A stretch of DNA of 64,000 nt, taken from the NCBI GenBank assembly GCA_009379925.1, contig WHSU01000004.1, positions 62,001 to 126,000 on the forward strand. The letters run 5' to 3'. Of the stretch, positions 1 to 64,000 are shown piece after piece. The notes beneath the pieces are model-generated. The model was not told the DNA's origin. It saw nothing but the letters and a program-made list of their open reading frames with translations, and ran no database searches. Position 1 is the first letter of the stretch; each line of letters opens with the position of its first letter. A program made the position numbers and the translations under genes. This stretch comes from Dehalococcoidia bacterium. GTDB lineage: Bacteria; Chloroflexota; Dehalococcoidia; UBA2979.

Positions 1-427
1 GGCTCCCCATGCGGCCGATGTCCGCGAGCGTCGTCGCAGCGAGCGCCGCGCGCCACGCTTCCTCGGCCTGCCACATCGCGGCCGCGATACCGCAGACGAG
101 CGAGTACTCGGAGGCATCGACCGCGGAGGGCCCACGGCCGCGAATCTCCGAGCAGCGGAAGGCGGGCTGACCGCCCTCGATGACCTCGACGATGTCCAGC
201 AGCGAGATGTCAGCGGGACGCCTGCCGAGCCGGTAGCCGCCCCGCGGGCCGGAGGTCGATTCGAGGATGCCCGCTCGCCCGAGTGCCTGGAGGTGCTTCA
301 ACAGATAGGCACGCGGCACGTCGAAGAACTCGGCGAGCGACGCACCGGTCAGCGTCTCGCCCTCGGGAAGGGATGCCAGAAACGAGCAGCAGTGGATCGC
401 CCACTCGACGCCCTCACTCATACGCAT
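1..427 (-). CDS. Rrf2-family transcriptional regulator (3' end cut by window edge)
   Basis: Reading the minus strand gives a protein starting MRMSEGVEWAIHCC, the typical opening of Rrf2 winged-helix regulators. It continues with a recognition-helix region (VPRAYLLKHLQALGRAGIL) and the wing GPRGGYRL. Two cysteines lie further on (RCSEI and LVCGI); Rrf2 proteins such as IscR and NsrR use a Cys cluster to hold Fe-S, but only two are visible here, so cluster binding is uncertain. The ATG at 427 is preferred over the in-frame ATG at 421 because MRMSEG matches the family N-terminus. The gene runs off the left edge with about 142 codons visible. It diverges from the carboxymuconolactone decarboxylase gene, a common regulator/target layout. 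Confidence 0.85.
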   Translation of the reverse strand, partial: MRMSEGVEWAIHCCSFLASLPEGETLTGASLAEFFDVPRAYLLKHLQALGRAGILESTSGPRGGYRLGRRPADISLLDIVEVIEGGQPAFRCSEIRGRGPSAVDASEYSLVCGIAAAMWQAEEAWRAALAATTLADIGRMGS

Positions 428-522
428 TGCGGACATCCGATCTCCACGATATGTTCCTCTCGGCCATCGTCGCGCAGCGCAGGGCGGTGGGCAATGACGT
501 CGGCATCGAGAGGAGCCAGAGC

Positions 523-1083
523 ATGAGCCGGATCGCGGGGATCAGCCGGGCGGAGGCCTCGCCACAACTGCTCGAGGTTTACGACCGGATGGAGGGCCGC
601 TTCGGCGCCATCCTCGATCCCATCGCCGTGTCCGCGCGGCAACCGGCGCTGCTGGACGCCTACCTGGGCTTCGAGGACGGGCTGCGTGCATCACGCGAGC
701 TGGAGCTCGAACTGAAGGAGCTGGCGTCGCTCAAGGTGTCGACGATGGTTGGCTGCGCCTTCTGCATGGACATCGGGTCCCACCTTGCGACGCGTCGAGG
801 GCTCACAGAACGACAATTGCTTGAGCTGACCGAGTACCGCACCAGCGACGCCTACACAGAGCGCCAGCGCCTTGCCCTTGAGTACGCCGAGGCGATGACC
901 GAGCGCCGCGTGCAAGTCAGCGACGGCCTCTTCGACCGGCTACGCACCGAGTTCGACGAGGTCCAACTGGTGGAGCTGACCGCGATGATCGCGTGGGAGA
1001 ACTATCGAGGGCGCTTCAACCACGCGCTCGGCATCGGCTCCACGGGCCTGTCCGACGGCGCCGTCTGCGCAACCCCCGAGTAG
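523..1083 (+). CDS. Carboxymuconolactone decarboxylase / AhpD-like family protein
   Basis: This 186-residue protein carries the AhpD-like redox signature GCAFCMDIGSH, with C78, C81 and H87, preceded by a Glu-rich helix (ELELKELASLK). In AhpD-like enzymes the CxxC pair with the downstream His carries out thiol peroxidase-type chemistry; other family members are decarboxylases. The remaining sequence is helical, as the all-alpha family expects. The ATG at 523 is chosen because GAGGAG lies 8-13 bases upstream; a longer in-frame ORF exists but its added N-terminus is arginine-rich and unlike the family. It diverges from an Rrf2 regulator, suggesting redox or nitrosative-stress control (inference). 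Confidence 0.85.
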   Translation: MSRIAGISRAEASPQLLEVYDRMEGRFGAILDPIAVSARQPALLDAYLGFEDGLRASRELELELKELASLKVSTMVGCAFCMDIGSHLATRRGLTERQLLELTEYRTSDAYTERQRLALEYAEAMTERRVQVSDGLFDRLRTEFDEVQLVELTAMIAWENYRGRFNHALGIGSTGLSDGAVCATPE

Positions 1084-1139
1084 GGACCGCCTGGGAGCGG
1101 ACAGCGGCGCGCAAGGACGGCCCCACCTACTATCCGGCG

Positions 1140-1754
1140 GTGGAGCTTCAGGACATCGTCTCGGTGGCGGACCGGCTGGGGATCATCGCGTTCGCCATCT
1201 CCGGTGTCGCGGTCGGCATCCGAGCGCGCCTCGACATCATCGGGCTGCTCACGCTCGGCCTCGTAACGGCCATCGGCGGCGGCGTGGCGCGCGATGTGAT
1301 CCTGGGCGACATCCCGCGCACGCTCCTGGCCACGGACTACCTCCTGTACGCGGTGGGCACGTCTGCGCTCGGCATCGTCGCGAGCTGGCTCGGCTGGACC
1401 GCGCCCGGGCCGATCATGCGTACCGCCGACGCGGTCGGCACGGGCGCCTTCGCCGTCACCGGCGCGCTGCTCGCGCGCGAGGCGGGCCTCGAGTGGGCGG
1501 CCGGGGTTGTGCTCGCGATCGTCACCGCGACCGGCAGCGGCATCCTGCGCGACGTGCTGGCCAGCGAGGTGCCGCGCGTCCTGCAGGCCGAACTGAACGC
1601 GACGGCCGCGGCCGCCGGTGGGCTGGTCGCGGTGCTGATCGCGCCGGAGCGCCTCGACGTCGCCTCGGTCGCGGGTGCGGCGGTTGCGGCCGTGATCAGC
1701 GGCGCCGGGCACGCCGGGATCATCCGGCTCCCCTCGCTCACATCGGAGGAGTGA
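1140..1754 (+). CDS. TRIC-type cation channel family protein (UPF0126/YicG)
   Basis: A 204-residue, very hydrophobic protein with about seven membrane segments. The family's two internal repeats are visible as a glycine-rich motif followed by Arg-Asp: AIGGGVARDVILGDIP in the first half and GSGILRDVLASEVP in the second. Length and layout match bacterial TRIC/UPF0126 proteins, which form monovalent-cation channels in the cytoplasmic membrane. The GTG at 1140 gives VELQDIVSVADRLGI and is preferred to an upstream extension that overlaps the preceding gene and is not hydrophobic. The physiological ion is unknown. The gene lies 56 bases after the AhpD-like gene and may be co-transcribed. Confidence 0.88.
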   Translation: MELQDIVSVADRLGIIAFAISGVAVGIRARLDIIGLLTLGLVTAIGGGVARDVILGDIPRTLLATDYLLYAVGTSALGIVASWLGWTAPGPIMRTADAVGTGAFAVTGALLAREAGLEWAAGVVLAIVTATGSGILRDVLASEVPRVLQAELNATAAAAGGLVAVLIAPERLDVASVAGAAVAAVISGAGHAGIIRLPSLTSEE

Positions 1755-1802
1755 CCGCCGCGGTGGGTCGCGCCCTGCGAGGTGCGCCGTAGGATGTCCT
1801 GC

Positions 1803-2453
1803 ATGGAGATCGCCGCCTGGCTCGAGCGTTTCTTCCCGCGGATCGAGCCGATCCCGTGGGGCGATCCGTGCTGGCTCGCCATCACCAGGACGAAGGGGCC
1901 CGAGCACAACCCGCCCCTCTACTGGCTCGGCCGCGCGCTCGATGCCGTCGACGAGGGCGGCGACGCCGAGACGCTGGGGGCGCGCCTGGTGGCCGCCCAC
2001 GGCGCGGAGGCGTGCGACGGTTGGAGCGAGCAGGACCAGCGCGTGCAGGACGTGCTGACGGAGGCATGCGCGTACGCGTGGGCGGCCTCGCGCCTCGGCG
2101 CGCCGTCGTTCGAGCCGAGCGAGGCCGACGGGACGATGCTGGTCCACGTGCCCGCGCGCGACGCCTATGTCGCCCCACACCGGCTCTGGCCCGTGCGCAC
2201 GATGGACGACCTGCTGAGGAACGTCGCGCGGGACACCTCGGCGACCGCCGCGGCGATGCCGCCCGCGGTGGGGCGCATCGTTTACTTCGACGTGTACCTC
2301 AACCCGAGGATGTACGCGCAGGACATCGGCTACCACACCGACCTGACGGAGCCGCTGCGCGCCGCCGTCAAGCACTTCGCAACCGAGCGGGACCTCGGAT
2401 ACGTGCTCACGCGCCCCTTCCAGTGGGGCAATGCCATCGAAGCGCAGTACTGA
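1803..2453 (+). CDS. Conserved hypothetical protein
   Basis: I do not recognise this 216-residue protein. It begins MEIAAWLERFFPRIEPIPWGD and is a soluble, Trp-rich, acidic protein with no signal peptide, no membrane segment and no obvious catalytic motif. Its codon use matches its neighbours, so it appears to be a genuine native gene. In-frame GTG (1782) and ATG (1794) codons lie upstream; the ATG at 1803 is preferred because TAGGA sits about 8 bases in front of it. The C-terminal part (YHTDLTEPLRAAVKHF) looks like a compact alpha/beta domain. No function can be given from context: a TRIC channel precedes it and a DHFR-fold protein follows. Confidence 0.7.
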   Translation: MEIAAWLERFFPRIEPIPWGDPCWLAITRTKGPEHNPPLYWLGRALDAVDEGGDAETLGARLVAAHGAEACDGWSEQDQRVQDVLTEACAYAWAASRLGAPSFEPSEADGTMLVHVPARDAYVAPHRLWPVRTMDDLLRNVARDTSATAAAMPPAVGRIVYFDVYLNPRMYAQDIGYHTDLTEPLRAAVKHFATERDLGYVLTRPFQWGNAIEAQY

Positions 2454-2504
2454 CGCTACTGCCCGTACTGATACGCGAAATCCGCGGACCGCAAGGAGAC
2501 TCGC

Positions 2505-3062
2505 ATGGCCAGGCTGATCTATTCGGCGCTCACATCCCTCGATGGCTACATGGCGGACCGGGACGGCAACTTCGGCTGGGCGGAACCGGACGAGGCCGTC
2601 CACACCTTCGTCAATGACCTCGGGCGCTCGATGGGGACGTACCTCCTGGGCCGTCGGATGTACGAGGTGATGGCCGTCTGGGAGACCCTGGACGCGGACG
2701 GCCAACCGCCGTCGATGCGCGAATACGCGAAGATCTGGCAGGCGGCGGACAAGGTCGTCTACTCGAGCACCCTCAAAGCCCCATCCACGGCAAGGACGCG
2801 CATCGAGCGCCAGTTCGACCTCGACGAAGTCCGGCGGTTGAAGGCGACCGCGGAACGAGACATCGGCGTGGCCGGCCCGACCCTGGCCGCGGGAGCGATC
2901 CGAGCCGGCCTGATCGACGAGTGGCAACTGTTCGTCTCCCCGGTGCTCGTCGGGGGTGGCCTGGCGTCCCTGCCCGATGATGTCCGACTCGACCTCGAAC
3001 TGGTGGACGAGCGCCGGTTCGGCAATGGCGTGGTCTACCTCAACTACCGCAACAGGGCGTAG
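2505..3062 (+). CDS. Dihydrofolate reductase-fold / RibD C-terminal family protein
   Basis: The 185-residue product starts MARLIYSALTSLDGYMADRDG, the hallmark of the RibD-C/YwjB-like branch of the DHFR fold. It continues with LLGRRMYEVMAVW, then a GPTLAAGAIRAGLIDEW helix and PVLVGGG strand near the C-terminus, as expected for the nucleotide-binding half. Such proteins bind NADPH, but the substrate of stand-alone members is usually unknown and they should not be called true folate enzymes. The ATG at 2505 follows a strong AAGGAGA box. It has the same orientation as the hypothetical gene upstream and the zincin-like gene 38 bases downstream. Confidence 0.87.
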   Translation: MARLIYSALTSLDGYMADRDGNFGWAEPDEAVHTFVNDLGRSMGTYLLGRRMYEVMAVWETLDADGQPPSMREYAKIWQAADKVVYSSTLKAPSTARTRIERQFDLDEVRRLKATAERDIGVAGPTLAAGAIRAGLIDEWQLFVSPVLVGGGLASLPDDVRLDLELVDERRFGNGVVYLNYRNRA

Positions 3063-3100
3063 GAAGCGCCCCGCGGGCGCGCAACGTTATCCTCAAGGCA

Positions 3101-3478
3101 ATGCAACCGATCACCAGAGACGCCTTCGAAGACCTGGTGCGTCGCGCCGTCGCCGAGTTGCCGGAGTCCATCCTCGAGCGCATCGACAACGTCGAGTTCG
3201 CGGTCGAGGACGTGGCGGAGCCGGACGACCATCGACGCACCGGCACCCCGCGCAGCCGCACGTTGCTGGGTGTCTACCGAGGCGTCCCGCTGACCGCACG
3301 CGGACACGGGTATCACCTCGCGCTGCCGGACCGCATCGCGATCTTCCAGAGCCCGCTGGAGCGCATGGCGCGCGACGAGGCGCACCTGGAGGCGCTGGTG
3401 CGGCGCACGGTGCGGCACGAAATCGCGCACTACTTCGGCATCACGGACGGGCGGCTGCACGAACTGGGTGCGTACTAG
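3101..3478 (+). CDS. Zincin-like metallopeptidase family protein (PF06262 type)
   Basis: A 125-residue protein with a zincin signature near its C-terminus, RHEIAHYFGITDGRL. H106, E107 and H110 form the HExxH, with D116 placed as a possible third metal ligand. The N-terminal half (FEDLVRRAVAELPESI...NVEFAVEDVAEPD) matches the short bacterial 'metallopeptidase family protein' group. These are small cytoplasmic proteins with the zinc site of metalloproteases but no established substrate. The start at 3101 gives the full family length. No regulatory partner is visible. Confidence 0.88.
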   Translation: MQPITRDAFEDLVRRAVAELPESILERIDNVEFAVEDVAEPDDHRRTGTPRSRTLLGVYRGVPLTARGHGYHLALPDRIAIFQSPLERMARDEAHLEALVRRTVRHEIAHYFGITDGRLHELGAY

Positions 3479-3570
3479 AGAGACACGTAGCCCACATCGA
3501 CCCTCGATGCCCCGCGCCCGACCCGGTGTGCGGGCTGGCGCGGGGCCGCCGAGGCGGCATACTGCCCCTC

Positions 3571-4689
3571 ATGCCGGAACCCACGATGCCCGAGCCCACG
3601 CCACCAGGGCGCGACCTCCTCAACGTCCTCGACTACGAGACCGCTGCCCACAAGGTGCTCCCGCCGATGGCGCGCGACTACTACGCGTCCGGCGCGCATG
3701 ACGAGGTCACCCTGCGCGCCAACCGTGCCGCCTTCGAGCGCGTCGCCCTGCGCTACCACGTGCTGCGCGGCGTCGAGGTGCGCGACACATCGGTGGAACT
3801 GCTCGGGCGGCGGCATCCGGTGCCCCTGCTGATTGCGCCGGCGGCCTTCGGGCGCCTCGCGCACCCGGATGGGGAGCTGGCGGTGGCGCGGGCGGCCGCG
3901 GCGGCGGGCATCACGCAGACGCTCAGCACCCTCTCCACGTGCAGCATCGAGGCGGTCGCGGAGGCGGGCGGCGGCGGCCCGCGGTGGTTCCAGCTCTATG
4001 TGTTCCGGGACCGCGAGGTGACGCGCGACCTGGTGCAACGCGCCGAGGCCGCCGGCTACGAGGCGCTGGTGCTCACCGTGGACGCACCGGTGCTCGGCTA
4101 TCGCGACCGCGACGCGCGCAACCGCTTTGAGTTGCCCGAGGGGTTGGCGCCCGAGAGCCTCTCGGGCGCCCTGGCGAAGGTGCAGGCAGAGGGCGCGGCG
4201 TCCGGGCTGTTCCAGTACTTCGCCGCTCTGATCGACCCGTCGCTGACCTGGGACGACGTCGACTGGCTGCTCTCGGTGACGCGGCTCCCGGTGCTGCTGA
4301 AGGGCGTCGTGCGGGGCGATGACGCCACGCTTGCCGTCGAGCATGGCGCGGCGGGCGTCATCGTCTCCAACCACGGCGGCCGGCAGCTGGACGGCGCGGT
4401 CGCCTCGCTCGACGCGCTGTCCGAGGTGGCCGCGGCGGTGGACGGACAGGCGGCCGTGCTCGTCGACGGCGGGGTGCGACGCGGCACGGACATCCTGAAG
4501 GCGCTCGCGCTCGGTGCGGACGCCGTGCTGGTCGGCCGCCCGGTGCTGTGGGGACTCGCGGTGGCCGGCGAGGCGGGCGTCCGCCACGTCCTCGAGTTGC
4601 TGAGCGCCGAGTTCGACCTCGCGATGGCGCTCTGCGGCGTGCAGAGCGTAGAGGAGATCACGCGGGACCTGGTCGCCGGGCGGCAGTAG
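3571..4689 (+). CDS. FMN-dependent alpha-hydroxy-acid oxidase/dehydrogenase
   Basis: A 372-residue TIM-barrel flavoprotein of the glycolate oxidase / L-lactate dehydrogenase family. The active-site signature SNHGGRQLDG is present with catalytic His at about residue 268. The FMN-binding strand (LLIAPAAFGRLAHPDGE) and the C-terminal phosphate-binding segment (VLVDGGVRRGTDILKALALGADAVLVGRP) are intact. The enzyme oxidises a 2-hydroxy acid to a 2-oxo acid; which one (lactate, glycolate, mandelate) cannot be read from the sequence. The ATG at 3571 and another at 3586 both give MPEPT, within a short repeated N-terminus. A much longer upstream extension was rejected because it reads through the preceding gene in another frame. 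Confidence 0.93.
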   Translation: MPEPTMPEPTPPGRDLLNVLDYETAAHKVLPPMARDYYASGAHDEVTLRANRAAFERVALRYHVLRGVEVRDTSVELLGRRHPVPLLIAPAAFGRLAHPDGELAVARAAAAAGITQTLSTLSTCSIEAVAEAGGGGPRWFQLYVFRDREVTRDLVQRAEAAGYEALVLTVDAPVLGYRDRDARNRFELPEGLAPESLSGALAKVQAEGAASGLFQYFAALIDPSLTWDDVDWLLSVTRLPVLLKGVVRGDDATLAVEHGAAGVIVSNHGGRQLDGAVASLDALSEVAAAVDGQAAVLVDGGVRRGTDILKALALGADAVLVGRPVLWGLAVAGEAGVRHVLELLSAEFDLAMALCGVQSVEEITRDLVAGRQ

Positions 4690-4708
4690 CGGTAGCAGGG
4701 GAGCGGCC

Positions 4709-5149
4709 ATGACTGATGTCACCGAGTGGGACCTGTGGGTGCGTTCCACCGACCTGGATGCAGACGGCATCGTGAACAATGCGCGCTACCTGGAGTTCTT
4801 CGAGCAGGGGCGGCTGGAGCACCTCGCGCGCCTGGGCGTGGTACGGCGCCCCAGGCCGCCCGGCGCCGCCGACCGCTCCTTCACGATCGCCGAGGTCCGA
4901 TGCCGCTACCTGGCCCCGTTGCGACATCGAGAGACCGTGACCGTGCGAGCGTGGACGGGACGCGTTGGCGAGCGTAGTTTCGCGCTCGCGTACGAACTGC
5001 TGAGGCGTGACGACGGCTCGCCGGTCGCCGAAGGCAGCTCGGCGCAGGTGTGGCTCGACGTCGAGGGCCACCCGACGCCGCTCCCGCCCGACATCAGGGA
5101 GGTGCTCGTCGCCTCGATGGGCGCCGTCGCCGAGGAGGACGGCCGATGA
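4709..5149 (+). CDS. Hotdog-fold acyl-CoA thioesterase (4HBT/YbgC-like)
   Basis: A 146-residue single hotdog-domain protein. The signature DLDADGIVNNARYLEFFEQGR near residues 15-35 is the 4-hydroxybenzoyl-CoA thioesterase-type active-site loop and helix, with the Asp and Glu positions expected for catalysis. It presumably hydrolyses an acyl-CoA thioester in the cytoplasm; chain length is unknown. A GGGGAGCGG box precedes the ATG. Its stop overlaps the next gene by four bases (ATGA), so the two are translationally coupled. It starts only 19 bases after the FMN oxidase gene, so the three genes probably share a transcript. Confidence 0.9.
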   Translation: MTDVTEWDLWVRSTDLDADGIVNNARYLEFFEQGRLEHLARLGVVRRPRPPGAADRSFTIAEVRCRYLAPLRHRETVTVRAWTGRVGERSFALAYELLRRDDGSPVAEGSSAQVWLDVEGHPTPLPPDIREVLVASMGAVAEEDGR

Positions 5150-5508
5150 CCGACACACGCTACCTGGCGGCACGTCCCAACCTGCCGGTGTCGGATGTGG
5201 CGCGTTCGGTGGAGTTCTACCGGCGCGTCCTGGGCTTTGACGTGCGCGTGGACGCGCCGGAGTTCGGTCTGGCCGTCGTGGGCAAGGAGGACGCGGAGAT
5301 CGCGCTACTCCGCACCGACTCGCCTCCACCCGGTGGGTGCTACCTCACGGTCGAGGGTGTCGACACCCTCCACGCGCGCTGCGTCGAGGCCGGCGCGACC
5401 ATCGCTGTCGCGCTCCAGACTCAGCCGTGGGGCATGCGCGACTTCGTCCTCGAAGATCCGGATGGCCACCGCATCGCGCTTGGCGAGCAGGTGTCGCGCG
5501 CAGCGTAG
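5146..5508 (+). CDS. VOC (glyoxalase/bleomycin-resistance) superfamily protein
   Basis: A 120-residue protein with the paired beta-alpha-beta-beta-beta modules of the vicinal-oxygen-chelate fold. PNLPVSDVARSVEFYRRVLGF opens the first module and the second ends FVLEDPDGHRIALGEQ, with the usual metal-ligand Glu/His positions. Members include glyoxalases, dioxygenases and drug-binding proteins; the substrate here is unknown. The start at 5146 overlaps the preceding thioesterase stop as ATGA, so it is the second gene of a coupled pair. A slightly longer upstream frame would overlap the thioesterase deeply and lacks VOC features. Confidence 0.88.
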   Translation: MTDTRYLAARPNLPVSDVARSVEFYRRVLGFDVRVDAPEFGLAVVGKEDAEIALLRTDSPPPGGCYLTVEGVDTLHARCVEAGATIAVALQTQPWGMRDFVLEDPDGHRIALGEQVSRAA

Positions 5509-5583
5509 CCGGCCCTTCCACGCACTCGGCGTCCGGCGCGCTAGACTGCGGCCCGGCTCAGGAGATCAACGGGTGGGGGCGAC

Positions 5584-6360
5584 ATGACCGGTCGGTTCGA
5601 GGGCAAGGTCGCGGTGATCACGGGGGCGGCCGGCGGCATCGGCCGGGCGGCGGCGCGCCGGTTCGCCTCGGAGGGGGCGAAGGTCGTGCTCGTGGACCTC
5701 CCCGGCACGACCATCGAGGAGACCGTGGCCGCGGTGGACCACGCCGGCGGCGAGTCGCACGTCGTCCGGGCAGACGTGACGAAGGCCGACGAGGTGCGCG
5801 GCTACGTGCGCGAAACCGTGTCGCGGTTCGGCCGCATCGACTGCTTCTTCAACAATGCGGGCATCCTGGGGCCGGTCGCCAACCTCTTCGACTACCCGGA
5901 GGACGCCTTCGACCGCGTGCTCCAGGTCAACGTGAAGGGCGTGTGGCTCGGCTTGCGCGAGGTCGCGCCGGTGATGCGGGAGCGCGGCGGCGGCGCGATC
6001 GTCAACACCGCCTCGGTGGCCGGGTTGCAGGGCACACCGACCCTCTTCGCCTACGGCGCGAGCAAGCACGCGGTGGTGGGCATGACCAAATCCGCGGCGC
6101 TCACGCTCGGCGCCGCCGGCATCCGGGTGAACGCCGTCTGTCCCACGCTCATCGACACGCCGATGGCGCTCGAACTGGAGCGCGGCCACAACGCCGACCA
6201 CCCAGAGGCTGTGCGCCAGAACATCGAGCGGCAGAACCCGCTCGGCCGCTACGGGACGCCAGACGAGGTGGCGGCGCTCGTCGCGTTCCTCTGTAGCGAC
6301 GACGCGGCGTTCATCAACGGCGCGGCCTATCCCATCGATGGCGGTAGCCGCGCCCGCTGA
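5584..6360 (+). CDS. Short-chain dehydrogenase/reductase (SDR)
   Basis: A classical 258-residue SDR. It has the cofactor motif TGAAGGIGRA (residues about 13-22), the acidic DLP after beta-2 that favours NAD(H), NNAG at about 89-92, a catalytic Ser in NTASVAGL, and the YGASK motif with Y157 and K161. The C-terminus has the usual NPLGRYGTPDEVAALVAFLCSD segment and ends GGSRAR. It is a soluble oxidoreductase of the FabG-like group with no assigned substrate. It stands alone with its own short upstream region, so an operon link to the VOC gene is uncertain. Confidence 0.93.
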   Translation: MTGRFEGKVAVITGAAGGIGRAAARRFASEGAKVVLVDLPGTTIEETVAAVDHAGGESHVVRADVTKADEVRGYVRETVSRFGRIDCFFNNAGILGPVANLFDYPEDAFDRVLQVNVKGVWLGLREVAPVMRERGGGAIVNTASVAGLQGTPTLFAYGASKHAVVGMTKSAALTLGAAGIRVNAVCPTLIDTPMALELERGHNADHPEAVRQNIERQNPLGRYGTPDEVAALVAFLCSDDAAFINGAAYPIDGGSRAR

Positions 6361-6401
6361 CGGCCGGCCACCGCCGCCTGGCCGGAGAGCGTCCGTCCGC
6401 G

Positions 6402-6917
6402 TCAGCCGTCTTCGCCACGCCCCTCGATGTGACCGGCGCCCTGTGTGTGACCGCCCGGTGCGTCCGGGTTCTCGATTTCCCCGCGCCACGCGCCGGTAGC
6501 GACCCCGCGCTCCTCGATGAAGTCCTTGAAGCGTTGCAGGTCGGCTTCCACGCGGCGGGTGACAAATCCGAGCGCATCACCCGCGCTCTCGATGGCGCCC
6601 TCCGGGTCGTAGCTCATCTCCAGGTGGACACGCGTCTGCTGCGGGTCGACCGGATCGAAGGTGACCATTCCGGCGTTCTCAGCGCCGGTGGTGCTGTTCC
6701 AGATGATCCTCTGGTCCGGGACCTGCTCGCGGATGACCGCTTCCCACTGCTGATCCTTGCCGGCGATCTCAGCGCGCCACTGCAACCGCTTTTCATCGAG
6801 CTGGCGCACCTCGTGGACGCCCTCCATGAACTGCGGGAACTCCTCGAACTGTGTCCACTGGTTGTAGGCCGTGCTCAACGGCACGTTCACCACAATGTCC
6901 TTCTCGACCCTCGCCAT
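6402..6917 (-). CDS. SRPBCC-fold (START/Coq10-like) protein
   Basis: A 171-residue protein beginning MARVEKDIVVNVPLSTAYNQWTQFEEFPQF, the N-terminal strand and helix of the SRPBCC 'cyclase/dehydrase' family, followed by strands such as RVHLEMSYDPEG and a long C-terminal helix with VEADLQRFKDFIEERG. The tail (GGHTQGAGHIEGRGEDG) is low-complexity. These proteins bind hydrophobic ligands in a helix-grip cavity; the ligand is unknown here. The ATG at 6917 is chosen over 6929 because GGAGG lies five bases ahead of it. The reading frame extends much further upstream but that part is arginine-rich and not family-like. Confidence 0.85.
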   Translation of the reverse strand: MARVEKDIVVNVPLSTAYNQWTQFEEFPQFMEGVHEVRQLDEKRLQWRAEIAGKDQQWEAVIREQVPDQRIIWNSTTGAENAGMVTFDPVDPQQTRVHLEMSYDPEGAIESAGDALGFVTRRVEADLQRFKDFIEERGVATGAWRGEIENPDAPGGHTQGAGHIEGRGEDG

Positions 6918-7050
6918 ACTGGCCTCCATTCGTCCTGCGTCGGAGGCTAGACAGGGCCGCGCAACCCGCGCATAACAGCGCCGGCCCCGGCATTGCGCGT
7001 GTATTGCAGCAATCGAGGCCGGACGTGGGACTGCCCGGGGGCGGACCCGC

Positions 7051-7452
7051 CTACTGGAGGGCGTCCGGGTCCATCCACATCGCCTCCCAGAGGTGCCCGT
7101 CCGGGTCCTGGAAGGTACGGCCGTACATGCCGTCCATTTCGCTCGCCTCGCGCGGCTCCTGGCCACCGGCCGCCTGCACCTTGCCCAGCAGGGCGTCGAC
7201 GTCCTCCCGGCTGTCGCGAGACAGCGCGTAGATCGCCTGCGTCCCGGTGGACGGGGCCGCGATGGGGTTCGAGGTGAACGTGGCGAAGTAGTCCTCGCGC
7301 AGCAGCATCACGTGGATCGTGTCGCTGATGACGATGGACGAGGCGTTCTCGTCGCTGAACTGCATGTTCTGGTCGAATCCGAGCCCCTTGTAGAACTCGG
7401 TGCTGCGCGCGAGGTCCTTGACCGGCAGGTTGACGAAAATCATGGTAGGCAT
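7051..7452 (-). CDS. VOC superfamily protein (glyoxalase-like, ferredoxin-ripening type)
   Basis: A 133-residue protein starting MPTMIFVNLPVKDLARSTEFYKGLGF and ending with a second module, GRTFQDPDGHLWEAMWMDPDAL. This is the PhnB/YaeR-like VOC pattern often annotated as 'VOC family protein' or glyoxalase. It carries LLREDYFATF, a frequent feature of the subgroup. Substrate unknown. The start at 7452 has no strong Shine-Dalgarno; an in-frame ATG at 7443 is possible. It lies between the SRPBCC gene and a hypothetical gene, all on the minus strand, which may form a short transcript. Confidence 0.88.
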   Translation of the reverse strand: MPTMIFVNLPVKDLARSTEFYKGLGFDQNMQFSDENASSIVISDTIHVMLLREDYFATFTSNPIAAPSTGTQAIYALSRDSREDVDALLGKVQAAGGQEPREASEMDGMYGRTFQDPDGHLWEAMWMDPDALQ

Positions 7453-7474
7453 GTGATCGAGGTTAGACCCGCTA

Positions 7475-8125
7475 TCAAGAACAGCGGCTGCCGTTCCCGC
7501 GACTGCCCGGGCTCGGAAGCGGCGCCACCGTCGCGTCGTGCGCAGAGGCCGCGCGCTGGACGGCTCCGAATCCATCTAACAGGCGGCCGATCAGCCTTCG
7601 GTCATCGTCAGAGACCGCTGCGCGGATCTTGGCCGTGTTGGTTGGGTAGAAGAAGGGCACTTCAAGTACCGGGATGCCCCGAGCGAGGCATTCGGCTCGA
7701 ATCAGCTCCCTGGGCAACGTCCACTCCGGTCCGGAAACTCCCGAGAGAATGACCAGCCCGAGCCGTGGTGTCGTCTCTTCATATGAGAAGACACGGCGGA
7801 CGTGAGCGCGAACCTCGGACTCTGGAACCGCCTGGCGCACAACGCCCTTGTCGCGCACGACATTGAGGATCGGTGCCGGTGAACAGTCAGCGTACGCGAG
7901 GGGTGATGCGTCAGCCTCGCGGCAGACCGATTTGAATTGGTGCGTCGGCATGTCGAATGTCCATGCGAGCAGCCCATAGGAGGTGTTCCAAAGTCCGCTC
8001 TTTGGGAACTCATCGAAGTCGTAGCGTCCGATCTCGTGAACCATCGGGGTATCGTCGTTTGGCTCGCGACCGACCGCCAGGATGAGCGGGAACTCGTGCT
8101 GTAGAGTCTCACCGTAAACCAGCAT
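7475..8125 (-). CDS. Hypothetical protein, lower-G+C gene
   Basis: I do not recognise this 216-residue product, starting MLVYGETLQHEFPLILAVGREPNDD. It is soluble with no signal peptide or membrane segment; a segment PRLGLVILSGVSGPEWTLP looks like an alpha/beta core strand. The C-terminus (VAPLPSPGSRGNGSRCS) is disordered. Base composition and codon use appear less G+C-rich than in neighbours, hinting at later acquisition. A GTG at 8140 in the same frame could add five residues (VGHPD). The reading frame extends to 8260 but that part is Arg/Cys-rich and unconvincing. Divergent from the PNPOx-like gene. Confidence 0.6.
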   Translation of the reverse strand: MLVYGETLQHEFPLILAVGREPNDDTPMVHEIGRYDFDEFPKSGLWNTSYGLLAWTFDMPTHQFKSVCREADASPLAYADCSPAPILNVVRDKGVVRQAVPESEVRAHVRRVFSYEETTPRLGLVILSGVSGPEWTLPRELIRAECLARGIPVLEVPFFYPTNTAKIRAAVSDDDRRLIGRLLDGFGAVQRAASAHDATVAPLPSPGSRGNGSRCS

Positions 8126-8282
8126 GTCCGGGTGTCCCACGTCGTCCCCTCCCGCCCTGACTCGCCGACACCGCGTCGCAGCCGCTGGCATCCGCTGGCA
8201 TCGACCGCGTGCGGCGCGGCACACTCTAACGCATGGCGGCGTTCGACCCCGCCACCGCATTCAGAGAGGCTCCCCCGTGCCC

Positions 8283-8735
8283 ATGTCACCCGAGGCGCTC
8301 CACGCCTTGCTCGCAGAACCTCGCGTCGCGGTCATCTCCACCGTCGACGCGCAGGGCCGGCCGCACTCCGCGCCGGTCTGGTACCTGTGGGCGCCGGCCA
8401 CCGAGGCGGGCGAAGGTCCCGCCGGTGCGCCCGGAGCGGCCTTCATCTTCACCCGCCGCCGCTCGATGAAGTGGCAACACCTGCAGGCGAACCCGTACGC
8501 CTCGCTCTGTGTCGACCATCGGGAGCCGCCCTACGCCGCCGCCATCCTGCAGGGCCGCGTCGAGGAGTCGGACCGGTCGCTCTACGAAGCGGTGCTCGCG
8601 ATGGCGCTCGCCTACTACGGCGAGGAGCGCGGGCGCGCGTTCGCCGAGACATATCGCGACCCCTCGGCGGCGGAGCGCACGGTGTTGCTGCGCCTGATAC
8701 CGGAGCGCATCACCTCGTGGGCCTACGACGAGTAG
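8283..8735 (+). CDS. Pyridoxamine 5'-phosphate oxidase-fold (PNPOx-like) protein
   Basis: A 150-residue split-barrel protein: LAEPRVAVISTVDAQGRPHSAPVWYLW is the classic first strand pair of PNPOx-like, FMN- or F420-binding proteins, followed by FIFTRRRSMKWQHLQANPYASLCVDH and ILQGRVEESDR. This matches the small 'PPOX class, F420-dependent or FMN-dependent' family. Cofactor choice cannot be decided from sequence alone. The ATG at 8283 is two codons after a GTG (8277) that could also initiate. No neighbouring gene indicates a pathway. Confidence 0.86.
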   Translation: MSPEALHALLAEPRVAVISTVDAQGRPHSAPVWYLWAPATEAGEGPAGAPGAAFIFTRRRSMKWQHLQANPYASLCVDHREPPYAAAILQGRVEESDRSLYEAVLAMALAYYGEERGRAFAETYRDPSAAERTVLLRLIPERITSWAYDE

Positions 8736-8825
8736 CGGCACTCGTGCTCTTCCTGACCACGATGCTCTCAGGTGCCCTAGCGTGGATCGCGCAGCGAGGC
8801 CCGCAGCGAAGGGGAATGTCGAGTC

Positions 8826-9521
8826 ATGGATGTCATCCTGATCCCCGGATTCTGGTTGAACGCCGGCTTGTGGGACGGCATCGTCCCCGCACTCGAGGCG
8901 GTGGGGCACCGTGCGCGCGCGATGACGCTGCCCGGGCTCGCCTCGGTGGATGACGACCGGTCGGGCATCGGCCTCGCCGACCACGTCGCCGCAGTCGTCG
9001 AGGTCATCGATGCTTCGGATGCGCCGGTGGTGCTGGTCGGCCACAGCGGCGGCGGGGCAATCGCGCACGCCTCAGTCGACGCGCGGCCGGACCGGGTCGC
9101 GCGCGTCGTGTACGTCGACGCGGGGCCGCTCGGCGATGGGGACGCGATCAACGACGGACTACCCGTCGTCGACGGAGAGATCCCGCTGCCCGACTGGTCG
9201 GTGTTCGGGGAGGCGGACCTCGTCGACCTCGACGACGGGCTGCGCGAGCGGTTCCGGGCGATCGCTATCCCCGAGCCGGCGGCCGTGGCGAGCGACTCGC
9301 AGGTGCTGCGCGACCCGCGCCGCTACGACGTGCCGGTCACGGTGATCACCTGCCAGTTCCCGTCGGAGCTAGTGCGCGAGATGCTGGCGAAGGGCCATCC
9401 GTACTTCGCGGAGCTTGCGAGCATCCGCGACGCGACCATCGTCGACCTGCCGACCGGTCACTGGCCGCAGTTCACGAAGCCGGCCGAACTCGGTGCGGCG
9501 ATCGTCGAGGCCATCGCCTGA
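8826..9521 (+). CDS. Alpha/beta-hydrolase
   Basis: A 231-residue alpha/beta-hydrolase. The oxyanion-hole strand is VILIPGFWLNAGLWDG and the nucleophile elbow is GHSGGG with the catalytic Ser. An acidic residue is expected after strand 6, and the catalytic His is in TGHWPQFTKP near the C-terminus. The enzyme is small and soluble, similar to the EstC/haloperoxidase-like group; its ester or amide substrate is unknown. The ATG at 8826 begins right at the first beta-strand. It lies 90 bases after the PNPOx-like gene. Confidence 0.9.
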   Translation: MDVILIPGFWLNAGLWDGIVPALEAVGHRARAMTLPGLASVDDDRSGIGLADHVAAVVEVIDASDAPVVLVGHSGGGAIAHASVDARPDRVARVVYVDAGPLGDGDAINDGLPVVDGEIPLPDWSVFGEADLVDLDDGLRERFRAIAIPEPAAVASDSQVLRDPRRYDVPVTVITCQFPSELVREMLAKGHPYFAELASIRDATIVDLPTGHWPQFTKPAELGAAIVEAIA

Positions 9522-9614
9522 GGCCGCGGTTCGCGCCGTAGGGCACGCGCCCGGTTATCCTCGGCGGGTGGCGACGGCCCTTCGCCACGCACAGCCATCG
9601 AGGAGGCCCGCGCG

Positions 9615-10487
9615 ATGCCCATCCCCTCCGGCGCCCGCTACCAGGTCGGCCGCGTCGACTTCACCGTGGTCAACGACGGCACCTACTGGTACGACGCCGG
9701 CGCGATCTTCGGCGTCGTGCCGCGCGTGATGTGGGAGCGCGTCGCGCCGCCGCTCGACGAGCGCTACCGCATCCCGCTCGGCCTCAACTGCATCCTGCTG
9801 CGCTCCCGAGGCAAGACCGTGCTCGTCGAGACCGGCGTCGGCGGCAAGCCCGGCGACCGCGACAATGCCACGCCCGCCGAGGAGGGCACCCTGCTCACCT
9901 CGCTGGCCGCGCTGGACGTGGCGCCCGAGGACATCGACGTGGTGGTGAACACGCACCTGCACGCCGACCACTGCGGGTGGAACACCTCGGAGGGCGGGGA
10001 CGGGACGCTGCACCCCACCTTCCCTAACGCCACGTACGTCATCAACGCGCAGGAGTGGCACGACGCCACCCACCCCAACGAGCGCACCCGCGCCACCTAC
10101 CTCGAGCGCAACGTCGCGCCCATCGCGGACCGGCTGGAGCTGGCGGACGGCGAGCACGCGATCACGGACGAGCTGCATTTCGTCCCCGCCCCCGGCCACA
10201 CCGAGGGCCACAGCACCGTCGTCATCCGCTCCGGCCAGGAGTGGGGCGTCTACCTCGGCGACCTCGTCCAGCACCGCGCCCAGCTGGAGCGCACGGCCTG
10301 GGTCTCCGGCCTCGACATCCTCCCTCTCGTCTCCATGGAGACCAAACGCCAGCTCGTCGACCGCTGCATCGAGGAGCAAGCCCTGGTCATCTTCTGCCAC
10401 GGCGACTACCCCGGCGTGGGACGCCTCGAGCGGACGGAGCAGGGGTATCGTCGTTGGGTGGGAGTGGGGGACGGGGCGACGGGGTGA
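9615..10487 (+). CDS. MBL-fold metallohydrolase (lactonase-like)
   Basis: A 290-residue metallo-beta-lactamase-fold enzyme with a complete di-zinc site: HLHADHCGW gives HxHxDH, PGHTEGH gives the next His, GDLVQH the bridging Asp, and CHGDYPG the last His. The N-terminus reads GARYQVGRVDFTVVNDGTYW. The layout matches the group around quorum-quenching lactonases, but substrate cannot be inferred. A paralogue with the same HCGWN core lies at 22950-23792 on the other strand. The gene ends 28 bases before the lower-G+C KAP island, so it marks the island's left border. Confidence 0.92.
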   Translation: MPIPSGARYQVGRVDFTVVNDGTYWYDAGAIFGVVPRVMWERVAPPLDERYRIPLGLNCILLRSRGKTVLVETGVGGKPGDRDNATPAEEGTLLTSLAALDVAPEDIDVVVNTHLHADHCGWNTSEGGDGTLHPTFPNATYVINAQEWHDATHPNERTRATYLERNVAPIADRLELADGEHAITDELHFVPAPGHTEGHSTVVIRSGQEWGVYLGDLVQHRAQLERTAWVSGLDILPLVSMETKRQLVDRCIEEQALVIFCHGDYPGVGRLERTEQGYRRWVGVGDGATG

Positions 10488-10515
10488 TCGGTGCCCAGGC
10501 AGGAGCCTAGATTTG

Positions 10516-12438
10516 ATGCGCTCGAGCAGCATCGCATTCCTTCTCTTGGGGATCGCTCTATTCGTCGCCAAGGCTGCCGGAGTGTCGGTTCCGAGTGGCT
10601 CCGACCTAGCCTCAATTGCGGTGCCCTTGCTGCACCGCGTACCTAGACTAATCGACTGGACAGCAATACCTGCCACCTTCATAGCGGCAGGTGTGATCGT
10701 CTGGCGGTCAACTAGGCCAGACAACAGGATCGTCGCGGATCTGCGAGACGACGCCTGGGGGTCCGGCACAGTAGTCCCGGACACGCCTGCGACCATTGAC
10801 CGGCTGGGGACCAAACCGTTTGCCGACCAACTTGTGGACCTACTTCTCACCGTCGATTCATCTAGCGGTCTCGTGGTCGGCCTCGAGGGCGAGTGGGGTT
10901 CCGGAAAGTCCACTGTGGTCGGCTTCGCGCTCGAATCCATTAGGACGCGTGGAGCCGATTCACCAACGATCATCCAGTTCAATCCTTGGTGGTTCACCGG
11001 CGCGAGCGATCTACGTCGGCAGTTTCTCACCGAGTTTGCGTCTCAGCTTCCTCTCAGCCGGCGAAGGGCGATCGGCAGATGGGTTGGTCGAGTGGGCCGT
11101 CGCCTCTCTGGAGGCTCATCTGCCCTACCGCTCGACACTGCGAAGTTGGCGTCGGCGATCTTCGGACTTGCCGCGAGTCTCGCTGATCCAACGAGAGGTG
11201 GTTCCTTCGGCGAGCGCGCAGACATCGACGCTCTCCTTCGCAGGTCGCGAAACAGGATCCTCGTCGTTATAGAAGACATCGATCGCCTGCGCGACGACGA
11301 GATATCCGATCTCCTGTCCGTTGTTAAGTCTTCTGCCGACTTTCCGAACACAACGTACCTGATGTGCTACTCGAGAGCGCATGTGGCATCTGCCTTCTCC
11401 AAGTTGTCAGCGACTGACGGTGATTCGTACTTACAGAAGGTGATCCAACTCCGGGTGGAAATGCCTCGGGTCACATCCTCCGCGCTGCGCAACTGGCTCA
11501 CGCTCGAACTGAACTCGTTGCTCCCTAAGGTGCCTGACGAGCTCTGGGAGCAGAATCGCTGGCACGAGGTCAGGCCAGCGATCGACCACTTCTTGGTGGT
11601 TCCTCGGGATGTGAGGCGGCTAGTAAACTCGCTCGTTGCAGCGTATCTCCCTAAACACGACGAAGTGTCAGCCGTGGACTATTGGGCACTTGATACTCTG
11701 CGGGTCTTCGTCCCGGACCTTCACTCGAAGTTGTGGGGAAATCGCCCATCACTGTTGGGGGTATCGGACCTGGGTAGATTCACCTCCGACGACGAACGGA
11801 GACAGTCGATCGTTGACCTGCTAGACTGCGTGAACCAGTTTGATCGATGGCCAGTAGAACGAATCCTGTCTGTCGTCTTTCCTGAAGTCTCTCGAGTGTT
11901 GGGGCGGCCGGCGGCAGTCGTAGCTGCCGACACTGCCCGCCTGCAACGGCGTGCAACTCACGACGAATACTTCGACGCGTATTTCACGACCGAGATCGGC
12001 GGATCCATCCCTCGTGCCGAGATTCTAGACCTGCTAACTCAGAGCGAGCAGGAACTGATCGAGACTCTCCGGCGGTATAGCCGCGAATCACAGGCCTCGA
12101 TCAACGTGCCCACCAAAGTCGAGCGCCTAATCGACGAATTGCGAGCAAGGGCCGCCCGCGCGTCCGACATGTGGGAACCGTTGCTGTCCGCACTCGGCGT
12201 CGTTGGCGACGACCTCGATGATCCCGATCATGACCGCGCATTTGCGACAGAACCACCCATGGCTGCCGCACATCTAGCCTGTGAGATCATTGAGGTCATC
12301 GAAACCCGCGAGGCGGGGGGCTGCTATAGAACTCGTTCTGAGGCCGGGCGGCTCGATTTTTCTGAAGGCCTACTTTCTACGACTCCTCGAGGAGAAGGGG
12401 TTCGCTGTCCCGTCTCTCATGCAGCGAGCTTGGATTGA
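10516..12438 (+). CDS. KAP-family P-loop NTPase, membrane-anchored (frameshifted near 3' end)
   Basis: The 640-residue reading frame has two N-terminal membrane segments (about residues 6-22 and 52-66). It then has a Walker A loop GEWGSGKST with K131 and a Walker B strand LVVIEDIDRL with D254/D256. This arrangement, with transmembrane helices near the P-loop, is diagnostic of the KAP NTPase family, which includes the phage-exclusion protein PifA. The frame's last residues after about codon 600 are unlike the rest, while the next frame (to 12790) continues sensibly. A single extra G in the G6 run at 12315-12320 explains this; removing it gives a 757-residue protein. The gene is clearly lower in G+C than both flanks, implying horizontal acquisition. 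A defence role is inference only. Confidence 0.82.
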   Translation: MRSSSIAFLLLGIALFVAKAAGVSVPSGSDLASIAVPLLHRVPRLIDWTAIPATFIAAGVIVWRSTRPDNRIVADLRDDAWGSGTVVPDTPATIDRLGTKPFADQLVDLLLTVDSSSGLVVGLEGEWGSGKSTVVGFALESIRTRGADSPTIIQFNPWWFTGASDLRRQFLTEFASQLPLSRRRAIGRWVGRVGRRLSGGSSALPLDTAKLASAIFGLAASLADPTRGGSFGERADIDALLRRSRNRILVVIEDIDRLRDDEISDLLSVVKSSADFPNTTYLMCYSRAHVASAFSKLSATDGDSYLQKVIQLRVEMPRVTSSALRNWLTLELNSLLPKVPDELWEQNRWHEVRPAIDHFLVVPRDVRRLVNSLVAAYLPKHDEVSAVDYWALDTLRVFVPDLHSKLWGNRPSLLGVSDLGRFTSDDERRQSIVDLLDCVNQFDRWPVERILSVVFPEVSRVLGRPAAVVAADTARLQRRATHDEYFDAYFTTEIGGSIPRAEILDLLTQSEQELIETLRRYSRESQASINVPTKVERLIDELRARAARASDMWEPLLSALGVVGDDLDDPDHDRAFATEPPMAAAHLACEIIEVIETREAGGCYRTRSEAGRLDFSEGLLSTTPRGEGVRCPVSHAASLD

Positions 12439-12790
12439 CCTATCGGCTTCGCTTCTTGAACGCTTCACTACTGGAACGATAGAGGGAATACCGAGATTGG
12501 CCTACGTGCTAGACAAGTGGCTGGAGCACGATGCTGCCACTGTCCGAGACTGCATAGAGACGTATATCGAAACAGACGACGGTCTTGTTTCGTTCCTCGG
12601 TTCAGTCGGAGGGCAAGTGTGGACCATAGACGGCGTGCGCCTGCGTGTGCCCAGAGAGTGGCTCCGCCGATGGGGCCTCGATGAGGGGGCAATCCTTATA
12701 CGGGCGCAGCGCATCGTCGGTCAGAACCGCGACGACCTAACTGCTATGCAGAAGTCAGCGCTCGAATCGGTTCTTCGTGATGAGGAATAG
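12281..12790 (+). pseudogene. C-terminal part of the KAP NTPase, +1 frame after the G6 tract
   Basis: From about 12321 this frame encodes a coherent C-terminal domain: AIELVLRPGGSIFLKAYFL, a helical stretch, then RVPREWLRRWGLDEGAILIRAQRIVG and a stop at 12790. It has the same lower-G+C composition as the upstream KAP frame and no ribosome-binding site of its own. The start codon at 12281 (GTG) lies inside the KAP frame, so independent translation is unlikely. The best reading is that it is the natural end of the KAP protein. It is joined if one G is removed from GGGGGG, giving codons GAG GCG GGG GCT GCT ATA. It could be a real inactivating mutation, a slippage/phase-variation site, or a sequencing error. 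Confidence 0.75.
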
Positions 12791-12815
12791 GCCAATCCAA
12801 GAGGCAGAAACGTCA

Positions 12816-14111
12816 ATGACGACCCCTGACCCCAACCGCCCCTACCTCGACCCGCTTCCCGTCCTGCGCGCGCCGGAGCGGACCAACGTGCTGCCGCTGG
12901 CGCGGCTGCATGTCTCTCGAGGGTGGCACCCCGCCCCCGTCCACGGCTGGACGTTGCCGCTGTGGTACGGGGGGACGTACGACGAGCAGCGGGCGGCGCG
13001 TGAGGATGCCGTCATCTTCGACCGGTCGCACCTGGGGCGGTTCTATGTGACGGGCGAGGGCGCCGAGGCGGCACTGGGGCGCGTCTTCGCGACGGACCCG
13101 GCGCGCGTGCCGCCTCGAGGGGTGGCGCGCGCGGTGGCTTGCCGCGCGGACGGCACCGTGTCCGACATCGCGACGCTGTGCCACCTCGACCCGGGGCGCT
13201 GGCTGGTGGTGACGGGGCCACGGGCGCAGGTGGCGCTGCGCGAGGCCGTCGAGGCGGTGGCGCGGGACCCGGAGGCGGAGCCGCCGCCCTCCGGGCGGTC
13301 CTTCGACGGGCTCAGGACGAGCGGCGGGGCAAGCGGACTCAGGACGAGCGGCTCCGAGGCGGACGATGTGATCGTGCGGGACCGGCTGACGGAGAGCGTG
13401 CTGCTCTCGGTGCAGGGGCCGCGCGCGGCGGAGCGGCTGGAGGCCGTCGTGGGGCAGACGATCCCCGGCGCGGTCCCGCCCGGCGAGGCGCACGAGATGC
13501 TGCTCGGCGGCTTCCGAGCGCTGGTCGCGCGCACCTCGCAGGTGGGGGAGGACGGCTATTGGTTCGTGCTGTCGGGCGAGGTGGGCGAGCACTTCTGGGA
13601 GAGCGCCGTCGCCAACGGCATCGTGGAGGCCGGCCTGGCCGCCCACGACGCGCTGCGCCTGGAGGCGGGCATCCTCGAGGCGCCCCACGACACCCCACCG
13701 CCCGTCACGCCGCCCGCCGCGGGCCTCGACGCGCTGGTGCACCTCGATGACCTCGAGGGGCGGCCGCGCACGTTCACCGGCTCCCAGGCGCTGCGCGCCG
13801 AGGCCGAGCACTTCCGCGAAGCCGGCCACGGCCCCGAGCGCCGCCTCGTGGGGCTGCACATGGAGGGGCGGCGGCTGGCGAAGCGCGGCTCGCGCGTAAC
13901 CCGCCCGGTCTCCGAGGGTGGCGAAGCCCTCGGCGGCTGCGTGGCGGCGGTGTTCTCGGCGCGCCTCGGCGTCGGCATCGCGGCGGCGTACCTCCCGCCG
14001 GCGGTCCCGCTGGGCGCGCGCGTTGAGGTAGACACGGACGGCGTGGCGGAGCCGGCGAGCGTGGTGGCGCTCCCCTTCGTCCCACCACCCGAGGATCGGG
14101 GCGCCTCGTAA
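12816..14111 (+). CDS. GcvT/YgfZ-like folate-binding aminomethyltransferase family protein
   Basis: A 431-residue protein of the glycine-cleavage T-protein fold. The N-terminal part has YDEQRAAREDAVIFDRSHLGRFYVTG, the central part LLSVQGPRAAERLEAVVG and GEDGYWFVLSG, then HDALRLEAGI, all hallmark GcvT/DMGDH C-domain segments; the C-terminal barrel has KRGSRVTRPV. No gcvH or gcvP is nearby, so it may be a demethylase or YgfZ-like repair protein rather than true T-protein. The middle of the gene carries an in-frame insertion FDGLRTSGGASGLRTSG from a dispersed DNA repeat (see 13302-13351). The ATG at 12816 (MTTPDP) is preferred over 12777, which overlaps the KAP frame. Confidence 0.85.
   Translation: MTTPDPNRPYLDPLPVLRAPERTNVLPLARLHVSRGWHPAPVHGWTLPLWYGGTYDEQRAAREDAVIFDRSHLGRFYVTGEGAEAALGRVFATDPARVPPRGVARAVACRADGTVSDIATLCHLDPGRWLVVTGPRAQVALREAVEAVARDPEAEPPPSGRSFDGLRTSGGASGLRTSGSEADDVIVRDRLTESVLLSVQGPRAAERLEAVVGQTIPGAVPPGEAHEMLLGGFRALVARTSQVGEDGYWFVLSGEVGEHFWESAVANGIVEAGLAAHDALRLEAGILEAPHDTPPPVTPPAAGLDALVHLDDLEGRPRTFTGSQALRAEAEHFREAGHGPERRLVGLHMEGRRLAKRGSRVTRPVSEGGEALGGCVAAVFSARLGVGIAAAYLPPAVPLGARVEVDTDGVAEPASVVALPFVPPPEDRGAS
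13302..13351 (+). repeat. Dispersed repeat inserted in frame in the GcvT-like gene
   Basis: Two copies of CTCAGGACGAGCGG (13311-13324 and 13338-13351) sit in a TTCGACGGG-CTCAGGACGAGCGG context. They are translated in frame as FDGLRTSG and GLRTSG. This matches a short dispersed repeat known from many high-G+C bacterial genomes, whose translations appear as 'FDGLRTSG' or, from the other strand, 'PELVEG'. A variant with CTCACCACGAACGG is repeated three times in the intergenic region after this gene. Confidence 0.75.
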
Positions 14112-14131
14112 GGGCGGGCGGTGGTTCGACG

Positions 14132-14190
14132 GGCTCACCACGAACGGAGGGAGGCTCACCACGAACGGAGGGGGCTCACCACGAACGGAG
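14132..14190 (+). repeat. Three direct copies of an 18-bp repeat unit
   Basis: The unit GGCTCACCACGAACGGAG occurs at 14132-14149, 14153-14170 and 14173-14190, the first preceded by GGTTCGACG. It is a variant of the element inside the upstream GcvT-like gene. The whole 14112-14287 gap contains this array followed by a GC hairpin, and no gene. Confidence 0.85.
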
Positions 14191-14221
14191 GGGAGGAGCA
14201 GGCTCCCCGTCCCTTCTGACT

Positions 14222-14248
14222 CCCCTCGCCCGCAGCGTGGGAGAGGGG
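14222..14248. repeat. CCCCTC/GAGGGG-type palindromic repeat (possible terminator)
   Basis: CCCCTCGCCC pairs with GGGAGAGGGG around a 7-base loop (GCAGCGT), with one mismatch. It is the same family as the palindromes at 37442-37563. It lies between the GcvT-like gene and the DUF2325-like gene and could act as a transcript-end hairpin, though no T-run follows. Confidence 0.6.
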
Positions 14249-14287
14249 CCGGGGGTGAGGGCCGGGCGGCAGCCGTATCATCGATGC

Positions 14288-14926
14288 ATGCCTGACGAGG
14301 TGGTGTCCATCGACGCGCTGCTCGCGGGGCTGGGGCACACCTCGCCGGAGTCGCGCCACCTGGCACGCGCCATCATCGAGGCGGCAGGCCTCACGAACCC
14401 GCGCAAGCGCAATATCGCCATCGAGAAGCGGGACGAGGTCGCACGCGTCCTCGACGAGCGGCTCGTGCGCACCTGCGGCGATGCCCGCTGCGAGGCGGCG
14501 ACCGCGCACGACCCTCGACCGCGCGCGCTCGTCGACAGGCCGGCCTGCCAGGTCTGCCACGGCAGCGCGAACGGCGCCGCCGTCGCCTCGATGGCCAGGG
14601 CGCTCAAGCGGGCAGGTCGCATCTCGTTGCTCGTGGTCGGCGGTTCGCCGAATGCGCATGCGGAGCTGCAGCGGCTCCTCGAGGGCTCCGAGGTCGCCCT
14701 GCAGCTGGTGGAGGGCACGACGGCGATCGCGGCGAAGCGGGCGGACTCGTGGGCGGAGAGCGCCGATGTGATCGTGATCTGGGGCAGCACCCAGCTCGCG
14801 CACAAGGTCTCGAACCAGTTCGGCGCGCCGCGCTACGCGGCGAAGCGCATCACGGTCGCGCGCCGAGGCATCGCCGCGCTCGCGGACGCCGTCGTCGAGC
14901 ACGTGGGGGCGGCCGCCGGCCGCTGA
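14288..14926 (+). CDS. DUF2325-like protein with a CxxxC/CxxC cysteine segment
   Basis: A 212-residue protein. The C-terminal half (ISLLVVGGSPNAHAELQRLL ... ADVIVIWGSTQLAHKVSNQF ... ITVARRGIAALADAVVEHV) has the pattern of DUF2325, a Rossmann-like domain. That pattern starts with VVGG and ends with a His/Lys-containing strand and Gly-rich helix. The middle holds four cysteines (CGDARC and CQVCHG) that look like a small zinc site. The N-terminus (IDALLAGLGHTSPESRHLARAIIEAAGLTN) is helical. Function of DUF2325 is unknown. The ATG at 14288 starts MPDEVVS; the frame's earlier codons come from the upstream repeat hairpin. Confidence 0.6.
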   Translation: MPDEVVSIDALLAGLGHTSPESRHLARAIIEAAGLTNPRKRNIAIEKRDEVARVLDERLVRTCGDARCEAATAHDPRPRALVDRPACQVCHGSANGAAVASMARALKRAGRISLLVVGGSPNAHAELQRLLEGSEVALQLVEGTTAIAAKRADSWAESADVIVIWGSTQLAHKVSNQFGAPRYAAKRITVARRGIAALADAVVEHVGAAAGR

Positions 14927-14928
14927 CC

Positions 14929-15414
14929 TCAGTCGGAACGCACGATCCTAACTGGCAAGACCGCGCCGCCGCCTCCTGGCCCCTCTACCAGTCGTAGCTC
15001 TCGTCGCTCCTCGATGTCACCACACTCGGGGCAGGTGAGGCCGAGCGATACCTGCTCCCCGCACCCCCGGTGCAGCAGGTGCAGCGGCGGCCCGGCGGGC
15101 GCCTCCCAGCGGTCGCCCCATTCGCGCATCGCGGTGATCACGTGCCAGAGGTCCCCGCCCTTCTCCGTCAGGCGGTAGTCGTACCGCTCGGGGCGTTGCT
15201 GGTACGCCACCTTCTCGACGACGCCCAGATCGACGAGCCGGTTCAGGCGCTCCGTGAGCACGTTCCGCGAGATGCCGAGGCGCGAGTGCAGCTCGTCGAA
15301 GCGAGAGACCCCCATCAGCAGGTCGCGGATGATGAGCGGCGTCCACCACTCGCCGATGGCCTCCAGACAGTGGGCGACGCTGCAGTTCATGTCTTCGAAG
15401 CTGGTCCGTTTCAT
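14929..15414 (-). CDS. HxlR-family transcriptional regulator with C-terminal zinc ribbon
   Basis: A 161-residue winged-helix protein. MNCSVAHCLEAIGEWWTPLIIRDLLMGVSRFDELHSRL and ISRNVLTERLNRLVDLGVVEK are the characteristic HxlR DNA-binding core, with the conserved Cys near the N-terminus that acts as a sensor in some members. After the domain comes HRGCGEQVSLGLTCPECGD, a Cys4-like zinc ribbon seen in a subset of HxlR proteins. It diverges from the thiolase gene, with 122 bases between the starts, and may control it (inference). Confidence 0.9.
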   Translation of the reverse strand: MKRTSFEDMNCSVAHCLEAIGEWWTPLIIRDLLMGVSRFDELHSRLGISRNVLTERLNRLVDLGVVEKVAYQQRPERYDYRLTEKGGDLWHVITAMREWGDRWEAPAGPPLHLLHRGCGEQVSLGLTCPECGDIEERRELRLVEGPGGGGAVLPVRIVRSD

Positions 15415-15536
15415 GCCGCGAGCGTATTCAGTTGCATGATGAAACTCAAGCCAATAGAGTCCGTTGCGTGAGCGAACTCACCATCGGCCGCTAGTGCCCC
15501 GGGGGTTGTGGCTCGAGGCTTCGTGAAGGGCCTGCC

Positions 15537-16718
15537 GTGGACGACCGTGATGCCGTGATTGTCAGCGCCGCCCGCACCCCCATCGGGCGGTTCGGCGGCG
15601 GTCTGTCCTCCGTCGCGGCGCCCCGCCTGGGCGCCATCGCGATCGCCGAGGCGGTCGCGCGAGCGGGCATCGACCCCGCACAGGTAGACGAAGTGCTGAT
15701 GGGCAACGTGCTCTCGGCCGGCCTCGGGATGAACGCCGCGCGCCAGGCCGCGCTGACAGCGGGCCTCCCGGTGTCGGTCCCCGCTACGGCGATCAACAAG
15801 GTCTGCGGCTCCGGCCTGAAGGCGGTGAGCCTGGCGGCGCAGGCGATCCGCGTGGGAGACGCGGATGTGGTGGTGGCCGCGGGCGCCGAGAACATGTCGG
15901 CCGCACCATACCTCGTGCCCCGCGCGCGCTTCGGCTACCGCGCAGGGCACGGCCAGTTGCTGGATAGCGCCCTTGTGGACGGGCTGTGGTGCGCCATGGC
16001 CGACTGCCACATGGGCAACACCGCCGAGGCCGTCGCTCGCGAGTACGGCGTCACGCGTGACGACCAGGACCGGTTCGCCCTCGAGAGCCAGGAGAAGGCG
16101 GCGCGGGCATGGTCCGAGGGGCGCTTCGCGCGCGAGGTCGTCCCGGTCCCTGTCGGGGAGGGCACGAGCATCGAGCGGGACGAGCACCCGCGCCCGGAGG
16201 TCACGCTCGAGCGCCTCCAACAGCTACCCACCGCCTTCGAGGCCGACGGGACGGTCACCGCGGGCACTGCATCCGGGCTGAACGACGGCGCGGCCGCCGT
16301 GGTTGTGATGTCCCGCCACGCGGCGCGGGCGGCCGGGGTCGAGCCGCTGGCGGTCGTGCGCGCCTCGGCGTCCGCGGGCGTGGCGCCTCGCGTGATGGGA
16401 GTCGGGCCGGTGCCGGCCGTCCGCAAGGCGCTAGCCCGGGCCGGCATGGGGCTGGCAGACATCGACCTCATCGAGGCGAACGAGGCCTATGCGGCGCAGT
16501 CCGTGGCCGTGGGGCGGGGGCTGGGCTGGGATCCGGACCGGGTCAACGTCAACGGAGGCGCGATCGCCCTCGGGCACCCGCTCGGCGCATCCGGCACGCG
16601 CATCCTCGTCACGCTGTTGCACGCCATGAAGCAGCGCGAGGCGAGCACGGGGCTGGCGACGCTGTGCATCGGCGGCGGCCAGGGCATCGCCATGGTGGTG
16701 GAGCGGACCGACGCGTAG
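15537..16718 (+). CDS. Thiolase / acetyl-CoA C-acetyltransferase
   Basis: A 393-residue type II thiolase. The acyl-enzyme Cys is C90 in [11 protein letters not shown], the catalytic His is H347 in [16 protein letters not shown], and C377 in LCIGGGQG is the general base; all are intact. It catalyses reversible condensation of two acyl-CoA, normally two acetyl-CoA to acetoacetyl-CoA, in the cytoplasm. The GTG start at 15537 gives [19 protein letters not shown], the family N-terminus. It stands alone, divergent from an HxlR regulator and convergent with an MFS exporter. No beta-oxidation genes are adjacent. Confidence 0.95.
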
Positions 16719-16724
16719 CGGCGG

Positions 16725-17963
16725 CTACACCGACCTCGCGACTTCGCCCGCGGCGCTCGGCGTCTCGCCGCGGGTGCCGGGACGCAGCACGAGCACCGCG
16801 ACGAGGGCCGCACCGACCGACACGAAGATCCCTGTCGCGAGCGCGACCACTCCCGGCTCGACGAACTGGCTGTAGGCGATGTTGTAGCCGGACGACAGCG
16901 TCATCTGGGTGAACACCAGCATCGAGGACGCCAGCCCGGCGAACTGCGGGAACGGGATCAGCGCGCCGGCCATCGCCGGCGGCCGTGTCATCCCCAGCCC
17001 GAGGGCGACCGCGAACATCGGGAGCAACACCGACAACGGGTGCGCGACGCCGGCCCACGCCAGTGCGGCCATCAAGCCGGCGGACACGAAGGAGGTACAC
17101 GTACCCAGTACCACGACGCGCCTCGGCGGCATGCGGTCGACGAGGCGGCTGGAGATAGTGGCGCCCACCATCAGCCCGAGCGCGACGAAGGCGAACGAGA
17201 GTCCGAAGACAGTCGGTGACAGGCCCAGGCGGTCGATCAGCACGAACGAGGACGTGGAGATGAACAGCAGCTGACCGCCGAACATCAGGCCCATGACCAG
17301 CGCGTAGCCGATGAAGGTCGGGCTGGAGAACAGCGTCCGGTAGTCCGTCAGCAGACTGTTTCCCGCGCCATCCCTCGGCGGCCGCGTCTCCGGGATCATG
17401 ACCGCGTAGGCGGCCGCGAGGAGCACGCCGATGGCGCTGAGCGTGACGAAGACGGACTGCCAGCCGAACGCTTCCTCCAGGAACCCTCCAATGATCGGGG
17501 CAATCGCGGGCGCCAGCGGTAGCGCGATCGACATGTAGCCGATCATCTTCGCGGCGCGGGCGCGCCCGTACAGGTCCAGGACAATCGCGTTCGCCAGCGC
17601 CGGTCCGACTCCACCGCCGAGACCCTGCAGCACGCGCCCGGCGATCAATTGCCCGGCGCCGGACGCCGTCAGGCACAACAGCCCGCCCGCAACGAAGATC
17701 GTGAGCCCGACGAACATGATCGGCCGTCGCCCCCAGCGGTCCGAGGCGCGCCCGTAGAACAGCTGCGAACCGGCGAACGCGACCAGAAACAGCGTCACAC
17801 CCAGCTGCATCGTCGCCTCGGTCGCGTCGAACTCCTCGGTCATGGCGGGCAGCGACGGCAGGAACATGTCGACGGAGAGTGGCGCGGTGGCGATGAGGGC
17901 GATGAGCAGCGCGCCCACCGCGAGGCCGGGCGCGCGAACCGGTGAGACGAGTGGCTCGCTCAT
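16725..17963 (-). CDS. MFS drug-efflux transporter, Bcr/CflA type
   Basis: A 412-residue integral membrane protein with about 12 hydrophobic segments. The N-terminal region (IALIATAPLSVDMFLPSLPAM) and motif A-like GRASDRWGRRP between TM2 and TM3 are typical of the Bcr/CflA bicyclomycin-resistance branch. The central loop and AGRVLQGLGGGVGPALANAI also fit. It is expected to be a proton-coupled exporter in the inner membrane; its substrate is unknown. It faces the thiolase gene across only six bases and is oriented tail-to-tail with it. Confidence 0.9.
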   Translation of the reverse strand: MSEPLVSPVRAPGLAVGALLIALIATAPLSVDMFLPSLPAMTEEFDATEATMQLGVTLFLVAFAGSQLFYGRASDRWGRRPIMFVGLTIFVAGGLLCLTASGAGQLIAGRVLQGLGGGVGPALANAIVLDLYGRARAAKMIGYMSIALPLAPAIAPIIGGFLEEAFGWQSVFVTLSAIGVLLAAAYAVMIPETRPPRDGAGNSLLTDYRTLFSSPTFIGYALVMGLMFGGQLLFISTSSFVLIDRLGLSPTVFGLSFAFVALGLMVGATISSRLVDRMPPRRVVVLGTCTSFVSAGLMAALAWAGVAHPLSVLLPMFAVALGLGMTRPPAMAGALIPFPQFAGLASSMLVFTQMTLSSGYNIAYSQFVEPGVVALATGIFVSVGAALVAVLVLRPGTRGETPSAAGEVARSV

Positions 17964-18189
17964 CGAGCGACTGTGCGTCGCCGGACGCTCGCGCGCAACG
18001 GGGCCAGCACACCCGCCTGACGGAGCCGTAGCAGTCCGTTCACACGCGTTTCATCCCCTCACGGTGGAACGCACCGTACACTCCTCCGCGTCGCGCCTTC
18101 TCTCATCTGTACGCGCATCCGTCCTTCCGAAGAGTGCTGTCTCCGTCCTGAATCTCTCCGCCCTGCATCAGCGTCCTCGAGGAGTCCCC

Positions 18190-18927
18190 ATGACACGCCG
18201 GACGGCCGTGGCGGGCGGTTCCGCCGCCCTCATGTTGGTGCTTGCGCTCTTCGCGGCGTGGTGGCTGTTCATCCGCGACGATTCCCCGCCTCCCGTCAGC
18301 CTGGAGGACGCCGTGTCCTCCGTCGCCGGCGCTACCTCGACGGCGGCCGGCACGACCGAGGAGTTGGCGGCGCCCTCGAGCGGCCGCGCGGACGGTGACG
18401 TGAGGGGCGCGTGGGCCGTGGACCCCGAGGGCTCGTTCGTCGGCTACCGCGTGCAGGAGGAACTGGCGCGCGTGGGCGCGACCACGGCGGTCGGCCGCAC
18501 CTCGGACGTCGCGGGGCGGCTGGAGTTTGACGGCAACGCGATCATGGCCGTCGAGGTGACGGCCGACCTCACCACGCTGACGAGCGACGAGTCGCGGCGC
18601 GACCGAGCGCTACGGGAGCAGGCGCTGGAGACGGACCAGTTCCCGCAGGCGACGTTCGTCCTCGCGCAACCGGTCGCACTCGATGCCGTACCGGCGGACG
18701 GTGAGCAGATCGCGGTGACGGCCGTGGGCGACCTGACACTGCACGGCGTGACCCGGCGCATCGAACTGCCCCTCCAGGGCCACATGACGGACGGGGCGGT
18801 CGTGGTCGTCGGGTCCACCGAGTTGATGTTCGCGGACTATGACATGGAGCCGCCCCGCGCACAGCTGGTCCTATCGGTCGACGACCGGGGCACGCTTGAG
18901 TTCCAACTGGTGTTCCGCCCGGCCTGA
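18190..18927 (+). CDS. YceI-family protein with N-terminal membrane anchor
   Basis: A 245-residue protein. Residues about 8-27 (GGSAALMLVLALFAAWWLF) are a membrane anchor or uncleaved signal, followed by a Ser/Thr/Ala-rich linker and the YceI lipocalin-like barrel. The barrel is seen in WAVDPEGSFVGYRVQEEL, EVTADLTTLTSDESRRDRALREQ, and PQATFVLAQPV, then GDLTLHGVTRRIELPL. YceI proteins bind isoprenoid-like ligands outside the cytoplasmic membrane. The ATG at 18190 follows GAGGAG; a much longer upstream ORF was rejected. The 226-base gap before it holds no gene that I can see. Confidence 0.92.
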   Translation: MTRRTAVAGGSAALMLVLALFAAWWLFIRDDSPPPVSLEDAVSSVAGATSTAAGTTEELAAPSSGRADGDVRGAWAVDPEGSFVGYRVQEELARVGATTAVGRTSDVAGRLEFDGNAIMAVEVTADLTTLTSDESRRDRALREQALETDQFPQATFVLAQPVALDAVPADGEQIAVTAVGDLTLHGVTRRIELPLQGHMTDGAVVVVGSTELMFADYDMEPPRAQLVLSVDDRGTLEFQLVFRPA

Positions 18928-18945
18928 CGGCCTCGACCGTGCTCG

Positions 18946-19338
18946 CTACGCGGCGAGCGGTACCTCGGCGGCCACCGCCAGCGTGTTCCCCTCGCCGTCC
19001 TCGAAGAACGCCATCCACAGCTCGTGCCGCTCGTCCTTGTGCACGATGTGCGGCTCCGCGACGAACTGGACGTCGCGCGCCTTGAGTGCGTCGTACGCCT
19101 CGCGCACGTTGGGGACGCGGAAGTAGAGGATGGAACCCGGGTGGTCGTAGGCCGCGTCCTCCGGGATGTCGAGCAGCAGACGCACGCCATTGAGGTCGAA
19201 GAACGACAGGTTTCCGGCCTGGAAGAGGTGCTTTGCGCCGAGGACGTCGCGGTAGAACGCGGTCGCGCGGTCGATGTCACCCACGCGCATGGCGACCTGC
19301 ATGAGTTCCGAGAGCTGAACTGAAGGTGCCTGTGTCAT
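18946..19338 (-). CDS. VOC superfamily protein
   Basis: A 130-residue VOC-fold protein: QVAMRVGDIDRATAFYRDVLGAK opens the first module and AFFEDGEGNTLAVAAEVPL ends the second. The metal-ligand pattern fits glyoxalase-type proteins. It diverges from a MarR regulator. A 15-bp palindrome lies in the short space between their starts, so the pair looks like a regulator and its target. The substrate is unknown; detoxification of a reactive or drug-like molecule is a reasonable inference. Confidence 0.88.
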   Translation of the reverse strand: MTQAPSVQLSELMQVAMRVGDIDRATAFYRDVLGAKHLFQAGNLSFFDLNGVRLLLDIPEDAAYDHPGSILYFRVPNVREAYDALKARDVQFVAEPHIVHKDERHELWMAFFEDGEGNTLAVAAEVPLAA

Positions 19339-19387
19339 CGCTGGTTCCCTCCCCGCCTGAGGCCTGCTAGCTTGTTAGTGACAGGTC

Positions 19388-19402
19388 GTTAGCCATGCTA
19401 AC
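19388..19402. promoter_or_regulatory. Palindromic operator, MarR/VOC divergent region
   Basis: GTTAGCCATGCTAAC is a perfect inverted repeat (GTTAGC/GCTAAC around CAT) between the divergent VOC and MarR genes. A related half, TTGTTAGTGACA, lies just upstream. The palindrome overlaps an alternative ATG (19395) of the MarR gene, supporting the later start at 19416. MarR proteins usually bind such 15-20 bp palindromes near their own promoter. Confidence 0.6.
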
Positions 19403-19415
19403 GAAATGGGGACGA

Positions 19416-19898
19416 ATGTCAACACCAGCACCGAGGCCGCCTCGAAGCGGGACGCCCGCAAACGACGCCCGCACGGAAGCGGTCGCCAATCGCTTCAACT
19501 CGATCGCGATCCACCTCGTGCGGCGCCTGCGGCGCGCGGACGAGGCGCTGGGCGTGACCCCATCGAGGCTCTCGGCGCTCTCCGTGCTCGTCTTCGGCGG
19601 TCCTCGCACGCTGGGTGAACTGGCGTCGGCGGAGGCCGTGACGCCTCCGACCATGACGCGCATCGTCGCGGCGCTCGAGGCGGCCGGGCTCGTCTCCCGC
19701 GCGGGCGACGCGTCCGACCGCCGCCTGGTGCGCCTGGAAGCGACGCCAGAGGGCCGGCGCCTCATGCAGCGCGGCCGTGCCCAGCGCGTCGAGCGCCTCG
19801 CGCGCGAGCTACGTGCGCTCTCCGCCGACGAACTGGAGACGCTGGAGCACGCGGCCTCGATCTTCGAGCGGATCGAGGGCGACCGGCCGATCGGTTAG
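19416..19898 (+). CDS. MarR-family transcriptional regulator
   Basis: A 160-residue winged-helix repressor: FNSIAIHLVRRLRRADEALGVTPSRLSALSVL is the dimer and pre-recognition region, LGELASAEAVTPPTMTRIVAALEAAGLVSR the helix-turn-helix, and DASDRRLVRLEATPEGRRLM the wing. It probably represses itself and the divergent VOC gene through the palindrome at 19388-19402. The start at 19416 (MSTPAPRPP) is chosen because the ATG at 19395 lies within that palindrome. Its stop overlaps that of the convergent GNAT gene by four bases. Confidence 0.9.
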   Translation: MSTPAPRPPRSGTPANDARTEAVANRFNSIAIHLVRRLRRADEALGVTPSRLSALSVLVFGGPRTLGELASAEAVTPPTMTRIVAALEAAGLVSRAGDASDRRLVRLEATPEGRRLMQRGRAQRVERLARELRALSADELETLEHAASIFERIEGDRPIG

Positions 19899-20407
19899 CC
19901 CTCGGACGGCGCTTCCTCGCTTCCAGCGGCCAGCGCGAGCAGGGGGTCGCCGTCCAGGCGGTACGCGAGCCACTCGGACTGGTGGCGGAAGCCGAGGCGG
20001 TCGTAGAACTCGCGGGCGGGGTTCCAGTCCAACACGGACAGGTCCACCCTCGCGAAGCCACGCTTGACGGCCAGCCGTGCCACCTCGACGACCAACGCCC
20101 GGCCGGCGCCGGTCCCACGCGCGCGCTCGTCGACGAAGAGGTCTTCGATGTACAGCCCGGCGCGCCCCTCCCACGTCGAGTAGTTCGGGAAGAACAGCGC
20201 GAAGCCCGCCGGCGCTCCATCCACCTCGGCGATCAGCACCTCGAAGCGCGGATGCTCGCCGAAGCCATCACGCAGCAGGTCCGCCTCGGTGAGGCGCACG
20301 CTCGAGGCGGGCTCGCGCTCGAACTCGGCGAGTCCGCGTACGAAACCCACGACGGTGGAGGCGTCCTCGGGCGTGGCCGGGCGGATGCGAAGGCGCGGTT
20401 CAGGCAT
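19895..20407 (-). CDS. GNAT-family N-acetyltransferase
   Basis: A 170-residue GNAT protein. Motif A is visible as LYIEDLFVDERARGTGAGRALVVEVARLA, with the R/Q-x-x-G-x-G/A acetyl-CoA pyrophosphate-binding loop (RGTGAG), and motif B as SVLDWNPAREFYDRLGF. This form, with GLAEFEREP near the N-terminus, is most like diamine/spermidine N-acetyltransferase-type GNATs, but that is a guess about substrate. It is convergent with the MarR gene and overlaps it by four bases. Confidence 0.92.
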   Translation of the reverse strand: MPEPRLRIRPATPEDASTVVGFVRGLAEFEREPASSVRLTEADLLRDGFGEHPRFEVLIAEVDGAPAGFALFFPNYSTWEGRAGLYIEDLFVDERARGTGAGRALVVEVARLAVKRGFARVDLSVLDWNPAREFYDRLGFRHQSEWLAYRLDGDPLLALAAGSEEAPSEG

Positions 20408-20503
20408 CGAGGCAGCGTAGCGGACGGAGGCGGCGGTCGGGTGCCGTTTGGTACGCTGAGGTCACCGCACCCCACACAGGCCTGTTGAATGAGGAGAGCC
20501 CCG

Positions 20504-20821
20504 ATGGACTGCCCGAACTGCGGCGCTGTGCTGCGCGAGCGCGACCGCGCCGGCGTCAAGATCGACTTCTGCGCGGACTGCAAGGGCGTCTGGCTGGACC
20601 GCGGCGAACTGGACAAGATCATCCAGATCGAGCTGTCCGATGCCGAAGACGACTTCGCGCCCGTCTCGCGCGACCGTCGTGAGTATCGCGACCGTGACGA
20701 CGACGACAACCGCCGGCGTGGCTACCGAGAAGGCCGCGACTCGACGCCGAAGAAGAGCAAGAAGAAGAGCTTCTTCGAGAGCCTGACCGAGATGGCCGGC
20801 GGGGGCGAGGCGGAAGACTGA
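20504..20821 (+). CDS. TFIIB-type zinc-ribbon protein
   Basis: A 105-residue protein. The zinc ribbon has C3-x2-C6 (MDCPNCG) and C23-x2-C26 (FCADCKGVWLDRGEL), the signature of zf-TFIIB family proteins. After it comes a charged, Asp/Arg-rich disordered region and a Lys-rich segment (PKKSKKKSFFE). These are small cytosolic proteins of unknown function. The ATG at 20504 follows GAGGAG; the in-frame ATG at 20489 would place that box inside the gene. Confidence 0.88.
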   Translation: MDCPNCGAVLRERDRAGVKIDFCADCKGVWLDRGELDKIIQIELSDAEDDFAPVSRDRREYRDRDDDDNRRRGYREGRDSTPKKSKKKSFFESLTEMAGGGEAED

Positions 20822-20829
20822 GTCCGGCG

Positions 20830-21801
20830 TTAGCCCCGCGCGAGCGTCAGGCCCGTGAACATGAAGTAGCCGACAAACAGCAGGCTGCCCTCGAACCGGC
20901 CCAGGTGGAACGGTGTCCGGAGCCGCGTCAGCGGGATGAGCAGCAGGGCGGCGAACACGACCATCGGAAACTCGAACTGGAACAACGGCTGGTCCACGGG
21001 GATGGGTGCGGCAAGCGACGCGACCCCGATGACCCCCAGCAGGTTGAAGATGTTCGAACCCACGACGTTGGCGACGGCCATGTCGCTCAAACCTCGGTAG
21101 GCGGCGACCGCGCTGGTGGCCACTTCCGGCAGGCTTGTGCCCGTGGCCACCAACGTCGCGCCGATGGCGAACTCGCTGACTCCGGCGCGTTCAGCGATGT
21201 CTGTGGCCCCGGTCACGAACAGCTGCGCCCCGCCGGCCAGGATCGCGACGCCGACGCCCGTCAGCACCGCCTCCAGCCACGTCGGCAGCCCCGGTATCAG
21301 CTCGTCCTCCAGGTGCTCCAATTCCAGGGCCTCCTCGGGCGACTGCTGGCCCGGGATCTCCTGCGCGCGGTAGGCGATCACTAGGAACGCGATCAGCCCG
21401 CCGAACAGCACTGCCCCCTCGATGCGGCCGATGAGGCCGCCGACGGCCATGACCACCAGCGCGCCCGTCGCCACGTAGAGCACCGGGACATCGCGGCGGA
21501 AGATGCCGCGGTCCACGGTAATCGGCATGATCAGCGCGGCCAGGCCGAGCACGAGGAAGACGTTGGCAATGTTCGAACCGACGACGTTACCGAGCGCTAC
21601 ACCCTCGGAGCCCTGGGTTGCGGCGATCAGGCTCACGACCAACTCCGGCGCGGATGTCCCGAACGCGACGATGGTCGCGCCGACGAAGGCCTCGCTCCAG
21701 CCGAGTCGCTCCGCGAAGTTCGCCGCGGAGCGGACGGCGAGCCACGCGCCGGCTGTGACCAGGACCAGCCCGACCACGGCCAACAGCAGCGAAAGTCCCA
21801 T
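20830..21801 (-). CDS. Calcium/sodium antiporter (CaCA family, YrbG-like)
   Basis: A 323-residue membrane protein with the two inverted alpha-repeats of cation/Ca exchangers. The first has VAFGTSAPELVVSL then GNVVGSNIANVFLVLG; the second has VATGTSLPEVATSAVA then ANVVGSNIFNLLGVIG. Acidic residues in GTSxPE line the ion-binding site. It exports Ca(II) in exchange for Na+ across the inner membrane. The start at 21801 (MGLSLLLAVVGL) fits the family; a longer frame upstream is not hydrophobic. It converges with the zinc-ribbon gene. Confidence 0.95.
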   Translation of the reverse strand: MGLSLLLAVVGLVLVTAGAWLAVRSAANFAERLGWSEAFVGATIVAFGTSAPELVVSLIAATQGSEGVALGNVVGSNIANVFLVLGLAALIMPITVDRGIFRRDVPVLYVATGALVVMAVGGLIGRIEGAVLFGGLIAFLVIAYRAQEIPGQQSPEEALELEHLEDELIPGLPTWLEAVLTGVGVAILAGGAQLFVTGATDIAERAGVSEFAIGATLVATGTSLPEVATSAVAAYRGLSDMAVANVVGSNIFNLLGVIGVASLAAPIPVDQPLFQFEFPMVVFAALLLIPLTRLRTPFHLGRFEGSLLFVGYFMFTGLTLARG

Positions 21802-21955
21802 CGAGTGGCATCCCCGTCCGTTGCGGCGTTCCCGGAGAATGGAGGCCAGCGCATGATTGATGCGCGGACGCTTGTCCGCAAACCCAACGGCGGTCGGTTG
21901 GGCACTCGATCCATCGGAACGCACGGACGACCTGCAACCCTGCCGGAGGAGAGTC

Positions 21956-22246
21956 ATGCCTGAGCCCGCCAAGGTCCCGCGGCCGTTCAAGATGCACTGG
22001 GGGAGCGGTTCGATCACCGAGGAAGCCCGGTTCGCGGGTGAGCACCATGTGCCGGCGATCCAGCTGCTGGAGTACACGGACGGCGAGGCGGCGGGCTCGT
22101 GGACGCTACGGTTCTGCTCATTCAGTCACCGCGGAGCGTTCCAGCGCAGCCCGCTGATGCTGAGCGAGGAGAACGTGGAGGCGATGCGGGAGGCCCTGGA
22201 GAAGACGCCTCGCCTGCGCGAGATCCTGCGACGGATGGTCGAGTAA
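21956..22246 (+). CDS. Conserved hypothetical small protein
   Basis: A 96-residue soluble protein starting MPEPAKVPRPFKMHWGSGS, preceded by GGAGGAG. It includes the segment SWTLRFCSFSHRGAFQRSP followed by a helical C-terminus with LSEENVEAMREAL and LREILRRMVE. I do not recognise the family. The ordered, charged sequence and good ribosome-binding site support a real gene. It diverges from the Ca/Na exchanger and converges with a GNAT gene; neither indicates a function. Confidence 0.72.
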   Translation: MPEPAKVPRPFKMHWGSGSITEEARFAGEHHVPAIQLLEYTDGEAAGSWTLRFCSFSHRGAFQRSPLMLSEENVEAMREALEKTPRLREILRRMVE

Positions 22247-22262
22247 CGCCCGTCGCGTCGGC

Positions 22263-22793
22263 CTACGCGCGTAGCGGCAGGTCGAGCAACGAGCGCTGCA
22301 TCCCGATGACACCGTCCGCATCGAGGCTGTAGGTGGGGACTTCGGCGAAGCCGAGCCGCCGGTAGAGCGTCTGGGCCGCCGGCATCAACCAGGGCGCCGT
22401 CTCGAGTCGCATCGTGTGGGCGCCGAAATCGCGAGATGCCCGCATCGCGGCCGTCACCAGCCGCTCGCCCAGCCGCTCCCCGCGGGCGGCGGCGCGCACG
22501 TACAGCCGCTTCAATTCGTAGACGCCCGGCTCCGTCAGCCGGTGGATGCCGGCGGTGCCGACCACGGCACCGTGCTTGCGGGCGACGAAGAACTGACCGT
22601 CCGGAGGGGCATAGTAGCGGTCGAGTCCGGCCAGCTCCGCGGCCGCGTCCATCGCCTCGGCGGCATCGACGTCGGCCTCGGCGCCGATCCAGGCGAAGTA
22701 CTCCGTGATCAGCTGCCGGACGGCGTCGCTATCGTGCCGCCAGCGCGCGACCTCGATCGTTGCCGTCTTCCGAGTTCGCACACCCAGCACCAT
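22263..22793 (-). CDS. GNAT-family N-acetyltransferase
   Basis: A 176-residue GNAT: VYELKRLYVRAAARGERLGERLVTAAM is motif A, with the acetyl-CoA loop RGERLG, and MPAAQTLYRRLGFAEVPTYS is the usual C-terminal motif. ARKHGAVVGTAGIHRL gives the preceding strands. The N-terminal segment (IEVARWRHDSDAVRQLITEYFAWIG) is typical of the small 'GNAT family' group. Substrate unknown. Start at 22793 (MVLGVRTRK). The 156-base gap on its upstream side holds no gene that I can see. Confidence 0.9.
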   Translation of the reverse strand: MVLGVRTRKTATIEVARWRHDSDAVRQLITEYFAWIGAEADVDAAEAMDAAAELAGLDRYYAPPDGQFFVARKHGAVVGTAGIHRLTEPGVYELKRLYVRAAARGERLGERLVTAAMRASRDFGAHTMRLETAPWLMPAAQTLYRRLGFAEVPTYSLDADGVIGMQRSLLDLPLRA

Positions 22794-22949
22794 CGCGACT
22801 CTCCCTCGATGCCCGTCTCCCGCACCGGCGGATGCCGGCGCACTGAACGTACGAGGCCGTCGAGGCTCGTTCGTGGGCGCGCGATGCCTAACTCAGGAGA
22901 GGCGGGTGCCTAACTGGAATCCCGTGGGGCGCGTGCCAGACGCAGGCGG

Positions 22950-23792
22950 CTACGCGGGCACCCACTGGTAGCCGCTCTCCACCTGTCGCAGCTTGCCGAG
23001 CGTGAGGATCGGGAAGTGCCCGCCGGTGATCACCGCGTCCTTCTCGACGGCAAGCGCGGCGAGGCGATGACGGGAGGTCTCGGACTCGCGGGGGTCCAGG
23101 TCGACGCCGGGGATCCAGTCGTGGTGCTCCAGGTGCACCGGGTGGTGGGCGGCGTCGCCGGTGATCAACAGGTGTTCGCCCTGCGAGGCGAGCAGCAACG
23201 AGGTGTGCCCCGGCGTGTGGCCGGGTGTTGGGACCGTCGTCAGCCCCGTCGTCACCTCCAGTTCGCCATCGAAGGTGGCCACGCGGCCCGCTGCCTTGAG
23301 CGGGGCCATGGCGCGGCGCGAGACCTGCACCCGCTCGTCGTCATCGAGGTGCGCCTGCTCCCAGTGGTCCAGTTCGACGCGGGAGACAAAGAAGATCGCC
23401 TTCGGGAAGGTCAGTTCGGCGCCCTCTTCGGGGATGTTCCATCCGCAGTGGTCCGGATGGAGGTGCGTGTGGACGACGATGTCGATCTCGTCGCGGCCGA
23501 CCCCCAGCTCCTCGATGCGCTGGAGCAGCTCACCGCCGCCCGTGATCCCCATCGTCCCCGCGACCGGGCCGTAGCCAGAGTCGATGAGCACGGTGCGCCG
23601 CCCGCCCCGCACGAGGAACGTGCCGAAGTTGAACGGCATCGGCTGCTCGGGATCGGTGATCCCCAGCGCCTGCGTCCAGTCGGCCGGCTCGACCCCGTTG
23701 AAGAAGCCGCCCAGGGCGCGCTCGGGGGCCCCGTCCGACAGCGCGGCGACCTCCAGGTTGCCCACCGTGAAGGTTTCGCTCAGCTTCGGCAT
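22950..23792 (-). CDS. MBL-fold metallohydrolase (paralogue of 9615-10487)
   Basis: A 280-residue metallo-beta-lactamase-fold hydrolase: HTHLHPDHCGWN supplies HxHxDH, PGHTPGH the next His, ITGDAAHHP the Asp, and TGGHFP the last His of the di-metal site. It opens MPKLSETFTVGNLEVAALSDG. Similar in plan to the enzyme at 9615-10487, both having HCGWN; substrate unknown. The start at 23792 is preferred because the frame's earlier residues are not family-like. Confidence 0.9.
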   Translation of the reverse strand: MPKLSETFTVGNLEVAALSDGAPERALGGFFNGVEPADWTQALGITDPEQPMPFNFGTFLVRGGRRTVLIDSGYGPVAGTMGITGGGELLQRIEELGVGRDEIDIVVHTHLHPDHCGWNIPEEGAELTFPKAIFFVSRVELDHWEQAHLDDDERVQVSRRAMAPLKAAGRVATFDGELEVTTGLTTVPTPGHTPGHTSLLLASQGEHLLITGDAAHHPVHLEHHDWIPGVDLDPRESETSRHRLAALAVEKDAVITGGHFPILTLGKLRQVESGYQWVPA

Positions 23793-23877
23793 TCGTCGTC
23801 CCCTCACCCCATCAGATCGTTCGCGATGGTGACGATACTTCACTCCCGAGGACGATGAAGGCAGTGGAGGCAGCCCG

Positions 23878-24249
23878 ATGGCGTGGCCGTTCAAGAAGAA
23901 GCAGAGCCGAGGTCGCTCCGCGTACTTCAGCAGCGACGTGCCGCTGGTCGGATACTGGTCCTACTTCGGCGACCGGGCGGTCTCCGAGGCGGCGGCGGAG
24001 CGCCTTCGCGCGCAGGACCTGTCGGCAGACGTGGAGCCCTCGGCTGGCGGTCGTACCCAGTGGCGCGTGCTCGCATACACGGCGCTCCCGCCGTCCGAAG
24101 ACGATGTCGAGCGCAACAGCCGGGTCGTGAAGAGCGTAGCGGCGTCGCTCGGCGGCGAATACGACGGCTGGGAGGCCGGACCGCTGTCCGATGACGAGAC
24201 CGCGGACACGGTCCGCGGCTGGCTGGAGAAGGGCATCGGCGCCGCCTGA
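23878..24249 (+). CDS. RraB-like (RNase E regulator B family) protein
   Basis: A 123-residue protein. The C-terminal block, with VAASLGGEYDGWEAGPL and an upstream strand-helix pattern (AERLRAQDLSADVEPSAGGRTQW), resembles the RraB family (PF06877), whose members share a GGEYDGW-type motif. In E. coli RraB binds RNase E. No RNase E gene is in the window, so the partner here is unknown. A basic N-terminus (MAWPFKKKQSRGR) precedes the domain. The gene diverges from the MBL gene and is followed by the ilvE promoter. Confidence 0.65.
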   Translation: MAWPFKKKQSRGRSAYFSSDVPLVGYWSYFGDRAVSEAAAERLRAQDLSADVEPSAGGRTQWRVLAYTALPPSEDDVERNSRVVKSVAASLGGEYDGWEAGPLSDDETADTVRGWLEKGIGAA

Positions 24250-24319
24250 CGTCCCGTCGCCCGGGTCGCGCCGGGCGCGCGCGGTGGGCACATCGTCCCT
24301 TCGGGTTCCGCGTCACGGC

Positions 24320-24349
24320 TTGCCGCCTCGGAATTCCGGTGCCTATGAT
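24320..24349 (+). promoter_or_regulatory. Sigma70-type promoter for ilvE
   Basis: TTGCCG (24320-24325) and TATGAT (24344-24349) are separated by 18 bases, 83 bases before the ilvE start. No leader peptide or clear attenuator is visible in the remaining 5' region, unlike ilvB. Confidence 0.55.
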
Positions 24350-24432
24350 CGCGCCACCCCTGGGCCGGAACATTGGCCGGCTTCGGCCGACATCCACAGC
24401 GGGCGCCCGGCCCGACAACAGGAGCCATCCGC

Positions 24433-25377
24433 ATGCCGACCCCGACCGCGTTCTTCGAAGGCCAGTTTGTCCCTCTGGAGCAGGCGAAGATCGGCGTCAT
24501 GACCCACGCCTTCAACTACGGGACCGCTGTGTTCGAGGGTGTGCGCGGCAACTGGAACGCCGACGAGGGGCAACTCTACCTCTTCAAGGTGCGCGAGCAC
24601 GTCCAGCGCATCCGCCAGAGCGCCAAGATCATGCGCATGGCCGTCCACTACACCGAGGACGAGATGGTGGAGATGGTGAACCGGGTGGCCGAGATGAGCG
24701 GCTACCAGGAGGATGTCTACGTTCGTCCCATGGTCTACAAGTCCTCCGAGCTCGTCGGTGTGCGCCTGCACGACCTGGATGACGACTTCCTCCTGTTCGT
24801 CACCCCCTTCGGCGCGTACCTGGACATCGAGGCCGGCGCGCGGTGCATGACGTCCTCGTGGCGCCGCGTCTCCGACACCGCGATCCCCGCGCGGGCGAAG
24901 GTGAACGGGCTGTACGTCAACAACGCCATGGCGAAGACCGAGGCGCAGCAGAACGGCTTCGACGAGGCGATCATGCTGAACGAAGACGGACATGTCTCCG
25001 AAGGCTCCGGCGAGAACATCGTGATCCTCAGGCGTGGCACGCTGATCTCGCCGCCGCCACAGGACAACATCCTGGAGGGCATCACGCTGGACACGGCCCT
25101 CGAGATCGCGCAACAGGAGCTGGGGCTGCCGGTCGAGCGGCGCACGATCGACCGCTCCGAGCTATACATCGCGGACGAGGTCTTCATGACGGGCACCGCG
25201 GCGCACCTCACCCCCGTCGTGGAGGTGGACCGCGTGCCGGTCGGCGACGGGCGGCCGGGACCGGTCAGCGTGCAACTGCAGCGCACGTACTTCCAGGCAA
25301 TCACGGGACGGCTCCCGCAGTACCGCGAGTGGCTGACCCCGGTCTACCAGGGCGCTACCGTAGCCGCGCAGCCGTAG
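24433..25377 (+). CDS. ilvE: Branched-chain amino-acid aminotransferase
   Basis: A 314-residue fold-type IV PLP transaminase. Features include FFEGQFVPLEQAKIGVMTHAFNYGTAVFEGVRG near the start and the PLP lysine K156 in RAKVNGLYVNNAMAK. Next come EAIMLNEDGHVSEGSGENIVIL and EVFMTGTAAHLTPVVEVDRVPVGDG, all matching IlvE. It performs the last step of Val, Leu and Ile synthesis with glutamate as amino donor. It stands about 10 kb from the ilv/leu operon and has its own promoter. Start at 24433 (MPTPTAFFEGQ); the frame's upstream extension lacks the family pattern. Confidence 0.95.
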   Translation: MPTPTAFFEGQFVPLEQAKIGVMTHAFNYGTAVFEGVRGNWNADEGQLYLFKVREHVQRIRQSAKIMRMAVHYTEDEMVEMVNRVAEMSGYQEDVYVRPMVYKSSELVGVRLHDLDDDFLLFVTPFGAYLDIEAGARCMTSSWRRVSDTAIPARAKVNGLYVNNAMAKTEAQQNGFDEAIMLNEDGHVSEGSGENIVILRRGTLISPPPQDNILEGITLDTALEIAQQELGLPVERRTIDRSELYIADEVFMTGTAAHLTPVVEVDRVPVGDGRPGPVSVQLQRTYFQAITGRLPQYREWLTPVYQGATVAAQP

Positions 25378-25395
25378 CGTCACCCGCCTGGCATC

Positions 25396-25417
25396 CGCCT
25401 CCCGCTCCCCGGAGGCG
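25396..25417. terminator. GC hairpin after ilvE
   Basis: CGCCTCC (25396-25402) pairs perfectly with GGAGGCG (25411-25417) around an 8-base loop. There is no T-run, so termination is only a possibility; it lies in the 78-base gap between ilvE and the PH-domain gene. Confidence 0.3.
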
Positions 25418-25455
25418 CGCACCAGCGTCGATGGGCGCACGAGGGGAGCCTGCGC

Positions 25456-26358
25456 GTGTATTACCAGCCGCCACGGGCGCTGGGCCTCCTGGTAGGCGCC
25501 GCAATCACGTTCTGGGCGCTCGCCGTCACGATCCTGCTGTTGAACTTCGGGCTGGGCGCCTCGCTGGGCATCGCCGGACTGCTGGCGTTCGTCGGCGCCA
25601 TCGCCGCCGGCGGCCTGGCGCTGCTCTTCGCGTACTGGACGTACGCCCTCGCCACGCTCTCCTACGCCCTGGACCGTAACGGCCTCGTGATCAACTGGGG
25701 CACGACGAAGCAGGTCATCCCGCTGGGCGCCATCGAGCGCCTCGTCCCCGGCACTGCCATCGGCGTGCCGCGCGTGGAGGGCGTCACGTGGCTTGGCTAC
25801 CACATCGGGCGCGCCTCGATTCAGCGGATCGGCGACGTCCTCTTCTATTCGACGCACCAGGACCCCGAGCAAGTGCTGTACGTGATGACCACGGAGCGGA
25901 ACTACGCCATCTCCGTGCCGGATCCCGCCGCCTTCGCCCACGAGATCCAGGTGCGCCAGGACCTCGGCCCCACCGCCGAGGTCACCCATCACGTCGAGCG
26001 CACGGGCGCGGCGGCGCAGGCGTTCTGGCACGACCCCGTGGGCCGCTCGCTTGCCGTGATCGCGCTGGGCGCCGGCGCGATGATGTGGGGCGTCGTCGCG
26101 TTCCGATACCCGGGCCTCCCGGCCACCTTCGAACTGCACTTCCCGGCCTGGCAGGCCCTCCCTGTGCCCGACATCGTGGAACGCGAGGCGATCCTCGAGC
26201 TGCCGCGCACGGCGACGCTGGTGCTGGGGATCAACCTGCTGGTAGGGCTGGCGCTGCACGCATGGGACCGCGTTGCCGGTTATGTCCTGTTCATCGCCGC
26301 CATCGTCATCCAGGTCGGCTTCGTGCTTGCGTTCCAGCTCGCGCTGCGCGGCGTCTGA
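25456..26358 (+). CDS. PH-domain-like membrane protein
   Basis: A 300-residue protein with two N-terminal membrane helices (about residues 9-32 and 36-62). A soluble domain follows: YALDRNGLVINWGTTKQVIPLGAIERLVPG is the YdbS-like bacterial PH-domain pattern, and EQVLYVMTTERNYAISVPD its end. Then come a large loop and two or three more C-terminal membrane helices. It is probably a cytoplasmic-membrane protein of unknown function. The GTG start at 25456 (MYYQPPRALGLL) places the first helix correctly. Its neighbours give no clear partner. Confidence 0.75.
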   Translation: MYYQPPRALGLLVGAAITFWALAVTILLLNFGLGASLGIAGLLAFVGAIAAGGLALLFAYWTYALATLSYALDRNGLVINWGTTKQVIPLGAIERLVPGTAIGVPRVEGVTWLGYHIGRASIQRIGDVLFYSTHQDPEQVLYVMTTERNYAISVPDPAAFAHEIQVRQDLGPTAEVTHHVERTGAAAQAFWHDPVGRSLAVIALGAGAMMWGVVAFRYPGLPATFELHFPAWQALPVPDIVEREAILELPRTATLVLGINLLVGLALHAWDRVAGYVLFIAAIVIQVGFVLAFQLALRGV

Positions 26359-26415
26359 CGCCGCCCGCATCGGAGCGCGCTGACCGCTAGCCGGAAGGAC
26401 CCTAGCATCGAGGTC

Positions 26416-27606
26416 ATGCAGCAGGCCGACGTGATCGTGGTGGGGGCCGGGCCGGCGGGCAGCACCGCCGCGCGAGAAATCGCACAGGGTGGCGCACGCG
26501 TGCTCCTGCTCGACCGCGCGCGCTTCCCGCGCGACAAGCCGTGCGGCGGCGGCATCACCATCCGCACAGCCGCGCTCCTCCCCTTCTCCCTCGATCCGGT
26601 CGTCGAGGACGTCGTCACAGGCGCGCGGCTGCGAGTGCGCGGGGGCCGCGAGGTGACGCGCGACGCCGGCCGGCCGATCACGTACATGACCCAGCGACGC
26701 CACCTGGACCAGTTCCTCGTCGAGCGGGCGCAGGAGGCGGGCGTCGACTTCCGTGACGGCCAGGCGGTGCGGCGCGTCCACCGACGCCCGGACGGCTGCT
26801 ACGAGGTGCGCACAGGCAGCGGCGACGCCCACGTCGCGCGCGTTGTGATCGGCGCGGACGGCGCGAACGGCGTGGTCGCCACCGCCCTCGGCTACGAACA
26901 CGCGCCGGAGAGCGCGCTGGCGCTGGAGGGGAATCTGCCGTGTCCGAACGGCGTGCCGGAGGCGTTTCAGCACCGCGTGGTGTTGAACTTCGGTCACCTT
27001 CCGGGCGGCTACGGCTGGGTCTTCCCGAAGGGCGACCACGTCAACGTGGGCGTCGGCGGGTGGAAGCCGGCCATGGCGAAACGCCTGCGCCCCGCGCTCC
27101 ATCGCATCTGCCGCCTCTACGACATCGACCCCAGCGACCTGCGCGACCTGCGTGGACACCACCTACCGATGCAGCGGCCGGGCGCGCTGACCGCCGCCGG
27201 CGGCTCCGCGGTGGTCGGCGACGCCGCGGGCCTGGTCGACCCGCTGTCCGGCGAGGGCATCCACGCGGCAATCGTCTCCGGCCGCGCCGTGGCGCCCGAG
27301 GTGCGGCGCTACCTCGATGGCGAGGCGAGCACCCTGTCCGGCTACCACGAGGCGGTGCAACACGAGCTGCTGCCGGAGCTGGAGGCATCGCGGGCGCTGA
27401 TGGAGATCTTCCACGTCGCGCCGGGGCCGTTCGTGTGGGGGCTCCAGCACTGGGGCTTCGCCTGGAAGCAGGGCTGCCGCCTGCTCCGGGGCGAGGCAGG
27501 CTACCGGGACATCGTGGGGTCGTTCACGCCGCTCGCCATGCCACTGCTGAAGCCGGCGGCAAGCCTGGCCCGGCGCCGGCACGCGCGCGCATTCCCCGAG
27601 CGCTGA
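26416..27606 (+). CDS. Geranylgeranyl-reductase-family FAD-dependent oxidoreductase
   Basis: A 396-residue flavoprotein. It opens QQADVIVVGAGPAGSTAARE, the FAD dinucleotide-binding motif, followed by FPRDKPCGGGIT, characteristic of the geranylgeranyl-reductase (ChlP-like) family. A second FAD segment AVVGDAAGLVDPLSGEGIHAAIVSG is intact. Such enzymes reduce isoprenoid chains (chlorophyll phytyl, archaeal lipids, menaquinone side chains); which one applies here cannot be read. The ATG at 26416 fits. A DUF3179 lipoprotein starts two bases after its stop, so they are probably co-transcribed. Confidence 0.9.
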   Translation: MQQADVIVVGAGPAGSTAAREIAQGGARVLLLDRARFPRDKPCGGGITIRTAALLPFSLDPVVEDVVTGARLRVRGGREVTRDAGRPITYMTQRRHLDQFLVERAQEAGVDFRDGQAVRRVHRRPDGCYEVRTGSGDAHVARVVIGADGANGVVATALGYEHAPESALALEGNLPCPNGVPEAFQHRVVLNFGHLPGGYGWVFPKGDHVNVGVGGWKPAMAKRLRPALHRICRLYDIDPSDLRDLRGHHLPMQRPGALTAAGGSAVVGDAAGLVDPLSGEGIHAAIVSGRAVAPEVRRYLDGEASTLSGYHEAVQHELLPELEASRALMEIFHVAPGPFVWGLQHWGFAWKQGCRLLRGEAGYRDIVGSFTPLAMPLLKPAASLARRRHARAFPER

Positions 27607-27608
27607 GG

Positions 27609-29123
27609 ATGCGTAGAGGCGCGCGGCTGCCGGATCGCGCCCTCCCGCTGCTCGTCCTGACCGCGGCGCTCTCGCTGCTGGCCGCCTGTTCAGACCCCGT
27701 CGACCCGCCGCCGAGCGCCGTCCCGACGCAGTTCCCCGTGCTGGCGACGCCGGAGACGGGCGGGTCGGGCACGCCGCCGCCCACGCTGGGCGAGGCGGAC
27801 ATCGAGCGCCTGCTACGCGAGGCCGTCTGCTGGTACGACGACCCCGCGCTGGCCTCGCTATGCCTGCCGCCGGGCGAGGAGGCGGTGGCGGCGCTGGAGA
27901 CGATGGCCTTCTCCGGCGACGAGCGTTTCGTCGCGCCACTGGTGGACATGCTCTGGCTCGATGCGGGCTGGGCGCGCTTCGTCACGGCCGCCCTCGAGCG
28001 CCTGACCGGCGTCCGCCACCCCTCACCCGAAGCCTGGTACGCGTGGCTGGCGGACGAGCAACCGGCGCTGCCGCCGGGCTACGCGACGTGGAAGGGCCGG
28101 CTGCTTGGCCTGATTGACCCGGACTTCGCATCCCTGCTGAACGATGGGCAACTGGCTGCCGGGGGCATCGGGGCCTCGGCACTGATCTGGGACCGCGTCG
28201 AGGTGGACGGCTACCCGCCGCTCGACCGTCCGCCGGTGCTGTTGCGTGCCGAGCAGCAGTACCTGGCGGTGAGCGACGTGGTCTTCGGTGTCTTCCTGGG
28301 GGACGAGGTGCGCGCCTATCCGGAGCGCGTGGTCGCCTGGCATGGCGTCGTGCGCGACGAGGTGGGGGGCGTCGCGCTCACGCTGGTGCACTGCACGCCC
28401 TGCGGCGGCGTGGCTGCCTACGCCGCCTTCGCCAGCGATGGGCAGCGCTACACGCTCGGCAACTCCGGCCTGGTCTACCACTCGAGGCGGCTGCTCTACG
28501 ACCAGGAGACGCACAGCCTGTGGGACCCGGTATCAGGGCTCGCGGTGGCCGGGCCGCTGGCGACGACCGGCGTCTCCCTGCAGCCACTCCCGGTGCTGCG
28601 CACCTCCTGGGGCGAATGGGGCCAGCGCCACCCCAACAGCGGCGTGCTCTCGCTCGATACTGGCTTCGTCCGGGACTACGACGCAGGCGTCGCCACCGGC
28701 GCCGAGCAGGCCGGCGCGTCCCCCCAGTACCCCACGCCTCCGGTCGACCCGCGGCTCGGGGCGAAGACGCCGGTCCTCGGGCTGACCATCGGCGGCGAGG
28801 TGCGCGCCTACCCGGTCGCGGCGGTGGAGAGCGCGGGAATCGTGGCGGACACGCTGGGAGGACAGTCGATTGTCCTCGTATCGCTCGGCCCCGGCACCGG
28901 CGTCACGGTGTACCGCGCCGACGACGTGCGCTTCACGGGCATCGGTGGGACGCGAGACGCGCTGGAGCTGGTGGACGCGGAGGGGCTGCGCTGGTTCATG
29001 GACGAGCGTTCGCTAGTGAACTCGCGCAACAGCCGCGTCCGCGAGTCGCTCCCGTCGCGCACCGCGTACTGGTTCGCGTGGTCGGGCGCGCACCCCGGCA
29101 CCGACGTGTGGACCGCGCCCTGA
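27609..29123 (+). CDS. DUF3179-domain lipoprotein
   Basis: A 504-residue lipoprotein: a signal peptide with lipobox LLAAC (Cys at residue 27), a Pro/Thr-rich linker, then a helical N-terminal region and a large DUF3179 region. Within that, ALTLVHCTPCGGVAAYAAF matches the conserved Cys-containing segment of DUF3179, with repeated VFGVFLGDEVRAYPE and ILGLTIGGEVRAYPVAAVE-type units. Function of DUF3179 is unknown. It should be anchored on the outer face of the cytoplasmic membrane. The ATG at 27609 is two bases after the preceding gene. The frame's upstream extension is arginine-rich and rejected. Confidence 0.88.
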   Translation: MRRGARLPDRALPLLVLTAALSLLAACSDPVDPPPSAVPTQFPVLATPETGGSGTPPPTLGEADIERLLREAVCWYDDPALASLCLPPGEEAVAALETMAFSGDERFVAPLVDMLWLDAGWARFVTAALERLTGVRHPSPEAWYAWLADEQPALPPGYATWKGRLLGLIDPDFASLLNDGQLAAGGIGASALIWDRVEVDGYPPLDRPPVLLRAEQQYLAVSDVVFGVFLGDEVRAYPERVVAWHGVVRDEVGGVALTLVHCTPCGGVAAYAAFASDGQRYTLGNSGLVYHSRRLLYDQETHSLWDPVSGLAVAGPLATTGVSLQPLPVLRTSWGEWGQRHPNSGVLSLDTGFVRDYDAGVATGAEQAGASPQYPTPPVDPRLGAKTPVLGLTIGGEVRAYPVAAVESAGIVADTLGGQSIVLVSLGPGTGVTVYRADDVRFTGIGGTRDALELVDAEGLRWFMDERSLVNSRNSRVRESLPSRTAYWFAWSGAHPGTDVWTAP

Positions 29124-29194
29124 CGCTTCCGCCCTGGCCCTAGCCTCAGAGTGTCCGACCGGGTTCGTCGGGCGAGACTGTTTGACTCTTGGCG

Positions 29195-29213
29195 TACCCC
29201 CTCCCAGGGGGTA
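29195..29213. promoter_or_regulatory. CsoR-type copper-responsive operator
   Basis: TACCCCCTCCCAGGGGGTA is a perfect 8-bp inverted repeat with a 3-base spacer, 44 bases before the CopB-type ATPase. It matches the TACCC...GGGTA pattern bound by CsoR, the Cu(I)-sensing repressor, which releases DNA when copper binds. No csoR gene is in the window. A TTGACT (29182-29187) next to the operator could be a -35 box, but no matching -10 is clear. Confidence 0.7.
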
Positions 29214-29256
29214 TGGGTCTGTGCTACGATCCTACGAAACGCCTGAAGAGAGATGG

Positions 29257-31422
29257 ATGTGCGTGATGGACCAACACACTGGCCACGCCGAACAGCACCC
29301 GGATGCCGCGCGGAATGGCGGCCACGAACCGAGCGCGCACGCCGGTCACATGGAGCCCTCGCACGGTGAGGGCCACGAGGGCCACATGGCGCCCGGCGGC
29401 GGGCATCAGGAACACGGCGGACATGTCGAGCAGTACCGCCGCCTGTTCTGGGTGTCCCTGCTGCTGTCGCTGCCGGTGTTTCTGTTCTCCGACTCCATCC
29501 AGGGTTGGCTGAACTACTCCCTCCCGGCTTTCCCGGGCGATGGGTGGGTCGCGCCGCTCTTGGGGACGGCGGTCTTCCTGTATGGCGGGCGGGTCTTCCT
29601 GCAAGGCGCCGCGGACGAGGCGCGGCGCTGGCAGCCGGGGATGATGCTGCTCATCTCCCTCGCGATTGCGGTCGCCTTCCTCGCCAGCGCCGCCGCGACC
29701 TTTGGGCTCTTCGAGATGGAGTTCTGGTGGGAGCTGGCCGCGCTGGTCGACGTGATGTTGCTCGGCCACTGGCAGGAGATGCGCGCGCTGGGCCAGGCCC
29801 GAGGCGCGCTGCAGGCCCTTGCCGCCCTGCTGCCGGATGAGGCCGAACGCGTCGTCGATGGCGGCACCGAGTCCGTCCCCATCGCCGACCTGCGCCGGGG
29901 CGACACCGTCCTCGTGCGCCCGGGCGCGCGCGTCCCCGCGGACGGCGAGATCATCGAGGGGCGAGCGGAGTTCGACGAGTCGATGCTGACCGGCGAGTCG
30001 CGCCCGGTCTCCAAAGACCGCGGCGACCGCGTGGTCGCGGGCGCGGTGGCGGCCGGCGCCGCCGTGCGCGTGCGCGTGGATGCGGTGGGCGAGGAGACGG
30101 CGCTCGCCGGCATTCAGCGGCTCGTCGAGCAGGCGCAGACGTCGCGCTCCCACGCGCAGGCGCTGGCCGACCGGGCCGCCGCGCTGCTGTTCTACGTCGC
30201 CATCGGCGCGGCCGTCGTCACCTGGGTCGCGTGGGCGATCGCGGGCGACATCGGTCGCGGGACGATGCAGACCGTGACGGTGCTCGTGATCTCCTGCCCG
30301 CACGCGCTGGGCCTCGCCATCCCGCTGGTGATCGCGATCGGGACCGGGCTCGCGGCACGGCACGGCATCCTCGTGAAGGACCGCCTGGCACTCGAGCGGA
30401 TGCGGACGGTACAGGTCGTCCTATTCGACAAGACGGGCACGCTCACGCGCGGCGAGCACGTGGTCACCGACGGCGCCGCCGTCGATGGCAACGGCGACCG
30501 CTTGCTGCGGCTCGCCGCGGCCGCCGAAGCGGACTCGGAGCACCCGCTGGCCCGCGCGATCGTCCAGGCGGCGAGTCCGCTCGGCGCGCTGCCGGGGGCA
30601 TCGGACTTCCGCGCCGACCCCGGCCGAGGCGTCACCGCCCGCGTCGAAGGTTCCGAGGTCGCGGTCGGCGGCCCGGGGATGCTCCGCGAGCGCGGCCTGG
30701 GGGCGCCGGATCCGCTGCGGGCGGAGATCGAGCGATGGAAGGCGCGCGGGGCCACCGTGCTCTACACGCTGCTCGACGGCCAGGTCGCGGGCGCGCTGGC
30801 GCTCGAAGACGAGGTGCGGCCGGAGTCCCGTGAGGCCGTCGACGCCCTTCACGACCTGGGTGTACGCGTAGGGATGATCACCGGGGACGCCCGCGAGGTC
30901 GCGGACGCCGTCGCCGCCGAACTCGGCATCGACGAGGTCTTCGCGGAGGTCCTGCCGGACCAGAAGGCCTCCGCGGTAGCGGCGCTCCAGGCCGACGGCC
31001 TGACCGTCGCGATGGTGGGCGACGGGGTGAACGATGCGCCGGCGCTCGCGCTAGCGGATGTCGGCATCGCGATCGGAGCGGGGACGGACGTGGCGATCGA
31101 GTCGGCGGGCGTCGTGCTCGCCTCCGACGACCCGCGTGCCGTGATCAACACGGTCCGGCTGTCGCAGGCCGCGTACCGCAAGATGCTCCAGAACCTCGCC
31201 TGGGCGGTGGGCTACAACGCGCTCGCGATCCCGCTGGCCGCCGGGGTGCTGGCGCCCTGGGGCCTGGTCCTGCCGCCGTCGGTCGGCGCGCTGCTGATGA
31301 GCGCCTCGACGATCGTGGTAGCCCTCAACGCGCAGTTGCTGCGGCGCGTGGACCTGACCACGGCGCCGCGGGGGGAGCGAAGCACGAGCCCGGCGCGCCC
31401 GCTACAGGCCGCGCATCACTAG
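29257..31422 (+). CDS. copB: Copper-translocating P1B-type ATPase, CopB type
   Basis: A 721-residue heavy-metal P-type ATPase. The transmembrane metal-binding motif is CPH (C347-P-H349) in SCPHALGLAIP, typical of the CopB/P1B-3 subclass rather than the CPC of CopA. The phosphorylation site is DKTGT with D391, and the hinge is GDGVNDAPALA with D589. Instead of CxxC domains the N-terminus is His/Met-rich (GHMEPSHGEGHEGHMAPG). It uses ATP to pump copper across the cytoplasmic membrane. The start is taken as ATG 29257; 29266 is an alternative. It begins a four-gene copper cluster downstream of a CsoR-type operator. Confidence 0.92.
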   Translation: MCVMDQHTGHAEQHPDAARNGGHEPSAHAGHMEPSHGEGHEGHMAPGGGHQEHGGHVEQYRRLFWVSLLLSLPVFLFSDSIQGWLNYSLPAFPGDGWVAPLLGTAVFLYGGRVFLQGAADEARRWQPGMMLLISLAIAVAFLASAAATFGLFEMEFWWELAALVDVMLLGHWQEMRALGQARGALQALAALLPDEAERVVDGGTESVPIADLRRGDTVLVRPGARVPADGEIIEGRAEFDESMLTGESRPVSKDRGDRVVAGAVAAGAAVRVRVDAVGEETALAGIQRLVEQAQTSRSHAQALADRAAALLFYVAIGAAVVTWVAWAIAGDIGRGTMQTVTVLVISCPHALGLAIPLVIAIGTGLAARHGILVKDRLALERMRTVQVVLFDKTGTLTRGEHVVTDGAAVDGNGDRLLRLAAAAEADSEHPLARAIVQAASPLGALPGASDFRADPGRGVTARVEGSEVAVGGPGMLRERGLGAPDPLRAEIERWKARGATVLYTLLDGQVAGALALEDEVRPESREAVDALHDLGVRVGMITGDAREVADAVAAELGIDEVFAEVLPDQKASAVAALQADGLTVAMVGDGVNDAPALALADVGIAIGAGTDVAIESAGVVLASDDPRAVINTVRLSQAAYRKMLQNLAWAVGYNALAIPLAAGVLAPWGLVLPPSVGALLMSASTIVVALNAQLLRRVDLTTAPRGERSTSPARPLQAAHH

Positions 31423-31464
31423 CGGGGGCGTGCGCGCGCGGGCGCCCGGTGATTCAATCGATTC

Positions 31465-31863
31465 ATGGCTCGGGTTATGGGCATGGACCTCAATGCGGGC
31501 TGGCATCGCGGCCTGGCGGCCGCGGCGCTCGGCTCGATGCTGATGCTGCTGGCGGCGTCCGTGAGCGCGCCGCAGCTCGCCGGCTGGCAGCCCAGCCACG
31601 GCCACGCCACGCTGGCGGGCGCCCTCCTGCCGCACGATCACCCCTCGGACTCTGCCCACGACCACCACGCTGCGCCCTCCGAGGACGGCGACGGCCTGGC
31701 ATTCACCTTCGCCGACGATGGCTCGGTCGCCTCCTCCACCCACGTACCCATCGAGGGCTGGCTGCCGGCCGCGCCGGCCGTGCAGTGGTCGGAGCCACCG
31801 GCCGTCGAGCGTTCCCCGCATGGCGTGGCGGCGCGCATCGTCGCCCCACCCCCTCGAGGCTGA
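31465..31863 (+). CDS. Small exported His-rich protein, copper cluster
   Basis: A 132-residue protein starting MARVMGMDLNAGWHRG, with one hydrophobic segment (AAAALGSMLMLLAASVSAPQL) acting as signal or anchor. It is followed by a His/Asp-rich stretch (HGHATLAGALLPHDHPSDSAHDHH) suited to metal binding. The rest is Pro/Ala-rich with no known domain. Position inside the copper cluster suggests an exported copper-binding accessory (inference). In-frame ATGs at 31477 and 31483 are also possible starts. It is 42 bases after the ATPase gene. Confidence 0.65.
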   Translation: MARVMGMDLNAGWHRGLAAAALGSMLMLLAASVSAPQLAGWQPSHGHATLAGALLPHDHPSDSAHDHHAAPSEDGDGLAFTFADDGSVASSTHVPIEGWLPAAPAVQWSEPPAVERSPHGVAARIVAPPPRG

Positions 31864-31900
31864 CCGTCTCAGCAAGGACGGATCAGCAGAGGGAGTTCTC

Positions 31901-32548
31901 ATGCAACATCACATGCGATGGCTGTGGCGCGCCGGGGTACTCGGCGCGGTGGCCCTCGCGACCTTCGCCATCGCCACAGTCGCGGAGGCCCACGAGCGCC
32001 GCGAGGTCGCCGGGCACACCTTTGTCGTCGGGTTCGAGGTCGAACCGGCGTTGGAGAGCGAGCCGAACGCCGTCAGCGTCCGCATCACCCAGGGAGAAGG
32101 GGACGCGACGACGCCGGTGGAGGGCCTGGAGGAGAGCCTCCAGGTGGAGGTGACCCACGCAGACTCCGGGACGGCGGCTACCTACCCGTTGTCGCCGGCG
32201 TTCGGGGACGCGGGGCACTACACCGCCGACCTGATCCCCACCGCCACGGGCACATACAGCTTCCGCTTCTTCGGGAGCCTCGGCGGCCAGGAGATCGACG
32301 AAGTCTTCGAGTCGGGCGAGGGCACGTTCAGCGACGTGGGCTCCGCCCAGGTGCTGCACTTCCCTCGGGAGGTGGCGGCGGTCTCCGAGCTACAGGGCGT
32401 GGTGCAGGGTGCACAGGACGCGGCCTTCGATGCGGAGGACCAGGCCTCGAGCGCCCAGACCGTGGCGACCGCGGCGCTGGCGGTCGGCGCGCTGGGTGTG
32501 GTCGTCGGCGGCGTCGGCGTGGCCATGGCCGCGCGCCGCAAGAGCTAG
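31901..32548 (+). CDS. Secreted, C-terminally anchored protein, copper cluster
   Basis: A 215-residue protein with an N-terminal signal (GVLGAVALATFAIATVAEA), an immunoglobulin-like outer domain and a C-terminal membrane helix (TVATAALAVGALGVVVGGVGVAMAA) followed by RRKS. The domain's strand EVTHADSGTAATYPL and YTADLIPTATGTYSFRFFG resemble YtkA/FixH-type proteins found near copper proteins. It should face outside the cytoplasmic membrane. Start at 31901 follows GAGGGAG. It lies between the His-rich gene and the CopC-CopD fusion, probably one transcript. Confidence 0.72.
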   Translation: MQHHMRWLWRAGVLGAVALATFAIATVAEAHERREVAGHTFVVGFEVEPALESEPNAVSVRITQGEGDATTPVEGLEESLQVEVTHADSGTAATYPLSPAFGDAGHYTADLIPTATGTYSFRFFGSLGGQEIDEVFESGEGTFSDVGSAQVLHFPREVAAVSELQGVVQGAQDAAFDAEDQASSAQTVATAALAVGALGVVVGGVGVAMAARRKS

Positions 32549-32600
32549 CTGGAGGGATGGGCGCGAGGGCGGTGTCCGCCCCGCGCCCACCGCATCGCCT

Positions 32601-34859
32601 ATGCGCCACGCCACCGTCCGGCTCCTCCTCGTCGCTGCCGCGTTGCTCGGCGCGCTTATCTCGAGCGCCGGGCCGGTCTCCGCGCACGCGAATGTAGTCG
32701 GTTCGACGCCGACGGCAAACTCGGTGCTCCAGCTGTCACCGAGACAGGTCGAGATCACCTTCAGCGAACCGCTGGCGTCCGACTTCAGCCGGGTGGACGT
32801 GCTGAACTCCACCGGTGACCGCATCGACCTCGGCGACAGCGTCGTCGACCCGGCCGACCCAACGCGCATGACCGTCTCCCTGCCGGCGCTGGAGCCGGAC
32901 ACCTACACCGTGGCGTGGCGCAACCTGTCGACGGTGGACGGCCACTCGTTGCAGGGCTCGTTCGTCTTCTTTTACCGAGTGGAGCCAACGGCCACGACGC
33001 CCGACATCGCGGACCCGCCCGTCCTTCAGTCGCCCGCCGACCCGGTGGTGCGCTGGCTCGTGTTGGCCGCTGCTATCGCGGCGGCCGGCATCCCGATGTT
33101 CGCGCTCGTGGTGCTGCGCCCGGCGGCGGCGATCAGCCGCACGTCCGCCTCCGCGCTCGCACCGCTCGAGGCGTGGGTACGGCGCGCGACGGTGATCGCG
33201 CTCACGGCGCTGCTCGTGCTGTCGGCTGCGCAGATCTGGGTGCAGACCTCGATCGCGACCGGGGCGACCCTCGATGTGTTCGGTGAGCCGATGCTGAGGG
33301 TGGCGCGCGACACCCGCTGGGGCCAGGCCTGGGCGTGGCGCGTGCTGCTCGCCGGCGCCGCCGTCGGCGGCCTCCTCGTGTCGACGCGCGTGCGCAGCGG
33401 CTGGCTGGCGCGCAACGGCCGCCACGTATCGTTGGCGCTTGCCCTCGGCGCGCTGGGCACCTTCTCCTTCGCGAGCCACGCCGCCGCGACACCCGAGGCG
33501 TCCCGGCCGGCCATCGGCGCGGACCTGCTCCACCTGCTGGCCGCCGCCGCGTGGGTGGGCGGGCTCTTCGGACTGCTCGGCGCGCTCGTGGTGCTCCGGC
33601 GCACGCTCCCGGACGCCGAGGAGCGGCGGCTGCTCGCGGCGGCCGTGCCGCGCTTTTCGCTGCTGGCGGTGATGAGTACGACCGTGCTCGTGGTGACGGG
33701 GCTGTACTCGACGTGGGTGCAGGTGACCGTGTTCCGCGGGCTCGCCAGCCCCTATGGCTGGGCGTTGATCGCCAAGATCGTGCTCTTCGCGGGGCTACTC
33801 GCGCTCGGCGCGGTGAACCTGCTGCGCATCCGCCCCGCCCTCCCGAGCGCACCCCGCGCCGCCGGGCTGCTGCGGCGCATCGTACGCGTCGAGGTGGTGC
33901 TCGCCGTCCTCGTGCTGCTCGCCGTCGGACTGATGACGAGCATGGAACCCGCCCGTCAGACCGCCGAGCGCGAGGACGCGCGCGCGGGCCTGCGCTTCGA
34001 GGGCGAGGACGGCGCCACGCAGGTCGAGCTGCGGCTCCAACCCGGCACGGTCGGCGCCAACCGCGCAATCATCGAGGTGCGCGACCGGCGCGGCGAGCCG
34101 GTGGAGGACGCGGAACGCGTCGTCCTGCGCCTCACCTACCTCGACGGCGAGTTCGGCGCGGATAGCTTCACCGCGACCGGCGGCGAGGATGGCCGGTACG
34201 TGGCAGAGGCCGTGACGGCCAGCGTCGCCGGCGTGTGGCAGACCGAGGTGCTGGTGGAGCGCCCGGACGCCTTCGACGCGCGGTCGGCGTTCCGCTTCGA
34301 ACTCGGCGCGACTGCGGAGGTCGGGTCCCGCATCGAGATCTCGGAGCGTGTGGCGTGGCAGCTGGCCGTCCTCGGGAGCGCCGTGATCGGTGTCGCCTTC
34401 CTGGCGATCGGGTGGACCGCGAAGCGGGACCGCCGTCTTCCGCAAGCGGCGGTGACCACGGCCGGCGTGGCTGCGCTGTCGCTCGCGTTCGTCCTGCTCG
34501 GACGGCTGCCCACGGACTCGACAGCGCTGGCGGGGGGACGCAACCCGATCCCGCCGAGCGCGGAGTCGGTGGCGATGGGCCAGGAGATCTACACGGCGAA
34601 CTGCGCGCCCTGTCACGGCGAGGCGCTTCATGGCGACGGGCCGGGTGGTGCGGGCCTGGAGCCTCCGCCGGCAGACCTCACGGTCCATGTCCCGCTGCAC
34701 AGCGACGAGGCGCTATTCAACATCATCTCGCTGGGCGTCACCAACACCGCGATGCTCGGGTACGAGGACGAACTGACCGCGGACCAGCGGTGGCACCTCA
34801 TCAACTACCTGCGGTCGGCCGCGGCCGACGTCGATGCCGCGGCGGCCCCGGCGCCGTAG
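32601..34859 (+). CDS. CopC-CopD fusion with C-terminal cytochrome c
   Basis: A 752-residue, multi-domain protein. A signal peptide (to about residue 28) is followed by a CopC domain whose mature N-terminus is His (H29 in SAHANVVGSTP), with VDGHSLQGSFVF as the second copper site. Residues about 130-450 are a CopD-type membrane domain with many helices. A soluble Ig-like/YtkA-like domain follows (RLTYLDGEFGADSF), two more helices, and a cytochrome c domain with heme site CAPCH (C668, C671, H672) and downstream Met in TAMLGYEDELTADQ. This joins copper uptake/relay to an electron carrier in one chain. Start at 32601; an upstream extension was rejected. It closes the copper cluster. Confidence 0.9.
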   Translation: MRHATVRLLLVAAALLGALISSAGPVSAHANVVGSTPTANSVLQLSPRQVEITFSEPLASDFSRVDVLNSTGDRIDLGDSVVDPADPTRMTVSLPALEPDTYTVAWRNLSTVDGHSLQGSFVFFYRVEPTATTPDIADPPVLQSPADPVVRWLVLAAAIAAAGIPMFALVVLRPAAAISRTSASALAPLEAWVRRATVIALTALLVLSAAQIWVQTSIATGATLDVFGEPMLRVARDTRWGQAWAWRVLLAGAAVGGLLVSTRVRSGWLARNGRHVSLALALGALGTFSFASHAAATPEASRPAIGADLLHLLAAAAWVGGLFGLLGALVVLRRTLPDAEERRLLAAAVPRFSLLAVMSTTVLVVTGLYSTWVQVTVFRGLASPYGWALIAKIVLFAGLLALGAVNLLRIRPALPSAPRAAGLLRRIVRVEVVLAVLVLLAVGLMTSMEPARQTAEREDARAGLRFEGEDGATQVELRLQPGTVGANRAIIEVRDRRGEPVEDAERVVLRLTYLDGEFGADSFTATGGEDGRYVAEAVTASVAGVWQTEVLVERPDAFDARSAFRFELGATAEVGSRIEISERVAWQLAVLGSAVIGVAFLAIGWTAKRDRRLPQAAVTTAGVAALSLAFVLLGRLPTDSTALAGGRNPIPPSAESVAMGQEIYTANCAPCHGEALHGDGPGGAGLEPPPADLTVHVPLHSDEALFNIISLGVTNTAMLGYEDELTADQRWHLINYLRSAAADVDAAAAPAP

Positions 34860-34871
34860 GGAACGCCCCAG

Positions 34872-34901
34872 TTGACGATGTCGCTCACACGCGCCGATAC
34901 T
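34872..34901 (+). promoter_or_regulatory. Sigma70-type promoter of the ilv/leu operon
   Basis: TTGACG (34872-34877) and GATACT (34896-34901) are 18 bases apart. Transcription would start about 34907-34911, right at the leader-peptide ATG (34911), so the leader peptide would be translated from a leaderless or nearly leaderless mRNA. Confidence 0.65.
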
Positions 34902-34910
34902 GACGGCACG

Positions 34911-34994
34911 ATGCACGGCGCTACTACCTCAGCCGCCGCCCCCTTGCCGTCCGCCACCCTCGGCGGGCTCGTCCTCGTACTCGTACTTACTTAG
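34911..34994 (+). CDS. Putative Leu/Val leader peptide for ilvB operon attenuation
   Basis: A 27-residue ORF (MHGATTSAAAPLPSATLGG then LVLVLVLT, stop TAG). The last sense codons contain seven alternating Leu and Val codons in a row. This is the hallmark of attenuator leader peptides of branched-chain amino-acid operons: shortage of charged Leu or Val tRNA would stall the ribosome there. The ORF starts at the expected transcription start and sits 128 bases before ilvB. GC hairpins follow immediately. It is too short for normal gene calling. No ribosome profiling is available, so translation is inferred. Confidence 0.6.
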   Translation: MHGATTSAAAPLPSATLGGLVLVLVLT

Positions 34995-35090
34995 GCGGCG
35001 CCTGCCTTCGCGCAGCCGTCGCCGCCCCAGCCCGCGTGTCGGGCTCTCCGTGTTTCTAGACCTGAACAGCGAACGCCCCGATGATGGGGC
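34994..35090 (+). promoter_or_regulatory. Candidate attenuator hairpins upstream of ilvB
   Basis: Directly after the leader stop, GGCGGCG (34994-35000) pairs with CGCCGCC (35020-35026). Next AGCCCG (35029-35034) pairs with CGGGCT (35040-35045) around CGTGT and is followed by CTCCGTGTTTCT, a weak T-rich tail as in a terminator. A third hairpin, GCCCC/GGGGC around GATGAT (35075-35090), lies before ilvB. A clear mutually exclusive anti-terminator was not found by eye, so the mechanism is a hypothesis. Confidence 0.45.
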
Positions 35091-35122
35091 CACCCCAGAC
35101 GAGCAGGATTCGGGTACTACCT

Positions 35123-36865
35123 ATGACCAAGATGAGTGGCGCCGATATCGTCCTGGAGAGCCTGAAGCGGCTCGGTGTGGACGTGGTCTTCGGCTACCCC
35201 GGGGGCGTCGTGCTCCCGCTCTACGACCGCTGGCCGAGCCACCCCGAGGTGCGGCACATCCTGGTGCGCCACGAGCAGGGTGGTGGGCATGCGGCGGACG
35301 GCTACGCACGCGCGACCGGCAAGCTGGGCGTGGCGCTGGCCACCTCCGGACCGGGCGCGACCAACCTGGTGACCGCGATCACGAACGCCATGATGGACAG
35401 CGTCCCCACGCTGTTCATCACCGGCAACGTCGCCCGTAACCTGCTGGGCCGGGATGGCTTCCAGGAAGCGGACATCACAGGCATCACGATGCCGATCGTG
35501 AAGCACAACTACCTGGTGATGCGCCCGGAGGACCTGGCGTACACCTTCGCGGAGGCCGCGCACATCGCCACCACCGGGCGCAAGGGCCCCGTGCACATCG
35601 ACATCCCGAAGGACGTGTTCATCGAGGAGGCCGAGTTCGAGTGGCCGTCCGAGGTGACCATCCGCGGCTACCGCCCGGTGAGCCGCGGCAATCCCGCACA
35701 GGTGAAGCGCGCCGCCGCCATGATCGACGCCGCGGAGCGCTCGATCATCTTCGCGGGCCACGGCATCATCCTGGGCGGCGCCGCCGAGGAACTGCGGAGC
35801 TTCGCCGAGAAGACCGGCACGCCCATCCTGAATACGCTGCTGGGCCTGGGCTCCATCGACCCGGGTCACGTGCTGGCATACGGCATGATGGGGATGCACG
35901 GTTCCTACTGGGCCAACCACGCCGCTTCGAACGCCGACGTGATCATCGCCCTGGGCATGCGCATGGACGACAGGGCGCTCGGCCGCTTTGAGGACATGAA
36001 CCCCACCGCGAAGATCGTCCACATTGACATCGACCCCGCCGAACACAACAAGAACATCATGGCCACGGTGCCCATCGTGGGCGACGTGAAGGAAGTGCTG
36101 CCGCAGCTGACGGAGGCGGTTCAGTCCAACAGCCACGTGGAGTGGTTGCGCTGGATCGACCGGCTCCGCGTGGACCACAAGTCCTCGATGTCCGTGCCGG
36201 ACGGCACTGCGCTGACCACGCAGTATGTCTGCACCCGCATCGCGGAGGCAGCGGGGCCGGAGGCGGTGATCACCACGGGGGTCGGCCAGCACCAGATGTG
36301 GGCCGCCCAGTTCATGAACATCTCACGGCCGCACCAGCTGATCACTTCGGGTGGCCTCGGCACCATGGGGTTCGAGGTGCCGGCCGCCATGGGCGCGCAG
36401 GTCGCCTGCCCCGACCGCACGGTGTGGACCATTTGCGGCGACGGCGGCTTTCAGATGACCTTCCAGGAGATCGCGACCATGGTCGACGAGCGGCTCCCGG
36501 TGAAGATGGCCATCATGAACAATGGCTACCTGGGCATGGTCCGCCAGTGGCAGGAACTCATCTACCAGGACAACTACGTCTCCGTCGCGATGTCCCAGCC
36601 CGACTTCGTCAAGCTGGCGGAGGCCTACGGCATCAAGGGCATCCTGGTCACCGACCAGTCCCAGGTGGACGACGCGATCGCGGAGGCGCACGCGCACGAC
36701 GGCCCGGTGCTCATCGACTTCCGCGTGGAAGCCGAGGGCAACGTGTGGCCCATGGTGCCCGCCGGCGCCTCGCTGAGCGAGACGGTGGAGAGCCCGGACG
36801 AGGTCGACGCGCTGCTCGGGCGGCCTCCGAAGGCAGTGCCCACGCGGACGGGAGCCGCGCGATGA
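35123..36865 (+). CDS. ilvB: Acetolactate synthase (AHAS) large subunit
   Basis: A 580-residue ThDP-dependent enzyme. The catalytic Glu is E51 in VRHEQGGGHAADGYARATG. The middle domain has PVHIDIPKDVF, and the ThDP/Mg motif reads GDGGFQMTFQEIATMVDE...MNNGYLGMVRQ. It condenses pyruvate with pyruvate (toward Val/Leu) or 2-ketobutyrate (toward Ile). Start at 35123 (MTKMSGAD), with the second ATG at 35132 possible. Its stop overlaps ilvN as ATGA. It is the first structural gene of the branched-chain operon and lies behind the leader peptide. Confidence 0.97.
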   Translation: MTKMSGADIVLESLKRLGVDVVFGYPGGVVLPLYDRWPSHPEVRHILVRHEQGGGHAADGYARATGKLGVALATSGPGATNLVTAITNAMMDSVPTLFITGNVARNLLGRDGFQEADITGITMPIVKHNYLVMRPEDLAYTFAEAAHIATTGRKGPVHIDIPKDVFIEEAEFEWPSEVTIRGYRPVSRGNPAQVKRAAAMIDAAERSIIFAGHGIILGGAAEELRSFAEKTGTPILNTLLGLGSIDPGHVLAYGMMGMHGSYWANHAASNADVIIALGMRMDDRALGRFEDMNPTAKIVHIDIDPAEHNKNIMATVPIVGDVKEVLPQLTEAVQSNSHVEWLRWIDRLRVDHKSSMSVPDGTALTTQYVCTRIAEAAGPEAVITTGVGQHQMWAAQFMNISRPHQLITSGGLGTMGFEVPAAMGAQVACPDRTVWTICGDGGFQMTFQEIATMVDERLPVKMAIMNNGYLGMVRQWQELIYQDNYVSVAMSQPDFVKLAEAYGIKGILVTDQSQVDDAIAEAHAHDGPVLIDFRVEAEGNVWPMVPAGASLSETVESPDEVDALLGRPPKAVPTRTGAAR

Positions 36866-37440
36866 AGCACACCGTCGTCGCACTGGTTGAGGACCGCCCG
36901 GGCGTCCTCAACCGCGTCGCCTCGCTGTTCCGCCGTCGCGGCTTCAACATCGACTCACTGGCCGTCGGGACGACCGAGCAGCGCGGCATCTCGCGCATGA
37001 CGATCGTCCTGGACGGCGCGGACGGCATCGTGGAGCAAGTGGAGAAGCAGCTCTACAAGCTGATCGATGTCGTGAAGGTCTCCGACCTGACGAAGGAAGA
37101 GGCGGTCATCCGGGAGCTGGCGCTGATCAAGGTGCGCTGCAGCCCGGAACAGCGCCGCGAGATCCTCGACCTGGTCGACATCTTCCGCGCACAGGCAGTC
37201 GATGTGTCGCCGACCAGCCTGATGCTGCAGATCACGGCCGCCACGGAGACCCTGGACGCGTTCATCGAGAACCTGCGGCCGTACGGCATCCGGGAGATGG
37301 TGCGCACGGGCCGCATCGCGGTGACGCGTGGGGCGAGGGCGACCGCCGTGCACGAGCGCGAGGCCGCGCCGGCGGAACGCTTCCACGAGCAAGCAGGCCG
37401 CCGTCCCGAGGAGGACGCGCTGCCCTACGTGAGCAAGTAG
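36862..37440 (+). CDS. ilvN: Acetolactate synthase small (regulatory) subunit
   Basis: A 192-residue protein with an N-terminal ACT domain (residues about 3-75; HTVVALVEDRPGVLNRVASLFRRRGFNIDSL) and a C-terminal domain (LALIKVRCSPEQRREILDLVDIFRA). It binds the large subunit and confers valine feedback inhibition. Its ATG overlaps the ilvB stop by four bases, so the two are translationally coupled, as their stoichiometry needs. The last 25 residues (REAAPAERFHEQAGRRPEED) are a disordered tail. A 147-base palindromic repeat region follows. Confidence 0.96.
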   Translation: MKHTVVALVEDRPGVLNRVASLFRRRGFNIDSLAVGTTEQRGISRMTIVLDGADGIVEQVEKQLYKLIDVVKVSDLTKEEAVIRELALIKVRCSPEQRREILDLVDIFRAQAVDVSPTSLMLQITAATETLDAFIENLRPYGIREMVRTGRIAVTRGARATAVHEREAAPAERFHEQAGRRPEEDALPYVSK

Positions 37441-37441
37441 A

Positions 37442-37563
37442 CCCTCTCCCCCGACCCCTCTCCCCATTCCGGGGCGAGGGGAGTAAGAAGGCCGGAGGGG
37501 GCAAGGACAAGGTTCTCCTCGCCCCCTCTCCCGGGAATCGGGAGAGGGGGTTGGGGGAGAGGG
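37442..37563. repeat. Composite palindromic CCCTCTCCC/GGGAGAGGG repeat between ilvN and ilvC
   Basis: An outer inverted repeat (CCCTCTCCCCCGACCCC, 37442-37458, against GGGGTTGGGGGAGAGGG, 37547-37563) flanks two hairpins. These are CCCCTCTCCCC/GGGGCGAGGGG around ATTCC (37455-37481) and a perfect 12-bp stem, CCCCCTCTCCCG/CGGGAGAGGGGG around GGAAT (37522-37550). It resembles dispersed palindromic repeats common in high-G+C genomes, with a relative at 14222-14248. It fills the intergenic gap and could modulate read-through from ilvN to ilvC. Confidence 0.8.
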
Positions 37564-37587
37564 CTAGGGCGAGGAGAACAGACGACC

Positions 37588-38595
37588 GTGGCAAAGGTTT
37601 ACTACGACCGGGACGCCGAACTCGAGCTGCTGAACGGCAAGAAGGTCGGGGTGATCGGGTTTGGATCCCAGGGACACGCCCACGCGCTGAACCTGCATGA
37701 CTCCGGCGTCGACGTCGCGGTCGGGCTCTACCCCGGCTCTTCCTCGTGGGCGAAGGTCGAGGCCGCCGGCGTGAAGGTCGGCACCGTAGACGACGTCGCC
37801 CGCGACTCCGACATCATCATGATCCTCGTGCCCGACCAGGTGCAGAAGCAGGTCTACGAAGACCACGTCGCCCCGCACCTGGAGGACGGCGGCAAGACGC
37901 TGATGTTTGCGCACGGTTTCAACGTGCACTTCGGCCAGATTAAGGCGCCGGAGGGCGTGGACGTCTCGATGATCGCGCCCAAGGGCCCCGGCCACCTCGT
38001 GCGGCGGGTCTACCAGGAGGGCTTCGGGGTACCGGCGCTCGTCGCGATCCACCAGGACGCGAGCGAGAGCGCGCTGGCCACCGCGCTGGCGTACGGCAAG
38101 GGCATCGGCGCCGCCCGCGCCGGAATCCTCGAGACGACGTTCCTCGAGGAGACGGAGACGGACCTCTTCGGCGAGCAGACGATCCTCTGCGGCGGCGTCA
38201 CGTCGCTGGTGAAGGCCGCCTTCGAGACGCTGGTGGAGGCCGGCTACCAGCCGGAGTCCGCGTACTTCGAGACCTTCCACGAGCTGAAGCTGATCGTCGA
38301 CATGATGTACGAGGGCGGCATGGCCAACATGCGCTACTCCATCAGCGACACCGCCGAGTACGGTGACTACACCCGCGGCCCGCGCGTCATCGACAGTGGT
38401 GTGAAGGAGCGTATGGGCGAGGTCCTGCGTGAGATCCAGGACGGCCGCTTCGCCCGCGAGTGGATCGCCGAGAACCAGGTGGGCCAGCCACACTTCCGCG
38501 CGCTGCGGCGCATCAACGCCGACCACCCGATCGAGCACGTCGGCAAGGAGATGCGCTCGATGATGGCGTGGCTGAACGAGGGAAAGTCGAAGTAG
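37588..38595 (+). CDS. ilvC: Ketol-acid reductoisomerase (class I KARI)
   Basis: A 335-residue, single-knot (class I) KARI. The Rossmann motif is [19 protein letters not shown] and the Mg sites lie in the C-terminal knotted domain ([27 protein letters not shown]). It converts acetolactate to 2,3-dihydroxy-isovalerate and the Ile homologue using NAD(P)H. The cofactor loop reads GLYPGSSSW where many class I enzymes have GLRxGS; this may affect NADPH preference (inference). It follows ilvN after the palindromic repeat, in the same operon. Confidence 0.97.
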
Positions 38596-38766
38596 CGATG
38601 TCCAAGCGGCGTCCGCACGCTGACCGCCCGCACGCCGGCGCATCCGCCGGTATACCGGTGCGTGCCACGCGCCGCACCGCGCCCGCTCGGGCGCTTCGAG
38701 GGGCCGCCACGCGGCCTCTCTCACTGTCTGCGCTTGCCGCGCCCCTTGGCAGCCTCGTGCTTCCCC

Positions 38767-38801
38767 GGCCCTCCGCCGCCTGACGGGCGGATGGGAGGGC
38801 C
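38767..38801. promoter_or_regulatory. Large GC hairpin upstream of leuA
   Basis: GGCCCTCC (38767-38774) pairs with GGAGGGCC (38794-38801), enclosing an inner CCGCC/GGCGG stem. No T-run follows, so this is not a clear terminator. It lies in the 255-base ilvC-leuA gap, which otherwise shows only a 61-codon ORF (38598-38783) without a Leu run, so I see no leader peptide there. Confidence 0.35.
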
Positions 38802-38850
38802 GCATCGAACGAACGAAAACCGACCGGAAGCACCGACGAGGGACATTACG

Positions 38851-40413
<1,563 letters not shown>

Positions 40414-40468
40414 TATGCGCCTCGCCCCCGGGGCGGACGCGACGACGACACGAAGGAAGAGACGCGCC

Positions 40469-41875
40469 TTGAGCACGCCGAAGACGGTCATCGAGAAGAT
40501 CTGGGACGAGCACGTGGTGCGGGCGGAGGAGGGGGTCCCCGACCTCCTCTACATCGACCTGCACCTGGTGCACGAGGTCACGTCCGCGCAGGCCTTCGAG
40601 AGCCTGCGCCTGAACGGCCGCACGGTCCGCCGGCCCGAGCTGACGCTCGCGACGGTCGACCACAACGTGCCGACGACGGACCGCACGCTGCCGAACCCGG
40701 ACCCGCTCTCCGCGCAGCAGATCGAGGTGCTGCGGCAGAACGCGAAGGAGTTCGGCATCCCGCTGTGGGACATCTTCGACATCCGCCAGGGCATCGTGCA
40801 CATCATCAGCCCGGAGCACGGCCTCACGCAGCCGGGTATGACCATCGTCTGCGGCGACTCGCACACCTCGACGCACGGCGCCTTCGGGGCGCTCGCCTTC
40901 GGCATCGGCACGTCGGAAGTGGAGCACGTGCTGGCGACGCAGACACTGCCGCAGGGCCGCCCGAAGACGATGGCCGTCGATGTCTCGGGGCAGTTGCACG
41001 ACGGCGTCACCGCGAAGGACGTCGTGCTGGCGATCATCCGGCGTATCGGCGTGGACGGCGGTGTCGGCCACGTCATCGAGTACCGCGGCGACGTCATCCG
41101 CAGCCTCTCCATGGAGGGGCGGATGACCATCTGCAACATGACCATCGAGGGTGGCGCGCGCGCCGGCCTGGTGGCGCCGGACGACACGACGTTCGAGTAC
41201 CTCAAGGGCCGCGAGTTCGCGCCGCAGGGCGACGAATGGGACCGAGCGGTCGAGGTATGGCGCAACCTGGCGACGGACGAGGGTGCGTCCTTTGACACCG
41301 TCATCGAGCTGCGCGGGGAGGACATCGAGCCGCACGTCACGTGGGGCACGACGCCTGCGCAGAGCGTGGGCGTCACGGACCGCGTGCCGCGGCCGGAGGA
41401 CGCGCCGACATCGAGCGCGCGCGAGACCGCCGAGCGCTCGCTGAAGTACATGGGACTGCGGGCCGGTACGCCGATCCAGGAGATCGAGGTGGACCGCGTC
41501 TTCCTTGGCTCATGCACCAACGGGCGGATCGAGGACCTGCGCGCGGCCGCGAAGATCGTGGACGGACGCAAGGTGGCAGGCTCGGTCCACGCGATGGTGG
41601 TGCCAGGCTCCGGGCTCGTGAAGCAACAGGCGGAGGAAGAGGGCCTTGACGCGATCTTCAAGGACGCCGGCTTCGAGTGGCGCGAGGCCGGCTGCTCGAT
41701 GTGCCTGGGGATGAACCCGGACATTCTGCTGCCCGGCGAGCGCTGTGCCAGCACCAGCAACCGCAACTTCGAGGGCCGGCAGGGCGCAGGCGGCCGCACC
41801 CACCTCGTGAGCCCTCAGATGGCGGCAGCCGCCGCCATCGAGGGGCACTTCGTGGACATCAGGGAGTGGAAGTAG
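40469..41875 (+). CDS. leuC: 3-isopropylmalate dehydratase large subunit
   Basis: A 468-residue aconitase-family enzyme. The three [4Fe-4S] ligands are C349 (FLGSCTNGR), C409 and C412 (GCSMCLGMN). The N-terminus reads [15 protein letters not shown], and [15 protein letters not shown] is the substrate-binding loop. With LeuD it isomerises 2- to 3-isopropylmalate. The TTG at 40469 is chosen because AAGGAAG lies before it and the protein then has normal length; an in-frame ATG at 40415 would add 18 arginine-rich residues. The DUF4160/DUF2442 pair separates it from leuD. Confidence 0.96.
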
Positions 41876-41882
41876 CGGGCGC

Positions 41883-42122
41883 GTGTCGCCGAGTGTCCTG
41901 TGCATCGGGCCGTATCGGTTCGGCTTCTACGCGAAGGACCGCGGAGAGCGGCCGCACGTGCATGTCTGGCGGGACGCCGCCGAGGCGAAGTTCTGGTTGG
42001 GTCCGGTAAAGTACGACCATAGCCGGTACTTCCGTGAGCACGAACTCAGGCGGATCGAGGGGCTGGTCGTCGAACACGAAGTGCTAATTCAGGAGCAGTG
42101 GGATGCCTACTTCACCGGTTGA
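41883..42122 (+). CDS. DUF4160 domain protein, inserted in the leuCD operon
   Basis: A 79-residue protein beginning MSPSVLCIGPYRFGFYAKDRGERPHVHVWRD. The PHVHV segment and the following KFWLGPVKY are typical of DUF4160. GTG start at 41883, eight bases after leuC. Its last codons overlap the next gene by 20 bases. DUF4160 genes often occur beside DUF2442 genes and have been suggested as toxin-antitoxin-like pairs. That role is unproven. Codon use is slightly less G+C-rich than in the leu genes. Confidence 0.8.
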   Translation: MSPSVLCIGPYRFGFYAKDRGERPHVHVWRDAAEAKFWLGPVKYDHSRYFREHELRRIEGLVVEHEVLIQEQWDAYFTG

Positions 42123-42417
42123 TGCGGTGCGTGGCGCGGAAGCGACGACTGTTCGTGTCAATGACGACGCGCTCACCGTCGAGTTGATCGATGGCCGGAC
42201 GCTCACAGTGCCGATCGTCTGGTTCCCGCGACTCAGCAACGCCACCGCTGACGAACGCTCCAACCACCAGATGATTGGTGGCGGTGTGGGCATTCACTGG
42301 CCGGACCTCGACGAAGACATCGAGGTCGCACAGTTGCTACTCGGCTGGACATCGGGCGAAAGTCAGCAGTCCCTCAGGCGCTGGCTCGACGAGCGCGCGT
42401 CACGAAAGGCGTCCTGA
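42103..42417 (+). CDS. DUF2442 domain protein, partner of the DUF4160 gene
   Basis: A 104-residue protein with the DUF2442 pattern: TTVRVNDDALTVELIDGRTLTVPIVWFPRLSNA, then GGGVGIHWPDLDEDIEVAQLLLG. Start at 42103, inside the end of the DUF4160 gene, so the two are translationally coupled. Its stop is directly followed by the leuD start (42418). The pair therefore sits inside the leuC-leuD operon without breaking it. Function unknown; TA-like antitoxin is one possibility. Confidence 0.82.
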   Translation: MPTSPVDAVRGAEATTVRVNDDALTVELIDGRTLTVPIVWFPRLSNATADERSNHQMIGGGVGIHWPDLDEDIEVAQLLLGWTSGESQQSLRRWLDERASRKAS

Positions 42418-43038
42418 ATGAACCCCGTACACACCGTCCAGGGCAACGCGCTCCCCTTGAACCGCGCCGACGTGGACACGGACCAGATCATCCCGAAGCA
42501 GTTCCTCAAGCGCATCGAGCGCACGGGGTACGGCGAATTCGCGTTCTTCGACTGGCGGAAGGACCCCGACTTCATCACGAACCGCCCCGAGTTCAAAGAC
42601 GCGCCGATCCTGCTGGCCCAGCAGAACTTCGGCTGCGGCTCCAGCCGCGAGCACGCGGTGTGGGCGCTCGAGGACATGGGCGTGCAGGCGATGATCGCGC
42701 CGTCCTTCGCGGACATCTTCCGCAACAACTGCAGCAAGGTGGGCCTGCTGACCATCCAGCTCCCCCAGGAGGATGTGGACTACCTGATGTCCCGCGCCGA
42801 GGAGCTGCCGAGCGCCCAGATCACCGTCGACCTCGAGACGCAGACCGTGACCGCCGGCGCCGGCTGGGTGCGGCATTTCGATGTGGACCCGTTCATCAAG
42901 CACCGCCTCCTCAACGGCCTGGACGACATCGGACTGACGCTCCAGCACGACGACTCCATCGCGAAGTTCGAGACGACGCGCCCGGCCCTCAAACCGACGA
43001 CCGAGCGCGCCTTCGCGGATACCCTGAAGACCGGCTAG
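42418..43038 (+). CDS. leuD: 3-isopropylmalate dehydratase small subunit
   Basis: A 206-residue protein of the LeuD family: VQGNALPLNRADVDTDQIIPKQFLKRIERTGYGEFAFFDW at the start, NFGCGSSREHAVWALEDMGVQAMIAPSFADIF in the middle, and ITVDLETQTVT near the end. It forms the swivelling domain of the LeuCD isomerase. The ATG immediately follows the DUF2442 stop. A good hairpin terminator (43063-43086) comes 24 bases after its stop, so leuD ends the ilv-leu operon. Confidence 0.96.
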   Translation: MNPVHTVQGNALPLNRADVDTDQIIPKQFLKRIERTGYGEFAFFDWRKDPDFITNRPEFKDAPILLAQQNFGCGSSREHAVWALEDMGVQAMIAPSFADIFRNNCSKVGLLTIQLPQEDVDYLMSRAEELPSAQITVDLETQTVTAGAGWVRHFDVDPFIKHRLLNGLDDIGLTLQHDDSIAKFETTRPALKPTTERAFADTLKTG

Positions 43039-43062
43039 CCGCCGCCTCGGTCCGTCAACGAG

Positions 43063-43086
43063 GCCGTCGCTCGAAGGAGCGGCGGC
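43063..43086 (+). terminator. Hairpin terminator after leuD
   Basis: GCCGTCGCTC pairs with GAGCGGCGGC (one G-T wobble, 10 pairs) around a GAAG loop, followed by TTCGCGTTCCCC. Position directly after leuD supports its role as operon terminator, although the T-run is short. Confidence 0.55.
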
Positions 43087-43125
43087 TTCGCGTTCCCCTC
43101 CGCGCGCCTGCTACCGTTTCCGTCG

Positions 43126-44025
43126 ATGACGGACGCACTGCCCTCGACGCTGCTCCCAATCCTGCGCGACGCTCTGCCGCACGCGGACATCGAAGCGTGC
43201 ACACCCATCGGCGAGGGGTGGAACGTCACGGCGTGGCGGCTGCCAGACCCAGGCGGCGATTGGGCCGTGCGCCTGCCGAGAAACGCCGCGGCCGTTCCGG
43301 AGATCGAGCGCCAGACGTGCTGGTGCCGCGCGCTCGAGGCGGAGGGGTTGGCCGTCCCGCGGGATGCCCGGAACCTGCTCGGTGCCGGTGGCCAAACGGT
43401 CGCGGGCCTGTACCGCTACGTCGACGGCGCGCCGGCGGCCCGATCGCGGAACCGAGGACGGCGACGAGACCGGCTCGCGAGGGACACGGCGGACTTCGTC
43501 ACGCGCCTGCACTGTGTCCCGCCTGGTCGTATCACCGCCTGCGAGCCTCACACCTACTCGCCGTGGGCGGACCACTACGGCCCGCTGGTGAGCAAGTACG
43601 CGCCGGCTCTCGGCCCGGCGGCCCGGGCATGGGTCGAGGCGGTGGGCGCACGCCTCGAGACGGCGTCGCGCGGTGCTCCGCCGGCGGTGCCGGTGCATGG
43701 CGACCTCCATCCGGCGCACCTACTGGTCGATGACGGGGGTGCCCTGGTGGCGGTCATCGACCCGTCGGGCCCGCAGGTCGCCGACCCGGCCCTCGAGTTC
43801 GGACGCCTCGTTCGGCAATACGGCGCGCCGTTCGCGGATCAGGTCCTGAGGCACTACGGCGGCGACGTTGACGCGCACTTCGCGGAACGGGCGCGGCTCT
43901 ATGCCGCCCTGGAGCCTCTTCGAGCGGTCTGGCTCGGCATGACACGGGGCCGCCCGGAGGCCGCCACGTACGGCCGCCGCGCCCTGGCCGCCAGCGCCGT
44001 CGCGGCATCCAGGGCGGCCCAATGA
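43126..44025 (+). CDS. Aminoglycoside/macrolide phosphotransferase-fold protein, copy 1
   Basis: A 299-residue protein kinase-like phosphotransferase. It has a brief P-loop region (GEGWNVTAWRLPDPGGDWAVRLPR), catalytic segment VPVHGDLHPAHLLV and metal-binding VIDPSGPQVADPALEFG. The HGDLHPxH pattern resembles macrolide 2'-phosphotransferases (Mph) more than APH(3'). Substrate cannot be deduced, and many such genes are not resistance genes. It is a tandem paralogue of the next gene; their stop and start overlap as ATGA. It starts about 40 bases after the leuD terminator hairpin, so it is probably separately transcribed. Confidence 0.85.
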   Translation: MTDALPSTLLPILRDALPHADIEACTPIGEGWNVTAWRLPDPGGDWAVRLPRNAAAVPEIERQTCWCRALEAEGLAVPRDARNLLGAGGQTVAGLYRYVDGAPAARSRNRGRRRDRLARDTADFVTRLHCVPPGRITACEPHTYSPWADHYGPLVSKYAPALGPAARAWVEAVGARLETASRGAPPAVPVHGDLHPAHLLVDDGGALVAVIDPSGPQVADPALEFGRLVRQYGAPFADQVLRHYGGDVDAHFAERARLYAALEPLRAVWLGMTRGRPEAATYGRRALAASAVAASRAAQ

Positions 44026-44942
44026 TCCGACCGGAGCTGCTCCCGCGGCTTCGCGCGGCACTGCCCCATGCCGACCTCGGACGCGCGTCGCCACTCGGAG
44101 AGGGGTGGGGCACCGTCGCATACCGCGTACCGGACCCTGGCGGCGACTGGGCGCTCCGGATGCGGCGCGGCGAGTCGTTCCGAGCCGTGACCGGCGACCT
44201 CGAGCGCGAGGTCCACCTGCTCCCCCTCCTCGAGTCGGAGGGGCTGCCGACGCCTCGGGAAGCCCGGGCCATCTCCGACGCCAGCGGTGACCTGATCGCC
44301 ACCGCACACCGGCTGATCGAGGGCGGACCGGCCACTCGCTCACGCCTCGGGCGTGGGACACGCAGGGAACGGCTCGCCGGCCAGCTCGGCGACTTCCTCA
44401 CGCGCCTCCACGCGGTCCCGCTCGACGATGTACGCGAGACCGGCGTCAAAGAGATCGACCTCTGGGCAGAGCGCTACGCACCGCTCTTCGCGGAGAGTGC
44501 ACCACGCCTCGGGCCGGGGACACAGAAGTGGCTCGACGCCCTCGAAGGGCGCTTCCTGGCGGAAAGCGGGATGCGCGGCGCGCCTCGCACGCTGGTCCAC
44601 GGCGACATCGCACCGGAACACATCCGGCTGGCCGAGGACGGCTCGCTGTCCGGCGTGATCGACTTCGGCGACGCGCTGATCGCCGACCCGGCGCTCGACT
44701 TGGGCGGCCTGTTGCTCGCACACGGCTCGCGGTTCACCGAGCAGGTCATGGCGCACTACGGCGGCGAGGTGGACTCGCACTTCTGGCGGCGCATGCGCTT
44801 CTACGTGGACGCCGTCCCGATCTTCCTCGTGCAGTTCGGGCACCTCTTCAACGAGGGTCAGGACGAGCGCGATGGCCGCCGCCAGTTCGCAGCGCGAGCG
44901 GCCGCAGCGACTCGCCGGGCGAGGATTGGCCCCCCGGCGTAG
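44022..44942 (+). CDS. Aminoglycoside/macrolide phosphotransferase-fold protein, copy 2
   Basis: A 306-residue paralogue of the preceding gene, with the same PDPGGDWALRMRRGE strand, catalytic segment LVHGDIAPEHIRL and metal-binding VIDFGDALIADPALDLGG, where the canonical DFGD is kept (copy 1 has DPSG). Both copies open with a similar RPELLPRLRAALPHADL / PILRDALPHADI segment, showing tandem duplication. Substrate unknown. ATG at 44022 overlaps the previous stop by four bases, so the two are translationally coupled. Confidence 0.87.
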   Translation: MIRPELLPRLRAALPHADLGRASPLGEGWGTVAYRVPDPGGDWALRMRRGESFRAVTGDLEREVHLLPLLESEGLPTPREARAISDASGDLIATAHRLIEGGPATRSRLGRGTRRERLAGQLGDFLTRLHAVPLDDVRETGVKEIDLWAERYAPLFAESAPRLGPGTQKWLDALEGRFLAESGMRGAPRTLVHGDIAPEHIRLAEDGSLSGVIDFGDALIADPALDLGGLLLAHGSRFTEQVMAHYGGEVDSHFWRRMRFYVDAVPIFLVQFGHLFNEGQDERDGRRQFAARAAAATRRARIGPPA

Positions 44943-44970
44943 GATGGGCGCCCCGGGAAGGAGCCGGAGC

Positions 44971-45378
44971 ATGCCCGCCCTCCACCGTACGCTCGACCTG
45001 CGCGTCCCCGTGGACGACATCCCGCTGTACCACGTCCCCACCGCGATCCGGCCTCGGTCCTGGCGGCACTCGCTGCCGCTAGCCCTGACCTCGTCCCGTA
45101 TCCTCGCCTCGATGCGCGACGCACCCGGCCTGCTGCGCGTCTCGATTTACGCGCGGCCCTGGCGCGGGGAGTTCCTCACGCTGAGTACCTGGTACGACGA
45201 GGACTCGATGCGCGCGTGGATGCCCACCGAGCCCCACCGCACGGCCATGGCCAGTCTGCGGCGCTGGGCCGACGCGGGCGCGTTCCTATCCGCGCCCTAC
45301 GAAGCCCTCGACTCGCCCGTGGACTGGGACGATGTGGCGCAGCGCCTGAGCGAAGCGCGCGCGGCGCGATCCGGGTAG
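44971..45378 (+). CDS. DUF3291/dimeric alpha-beta barrel-like protein
   Basis: A 135-residue protein. The segment [36 protein letters not shown] is the core of the ABM/DUF3291-type ferredoxin-like fold, where an S-W-x-D-E strand-helix turns into a helix ending PHRxAM. The N-terminus ([24 protein letters not shown]) is a linker. Function unknown; related proteins include small monooxygenases. The ATG at 44971 follows AAGGAG. It follows the phosphotransferase pair by 28 bases and precedes the leuB promoter. Confidence 0.75.
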
Positions 45379-45409
45379 TTGGCAGGCGTCGGCCTGCTGG
45401 AGACGCGGC

Positions 45410-45438
45410 CTGACCCCAACCGAGGGCCGCGCTACACT
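45410..45438 (+). promoter_or_regulatory. Sigma70-type promoter for leuB
   Basis: CTGACC (45410-45415) and TACACT (45433-45438) are 17 bases apart, 43 bases before the leuB start. No attenuator-like ORF is visible in the short 5' region. Confidence 0.5.
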
Positions 45439-45481
45439 CGCCGCGACCCCGAGCACTCCTGACCCGAAGGGCACCCACCCC

Positions 45482-46579
45482 ATGGCGACGTTCGACATCC
45501 TCGTGCTGCCGGGAGACGGCATCGGCCCCGAAGTCACCGCCGAAGGCGTGCGCGCGCTCGAGGCCATCGGGCAGCGCTTCGAGCACGTCTTCCGCTTCTC
45601 GGAGGACCATGTCGGTGGCGCCGCCATCGATGCATACGGGGTGCCGATCCGGCCCGAGACCCTGGAGGAGGCCAAGCGCTCGGATGCCGTGCTCTGGGGC
45701 GCCGTCGGCCTGCCGAAGTACGACAACGACCCGAGCGCGCCGGTGCGGCCCGAACAGGGCCTGCTCCAACTGCGCCGCGACCTGAACCTGTGGGCCAACC
45801 TGCGGCCCGTGCGCACCGAACCCGCCCTCACGCACGCCTCGACGCTCAAGCCGGAGGTGATCGAGGGCGTGGACATCCTGGTGATCCGCGAGCTGACCAG
45901 CGGCATCTACTTCGGCGAACCGCGCGAGCGCCGCATGGTGGACGGCCGCCGCGAGGCCGTCAACACCATGTACTACAACGAGGACGAGGTCGCCCGCGTC
46001 GCCCACCTCGGCTTCCGCGCCGCGCGACAGCGCCGCGGCAAGCTCACGAGCGTGGACAAGGCGAACGTGCTCCAGGTCTCGCAGCTCTGGCGCGAGGTGG
46101 TGACCGAGGTCGCGCGGGAGTACCCGGACGTCGAGCTGGAGCACTTGATCGTGGACGCGGCGACCATGCACCTGATCCGCCGCCCGCGTGACTTCGATGT
46201 CATCATCGCGGGCAACCTCTTCGGCGACATCCTCACGGACGAAGCCTCGATGCTCACGGGCTCGCTGGGGATGCTGCCCTCGGCGTCCCTGACCGAGCCG
46301 CGCGAGGATGGCACGAGCCTCGGGATGTACGAGCCGATCCACGGCTCCGCCCCGGACATCGCCGGCAAGGGCATCGCGAACCCGCTGGCGATGGTCCTCA
46401 GCGCCGCGCTGCTACTCCGCCACTCCTGTGGCCTCGAGGAGGAGGCGCAGGCCCTCGAACGCGCGGTCGCACGCACCATCGAGGACGGTCTGCGCACGGC
46501 CGACCTCGCCTCCGGCGACGAGCGCGCGCTGTCGACGCGCGAGATGGCGGACGCGGTCCTCGAGCGCATCGGAGGTTAG
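45482..46579 (+). CDS. leuB: 3-isopropylmalate dehydrogenase
   Basis: A 365-residue enzyme of the isopropylmalate/isocitrate dehydrogenase family. It opens [26 protein letters not shown], has substrate-binding [35 protein letters not shown] and [20 protein letters not shown]. It has metal-binding [39 protein letters not shown], and cofactor loop [21 protein letters not shown]. It oxidises 3-isopropylmalate with NAD+. It stands apart from leuACD with its own promoter. It converges with a NUDIX gene. Confidence 0.97.
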
Positions 46580-46682
46580 GGACGGGGGCCTACCCGCCTG
46601 GCCCACTCGGTAGTGGCGGCCCGCCGGCCCTCGTCCTGACGATCGAACGTTACCCGCATGAGGTCGCGAGGCTCGGGGCTAT

Positions 46683-46702
46683 ACGATTAAACGTTCAATC
46701 GT
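46683..46702. promoter_or_regulatory. AT-rich palindrome between leuB and NUDIX gene
   Basis: ACGATTAAACGTTCAATCGT is a 20-bp palindrome with one mismatched pair, in a 128-base gap between two convergent genes. It looks like a TetR/BetI-type operator (core AACGTT) but no promoter is needed here. It could instead be a bidirectional terminator stem. Another half site, GATCGAACGTTACC, lies upstream. Confidence 0.4.
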
Positions 46703-46707
46703 CCAGA

Positions 46708-47226
46708 TCACACGCCGGTGTCCACCGGCACCGAGGGCAACTCCCCCGCGAGGAGGGGTGGCAGAAGTTCGTGGATGCGCCGAGGCACGAACACCTCGCT
46801 AAGGACCGCGTCGCATAGCTCGTCGACGGTCCACCAGTGCCACCAGTCGTCTCCGACCATGAACTCGGCCTCGAGCGGCTGGATCGCGCCGGGTCGCACG
46901 TGGAATCGAGGTGCGTGCACGAGGTAGTAGCGCTCCAGCGACCGGTAGCGTACTCCGCCGTCGCCGCGCCACACGTGGTCGCGTGTCCACACACAGGGGC
47001 CGACCGACGGCACCCGCAGCCCGGTCTCCTCCCACAGCTCGCGGCACGCGGCTTCCTCGAAGCTCTCACCGGGGTCGAGGCCACCGCCGGGTGTGAACCA
47101 GATCGGCACGCGGTCGGCGCCGGCGCGGTCGGGCGGGGCGAGGGCGTGGAACAGCAGCAGCCGGCCCTCGACGTCGTCGATGACCAGCAGGCGGGCACTC
47201 GGGCGCGGTGTGGGGTCGTCGGTCAC
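46708..47226 (-). CDS. NUDIX hydrolase
   Basis: A 172-residue protein with an intact NUDIX box: GGGLDPGESFEEAACRELWEETGLR (Gx5Ex7REUxEExGU). Preceding strands (RLLVIDDVEGRLLLFHAL) and the later RYYLVHAPRF complete the fold. It should hydrolyse a nucleoside diphosphate linked to another moiety; the substrate is unknown. The GTG at 47226 (VTDDPTPRP) gives the family length; a longer upstream frame is not supported. It diverges from the cimA promoter. Confidence 0.88.
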   Translation of the reverse strand: MTDDPTPRPSARLLVIDDVEGRLLLFHALAPPDRAGADRVPIWFTPGGGLDPGESFEEAACRELWEETGLRVPSVGPCVWTRDHVWRGDGGVRYRSLERYYLVHAPRFHVRPGAIQPLEAEFMVGDDWWHWWTVDELCDAVLSEVFVPRRIHELLPPLLAGELPSVPVDTGV

Positions 47227-47256
47227 GGCACGGTCCGGATACGGGGAAACCCTCGA

Positions 47257-47286
47257 TTGCTGGCGGGCGGACGGCCAGCCTACACT
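47257..47286 (+). promoter_or_regulatory. Sigma70-type promoter for cimA; rest of the 312-base gap is non-coding
   Basis: TTGCTG (47257-47262) and TACACT (47281-47286) are 18 bases apart. Between 47227 and 47538 I see no gene. A GTG-initiated 28-codon ORF at 47295 is possible but has no run of Ile, Leu or Val, so a leader peptide is not supported. Confidence 0.5.
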
Positions 47287-47538
47287 AGAGACACTGTGCG
47301 AACGATGCGAGACGCAACAGAGGCGGTGCGCGCTGTCCGGCCCACGAGGCCGGCAGCGACGATGATCGCGCCCCGGTAGCCCGGCGGCGCCACTCGCCAT
47401 CGCGCGGAACCCCACACCCGCGGTCCGATGACCCAGCCGGCGCCTCCGGATGGCTGGCCGCGCCTCGTATCCCTCGAGCGCGGCCCCTAACGCAGGACTC
47501 CTCGCCGGCGGGGCGCCGGCGCTCGAAAGCGGGCCACG

Positions 47539-49200
47539 ATGACACAGGTACCGACGCGGGATACGACCGACGGCATGACACCCGGGACCGGCTGGGCGCC
47601 GGACCAGCCGGTCGAGCTGTATGACACGACGCTACGCGACGGCCTCGGGATGGAGGGGCTGAGCCTCTCGCTGGAAGACAAGTTGCTGATCCTCCAGAAG
47701 CTGGACGACCTCGGCGTGCACTACATCGAGGGCGGCTATCCGGGCTCCAATCCGAAGGACGCCGAGTTCTTCGAGCGCGCGCGACAACTCCCCCTGAAGC
47801 ACGCGCGCCTCGTGGCCTTCGGGTCGACACGGCGCGCGGGGGGCGACGCGAAGAGTGACCCGGCGATCCAGGCCGTGCTCAAGGCCGGCACGCCCGTGGT
47901 CACGCTCGTCGGCAAGTCCTCCTCCGAGCAGGTGCGCGAGGTGCTCCAGACGACCGAGGAGGAGAACCTGGCCATGATCCGCGACTCGGTGGCGCACCTG
48001 CGCGCTGAGGGCCGCGATGTGGTCTTCGACGCCGAACACTTCTTCGACGGCTTCGCCGACGACCCGGACTATGCCCTCGCCACGCTGCGCGCCGCTGACC
48101 AGGCCGGCGGCGGCACCGTCGCGCTCTGCGACACCAACGGCGGCTCGCTGCCCGAGCACGTGGTCGCCGGCGTGAAGGCCGCCCGCGAGGTCGTCAGTTG
48201 CCGTGTGGGGATCCACGTGCACAACGACGCGGACATGGCGGTGGCGAACACGCTGCTGGCGGTACAGGCGGGCGCGACGCAGGTGCAGGCCTGCCTCAAC
48301 GGCTGGGGCGAACGGACCGGCAACGCCAACATCCTCTCCGTGATCGCGAATCTAAAACTGAAGCTGGGCCTCGATGTCGTCACGGACGACCAACTGCGCC
48401 GCCTGACGGAGACCGCGCACTTCGCCTCGGAGCTGGCGAACCTGCAACCGAATTCGCAGCAGCCGTACGTGGGCACGGGCGCATTCGCGCACAAGGCGGG
48501 GCTACACGTGGCGGCGATCACGAAGTCACCCGGCTCCTACACGCACGTCGACCCGCTGGCAGTGGGGAACATCGAGCGGGTGCTTGTCTCGGAGCTGGCG
48601 GGCCGCCGCAACATCGTGCAGAAGCTCCGCGAGCAGGGCGTGGAGCTGGAGTTGACGGACGAGCAGACGGTGCGCGTCCTGGAGCGCGTGAAGGCGCAGG
48701 AGGCCCAGGGCTTCCAGTACGAGTCCGCCGAGGCCTCGTTCGAACTCCTCGTGCGCCGCGAGGTCGAGCAGTACCGCCCGCCCTTCGACGTGGAGGACTT
48801 CCTGATCGTGCAGCGCCGCCGCCACACGCGCCGGCGCGGCCCAGACGACGCTGAGAACGAACTCCTGTCACAGGCCATGGTGAAGGTCCGCGTGGGCGAT
48901 CAGGTCAGCCAGATCGCGGCGGACGGCAACGGCCCCGTGTCGGCGCTGGTGAGCGCGGTCCACGGCGCGCTCGAGACCGTCTTCCCCGGGGTCGCCGCGG
49001 TGCACCTTATTGACTACAAGGTGCGCATCATCAACTCGGCGGGCGGCGCCGACGCGGCCGTGCGCGTGCTCATCGAGTCCTCGGACGGCCTGCATCTCTG
49101 GCGGACCGTGGGCGCATCTACCGACATCATCGAGGCGTCGTGGATCGCACTGCAGGATGCGTACGAGTACTGGATCCGGCGCTGGGGTCAGGCCGAGTAG
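47539..49200 (+). CDS. cimA: (R)-citramalate synthase
   Basis: A 553-residue DRE-TIM metallolyase. It starts ELYDTTLRDGLGMEGLSLSLEDKLLILQKLDDLGVHYIEGGYPGSNPKD, the CimA signature (IEGGxPGSNPKD), has metal-binding VGIHVHNDADMAVANTLLAV and GERTGNANILSVIANLKLK, and a C-terminal LeuA_dimer-like regulatory domain (VHLIDYKVRIINS). It condenses acetyl-CoA with pyruvate to citramalate, giving threonine-independent entry to isoleucine. The product is then handled by the LeuCD/LeuB steps. Its stop overlaps the convergent histidine kinase by 13 bases. Confidence 0.95.
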   Translation: MTQVPTRDTTDGMTPGTGWAPDQPVELYDTTLRDGLGMEGLSLSLEDKLLILQKLDDLGVHYIEGGYPGSNPKDAEFFERARQLPLKHARLVAFGSTRRAGGDAKSDPAIQAVLKAGTPVVTLVGKSSSEQVREVLQTTEEENLAMIRDSVAHLRAEGRDVVFDAEHFFDGFADDPDYALATLRAADQAGGGTVALCDTNGGSLPEHVVAGVKAAREVVSCRVGIHVHNDADMAVANTLLAVQAGATQVQACLNGWGERTGNANILSVIANLKLKLGLDVVTDDQLRRLTETAHFASELANLQPNSQQPYVGTGAFAHKAGLHVAAITKSPGSYTHVDPLAVGNIERVLVSELAGRRNIVQKLREQGVELELTDEQTVRVLERVKAQEAQGFQYESAEASFELLVRREVEQYRPPFDVEDFLIVQRRRHTRRRGPDDAENELLSQAMVKVRVGDQVSQIAADGNGPVSALVSAVHGALETVFPGVAAVHLIDYKVRIINSAGGADAAVRVLIESSDGLHLWRTVGASTDIIEASWIALQDAYEYWIRRWGQAE

Positions 49201-50729
49201 CGGCCGGGCGAACGGCTCGCCTGCCCGGGCTCGCGTGGGGCTTGCTCGCGCGCGCGCAAGCGTCGCCGCGGGCGGTCCGAGGCGGGACCGGCCACCGGCA
49301 AGCGCACGGTGAAGACCGTGCCGGAGTCGGTGCTGGACTCCACGACCGCCTGGCCCTCGTGTGCCTGCACCAGCTCATGGACGATCGCGAGCCCCAGGCC
49401 ACTGTGCCGGTCGTCGCTGCGCGACGGGTCCACCTGGTAGAAGCGGTCGAAGACGTGCGGCAGGTGGTCCGGCGCGATGGCGCCGCCGCCGTTGTGTACC
49501 TCGATCGCCGCGTCGTCGCCGATGAGGTACGTGCGCAGCAGCACCTCCGTGCCGGCGGGCGCGTACCGGATGGCGTTGTCCACGAGGTTGGCGAGCACCT
49601 GCTCCAGGCGCCGGCCATCCGCCCGGATCTCTCCGGCGGCCGGCGCCAGCCGGATCTCGATGTCCTGTTGCTCGGCGAGGTAGCGGAAACGCCGGGCGGT
49701 GTCCGAGACGACCGCGTCCACATCGACGGCATCGAGGTTCAACTGCAGCGTGCCGGACTCGATCTCGGAGAGGTAGAGCAGGTCGTCCACCAGCGCGCGG
49801 ATGCGTTCCGCCTCGTCGTGGATCACCGCGGCCATCTCCCTCGATTGCTCGCGGTCGTCCGCCATGCCGTCCACCATCGCCTGCGAGAACCCCTGGATCG
49901 AGGTCAGCGGGGTCTTCAATTCGTGCGACACGTTCGCCAGCAGGTCGCGCATCGCGCGGTTGCTGCGGGCGACCTGCGCGGACATCTGGTTGAACGCGCT
50001 GGCCAGCGCTCCCACCTCGTCCGACCCCGCATCGTCGATGCGCTGCTGGAGGTCGCCCCGCGCCATGGCCTCGGAGGCTCGCGTCATCTGCGCGATCGGC
50101 TTCGTGATACGTGAGGCGAGCAGCGTGGCGGCGACGACCGCGACGACCGCGGCCGAGAGGCCGGCGACGCTGAGTCGGGGCAGCAGGGCGGCCCACGCGG
50201 ACGTCACATCGCCGGCGGGCACGGCGATCACCAGCTGCATCTGCGGCGTCCACGGCGGCCAGGTGGGGATCACACGCTCGGCGGCCGTGGTGAACAGATA
50301 GAGGTCCTCGCCGCCGGCGTTGGTGCGCACGGTGTGGAAGGACGACATGCTCCCGGCCGGGCGGCCGTCCTCCTGGGGCTCCGGCGTGGGCGTGGCGGCC
50401 GGCAGATCCAACCGCTCGCCGAGCATGCTATTCGCCACGTCGGTATCGATGACCACGCGCTGGACGTTGTCCAGCAGCAGGATGCGGATGTCGTAGTAGC
50501 CGGCGACCTGCTCCAGGTCCTCGCGCATCAGCTCGCGCGGCCAGCCGTTCAGTTCCATGTTGCCCGCGCGCTGCGTCAGCGGCGCCACCAGCAGGCCGAT
50601 GCGCTGCTCGGCGGAGTCCACCTGCTGCTCGCGCAGCAGCAGCACGAACCCGGATGCGGACAGGAACAGGCTGAGCGCGATCACGATCGCGAACGCGGCG
50701 AGCAGCCGGCCGCGGAGGCTACGGTGCAT
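49188..50729 (-). CDS. HAMP-domain sensor histidine kinase
   Basis: A 513-residue membrane sensor kinase: TM1 at about residues 10-32, an extracytoplasmic sensor domain to about 185, TM2 at about 186-206, and HAMP from RITKPIAQMTRASEAMARGDL. The His-kinase phosphoacceptor is H269 in NVSHELKTPLT, followed by an N-box (LANLVDNAIRYAPA), G1, F and G2 boxes (DRFYQVDPSR, HSGLGLAIVHELV). It pairs with the response regulator whose gene precedes it (11-base overlap). Signal unknown. The C-terminus is low-complexity and overlaps the end of cimA. Confidence 0.95.
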   Translation of the reverse strand: MHRSLRGRLLAAFAIVIALSLFLSASGFVLLLREQQVDSAEQRIGLLVAPLTQRAGNMELNGWPRELMREDLEQVAGYYDIRILLLDNVQRVVIDTDVANSMLGERLDLPAATPTPEPQEDGRPAGSMSSFHTVRTNAGGEDLYLFTTAAERVIPTWPPWTPQMQLVIAVPAGDVTSAWAALLPRLSVAGLSAAVVAVVAATLLASRITKPIAQMTRASEAMARGDLQQRIDDAGSDEVGALASAFNQMSAQVARSNRAMRDLLANVSHELKTPLTSIQGFSQAMVDGMADDREQSREMAAVIHDEAERIRALVDDLLYLSEIESGTLQLNLDAVDVDAVVSDTARRFRYLAEQQDIEIRLAPAAGEIRADGRRLEQVLANLVDNAIRYAPAGTEVLLRTYLIGDDAAIEVHNGGGAIAPDHLPHVFDRFYQVDPSRSDDRHSGLGLAIVHELVQAHEGQAVVESSTDSGTVFTVRLPVAGPASDRPRRRLRAREQAPREPGQASRSPGRYSA

Positions 50730-51423
50730 CGGGGTCGGGGACCAGCTTGTAGCCGACGCCCCAGACCGTCTCGATCTTCGGGCGTCCGCCCTTCAGCTTG
50801 TCGCGCAGCCACGCGACGTGGACATCGATGGTGCGGACATCGCCGTAGAAGTCCTCGCCCCACACCATGCCCAGGAGTCGTTCGCGGTCCAGGACGACGT
50901 TCGGGTGGCGCAGGAACGCCTCCAGCAGGTCGAACTCGCGCTGGCGCAGCCGGACGCGCTCGCCGGCCACGATCACGTCGCGGCTCGCGGGGTCGAGGCG
51001 CACATCCTCCACGGTCACCGCCGCACGCTGACCGTCGTCCGAGGCCGCGGTGCGGTCCCAGTCGCGGCGCCGCAGCGCCGCCTTGACGCGCGCGACGACC
51101 TCCCGAGGGTTGAAGGGCTTGGTGATGTAGTCGTCCGCGCCCATCTCGAGGCCGACGATCTTGTCCACATCGTCTGAGCGGGCGGTCAGCATGATCACGG
51201 GGACATCCGAGTTGCGGCGGATCTCGGTGCAGACCTCGAAGCCACCCAGCTCGGGCATCATCAGGTCGAGCAGCACCAGGTCCGGGCCTTCGGCGCGGAA
51301 GCGCTCGAGCGCCTCGCGTCCGTCGTAGGCGACGGAGACGTCGTAGCCCTCGTTGCGCAGATACAGACGCAGCAGCTTGATGATGTTCTGCTCGTCGTCC
51401 GCAACCAGGATCTTAGAGGGCAT
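50719..51423 (-). CDS. OmpR/PhoB-family response regulator
   Basis: A 234-residue regulator. The receiver domain has D10 (VADDE), phospho-acceptor D53 (LVLLDLMMPE), T80 and K102 (TKPF). The C-terminal winged helix has RLDPASRDVIVAGERVRLRQREFDLLEAFLRHPNVVLDRERLL and DVRTIDVHVAWLRDKLKG, as in PhoB. It is the first gene of the two-gene signalling operon. The start at 51423 (MPSKILVADDE) fits the family; the frame extends upstream without homology. It probably controls genes elsewhere, since the flagellar operon upstream is sigma-FliA-type. Confidence 0.95.
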   Translation of the reverse strand: MPSKILVADDEQNIIKLLRLYLRNEGYDVSVAYDGREALERFRAEGPDLVLLDLMMPELGGFEVCTEIRRNSDVPVIMLTARSDDVDKIVGLEMGADDYITKPFNPREVVARVKAALRRRDWDRTAASDDGQRAAVTVEDVRLDPASRDVIVAGERVRLRQREFDLLEAFLRHPNVVLDRERLLGMVWGEDFYGDVRTIDVHVAWLRDKLKGGRPKIETVWGVGYKLVPDPDAP

Positions 51424-51653
51424 CGTTGTGAGCGCCGGGGCTGAAAGAGGATGGTCGGGGCCGGGCCGTATGGCCCCCGAGGGGGTCATGCCTCCGAAGT
51501 TCGCAACCGCTCCCACCACTTACGTTTATTGTCGAACAACGTTGGCTGGGCGCGGCCCCTTCCTGCTGTCCATACTGGCCCCAGCCCGTTGGCCGCCCGC
51601 CATCCAACTATGAACAGACTATGATCTTGCCCAGATTTCTGCAGGTTCCGAGA

Positions 51654-51668
51654 GGGCCGCCGCGGCCC
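51654..51668 (-). terminator. GC hairpin after csrA
   Basis: GGGCCG and CGGCCC form a six-pair stem around CCG immediately after the csrA stop. It could end the flagellar transcript, but the following T-run is weak. The remaining bases to 51424 hold no gene; an inverted repeat TTGTCGAACAA lies near 51532-51542. Confidence 0.35.
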
Positions 51669-51669
51669 C

Positions 51670-51915
51670 TCAATCGCGCACGGGATCCCTGCCGATGCGC
51701 CGGATCGAGTCCACTACGCTGGCGTGGCGCGCCAGTTCTACGGCCTCGCGGTTCTGGCCGGCCACCTCCTGCAACAGCTCTTCGCGGAGCACCGGTACGG
51801 TCTTCGGCGCCTCGATGCCCAGCTTCACGCGTTCACCGTCGACCGCCAGCACGCGGACGACGATGTCGCCGTCGATGACGATCCCTTGTTCTACCTTGCG
51901 GGTGAGAATGAGCAC
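51670..51915 (-). CDS. csrA: Carbon storage regulator (RNA-binding)
   Basis: An 81-residue protein with the typical CsrA start MLILTRKVEQGIVIDGDIVVRVLAVDGERVKLGIEAPKTVPVLREEL, including the RNA-binding strand residues and the Arg-rich helix. Its C-terminus is longer than the usual 60-70 residues (extra QNREAVELARHASVVDSIRRI). It binds GGA motifs in mRNAs and represses flagellin translation in partnership with FliW. The GTG start at 51915 follows AAGGAGG. It is the last gene of the flagellar operon. Confidence 0.95.
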   Translation of the reverse strand: MLILTRKVEQGIVIDGDIVVRVLAVDGERVKLGIEAPKTVPVLREELLQEVAGQNREAVELARHASVVDSIRRIGRDPVRD

Positions 51916-52050
51916 GGCGGGCCTCCTTGCCTGCGGCTCGTCGCGTGGCGCCGGTGTGGCGCCTCGCGAGGCTTCGTGGTCATGAGTCCCTTGAGCATCG
52001 ACCGTCCCCCGCCTCCGCCGCAGGTGGCGGGGATCCGGCCGGCGCCGTGC

Positions 52051-52506
52051 CTACGCAACCTGCCGCTGACGCTCCAGCGACTCAAACAGCGGAAACCGCA
52101 GCGGCATCCCCGAGTCCTGCAGGACGAGCTGCCGCCCGAGATGCGACCGGCGCGACAGGACGATCGGCGCCAGCAGGTTCACCGAGATCTCCTCGGGTGC
52201 TTCCCGCAGCGTCACCAGGCAGCGCACCATCGCCTCATCGGCGCTGAGCATGCCCAGCGCGGCCGCATCGTCGTCCGACAACTCGAACGCGTACCCGGGC
52301 AGCACCTGGAACGGCTCGATCATCGCGAAGACGACTTGCGGGTCATCGATGGACTGCAGCCACTCGAGCGGCGTGTCGTCCTCCGGAATGCGCACGTAGC
52401 GCCGCAGCGTCTCGAAGCCGCCCAGGGCGGGCTCCATGGCGAAGACCTGGTCCTCCGCGACTTCGATCTCCCCGGGCGCGCCGGGGAAGGTGGTCTGGAC
52501 TCGCAT
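52051..52506 (-). CDS. fliW: Flagellar assembly factor, CsrA antagonist
   Basis: A 151-residue FliW: FPGAPGEIEVAEDQVFAMEPALGGFE, then PLEWLQSIDDPQVVFAMIEPFQVLPGY, and VNLLAPIVLSRRSHLGRQLVLQDSGMPLRFPLF are the conserved blocks. FliW binds CsrA and flagellin and so couples flagellin level to CsrA activity. It lies before csrA, as in many Gram-positive flagellar operons, with a 135-base gap. The start at 52506 (MRVQTTFPGA) is standard. Not a membrane protein. Confidence 0.94.
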   Translation of the reverse strand: MRVQTTFPGAPGEIEVAEDQVFAMEPALGGFETLRRYVRIPEDDTPLEWLQSIDDPQVVFAMIEPFQVLPGYAFELSDDDAAALGMLSADEAMVRCLVTLREAPEEISVNLLAPIVLSRRSHLGRQLVLQDSGMPLRFPLFESLERQRQVA

Positions 52507-52525
52507 ATCTGTCTCCTTCTCCCGG

Positions 52526-53413
52526 CTATCGCAGGAAGTCCATGAGGCTCATGTTGAGCGAACGGCCCGTGGCGCCGAGGGCAGCCTGTAACGCGGTCTC
52601 CCGCATCTGTAGCTCCACCAGCGCCTCCGCCATGTCCGCCTCTTCGATTTCCGCCACGTGCTGCCGGAGGGTGACCTCCGTGTCCTGCAGCCGTGTCTCC
52701 GTCAGTTCCAGCCGGCGGACGCGCGCGCCAACGTCACCGCGCAGTTCCAGCACCTTGTCGAGCTGGTCGTTCGCCAGGTTCGCGTCACCCTTGAGGGCCG
52801 CGATGTCGTTCGTCAGGAGGTGGTCGCGGAAGTTGATGAGCACCTGCGTGAGCGCGGGGAAGAGCTGGTCGCCGGTGACGTTCACCGCCATCCGCTCGCC
52901 CTCGCCGATTTCCCGCTCGATGGCGCCCGTGTCGCCGACGTAGTTCACCACCGTCGGTTGGTCCGGCAGGTCCGGCACGAGCGGCGGCGCGTCCGTCTGG
53001 TGGCCTGCGAAGATGTACCGCCCCGCGTGCGAGGTGTTGCCGATGGTGACGGCCTCCGCGAGTAGCCGGTCGACCTCGGATGCGATCTGCCCGCGCGTAT
53101 TCGCGTCGATGGTGGTGTTGGCGGCCGTGATCGCCAGTTCCTCCGCGCGATGGAGTAGCGGGATCAGGCTGGCGAGCGCGCCCTCGGTGGCGTTCAGGTC
53201 AGAGCTAGCGATGAAGATGTTGCGCTGGTGCTGCGCGCCCAACTCGAGGCGGTTCCGCGACGCCATGGCCTGCGCGGTGCCGAACGGGTCGTCCGACGGC
53301 TTGTTGATGTTGCGCCCGGTGGCGACACGCTCCTGCACCTCGGCCAGACGACGCTGGCTGGTCAGAAGTTCCTGCAAGAGGCGGTCGGCGGCGCTGCGGC
53401 TGCTTACTCGCAT
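52526..53413 (-). CDS. flgL: Flagellar hook-associated protein 3
   Basis: A 295-residue flagellin-like protein: MRVSSRSAADRLLQELLTSQRRLAEVQERVATGRNINKPSDDPFGTAQAM at the N-terminus and ADMAEALVELQMRETALQAALGATGRSLNMSLMDFLR at the C-terminus are the D0/D1 coiled segments of FlgL, between which is a smaller variable domain. FlgL joins the hook to the filament. Start at 53413; its ATG overlaps the flgK stop (TGATG). It is followed by fliW. Confidence 0.95.
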   Translation of the reverse strand: MRVSSRSAADRLLQELLTSQRRLAEVQERVATGRNINKPSDDPFGTAQAMASRNRLELGAQHQRNIFIASSDLNATEGALASLIPLLHRAEELAITAANTTIDANTRGQIASEVDRLLAEAVTIGNTSHAGRYIFAGHQTDAPPLVPDLPDQPTVVNYVGDTGAIEREIGEGERMAVNVTGDQLFPALTQVLINFRDHLLTNDIAALKGDANLANDQLDKVLELRGDVGARVRRLELTETRLQDTEVTLRQHVAEIEEADMAEALVELQMRETALQAALGATGRSLNMSLMDFLR

Positions 53414-54783
53414 CAGATCGTCCTGTTAATCAGTTGGTCGAGCATCTCGTCGATCGTCTGCATCACCCGGGACGAGGCTTCGAACGCGCGCTGGTACTGG
53501 ATGAGGTTCACCATCTCCTCGTCCAGGTTGACCCCGGAGACGCTCTGCCGGAGCTGTTCCAGGTGCTCGATGGAGAGGCTCTGCGCGCGGGCCAGGCCCT
53601 GGGCGTCCTTGACCGCCACACCGAGGCGCGTGACGAAGCCCCCGTAGAACTCGTCGTACGTCTCGCTCCCAGCCGTGAGGTTGTCCGCGGACTGCAAGTC
53701 CGCCAGCGCCAGAGCATTGCTGCCGTCGCCCGGCGCCCCGGCCAACGTCGAGGCGGCCACGAGGTTGAGGTCCGCGAACAGCGCCGCGTTCACCTCGATG
53801 TCGCCGGCGTCGGTGCCGGCGAAGAAGTCGGTGCCGGTCGTCACGCCGTCCAGCGCGAAGCCGGCGGCGTGGACCGCGTTCACATCGGCAATGATCTGCG
53901 AGACCAGCGTGTCCAGGTCCGCGACCTGCGCGGGTAGGTCCACGTCGCGCATGTCCAGGTAGCCCTTGAGTTCGCCGCCGTGGCCACGGTACGGCTCGCC
54001 GTCTGTGGCCCACTGGACGCTCCAGTAGTCGCCATTGCCGGGGTCCGGGACGACCTCCAGCGGGTAGATGTCGTTGCCGCCCACCAGCGAACGGCCGCCG
54101 GTGAGGACATCGATGCGCCCGTTCTCCTGTTCGACGTAGTTCACGTCCACCAGGTGGGAGAGGCGGTCTAGGGCGAGGTCGCGCTGGTCGGTCAGGTCGC
54201 TGGCGGGGTCGCCCGTGGCGCGGACGGCGACGATCTTCTGGTTCAGATCGGCGATCTCCTGCGCGAGCCCGTTGACCTCCATGACGATCTGCCCAATGCG
54301 CGCATTTGCCTCGTCGCGCAGTCGCGCGAACGACTGGTCGAGCCGGTTCGCGGCCGTCGCCAGCGTGGCGCCGGCCTGCACCACCGCGGAGCGCATCGCG
54401 CTCTGCTCGGGCGCGTTGGAGAGGTCACGCCAGGCATTGAAGAAGCCGACGAGGATGGCGCGCATCCCGCCCTCGCCGGGCTCACCCAGCGACAGCTCGG
54501 CCATCTCCAGCATGCGCGTACGCGCCGTGTATTCGCCGGCGGAACGGTTCTCCGCACGGATCTGGAAGTCTACGAAGAGGTCGCGCACCCGCTCGACGCT
54601 CAAGATCTCCACGCCCTGGCCCGGCTGCATGTGAGCCGGCGGCGGGACGGCGCCCAGATGGACACGCTGCCGGGAGTAGCCGGGCGTGTTGACGTTCGCG
54701 ATGTTGTGGGCGACACGGTCGAGCGCTCCCTGCTGGACGAGCAGGGCACGCATCGCGGTGTTCAGGCCGACTGAGATCGCCAC
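53413..54783 (-). CDS. flgK: Flagellar hook-associated protein 1
   Basis: A 456-residue FlgK with N-terminal ISVGLNTAMRALLVQQGALDRVAHNIANVNTPGYSRQRV and C-terminal VSGVNLDEEMVNLIQYQRAFEASSRVMQTIDEMLDQLINRTI, both the classic FlgK coiled-coil ends, plus the short middle domain with a Gly/Asp-rich insertion. It polymerises at the hook-filament junction. GTG start at 54783. The gene overlaps flgL and is preceded by the frameshifted flgN, its export chaperone. Confidence 0.95.
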   Translation of the reverse strand: MAISVGLNTAMRALLVQQGALDRVAHNIANVNTPGYSRQRVHLGAVPPPAHMQPGQGVEILSVERVRDLFVDFQIRAENRSAGEYTARTRMLEMAELSLGEPGEGGMRAILVGFFNAWRDLSNAPEQSAMRSAVVQAGATLATAANRLDQSFARLRDEANARIGQIVMEVNGLAQEIADLNQKIVAVRATGDPASDLTDQRDLALDRLSHLVDVNYVEQENGRIDVLTGGRSLVGGNDIYPLEVVPDPGNGDYWSVQWATDGEPYRGHGGELKGYLDMRDVDLPAQVADLDTLVSQIIADVNAVHAAGFALDGVTTGTDFFAGTDAGDIEVNAALFADLNLVAASTLAGAPGDGSNALALADLQSADNLTAGSETYDEFYGGFVTRLGVAVKDAQGLARAQSLSIEHLEQLRQSVSGVNLDEEMVNLIQYQRAFEASSRVMQTIDEMLDQLINRTI

Positions 54784-54804
54784 GTCGCCCGTCCTGTCAG
54801 ACCG

Positions 54805-55020
54805 CTATGCCGAGCGGTCCAGCGTGCGGCCGCCTACCACCTCGCGGCCTGCGCCGCCGGCGTTGTAGAGGGAGCCCGTGAGTAGCGTGCGCAGGTACTG
54901 GATCCAGCGGTCGACCAACTCTCGACTGTTCCGCAGCAGTGCCGCGTTCTGTCGGTTCGCCTCGTCCACCGCCGTCGCGTGCCGTCGCAACTCCCGGCCG
55001 TGTGCGGTCAGACGCCGGGC
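54805..55020 (-). pseudogene. flgN: C-terminal part of flgN in a shifted frame
   Basis: After the flgN stop (55008), the frame ARRLTAHGRELRRHATAVDEANRQNAALLRNSRELVDRWIQYLRTLLTG continues a FlgN-like long helix and ends near 54805. Its amphipathic pattern and EANRQNAALL core match FlgN C-termini. Joining needs a -1 shift, that is one base missing in the GC-rich run TCCCGGCCCGGC. The joined protein would be about 175 residues. This may be an assembly indel rather than decay. Confidence 0.6.
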
Positions 55021-55331
55021 CGGGACGGTGGCAGCACTGCCTCCAGCTGGGTGAGTGTGGCGGTGCCCGCATCGAGATCATCGGTCGCCGCCGCGATCGC
55101 CACGAGGGCCGTCATGCGCTCCGTCTCGAGCGCGTTGAGGTGCTCGATGAGCTGTTCTTTCTCCTCGGTGAGCGCCGTGAGTGTCGCCACGTCTGCTGAG
55201 ACGATGGCATCCTCCTCGCGGCGGCAGATACCGAGCATGGAGGTGTACAGCTCGTCCTGCGCGATGAGCGCGGCGAGCAGGGCCTCCCCGCCATCGATCA
55301 GGGAACTGGCGCGCTCCTGGCCGACCATCAC
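55008..55331 (-). CDS. flgN: FlgN-like export chaperone, N-terminal part (frameshifted)
   Basis: A 107-residue helical protein starting MMVGQERASSLIDGGEALLAALIAQDELYTSMLGICRREEDAIV. The long amphipathic helix and EKEQLIEHLNALETERMTAL fit FlgN, the chaperone for FlgK and FlgL, and its position between flgM and flgK fits too. It stops early at PPSRPGV; the remaining helix is found in another frame just downstream (54805-55020). Its ATG overlaps the flgM stop as ATGA. So the gene is split unless the sequence has a 1-base error. Confidence 0.72.
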   Translation of the reverse strand: MMVGQERASSLIDGGEALLAALIAQDELYTSMLGICRREEDAIVSADVATLTALTEEKEQLIEHLNALETERMTALVAIAAATDDLDAGTATLTQLEAVLPPSRPGV

Positions 55332-55633
55332 AGGAGGCCCTCGGCCGCCATGCGCTGCGCCAGTTCGGCGGCATCCACACGATAGTCGCCGCTCTCCACC
55401 TGCTGGCGCAGGAACGCGATGCGCTCCTCGCCGCCCTCCGGCAGCTCGGCGACCTGGCGCATCAGGCGCTGGAGGTCGCGTGCCTCGGTGGAGAGGCTGA
55501 CCTGGTCGGACCGCCGGGCGGCCCGAGCGGCGCCCGGCGCGTCCCTGCGCTGGCTCGCCTCGGTCTGCGCGGCATGAAGCACCTGCCGCTGGTACACCCC
55601 CGTCGCATCCTGCGGTCGAATGGGTTGAAGCAC
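55328..55633 (-). CDS. flgM: Anti-sigma-28 factor FlgM
   Basis: A 101-residue protein: disordered N-terminus, then DQVSLSTEARDLQRLMRQVAELP and RIAFLRQQVESGDYRVDAAELAQRMAAEGLL. These are the sigma-28-binding helices of FlgM (SxEARDLQRL...YRVDAxxLAxRM). It inhibits FliA until the hook is complete and is then exported. FliA is encoded 3 kb upstream in the same operon. Overlaps flgN by four bases (ATGA). Start at 55633 gives MLQPIRPQ. Confidence 0.9.
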   Translation of the reverse strand: MLQPIRPQDATGVYQRQVLHAAQTEASQRRDAPGAARAARRSDQVSLSTEARDLQRLMRQVAELPEGGEERIAFLRQQVESGDYRVDAAELAQRMAAEGLL

Positions 55634-55670
55634 GGGTCGGTCCTCTCGCCCACTCTCGGCTCGACTGGCC

Positions 55671-56492
55671 TCATGCCAGGTCGTTCGCCGAGGAGAGCAT
55701 CTCCTCGATCGTCCGGTAGGCCGTCAGGTTGAGCTGGTAGGCACGCGAGGCGAGCACCAGCGAAATCATCTCGGACGAGACCTCCACGTTGGAGGCCTCC
55801 GTCCATCCGCTGAGGACGCGGCCCATGCCGTCCTCGCCGGGAAAGCCGTCGATGGGAGGCTGCGAGGCCGGGGTCTCGCGGTACAGGTTGTTGCCGATCG
55901 CCTCCAGGCCGGCCGGGTTCACGAAGCGCGTCAGTCCGATGCGCCCGGCTTCCTCACGCACGCCATCGCGAGGCGCGTCCGGCGGCAGCGCAGCCATCTC
56001 GGCGTCCGTGAACGGCCGGACCACCGTCACACGGCCGTCCGCCTCCACGCTGAGCCCGTGGTAGAGCACCGGCAGCTCCAGGTCGGCGTCGACCAGGTCG
56101 CCGTTCGCGGTGGTCAGCTGTCCGGCGCTATCCAGGTAGAAGGTGCCGTCGCGGGTGTAGGCGGGGGCGCCGTCCTCGGTGGTCACGCGGAAGAAACCGT
56201 CGCCGCTGATGGCGAAGTCGAGCAGCCGGTCGGTGGGGCGCAGGGCGCCCTGGGCAAAGTCGCGGGTGATGCTGGCGGTCTCGACACCGCTCGAGCGTGC
56301 GACCTCGCCGTCCGGGGGCAGTTGCCCGTTGAGCGCCGCCAGAACCTCGGCGGCGTCCATGATGTCCTGGAAGTGCACCATCGCGCGCTTGTAGCCCGTG
56401 GTGTTGACGTTCGCGAGGTTGTTCGCGACCAGGTCGATGTTGCGCTGGTGCGTCTGCATCCCGCTGAGCGCAGAGTCGAGTGAAAAGCTCAT
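55671..56492 (-). CDS. flgG: Flagellar rod/hook-basal-body protein (FlgG/FlhP type)
   Basis: A 273-residue FlgF/FlgG family protein: MSFSLDSALSGMQTHQRNIDLVANNLANVNTTGYKRAMVHF is the N-terminal rod signature, FDFAISGDGFFRVT..YTRDGTFYLDSAGQLTTANGDLV the central Dx, and SNVEVSSEMISLVLASRAYQLNLTAYRTIEEML the C-terminal helix. It forms the distal rod. It is the second of two tandem rod genes; which is FlgF and which FlgG cannot be settled from sequence alone. Confidence 0.88.
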   Translation of the reverse strand: MSFSLDSALSGMQTHQRNIDLVANNLANVNTTGYKRAMVHFQDIMDAAEVLAALNGQLPPDGEVARSSGVETASITRDFAQGALRPTDRLLDFAISGDGFFRVTTEDGAPAYTRDGTFYLDSAGQLTTANGDLVDADLELPVLYHGLSVEADGRVTVVRPFTDAEMAALPPDAPRDGVREEAGRIGLTRFVNPAGLEAIGNNLYRETPASQPPIDGFPGEDGMGRVLSGWTEASNVEVSSEMISLVLASRAYQLNLTAYRTIEEMLSSANDLA

Positions 56493-56511
56493 CCCGGCCC
56501 CTCCCGCTGCC

Positions 56512-57345
56512 CTAGCCGACCCGGCCGACGTCGCGGACGGCGGTCTCGAGGGTCCGGTCGATCGTCCCGAAGACGTGTTGGGCGGTACCGTAGGTCCGCG
56601 CCATGCTCATCAGCTGCGCGGCGACCTGTGCCACCTCCACGTTGGACTCCTCCAGGGAGCCCTGGACTAGCACGGTGGTCTCGCCCATGGCGGCCGGCAC
56701 GGCCAAAGCGCCGGGCACGAGCACGAAGTCGGAGTCGCCGGCACGCACCAGGTCTTCCGGCTGCAGGTCCACCACCTGGATGGTGGTGACGAACTCGTCG
56801 CGCACCTCGCGGGCGGTCGTACCGTCCGGCAGCGCGACATCGACCTCTACCTGCCGGAAGAGGTCGCCGTTCGTCGCGAGGCGTACGCGGTCGTTGGCCA
56901 GCGTCACCGTCTGACCGTTCACGTCGAGCACCGGGTCGCCATCGGCCTGCACCAGTGTGTTGTTGGCGTCACGGGAGAGGCGGCCGTCGCGCGTGTATCG
57001 GATGCCGTCCGGCGTCTGTGTCACGAGGAAGCCCGAACCGCGGACCATGAAGTCCAGCGGCTGCCCGGTCTCGCGCTCGACGCCTTCGCCGAACACCGTG
57101 CGGCGGACATCGACGTAGGAGCCGGTGCCGACGCGACCCAGGGCGGTGTGAGTGAACGGCACGGGAACGGGGAGCCCGCTCGCGGGGCCGGTGCGCCGCG
57201 CGAGGACGCCCGCAAACTCCGAGGTGGCAGCGCGCTCACCCTTGTAGCCCGTGGTGGTGACGTTCGCGAGGTTTTCGGACACCGTGTCCTGCATACGCAG
57301 GCCGGTGATCATCCCGGACGCGGCGGTGTAGAGCCCTCGGATCAT
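56512..57345 (-). CDS. flgF: Flagellar rod protein (FlgF/FlhO type)
   Basis: A 277-residue flagellar rod protein: MIRGLYTAASGMITGLRMQDTVSENLANVTTTGYKGE at the start, DFMVRGSGFLVTQTPDGIRYTRDGRLSRDANNTLVQADGDPVLD in the middle, and SNVEVAQVAAQLMSMARTYGTAQHVFGTIDRTLETAVRDVG at the end. These match FlgF/FlhO. The start at 57345 overlaps the RskA-like gene by four bases. The frame extends far upstream in another protein's region; that part has no homology. Confidence 0.88.
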   Translation of the reverse strand: MIRGLYTAASGMITGLRMQDTVSENLANVTTTGYKGERAATSEFAGVLARRTGPASGLPVPVPFTHTALGRVGTGSYVDVRRTVFGEGVERETGQPLDFMVRGSGFLVTQTPDGIRYTRDGRLSRDANNTLVQADGDPVLDVNGQTVTLANDRVRLATNGDLFRQVEVDVALPDGTTAREVRDEFVTTIQVVDLQPEDLVRAGDSDFVLVPGALAVPAAMGETTVLVQGSLEESNVEVAQVAAQLMSMARTYGTAQHVFGTIDRTLETAVRDVGRVG

Positions 57346-58004
57346 GCCGTCCGCCTTCCCAGGCGTACGGCGACGAAGACGGAGAGCGCCATGACCGCCA
57401 GCAGAGCGCCGGCCCGCAGCAGGTCCTGCCGCGCCAGGGGCGCTTCTCCGGTGTCGGGCAACTGGGCGGGCTGGCTCACGGGGCTCTGGTTGCCGTCCAC
57501 GCCGGGCTCGCCGATCAGCTCGAAGTAGCCGCCGATCGAGCGGTTCCCGGAGGGCTGAGGCGCCTCGTCCGGCTCCGCTTCCACCGTGATGATGAAGAGG
57601 TCGAAGCCGAAGTCCGCAATCGGCGGCAGCGAACCCTGGAAGTCCACCACGCCCTCCGCATTGGCGTTGAAGCGCCCGGCGGAGATCGCGTCGCCGACTT
57701 CCGAGTTCACCAGCCAGCCCTGGTAGCGGTCGGTCTCCAGCGCCGGCAGACCCTCGGCGTCCACGCGCACGACGCCTTCGGCGAAGATCAGTTCGGCGAC
57801 GCCGGTGGCGCCCTCCGGGCCCCAGTTCGACAGGTCGATGTAGGCGAGGTCCACGAGCGTCGGCACACCGTTGGCGCGGGCCGTGCCGGGTGACCCCAGC
57901 GCGACCACGAACGCCAGCGAGGCGAGGGCGGCGATGACGGCCGCACGCATGCGCGGGCGTGCGGCGTGCGGAGCGGGTTGCTCCGCCGGCTGTGGTTCGC
58001 TCAC
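57342..58004 (-). CDS. RskA-like outer domain protein with C-terminal LPDTG sorting signal
   Basis: A 220-residue protein with an N-terminal signal/anchor (AAVIAALASLAFVVALGSPG). Its outer domain resembles that of anti-sigma-K (RskA): GLPALETDRYQGWLVNSEVGDAISAGRF... then DLFIITVEAEPDEAPQPSGNRS. It ends in QLPDTGEAPLARQDLL, a hydrophobic helix and RRTA, a classical LPxTG sortase signal. No N-terminal anti-sigma (zinc) domain is seen, so it probably does not bind a sigma factor. GTG start overlapping the SwrB-like gene. It lies inside the flagellar operon between fliA and the rod genes; role unknown. Confidence 0.7.
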   Translation of the reverse strand: MSEPQPAEQPAPHAARPRMRAAVIAALASLAFVVALGSPGTARANGVPTLVDLAYIDLSNWGPEGATGVAELIFAEGVVRVDAEGLPALETDRYQGWLVNSEVGDAISAGRFNANAEGVVDFQGSLPPIADFGFDLFIITVEAEPDEAPQPSGNRSIGGYFELIGEPGVDGNQSPVSQPAQLPDTGEAPLARQDLLRAGALLAVMALSVFVAVRLGRRTA

Positions 58005-58504
58005 GAGGGACTCCCCACCCTGGCGCGCGCCAGGCGCACCTCCTCCAGGCCCACGCGTAGGCGTCGGGCGATCGCGCGGTCGGACAGGCCCTCCGCGACG
58101 AGCTGGCGCACGGAGGCGCGCATGTCAACCGGGGCCGTCATGGGGGCGGCGGCTTCAGTGGCCGCGATCATGGCTTCGAGGTGGGCGGGCATCGCGGGCG
58201 CTGCTGCCGGTGCGGCGGCGGGCACGGGCTCGCGACGCGGGCGCTGTGCGCCCTCGCTCAGCAGGCTGCCCAGCGACTCACGCTGGCGGCCCAGCTGGCC
58301 CTGCATGTCGCGGACCGCGCGGTGCAACTCGCCGACCAGTTCGTCGCTGGAGCTGGTCGCGGAGGCCCGCACGTGGTCCTCCAGCGACCCGACCGCCTGC
58401 TGTTGCCGGATCACCCAGGCGTGATAGAGCACGCCGATGGCGAGCAGCAGCACCGGCATACCGATGGCGATACGGACGAGGAGCACCGTCGGCGAGACAC
58501 TCAT
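58001..58504 (-). CDS. SwrB/DUF6115-like membrane-anchored protein with C-terminal helix-turn-helix
   Basis: A 167-residue protein: an N-terminal membrane helix (VLLVRIAIGMPVLLLAIGVLYHAWVI), a coiled-coil (LEDHVRASATSSSDELVGELHRAVRDMQGQL), an Ala/Pro linker, and a C-terminal segment RQLVAEGLSDRAIARRLRVGLEEVRLARARVG resembling the DUF6115/SwrB C-terminus. In Bacillus swrB follows sigD and promotes flagellar assembly; here it follows fliA with an ATGA overlap, the same order. The identification is by architecture and context, not by clear identity. Confidence 0.6.
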   Translation of the reverse strand: MSVSPTVLLVRIAIGMPVLLLAIGVLYHAWVIRQQQAVGSLEDHVRASATSSSDELVGELHRAVRDMQGQLGRQRESLGSLLSEGAQRPRREPVPAAAPAAAPAMPAHLEAMIAATEAAAPMTAPVDMRASVRQLVAEGLSDRAIARRLRVGLEEVRLARARVGSPS

Positions 58505-59421
58505 GCGGCCTGGCCCTCCTGCAGGGTCGTGATGCCGACGCGCAGCCGGGTCAGCGCCCGCGCGTGCAACTGGCATACGCGGGATTCAGAGATGCCCAGC
58601 ACCTTGCTGACCTCGCGCATCGTCAGTTCGTCCTTGTAGTAGAGCGAGAGCACCAGTTGTTCGCGCTCAGGCAAATCCCTAATCGCGACGGCCAACTCCC
58701 CAATGAGCTCCTGGTGCTCGATGCCGGTGCTCACATCCTCGCCGTCCGGATCCGGGACTCCCATCGCACCACCCCCGTCGTCCTCCTCCTCGCCGCCACC
58801 GCCGTTTGAGTCGAGCGAGACGGTGATCCAGGAGGCGTCGATCAGGTGCTTGCGGTACGACTCCAGGCTGAGCCCCAGGGTATCCGCGACCTCCTCGTCG
58901 GTCGGCTCACGGCCCAGGTCGTGGGTGAGCTGGACGATGGCGTGCTCGGCCTCCTTCGCCTTCTGCCGCACGGAGCGGGGCAGCCGATCCAGCGAGCGGA
59001 GGGCGTCGATGATGGCGCCGCGGATGCGGGAGATACCATACGTCTCGAACTTCACACCCTTGTCCGGGTCGAAGCGCTCCACGGCCTCGATCAGGCCGAT
59101 GGTCCCGAAGGAGAGGATGTCCTCGTAGTCGAGGATCGCCGGCAGGCTGATGGCCAGGCGGCCCATCACGTACTTCACCAGCGGCGCGTACTGCATGATG
59201 AGTTGTTCGCGTACGGCCGGGTCGCGGCTCTGCATGTAGCGCGCCCACATCTCCGCGTTCGCCACCTGCTGCGCGTCGCGCTCGTCCTGCTTGGCCGCCG
59301 CCTTCGACACGGCCTTCGATGGCGCCTCGGACACGGCGCGCGCGGGCGCTTTCGGTTGCGCCGGGGTCGCCGACCGACCGGTTGGGGTCGCCTGGGGAGA
59401 GCGCTTCTTCTTTTCAGCCAC
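58501..59421 (-). CDS. fliA: RNA polymerase sigma factor for flagellar genes (FliA/SigD type)
   Basis: A 306-residue sigma-28 family protein: Ala/Lys-rich N-terminus, then region 2 (MWARYMQSRDPAVREQLIMQYAPLVKYVMGRL, SFGTIGLIEAVERFDPDKGVKFETYGISRIRGAIIDALRSLDRLPRS), region 3, and region 4 (LPEREQLVLSLYYKDELTMREVSKVLGISESRVCQLHARALTRLR). A negatively charged insertion (GGGGEEEDDGGGA) lies between regions 3 and 4. It directs late flagellar genes and is held back by FlgM. GTG start at 59421. Confidence 0.96.
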   Translation of the reverse strand: MAEKKKRSPQATPTGRSATPAQPKAPARAVSEAPSKAVSKAAAKQDERDAQQVANAEMWARYMQSRDPAVREQLIMQYAPLVKYVMGRLAISLPAILDYEDILSFGTIGLIEAVERFDPDKGVKFETYGISRIRGAIIDALRSLDRLPRSVRQKAKEAEHAIVQLTHDLGREPTDEEVADTLGLSLESYRKHLIDASWITVSLDSNGGGGEEEDDGGGAMGVPDPDGEDVSTGIEHQELIGELAVAIRDLPEREQLVLSLYYKDELTMREVSKVLGISESRVCQLHARALTRLRVGITTLQEGQAA

Positions 59422-59438
59422 GCTGCCGCACCTTCACG

Positions 59439-59759
59439 CTAAGCCGCTTGACGTTCGTTCCAGCCGCTGGCCGCGGGCGCATCGACCGATGCGTCCGCTC
59501 CGTCGCGCGCGGCTTCGTCCTGACTGGGGTTGGGGGGAGACGCCGTATTGGCGGGGACCTCGACGGCGGTGCGTGGAGGCGCGGGGGGCGCCGTCGCAAT
59601 CACGAGTTCGCCCAGGTAGGCGACGAAACTGGCCGCCATGAAGGCGAGGCCGCCGCGCAGAAGCGCGAGCTCCGGAGGGAAGCCGGCGTCCCAGGACGCC
59701 CAGGTGGTGAAGGCAAACGCCACACTGGCGGCCAGCAGGCCGATGCGCATCATCAGCAT
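59439..59759 (-). CDS. Small membrane protein in flagellar operon
   Basis: A 106-residue protein starting MLMMRIGLLAASVAFAFTTWASWDAG, with two hydrophobic segments (residues about 3-19 and 28-48) and a Pro/Ala/Asp-rich cytoplasmic tail (PAPPRTAVEVPANTASPPNPSQDEAARDG). I do not recognise the family. It lies between the PilZ gene and fliA; its start overlaps the PilZ stop (TGATG). Likely a small accessory of the flagellar operon. The frame continues upstream into the PilZ gene but that extension is not supported. Confidence 0.65.
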   Translation of the reverse strand: MLMMRIGLLAASVAFAFTTWASWDAGFPPELALLRGGLAFMAASFVAYLGELVIATAPPAPPRTAVEVPANTASPPNPSQDEAARDGADASVDAPAASGWNERQAA

Positions 59760-60409
59760 CAGCCCGCCCTCCGCTGGCGCTGTTCGACCTGCTTCCTGAA
59801 CACGAACCGGACGATCCGCTCCTGATGTGCCCGCGGAATGTCGATAAATTGACCGTGGACGCGAAAGAAGGTGCGTCCGGCATCCGGCGCGACGGTGGAC
59901 AGCACGCGCGCACAAACGTCGATCTCCTGATTATCGTCCAGCGGGAGGATGATCCGTAGGTTTGCGCCCGGTTCCACGACATCTCGCGTGCGCAGTTGCA
60001 GCCCACCGCCGCTGAGGTCCAGTAGCGCTGCCCCCTCCAGCCGCCGCACCTCGTCCCCGGCCTCGTCTACGACGGCCGTGTACCGAGGCTCCAGCGTCTG
60101 TTCCAGGCGGTAGAACTCGCGGCGCTCGATGCGCTCCACGCGGCTCGGCGGGTCGAGGACGACCGCGTCACCCTCCGCCTCCACGACGCGGACGCGGCCC
60201 TCCATGCGGTAGACCTGCGCGCCCTGCTCGGCAAAGAGGGACACCGTGCGGCCCGGCTCGAGTGCGAGCGTGGCGCCGTCGCGTGCGGGGACGGAGATGC
60301 GGAGCGCGTCGGCAGACACCGAGCGCACGAACGAGACGTACGAGGCCGAGAGGCCGTCTCCCTTCGGCAGCACGCTGACGGTCTGCCCCTCGCGCAGCAT
60401 CTCCGCCAT
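59759..60409 (-). CDS. PilZ-domain c-di-GMP-binding flagellar protein (YcgR-like)
   Basis: A 216-residue protein. An N-terminal YcgR-like beta domain (AEMLREGQTVSVLPKGDGLSASYVSFV) is followed by a PilZ domain with the c-di-GMP motif R97-x3-R101 (RREFYR) and D131-x-S133-x2-G136 (DLSGGG). Both motif parts are intact, so c-di-GMP binding is likely. Such proteins slow the motor or regulate flagella on high c-di-GMP. It follows flhF by three bases in the operon; no MotA/B is in the window. Confidence 0.93.
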   Translation of the reverse strand: MAEMLREGQTVSVLPKGDGLSASYVSFVRSVSADALRISVPARDGATLALEPGRTVSLFAEQGAQVYRMEGRVRVVEAEGDAVVLDPPSRVERIERREFYRLEQTLEPRYTAVVDEAGDEVRRLEGAALLDLSGGGLQLRTRDVVEPGANLRIILPLDDNQEIDVCARVLSTVAPDAGRTFFRVHGQFIDIPRAHQERIVRFVFRKQVEQRQRRAG

Positions 60410-60412
60410 GCG

Positions 60413-61864
60413 CTAGGCCTCCACCCGGCCGGCCTCGCGGCCTCGAGGGAGCGCGGAGGCCTCAGGCCAGGCGCCGCCTACGACGGCACGCGCGAACGCG
60501 CGGTTGTCGCCCACGCGGGGCGTGTCCGAGACCGACTCGCTGTGGACGGTGAACGCCACGCCCAGTCCGGAATCGCAAGCGGCGCTGAAGATCGGTCCGA
60601 ACGTGCCCGTTTCGTCGCAGCGCGTGACCACCAGGCCGGCAGGTCCCAACCGGCGGTACGCGCCGGCCAACGCCGCGAGGTCCTGGCCCTTCATCGTGGC
60701 CGGCAGCGTGAGCAGCACCGTCCGGTTGTGCGCGACCTGTGTGAACGCGGCTAGTTCGGTCATTCGGTCGCGCCGCGTGCCGCTGTGCCCCGGGGTATCA
60801 ACGATCACGACGTCCGTGCTGCCCTCGGAGAGCAGCGCCTGCAGTTCCCCCGGCGTGTAGCACAGTCGCACGGGGATGCTGGTGGCCGCGCCGATGGCGG
60901 CCAGTTGCTGCGTGCCGCCGACGCGGTGCACATCGGTGCCCGCGATGGCGACGCGCAACCGATAGGTGCGCTCCACTTCGAGCGCCAGGCGGATCGCCAT
61001 CGTCGTCTTGCCGGCGCCGGCGGGGCCCACGAGGAATACCGCGGCGGGGCGCCGGCTGAAGCCCAGGCGGACCGGCGCGGGTAGCCGGGTGGCCAGCTTG
61101 CGTTCCAACGTCTGTAGCACGCCGGAGGTGTCCGCCGAGGCCGAGATGGAGTCGGCCACCTCGTCAAGGAGGGGGAGTAGTACGGAGGCGCCCAGCCCCT
61201 GCTCGAACAGGCGGCGACGCGCGGCCCGCAGCGCGGGCGAACGGTCTCCGAGGCGGTCGTTGACGCGCGCCAAGTTCAGCTCTTCGAGCATCCGCCGCAT
61301 CTCGGACAACTGCTCGGCCACCGCGGTTGTGGCCGGCGATTCGTGAGCGGTGGCCGCGGCTGGCTCCCACGCGGCCGCTGGTCCGTCGTCGAGTTCGCGG
61401 ACATCGAGGGCCTCCGGCGCCGGGACTTCCGCATCGCGCGCCTGTCGGAGCGTCGACTCGATGCGGCCCTGGAGGCGCCGGATCAGCGCCGGGTTGGCGC
61501 GGCCGCTCACGGCCACGTCGTTGGTGAAGGGCAGGGCGCGCGGGAAGTCCTCGTAGGCTGCGCCGGGCTGGATGCGGGCTGGTGCTGGCTCAGGCTCGGG
61601 GGCAAACGGACGCCGCAACTCTGGCGCGATCGGCGCGACCGGCGCACTGGGGACCGCATCCACCATTGGGCGGCGCTCCGGCGGCGAGACACCATCCGGG
61701 AGGCACGCGGTGACCTCGACGAACTCGCGCGGCGCGGCACCCATGAAGCTGGGCGCGGTCGCGGAGCGCGTGGCCATGATGATGGCCTCGTCTCCCAGCT
61801 CCTCACGGACCAGGCCGTATGCCTCCTCGATGGTGGGCGCCTGGAAGCGCTTAGGCGGCTGCAT
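60413..61864 (-). CDS. flhF: SRP-type GTPase FlhF
   Basis: A 483-residue FlhF. The N-terminal B domain is Pro/Ala-rich and basic, with a typical beginning ([32 protein letters not shown]). The NG domain follows: G1 GPAGAGKTT (about residues 280-288), G3 DTPGHSG, and G4-like TRCDETG, with LGVAFTVHSESVSDTPRVGD near the end. It is the flagellar-placement GTPase. No flhG (MinD-like regulator) follows, unlike most operons, where flhG lies between flhF and the PilZ gene. It starts within the end of flhA (14-base overlap). Confidence 0.95.
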   Translation of the reverse strand: MQPPKRFQAPTIEEAYGLVREELGDEAIIMATRSATAPSFMGAAPREFVEVTACLPDGVSPPERRPMVDAVPSAPVAPIAPELRRPFAPEPEPAPARIQPGAAYEDFPRALPFTNDVAVSGRANPALIRRLQGRIESTLRQARDAEVPAPEALDVRELDDGPAAAWEPAAATAHESPATTAVAEQLSEMRRMLEELNLARVNDRLGDRSPALRAARRRLFEQGLGASVLLPLLDEVADSISASADTSGVLQTLERKLATRLPAPVRLGFSRRPAAVFLVGPAGAGKTTMAIRLALEVERTYRLRVAIAGTDVHRVGGTQQLAAIGAATSIPVRLCYTPGELQALLSEGSTDVVIVDTPGHSGTRRDRMTELAAFTQVAHNRTVLLTLPATMKGQDLAALAGAYRRLGPAGLVVTRCDETGTFGPIFSAACDSGLGVAFTVHSESVSDTPRVGDNRAFARAVVGGAWPEASALPRGREAGRVEA

Positions 61865-63224
61865 GTGCCTCCACCTCCACCATGCCGACGGCCTCCACGT
61901 CCACCTCGGCGGCGACCTCGCTGTAGGCGAGCAGCGGCAGCGTGGGCAGCGCGCGCTCCGTCAGGCGGCGCAGCGGCCGGCGGATACGAGATGAAGTCAG
62001 CAGCACCGGCTGGTGCCCGGCCGCCGCTGCGCGCTCCAGCCTGGAGGCGATGCGCGAAGTCAGCGTCTGCAACAGGTCTGGGTCGACGACAAGCGCGACG
62101 CCGTGGTCGGTCTGCTGGAGCGCGGCCGCCAGCATTTGCTCCAGCCGCGGGTGCAGCGTGATCGCGTGCAGGCGCCCGTCCGGTGCGCGGTGCGACATCG
62201 AGAGCTGGCGGGCGAGCGCACCGCGCACGGCCTCCGTGAGCGCGTCGATGTCCTTCGTCTGGCGGCCGTGGTCGGCCAGGGTCTCGGCGATGCCGACGAG
62301 GTCGCGAATGGAGACGCCTTCGGCGAGCAGCATCTGGAGGACGCCCTGCACCTCACCGACGGTGAGCACGCCGGGTACCAGCTCCTCGACGACTGCCGGG
62401 TAGTCCTGCTTCAGGTTGTTGAGCAGCGTCTGCACGTCCTGCCTGGAGAGCAGCTCCGGCGCGTGGCGTCGGGTCAGCTCGCCCAGGTGCGTGATCAACA
62501 CGGACGGTGGATCGACCACGGTGTAGCCCAGCAGCTCGGCTCGCTGCTTCTGGCCGGCGGCGATCCAGCGCGCGGGCAGACCGAAGGCCGGCTCCACCGT
62601 CTCGGTGCCCTCGAGTTCCTCGGAGGCCAGACCGGAGTTCATCGCCAGGAACTCGTTCGCCACCAGTTCGCCGCGTCCGATCTCGATGCCGCGCAGCTTG
62701 ACCACGTAGTGGTTGGCGGCGAGCTGGAGGTTGTCGCGAATGCGGATCATCGGGACCACGATTCCCAGCTCCATGGCGATCTGGCGGCGCATGATGGTGA
62801 TCCGGTTCAGCAGGTTGCCTCCGTGCTCTTCGTCGACCAGCGGGATCAGGCCGTAGCCCACCTCGACCTCCAGCGGGTCCACCTGGAGCATCGAGATCAC
62901 CGAGTCGACGCTCTGCGAGGCCTCGTCCTGCTCGCTCTCCATGGCCACCGCCATCTCCACGGCGGTGGCGCGCTGGCGCTCGCGCACGAGGTAGCCCGTG
63001 ACGCCCATGATTGCCGCGAGCGCGAGGAACGGGGATAGGGGAAGTCCCGGTACAAAGCCGAATGCAGCCAGTACGCCGGCCACGATGAACAGCGCGCGTG
63101 CGTTCGACAGCAGCTGCCGTCCGATGTCGGAGCCCAGGTGCGAGTCAGACTGGGCGCGCGTCACCACCAGGCCCGTGGCCGTCGAGATCAGCAGCCGGGA
63201 TCTGCGACACCAGGCCGTCACCAA
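61851..63224 (-). CDS. flhA: Flagellar export protein FlhA, C-terminal part (frameshifted)
   Basis: From about 63195 this frame gives [30 protein letters not shown], exactly the sequence expected after the FlhA motif [10 protein letters not shown]. It continues through the last membrane helices (to about residue 80) and the large cytoplasmic domain that binds flagellar cargo ([46 protein letters not shown]). The gate's N-terminal membrane half is in another frame (63145-63960). Joining needs either one extra or two missing bases at GCAGCCGGGAT (63191-63201). If real it would destroy flagellar export; an assembly error is the simplest alternative. Confidence 0.88.
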
Positions 63225-63960
63225 CGGTCAGCAGCGAGTAGGTGGAGACAGAGTCGCCCGGCGATAGTCCGTGTTGCAGCACGCCGATGGCGATGCCGCC
63301 GATCAGGTTGATGGCGACGATGATCAGGCCCGCGATCGCATCGCCCTTCACGAACTTCGAGGCGCCGTCCATGGCGCCGTAGAAGTCCGCCTCCTGCGCG
63401 ATCTGCTGCCGGCGCTGGCGCGCCTCCTGCTCGTTGATCAGCCCGGCGTTCAGGTCAGCGTCGATGGACATCTGCTTGCCGGGCATGGCGTCCAGGGTGA
63501 AGCGCGCGGCCACCTCGGCCACACGCCCGGATCCGTTCGTGATCACGACGAACTGGATCACCAGCAGGATGAGGAACACGACGATGCCGACGACCACCGA
63601 GCCGCCGACCACGAAGTTGCCGAACGCCTCGATGACCGAACCGGCGTCCCCGTGCAGCAGGATCAGCCGGGTGGAGGCGATGTTGATGGCCAGACGGAAC
63701 AACGTCACCAACAGCAGCAGCGAGGGGAAGATCGAAAACTCGAGGACCTCGCGCGTATACATCGCGACCAGCAGGATCATGATGGCGATGGCGAGGTTGG
63801 CCGTGATCAGCATGGTCAGGAGCGCGGTCGGCAGCGGGATGACCATCATCGCGACGATTGAGACGACGGCGAGCGCCACGGCCACGTCCGACTGGCGCGT
63901 GATCGCGCTCAGAAGCCCCTCTGCCCTGCCCGCCGGAGCGGTCCGTACCTGTGTCGCCAT
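63145..63960 (-). CDS. flhA: Flagellar export protein FlhA, N-terminal membrane part (frameshifted)
   Basis: This frame gives the FlhA membrane domain: [71 protein letters not shown], the FHIPEP-type motif region [23 protein letters not shown], and [21 protein letters not shown], then [10 protein letters not shown]. After that it runs into [15 protein letters not shown] and stops, while the expected continuation is in another frame (61851-63224). Start at 63960 ([11 protein letters not shown]) follows GGAAGGA. It is the first complete gene of the flagellar operon seen here; the 40 bases to the edge may be the end of an upstream gene. Confidence 0.88.
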
Positions 63961-64000
63961 CCGTCAGTCCTTCCGGCCGGGCTAGGCCCGGCCCGTCACG

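Follow-up and report, generated by a model that had tools for sequence, protein, structure and literature searches.

A candidate leucine- and valine-sensing leader-peptide attenuator before ilvB, with a second copy before leuS, in a family of Dehalococcoidia

Introduction

How is the ilvB gene of this Dehalococcoidia bacterium controlled? The window (the whole stretch of DNA analysed, 64,000 nucleotides) contains the following genes for branched-chain amino acid synthesis, two of which we name from sequence only.

35123..36865, + strand: ilvB, acetolactate synthase large subunit (start at 35123 supported by homologues)
36862..37440, + strand: ilvN, acetolactate synthase small subunit
37588..38595, + strand: ilvC, ketol-acid reductoisomerase
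38851..40413, + strand: leuA, 2-isopropylmalate synthase
40415..41875, + strand: leuC, 3-isopropylmalate dehydratase large subunit
42418..43038, + strand: presumably leuD, 3-isopropylmalate dehydratase small subunit
45482..46579, + strand: what we take to be leuB, 3-isopropylmalate dehydrogenase

The original prediction was that ilvB is preceded by a ribosome-stalling attenuator. Because the products of ilvBNC-leuACD-leuB make Val and Leu, the gene content supports sensing of these two amino acids. On the other side of the leader, a fusion-like ORF with CopC, CopD and cytochrome c domains (32409-34859, start provisional) ends 12 nt before the -35 box, and a P-type ATPase gene (29266-31422) lies upstream of that ORF.

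Results

Promoter and leader ORF

The leader begins with the following features.

34872..34877, + strand: -35 box TTGACG (read directly; TTGAC is kept in homologous leaders)
34896..34901, + strand: -10 box GATACT, after an 18-nt spacer (same spacing in most relatives)
34908..34911, + strand: predicted transcription start (the 9-nt gap from the -10 box to the ATG is kept in the family)
34911..34994, + strand: leader peptide ORF MHGATTSAAAPLPSATLGGLVLVLVLT, 27 codons, TAG at 34992-34994 (frame conserved in 54/55 leaders)
34968..34988, + strand: seven control codons L V L V L V L (CTC GTC CTC GTA CTC GTA CTT), read directly

The promoter TTGACG-N18-GATACT and the 27-codon ORF with seven alternating Leu and Val codons are both present as originally predicted, and the proposal of a near-leaderless start gains support from the spacing in homologous leaders: the gap between the -10 box and the ATG is 6-11 nt in 55/55 leaders and exactly 9 nt in 33/55. 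This suggests that the 5' UTR is about 0-3 nt long, which would make the transcript leaderless in a broad sense. For comparison, the distance from the -10 box to the start averages 6.3 nt in S. lividans (PMC8079986). Within 15 kb there is no sigma-70-type match other than the ilvB-leader promoter. The combined pattern TTGAC-N20-ATACT-N6-10-ATG occurs three times in the 3.5-Mb genome, at the ilvB leader, at a leader before leuS and at one helix-turn-helix protein gene. The last of these (L199, G000:C29:67453-67491) is probably leaderless.

Conservation of the frame was tested with the promoter and nearest ATG picked blind to the frame. In 54 of 55 leaders the ORF is open and shares the frame of the conserved TAG; the leaders are 18-36 codons long and include close relatives and duplicates, so that they do not represent 55 independent events. 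Leu and Val make up 75% of the last eight codons compared with 16% of the earlier ones. The conserved core, CTC GTA CTT, occupies positions -12, -9 and -6 from the stop. Among the ilvB leaders there is Leu at -6 in 31/31, Leu at -12 in 30/31 and Val at -9 in 29/31 (GTA in 26/31); the codon at -3 is variable, and here a single Thr codon separates the Leu/Val run from the TAG (LVLVLVLT-TAG). Two of the core codons are rare in the six window genes counted, GTA accounting for 4.1% of Val codons and CTT for 2.9% of Leu codons. The locus shows one mark of a leader-peptide attenuator: upstream of the operon, its short ORF holds clustered codons for the amino acids that the pathway makes.

Distribution

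In an alignment with homologous upstream regions, the check that the original prediction proposed, the Leu/Val run and the stems both recur before ilvB in most family members. The whole element (promoter, near-zero 5' UTR, frame, Leu/Val end, stop and stems) precedes ilvB in the majority of the members of a single Dehalococcoidia family, with a covariance-model match in 36/44 family genomes. A pattern scan of genomes returned Chloroflexi and Dehalococcoidia records in which the match is nearly always before ilvB; of the exceptions, L068 is truncated by the end of its locus, and the matches in L056 and L078 look like chance. The pattern also hit other phyla (Pseudoalteromonas, Actinomadura and others) at sites that do not precede ilvB; these hits were rejected as chance.

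Several hundred genomes outside the family were also searched, and only two matches look real. In G038, which belongs to the same class, a divergent copy of the element stands before ilvB. G736, from another family of the phylum, has a leader (L194, reverse strand, G736:C198:2116-2198) that reads MHRILSRSSQRLLLS-TAG, ends in Leu and has a hairpin at the stop followed by a strong terminator; it lies before a leuA-like gene, named from its sequence. This may be the same kind of control, possibly reached independently. The leader matches no family among the Rfam covariance models, including hits with E up to 10, and on these models it matches neither the T-box nor the ppGpp riboswitch of ilv/leu genes.

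A second copy before leuS

A covariance-model search of the bacterium's own genome gave two strong matches: the ilvB leader and a copy outside the window, before leuS (L084, G000:C58:94047-94117). The leuS copy has the promoter, ATG spacing and stem A of the ilvB leader, and its conserved positions hold Leu codons only; GTA is absent. The corresponding second-class matches were fetched from relatives, and 20/20 are before leuS, most with a promoter of this type and an ATG close by. A UAG-anchored stem A is common to the leuS leaders, which have Leu at -12 in 16/17 and at -6 in 17/17. At -9 they have GTC, CTC, GCC or GGC (one has a stop), and never GTA. What has changed is the codon for an amino acid that has no bearing on LeuS. 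On re-use, then, the control codons match the regulated gene (Leu and Val in ilvB copies, Leu in leuS copies), and this Leu-only copy is the best evidence that the codons act as sensors. By these comparisons the frame, the codon identity and the stop are under selection, and the codons follow the target gene.

Three leuS leaders of genus g12 (L159, L164 and L168) have the conserved TAG mutated to TCG, TGG and CAG, so that the next stop falls within the hairpin A loop or close to it. They amount to a natural experiment on where translation has to end. Further candidate targets in the same genome, at G000:C9 (E 0.03, R1), C29 (E 0.004, R2) and C58:15196 (E 1.2), have no such leader ORF, look coding and were rejected.

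Hairpins A and B

The leader ORF is followed at once by two hairpins and a tail.

34994..35023, + strand: hairpin A (GGCGGCG/CGUCGCC plus an inner stem), starting on the G of the stop codon; covariation
35029..35045, + strand: hairpin B (AGCCCG-CGUGU-CGGGCU), terminator-like, 5 nt after A; covariation
35046..35057, + strand: tail CTCCGTGTTTCT 3' of hairpin B, moderately U-rich

In the seed alignment, 96.9% of cells in stems A and B are paired, with six doubly changed pairs, as against 38-55% for slid partners, and the covariation score is 0.280 against 0.045-0.067. In the leuS copies alone, stem A is paired in 96.6% of cells, with 6/12 pairs doubly changed, and stem B in 69%. The joint alignment was fitted to the model and its covariation counts lean toward the structure. 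Recurrence and compensatory base changes together indicate that the features of the ilvB leader are beyond chance. The folding energy of the whole leader is not significant (z -0.53), which is expected to be uninformative at 70% GC.

The GC hairpins that were predicted directly after the ORF are thus supported by covariation. A T-rich tail had also been assigned to one of them; CTCCGTGTTTCT does follow B, but it is only moderately T-rich. Across the ilvB copies the fraction of T after B is 0.52-0.58 at +2 to +4 and 0.42-0.55 at +8 to +10, compared with 0.15 in the next 60 nt, and this U-rich tail would fit intrinsic termination. The leuS copies have no U-tract, and their next 60 nt are 42% C and 10% T. 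As a terminator, then, B has a covarying stem, but its U-tract is poor in the ilvB copies and missing from the leuS copies.

The loop of B, CGUGY, is kept in many copies and varies in L011, L017, L069 and L080. We rejected hairpin B as a genome-wide terminator: GCCCGCGTGNCGGGC occurs only twice, and the other copy has no leader. In the AT-rich ilvB leaders of genus g8 (L172-L174) the promoter, terminal LLVL codons and a long hairpin A are kept, hairpin B is merely ACCC-GCAA-GGGT, and there is an extra 10-bp hairpin within the leader ORF.

Search for an antiterminator

The original prediction implied competing terminator and antiterminator structures. We looked for these by calculating the probability of B with the RNA freed from different ribosome edges, by masking ribosome footprints in the full transcript, by examining the AT-rich genus g8 and by comparing own- with other-species duplex energies between all segments. 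With RNAfold, B is kept in most species without a ribosome, with one at the stop, and with one stalled at -24, -12, -9 or -6. In the duplex test, A with A and B with B alone stand out; a few other pairs reach p 0.01-0.04 and are lost on correction. By these tests, which were uncalibrated on known attenuators, no conserved antiterminator or alternative helix was found, and A and B are adjacent and compatible. This part of the original prediction is not borne out, the U-rich tail being weak here and absent in leuS copies. We have not filed the element as a classical trp/his-type attenuator, because it has no conserved alternative helix and A and B are compatible; an antiterminator exclusive with the terminator was not seen in this uncalibrated test.

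Discussion

Proposed mechanism

The data suggest that a family of environmental Chloroflexota probably senses its leucine and valine supply by ribosome stalling. The attenuator reading of the original prediction is well supported to the extent that there is a conserved leader-peptide element with Leu/Val codons; comparison of the sequences gives good support to everything up to a translated sensor of Leu/Val. From this we infer a start site, translation, stalling, termination and sign of regulation as follows. The transcript would start on the leader ATG or no more than about 3 nt from it, leaving a bare 5' end for a 70S ribosome to load on. It would translate into the cluster of Leu/Val codons, some of them rare, which ends one codon before the UAG. 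When charged Leu- or Val-tRNA is short, the ribosome would park with its front touching hairpin A or already within it, and there would be more read-through into ilvBNC-leu. When the tRNAs are charged, it would finish and leave, A would refold beside B, and transcription would stop at or just past B, before ilvB. The second copy, with Leu codons only, would act likewise on leuS. We think it likely that the element is such a ribosome-stalling attenuator, in which parking leads to read-through into ilvBNC-leu and, via the Leu-only copy, into leuS. How an open A would lead to read-through is guesswork, since the search for an antiterminator found none.

The geometry is unlike that of trp/his attenuators, in that the conserved control codons lie 8-14 nt from hairpin A. 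A ribosome covers about 12 nt ahead of its A site, so that one parked on these codons, or at the stop, should abut or open A. It is this geometry, with the lack of a third helix, that leads us to favour read-through by a parked ribosome; such a mode of action is established or proposed for the leaderless IlvL and LeuL peptides already described (PMC11857589, PMC8079986). Several observations count against it. The tests above gave no conserved antiterminator helix, and RNAfold keeps B in most species wherever the ribosome sits. Stem B is paired in only 69% of cells in the leuS copies, which have no U-tract, and the stop is further downstream in the three g12 leuS leaders. A starved ribosome could stop earlier in the run, before hairpin A. 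Additionally, regulation of S. coelicolor ilvB, which has a similar leader, was not lost on codon change, as cited in PMC1262725.

Alternative explanations

The first alternative is a classical attenuator whose competing antiterminator, being a pseudoknot or having species-specific partners, was missed by static folding and the helix test. In single species (L013, L014, L015 and L027) B is indeed lost when A is blocked, and uncorrected own-species advantages are seen for the leader ORF with the 3' arm of A (p 0.011) and for the Leu/Val segment of leuS copies with B (p about 0.012). None of these survives correction for about 40 tests, in a helix test uncalibrated on a known attenuator, and about half the species retain strong B stems. 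We consider this alternative rather unlikely.

Secondly, the position of the ribosome might gate access of Rho to C-rich, G-poorer RNA past the leader ORF, with A and B as pausing or boundary hairpins. The leuS copies, C-rich and lacking a U-tract, together with a rho gene in the genome, make this a real rival, for leuS at least. Rho has been proposed for the terminator-less actinobacterial cys leaders (PMC1262725), and other leaders with no typical terminator have been left open (PMC8079986). However, B is conserved as a stem, the ilvB copies are U-enriched at +2 to +4 and +8 to +10, and high C content is general in a genome of 70% GC. On balance we consider Rho-dependent attenuation unlikely.

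Control of ilvB translation or mRNA stability, with the leader ORF and hairpins setting RNA cleavage or ribosome entry, would suit the several species in which B has no strong U-tract, but there is no conserved hairpin at the ilvB start and the spacing from the leader stop to ilvB differs among species, so we regard it as improbable. A riboswitch-like RNA that binds a ligand or protein, the ORF being incidental, is very improbable: the loop of B is conserved in many copies, but it varies in others, there is no Rfam match, the frame, codon identity and stop are under selection, and the codons follow the target gene.

A bolder and rather less likely reading is attenuation without an antiterminator. 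The control codons would be placed beside the stop to make a starved ribosome park at the stop-codon hairpin, and its presence there, with no rival helix, would by itself decide whether RNA polymerase passes B or Rho acts. A single leaderless module would serve ilvB and leuS through a change of codons. A family of about 50 members, with two targets of differing codons and strong covariation, yields clear predictions about the sensing codons, the key stems and the coupling of leaderless initiation to attenuation.

Comparison with known systems

We found no report of a leader-peptide attenuator in Chloroflexota in the open-access literature searched; subscription papers fell mostly outside this search, which is not proof of absence. 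In Actinobacteria, leaderless leader peptides for branched-chain amino acids are established or proposed at ilvB and leuS (PMC11857589, PMC8079986, PMC1262725, PMC10272879, PMC13236596), and include IlvL of C. glutamicum (PMC11857589) and IlvL and LeuL2 of S. lividans (PMC8079986). The leaderless IlvL/LeuL peptides of Corynebacterium and Streptomyces are the closest known systems.

Corynebacterium IlvL (the ilvB-II motif), in the sections of PMC10272879 and PMC11857589 that describe it, is likewise leaderless (start one nt from +1), has branched-chain amino acid codons including CUU and GUA, and stands before ilvBNC with a terminator hairpin following; codon and start mutations abolish or lower expression. 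In contrast, those sections describe a terminator against an antiterminator pairing with the upstream part of the leader, whereas no competing helix was found here, and they describe no stop-codon-anchored hairpin such as the Chloroflexota leader has. The comparison with ilvB-II is by description, and the Rfam library gave no match to our leader. In S. lividans, LeuL2 (leuS) and IlvL (ilvBHC) have the same two targets, are leaderless, are Leu-rich or contain branched-chain amino acids and have hairpins downstream, and other leaders there have no U-tract (PMC8079986). Their peptides, however, are 12-13 codons long with the control codons inside, and no two-hairpin family joining both targets is described (PMC8079986); in our family a single alignable element serves both targets, and its control codons stop one codon short of the UAG.

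The ilvB1NC attenuator of M. tuberculosis, compared by description, has a uORF with LVVI control codons and a terminator before ilvB, and a codon change removes induction; unlike ours, it has an explicit terminator/antiterminator switch, a U-tract and a 5' UTR on the leader (PMC13236596). PMC10272879 reinterprets two structured RNAs, the ilvB-OMG and ilvB motifs, as uORFs; these are rich in branched-chain amino acids and Thr and lie in structured leaders before ilvB, but neither was detected here by Rfam with E up to 10, in a library that may not include each. In one reading our leader resembles Rho-dependent attenuation of the tnaC type, in that expression is ON while a ribosome sits parked where the leader ORF ends. 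TnaC, however, senses free Trp via the nascent peptide (PMC8429421), whereas the codon content of the Chloroflexota leader points to tRNA charging. The LEU element, an actinobacterial leuA pseudoknot at the ribosome-binding site, differs in gene and layout (PMC1262725).

On this comparison, Actinobacteria and Chloroflexota seem either to share leaderless leader peptides at ilvB and leuS or to have evolved them independently. Our verdict is that the ilvB/leuS element is a lineage-specific version of known ribosome-stalling attenuation and not a new kind of control.
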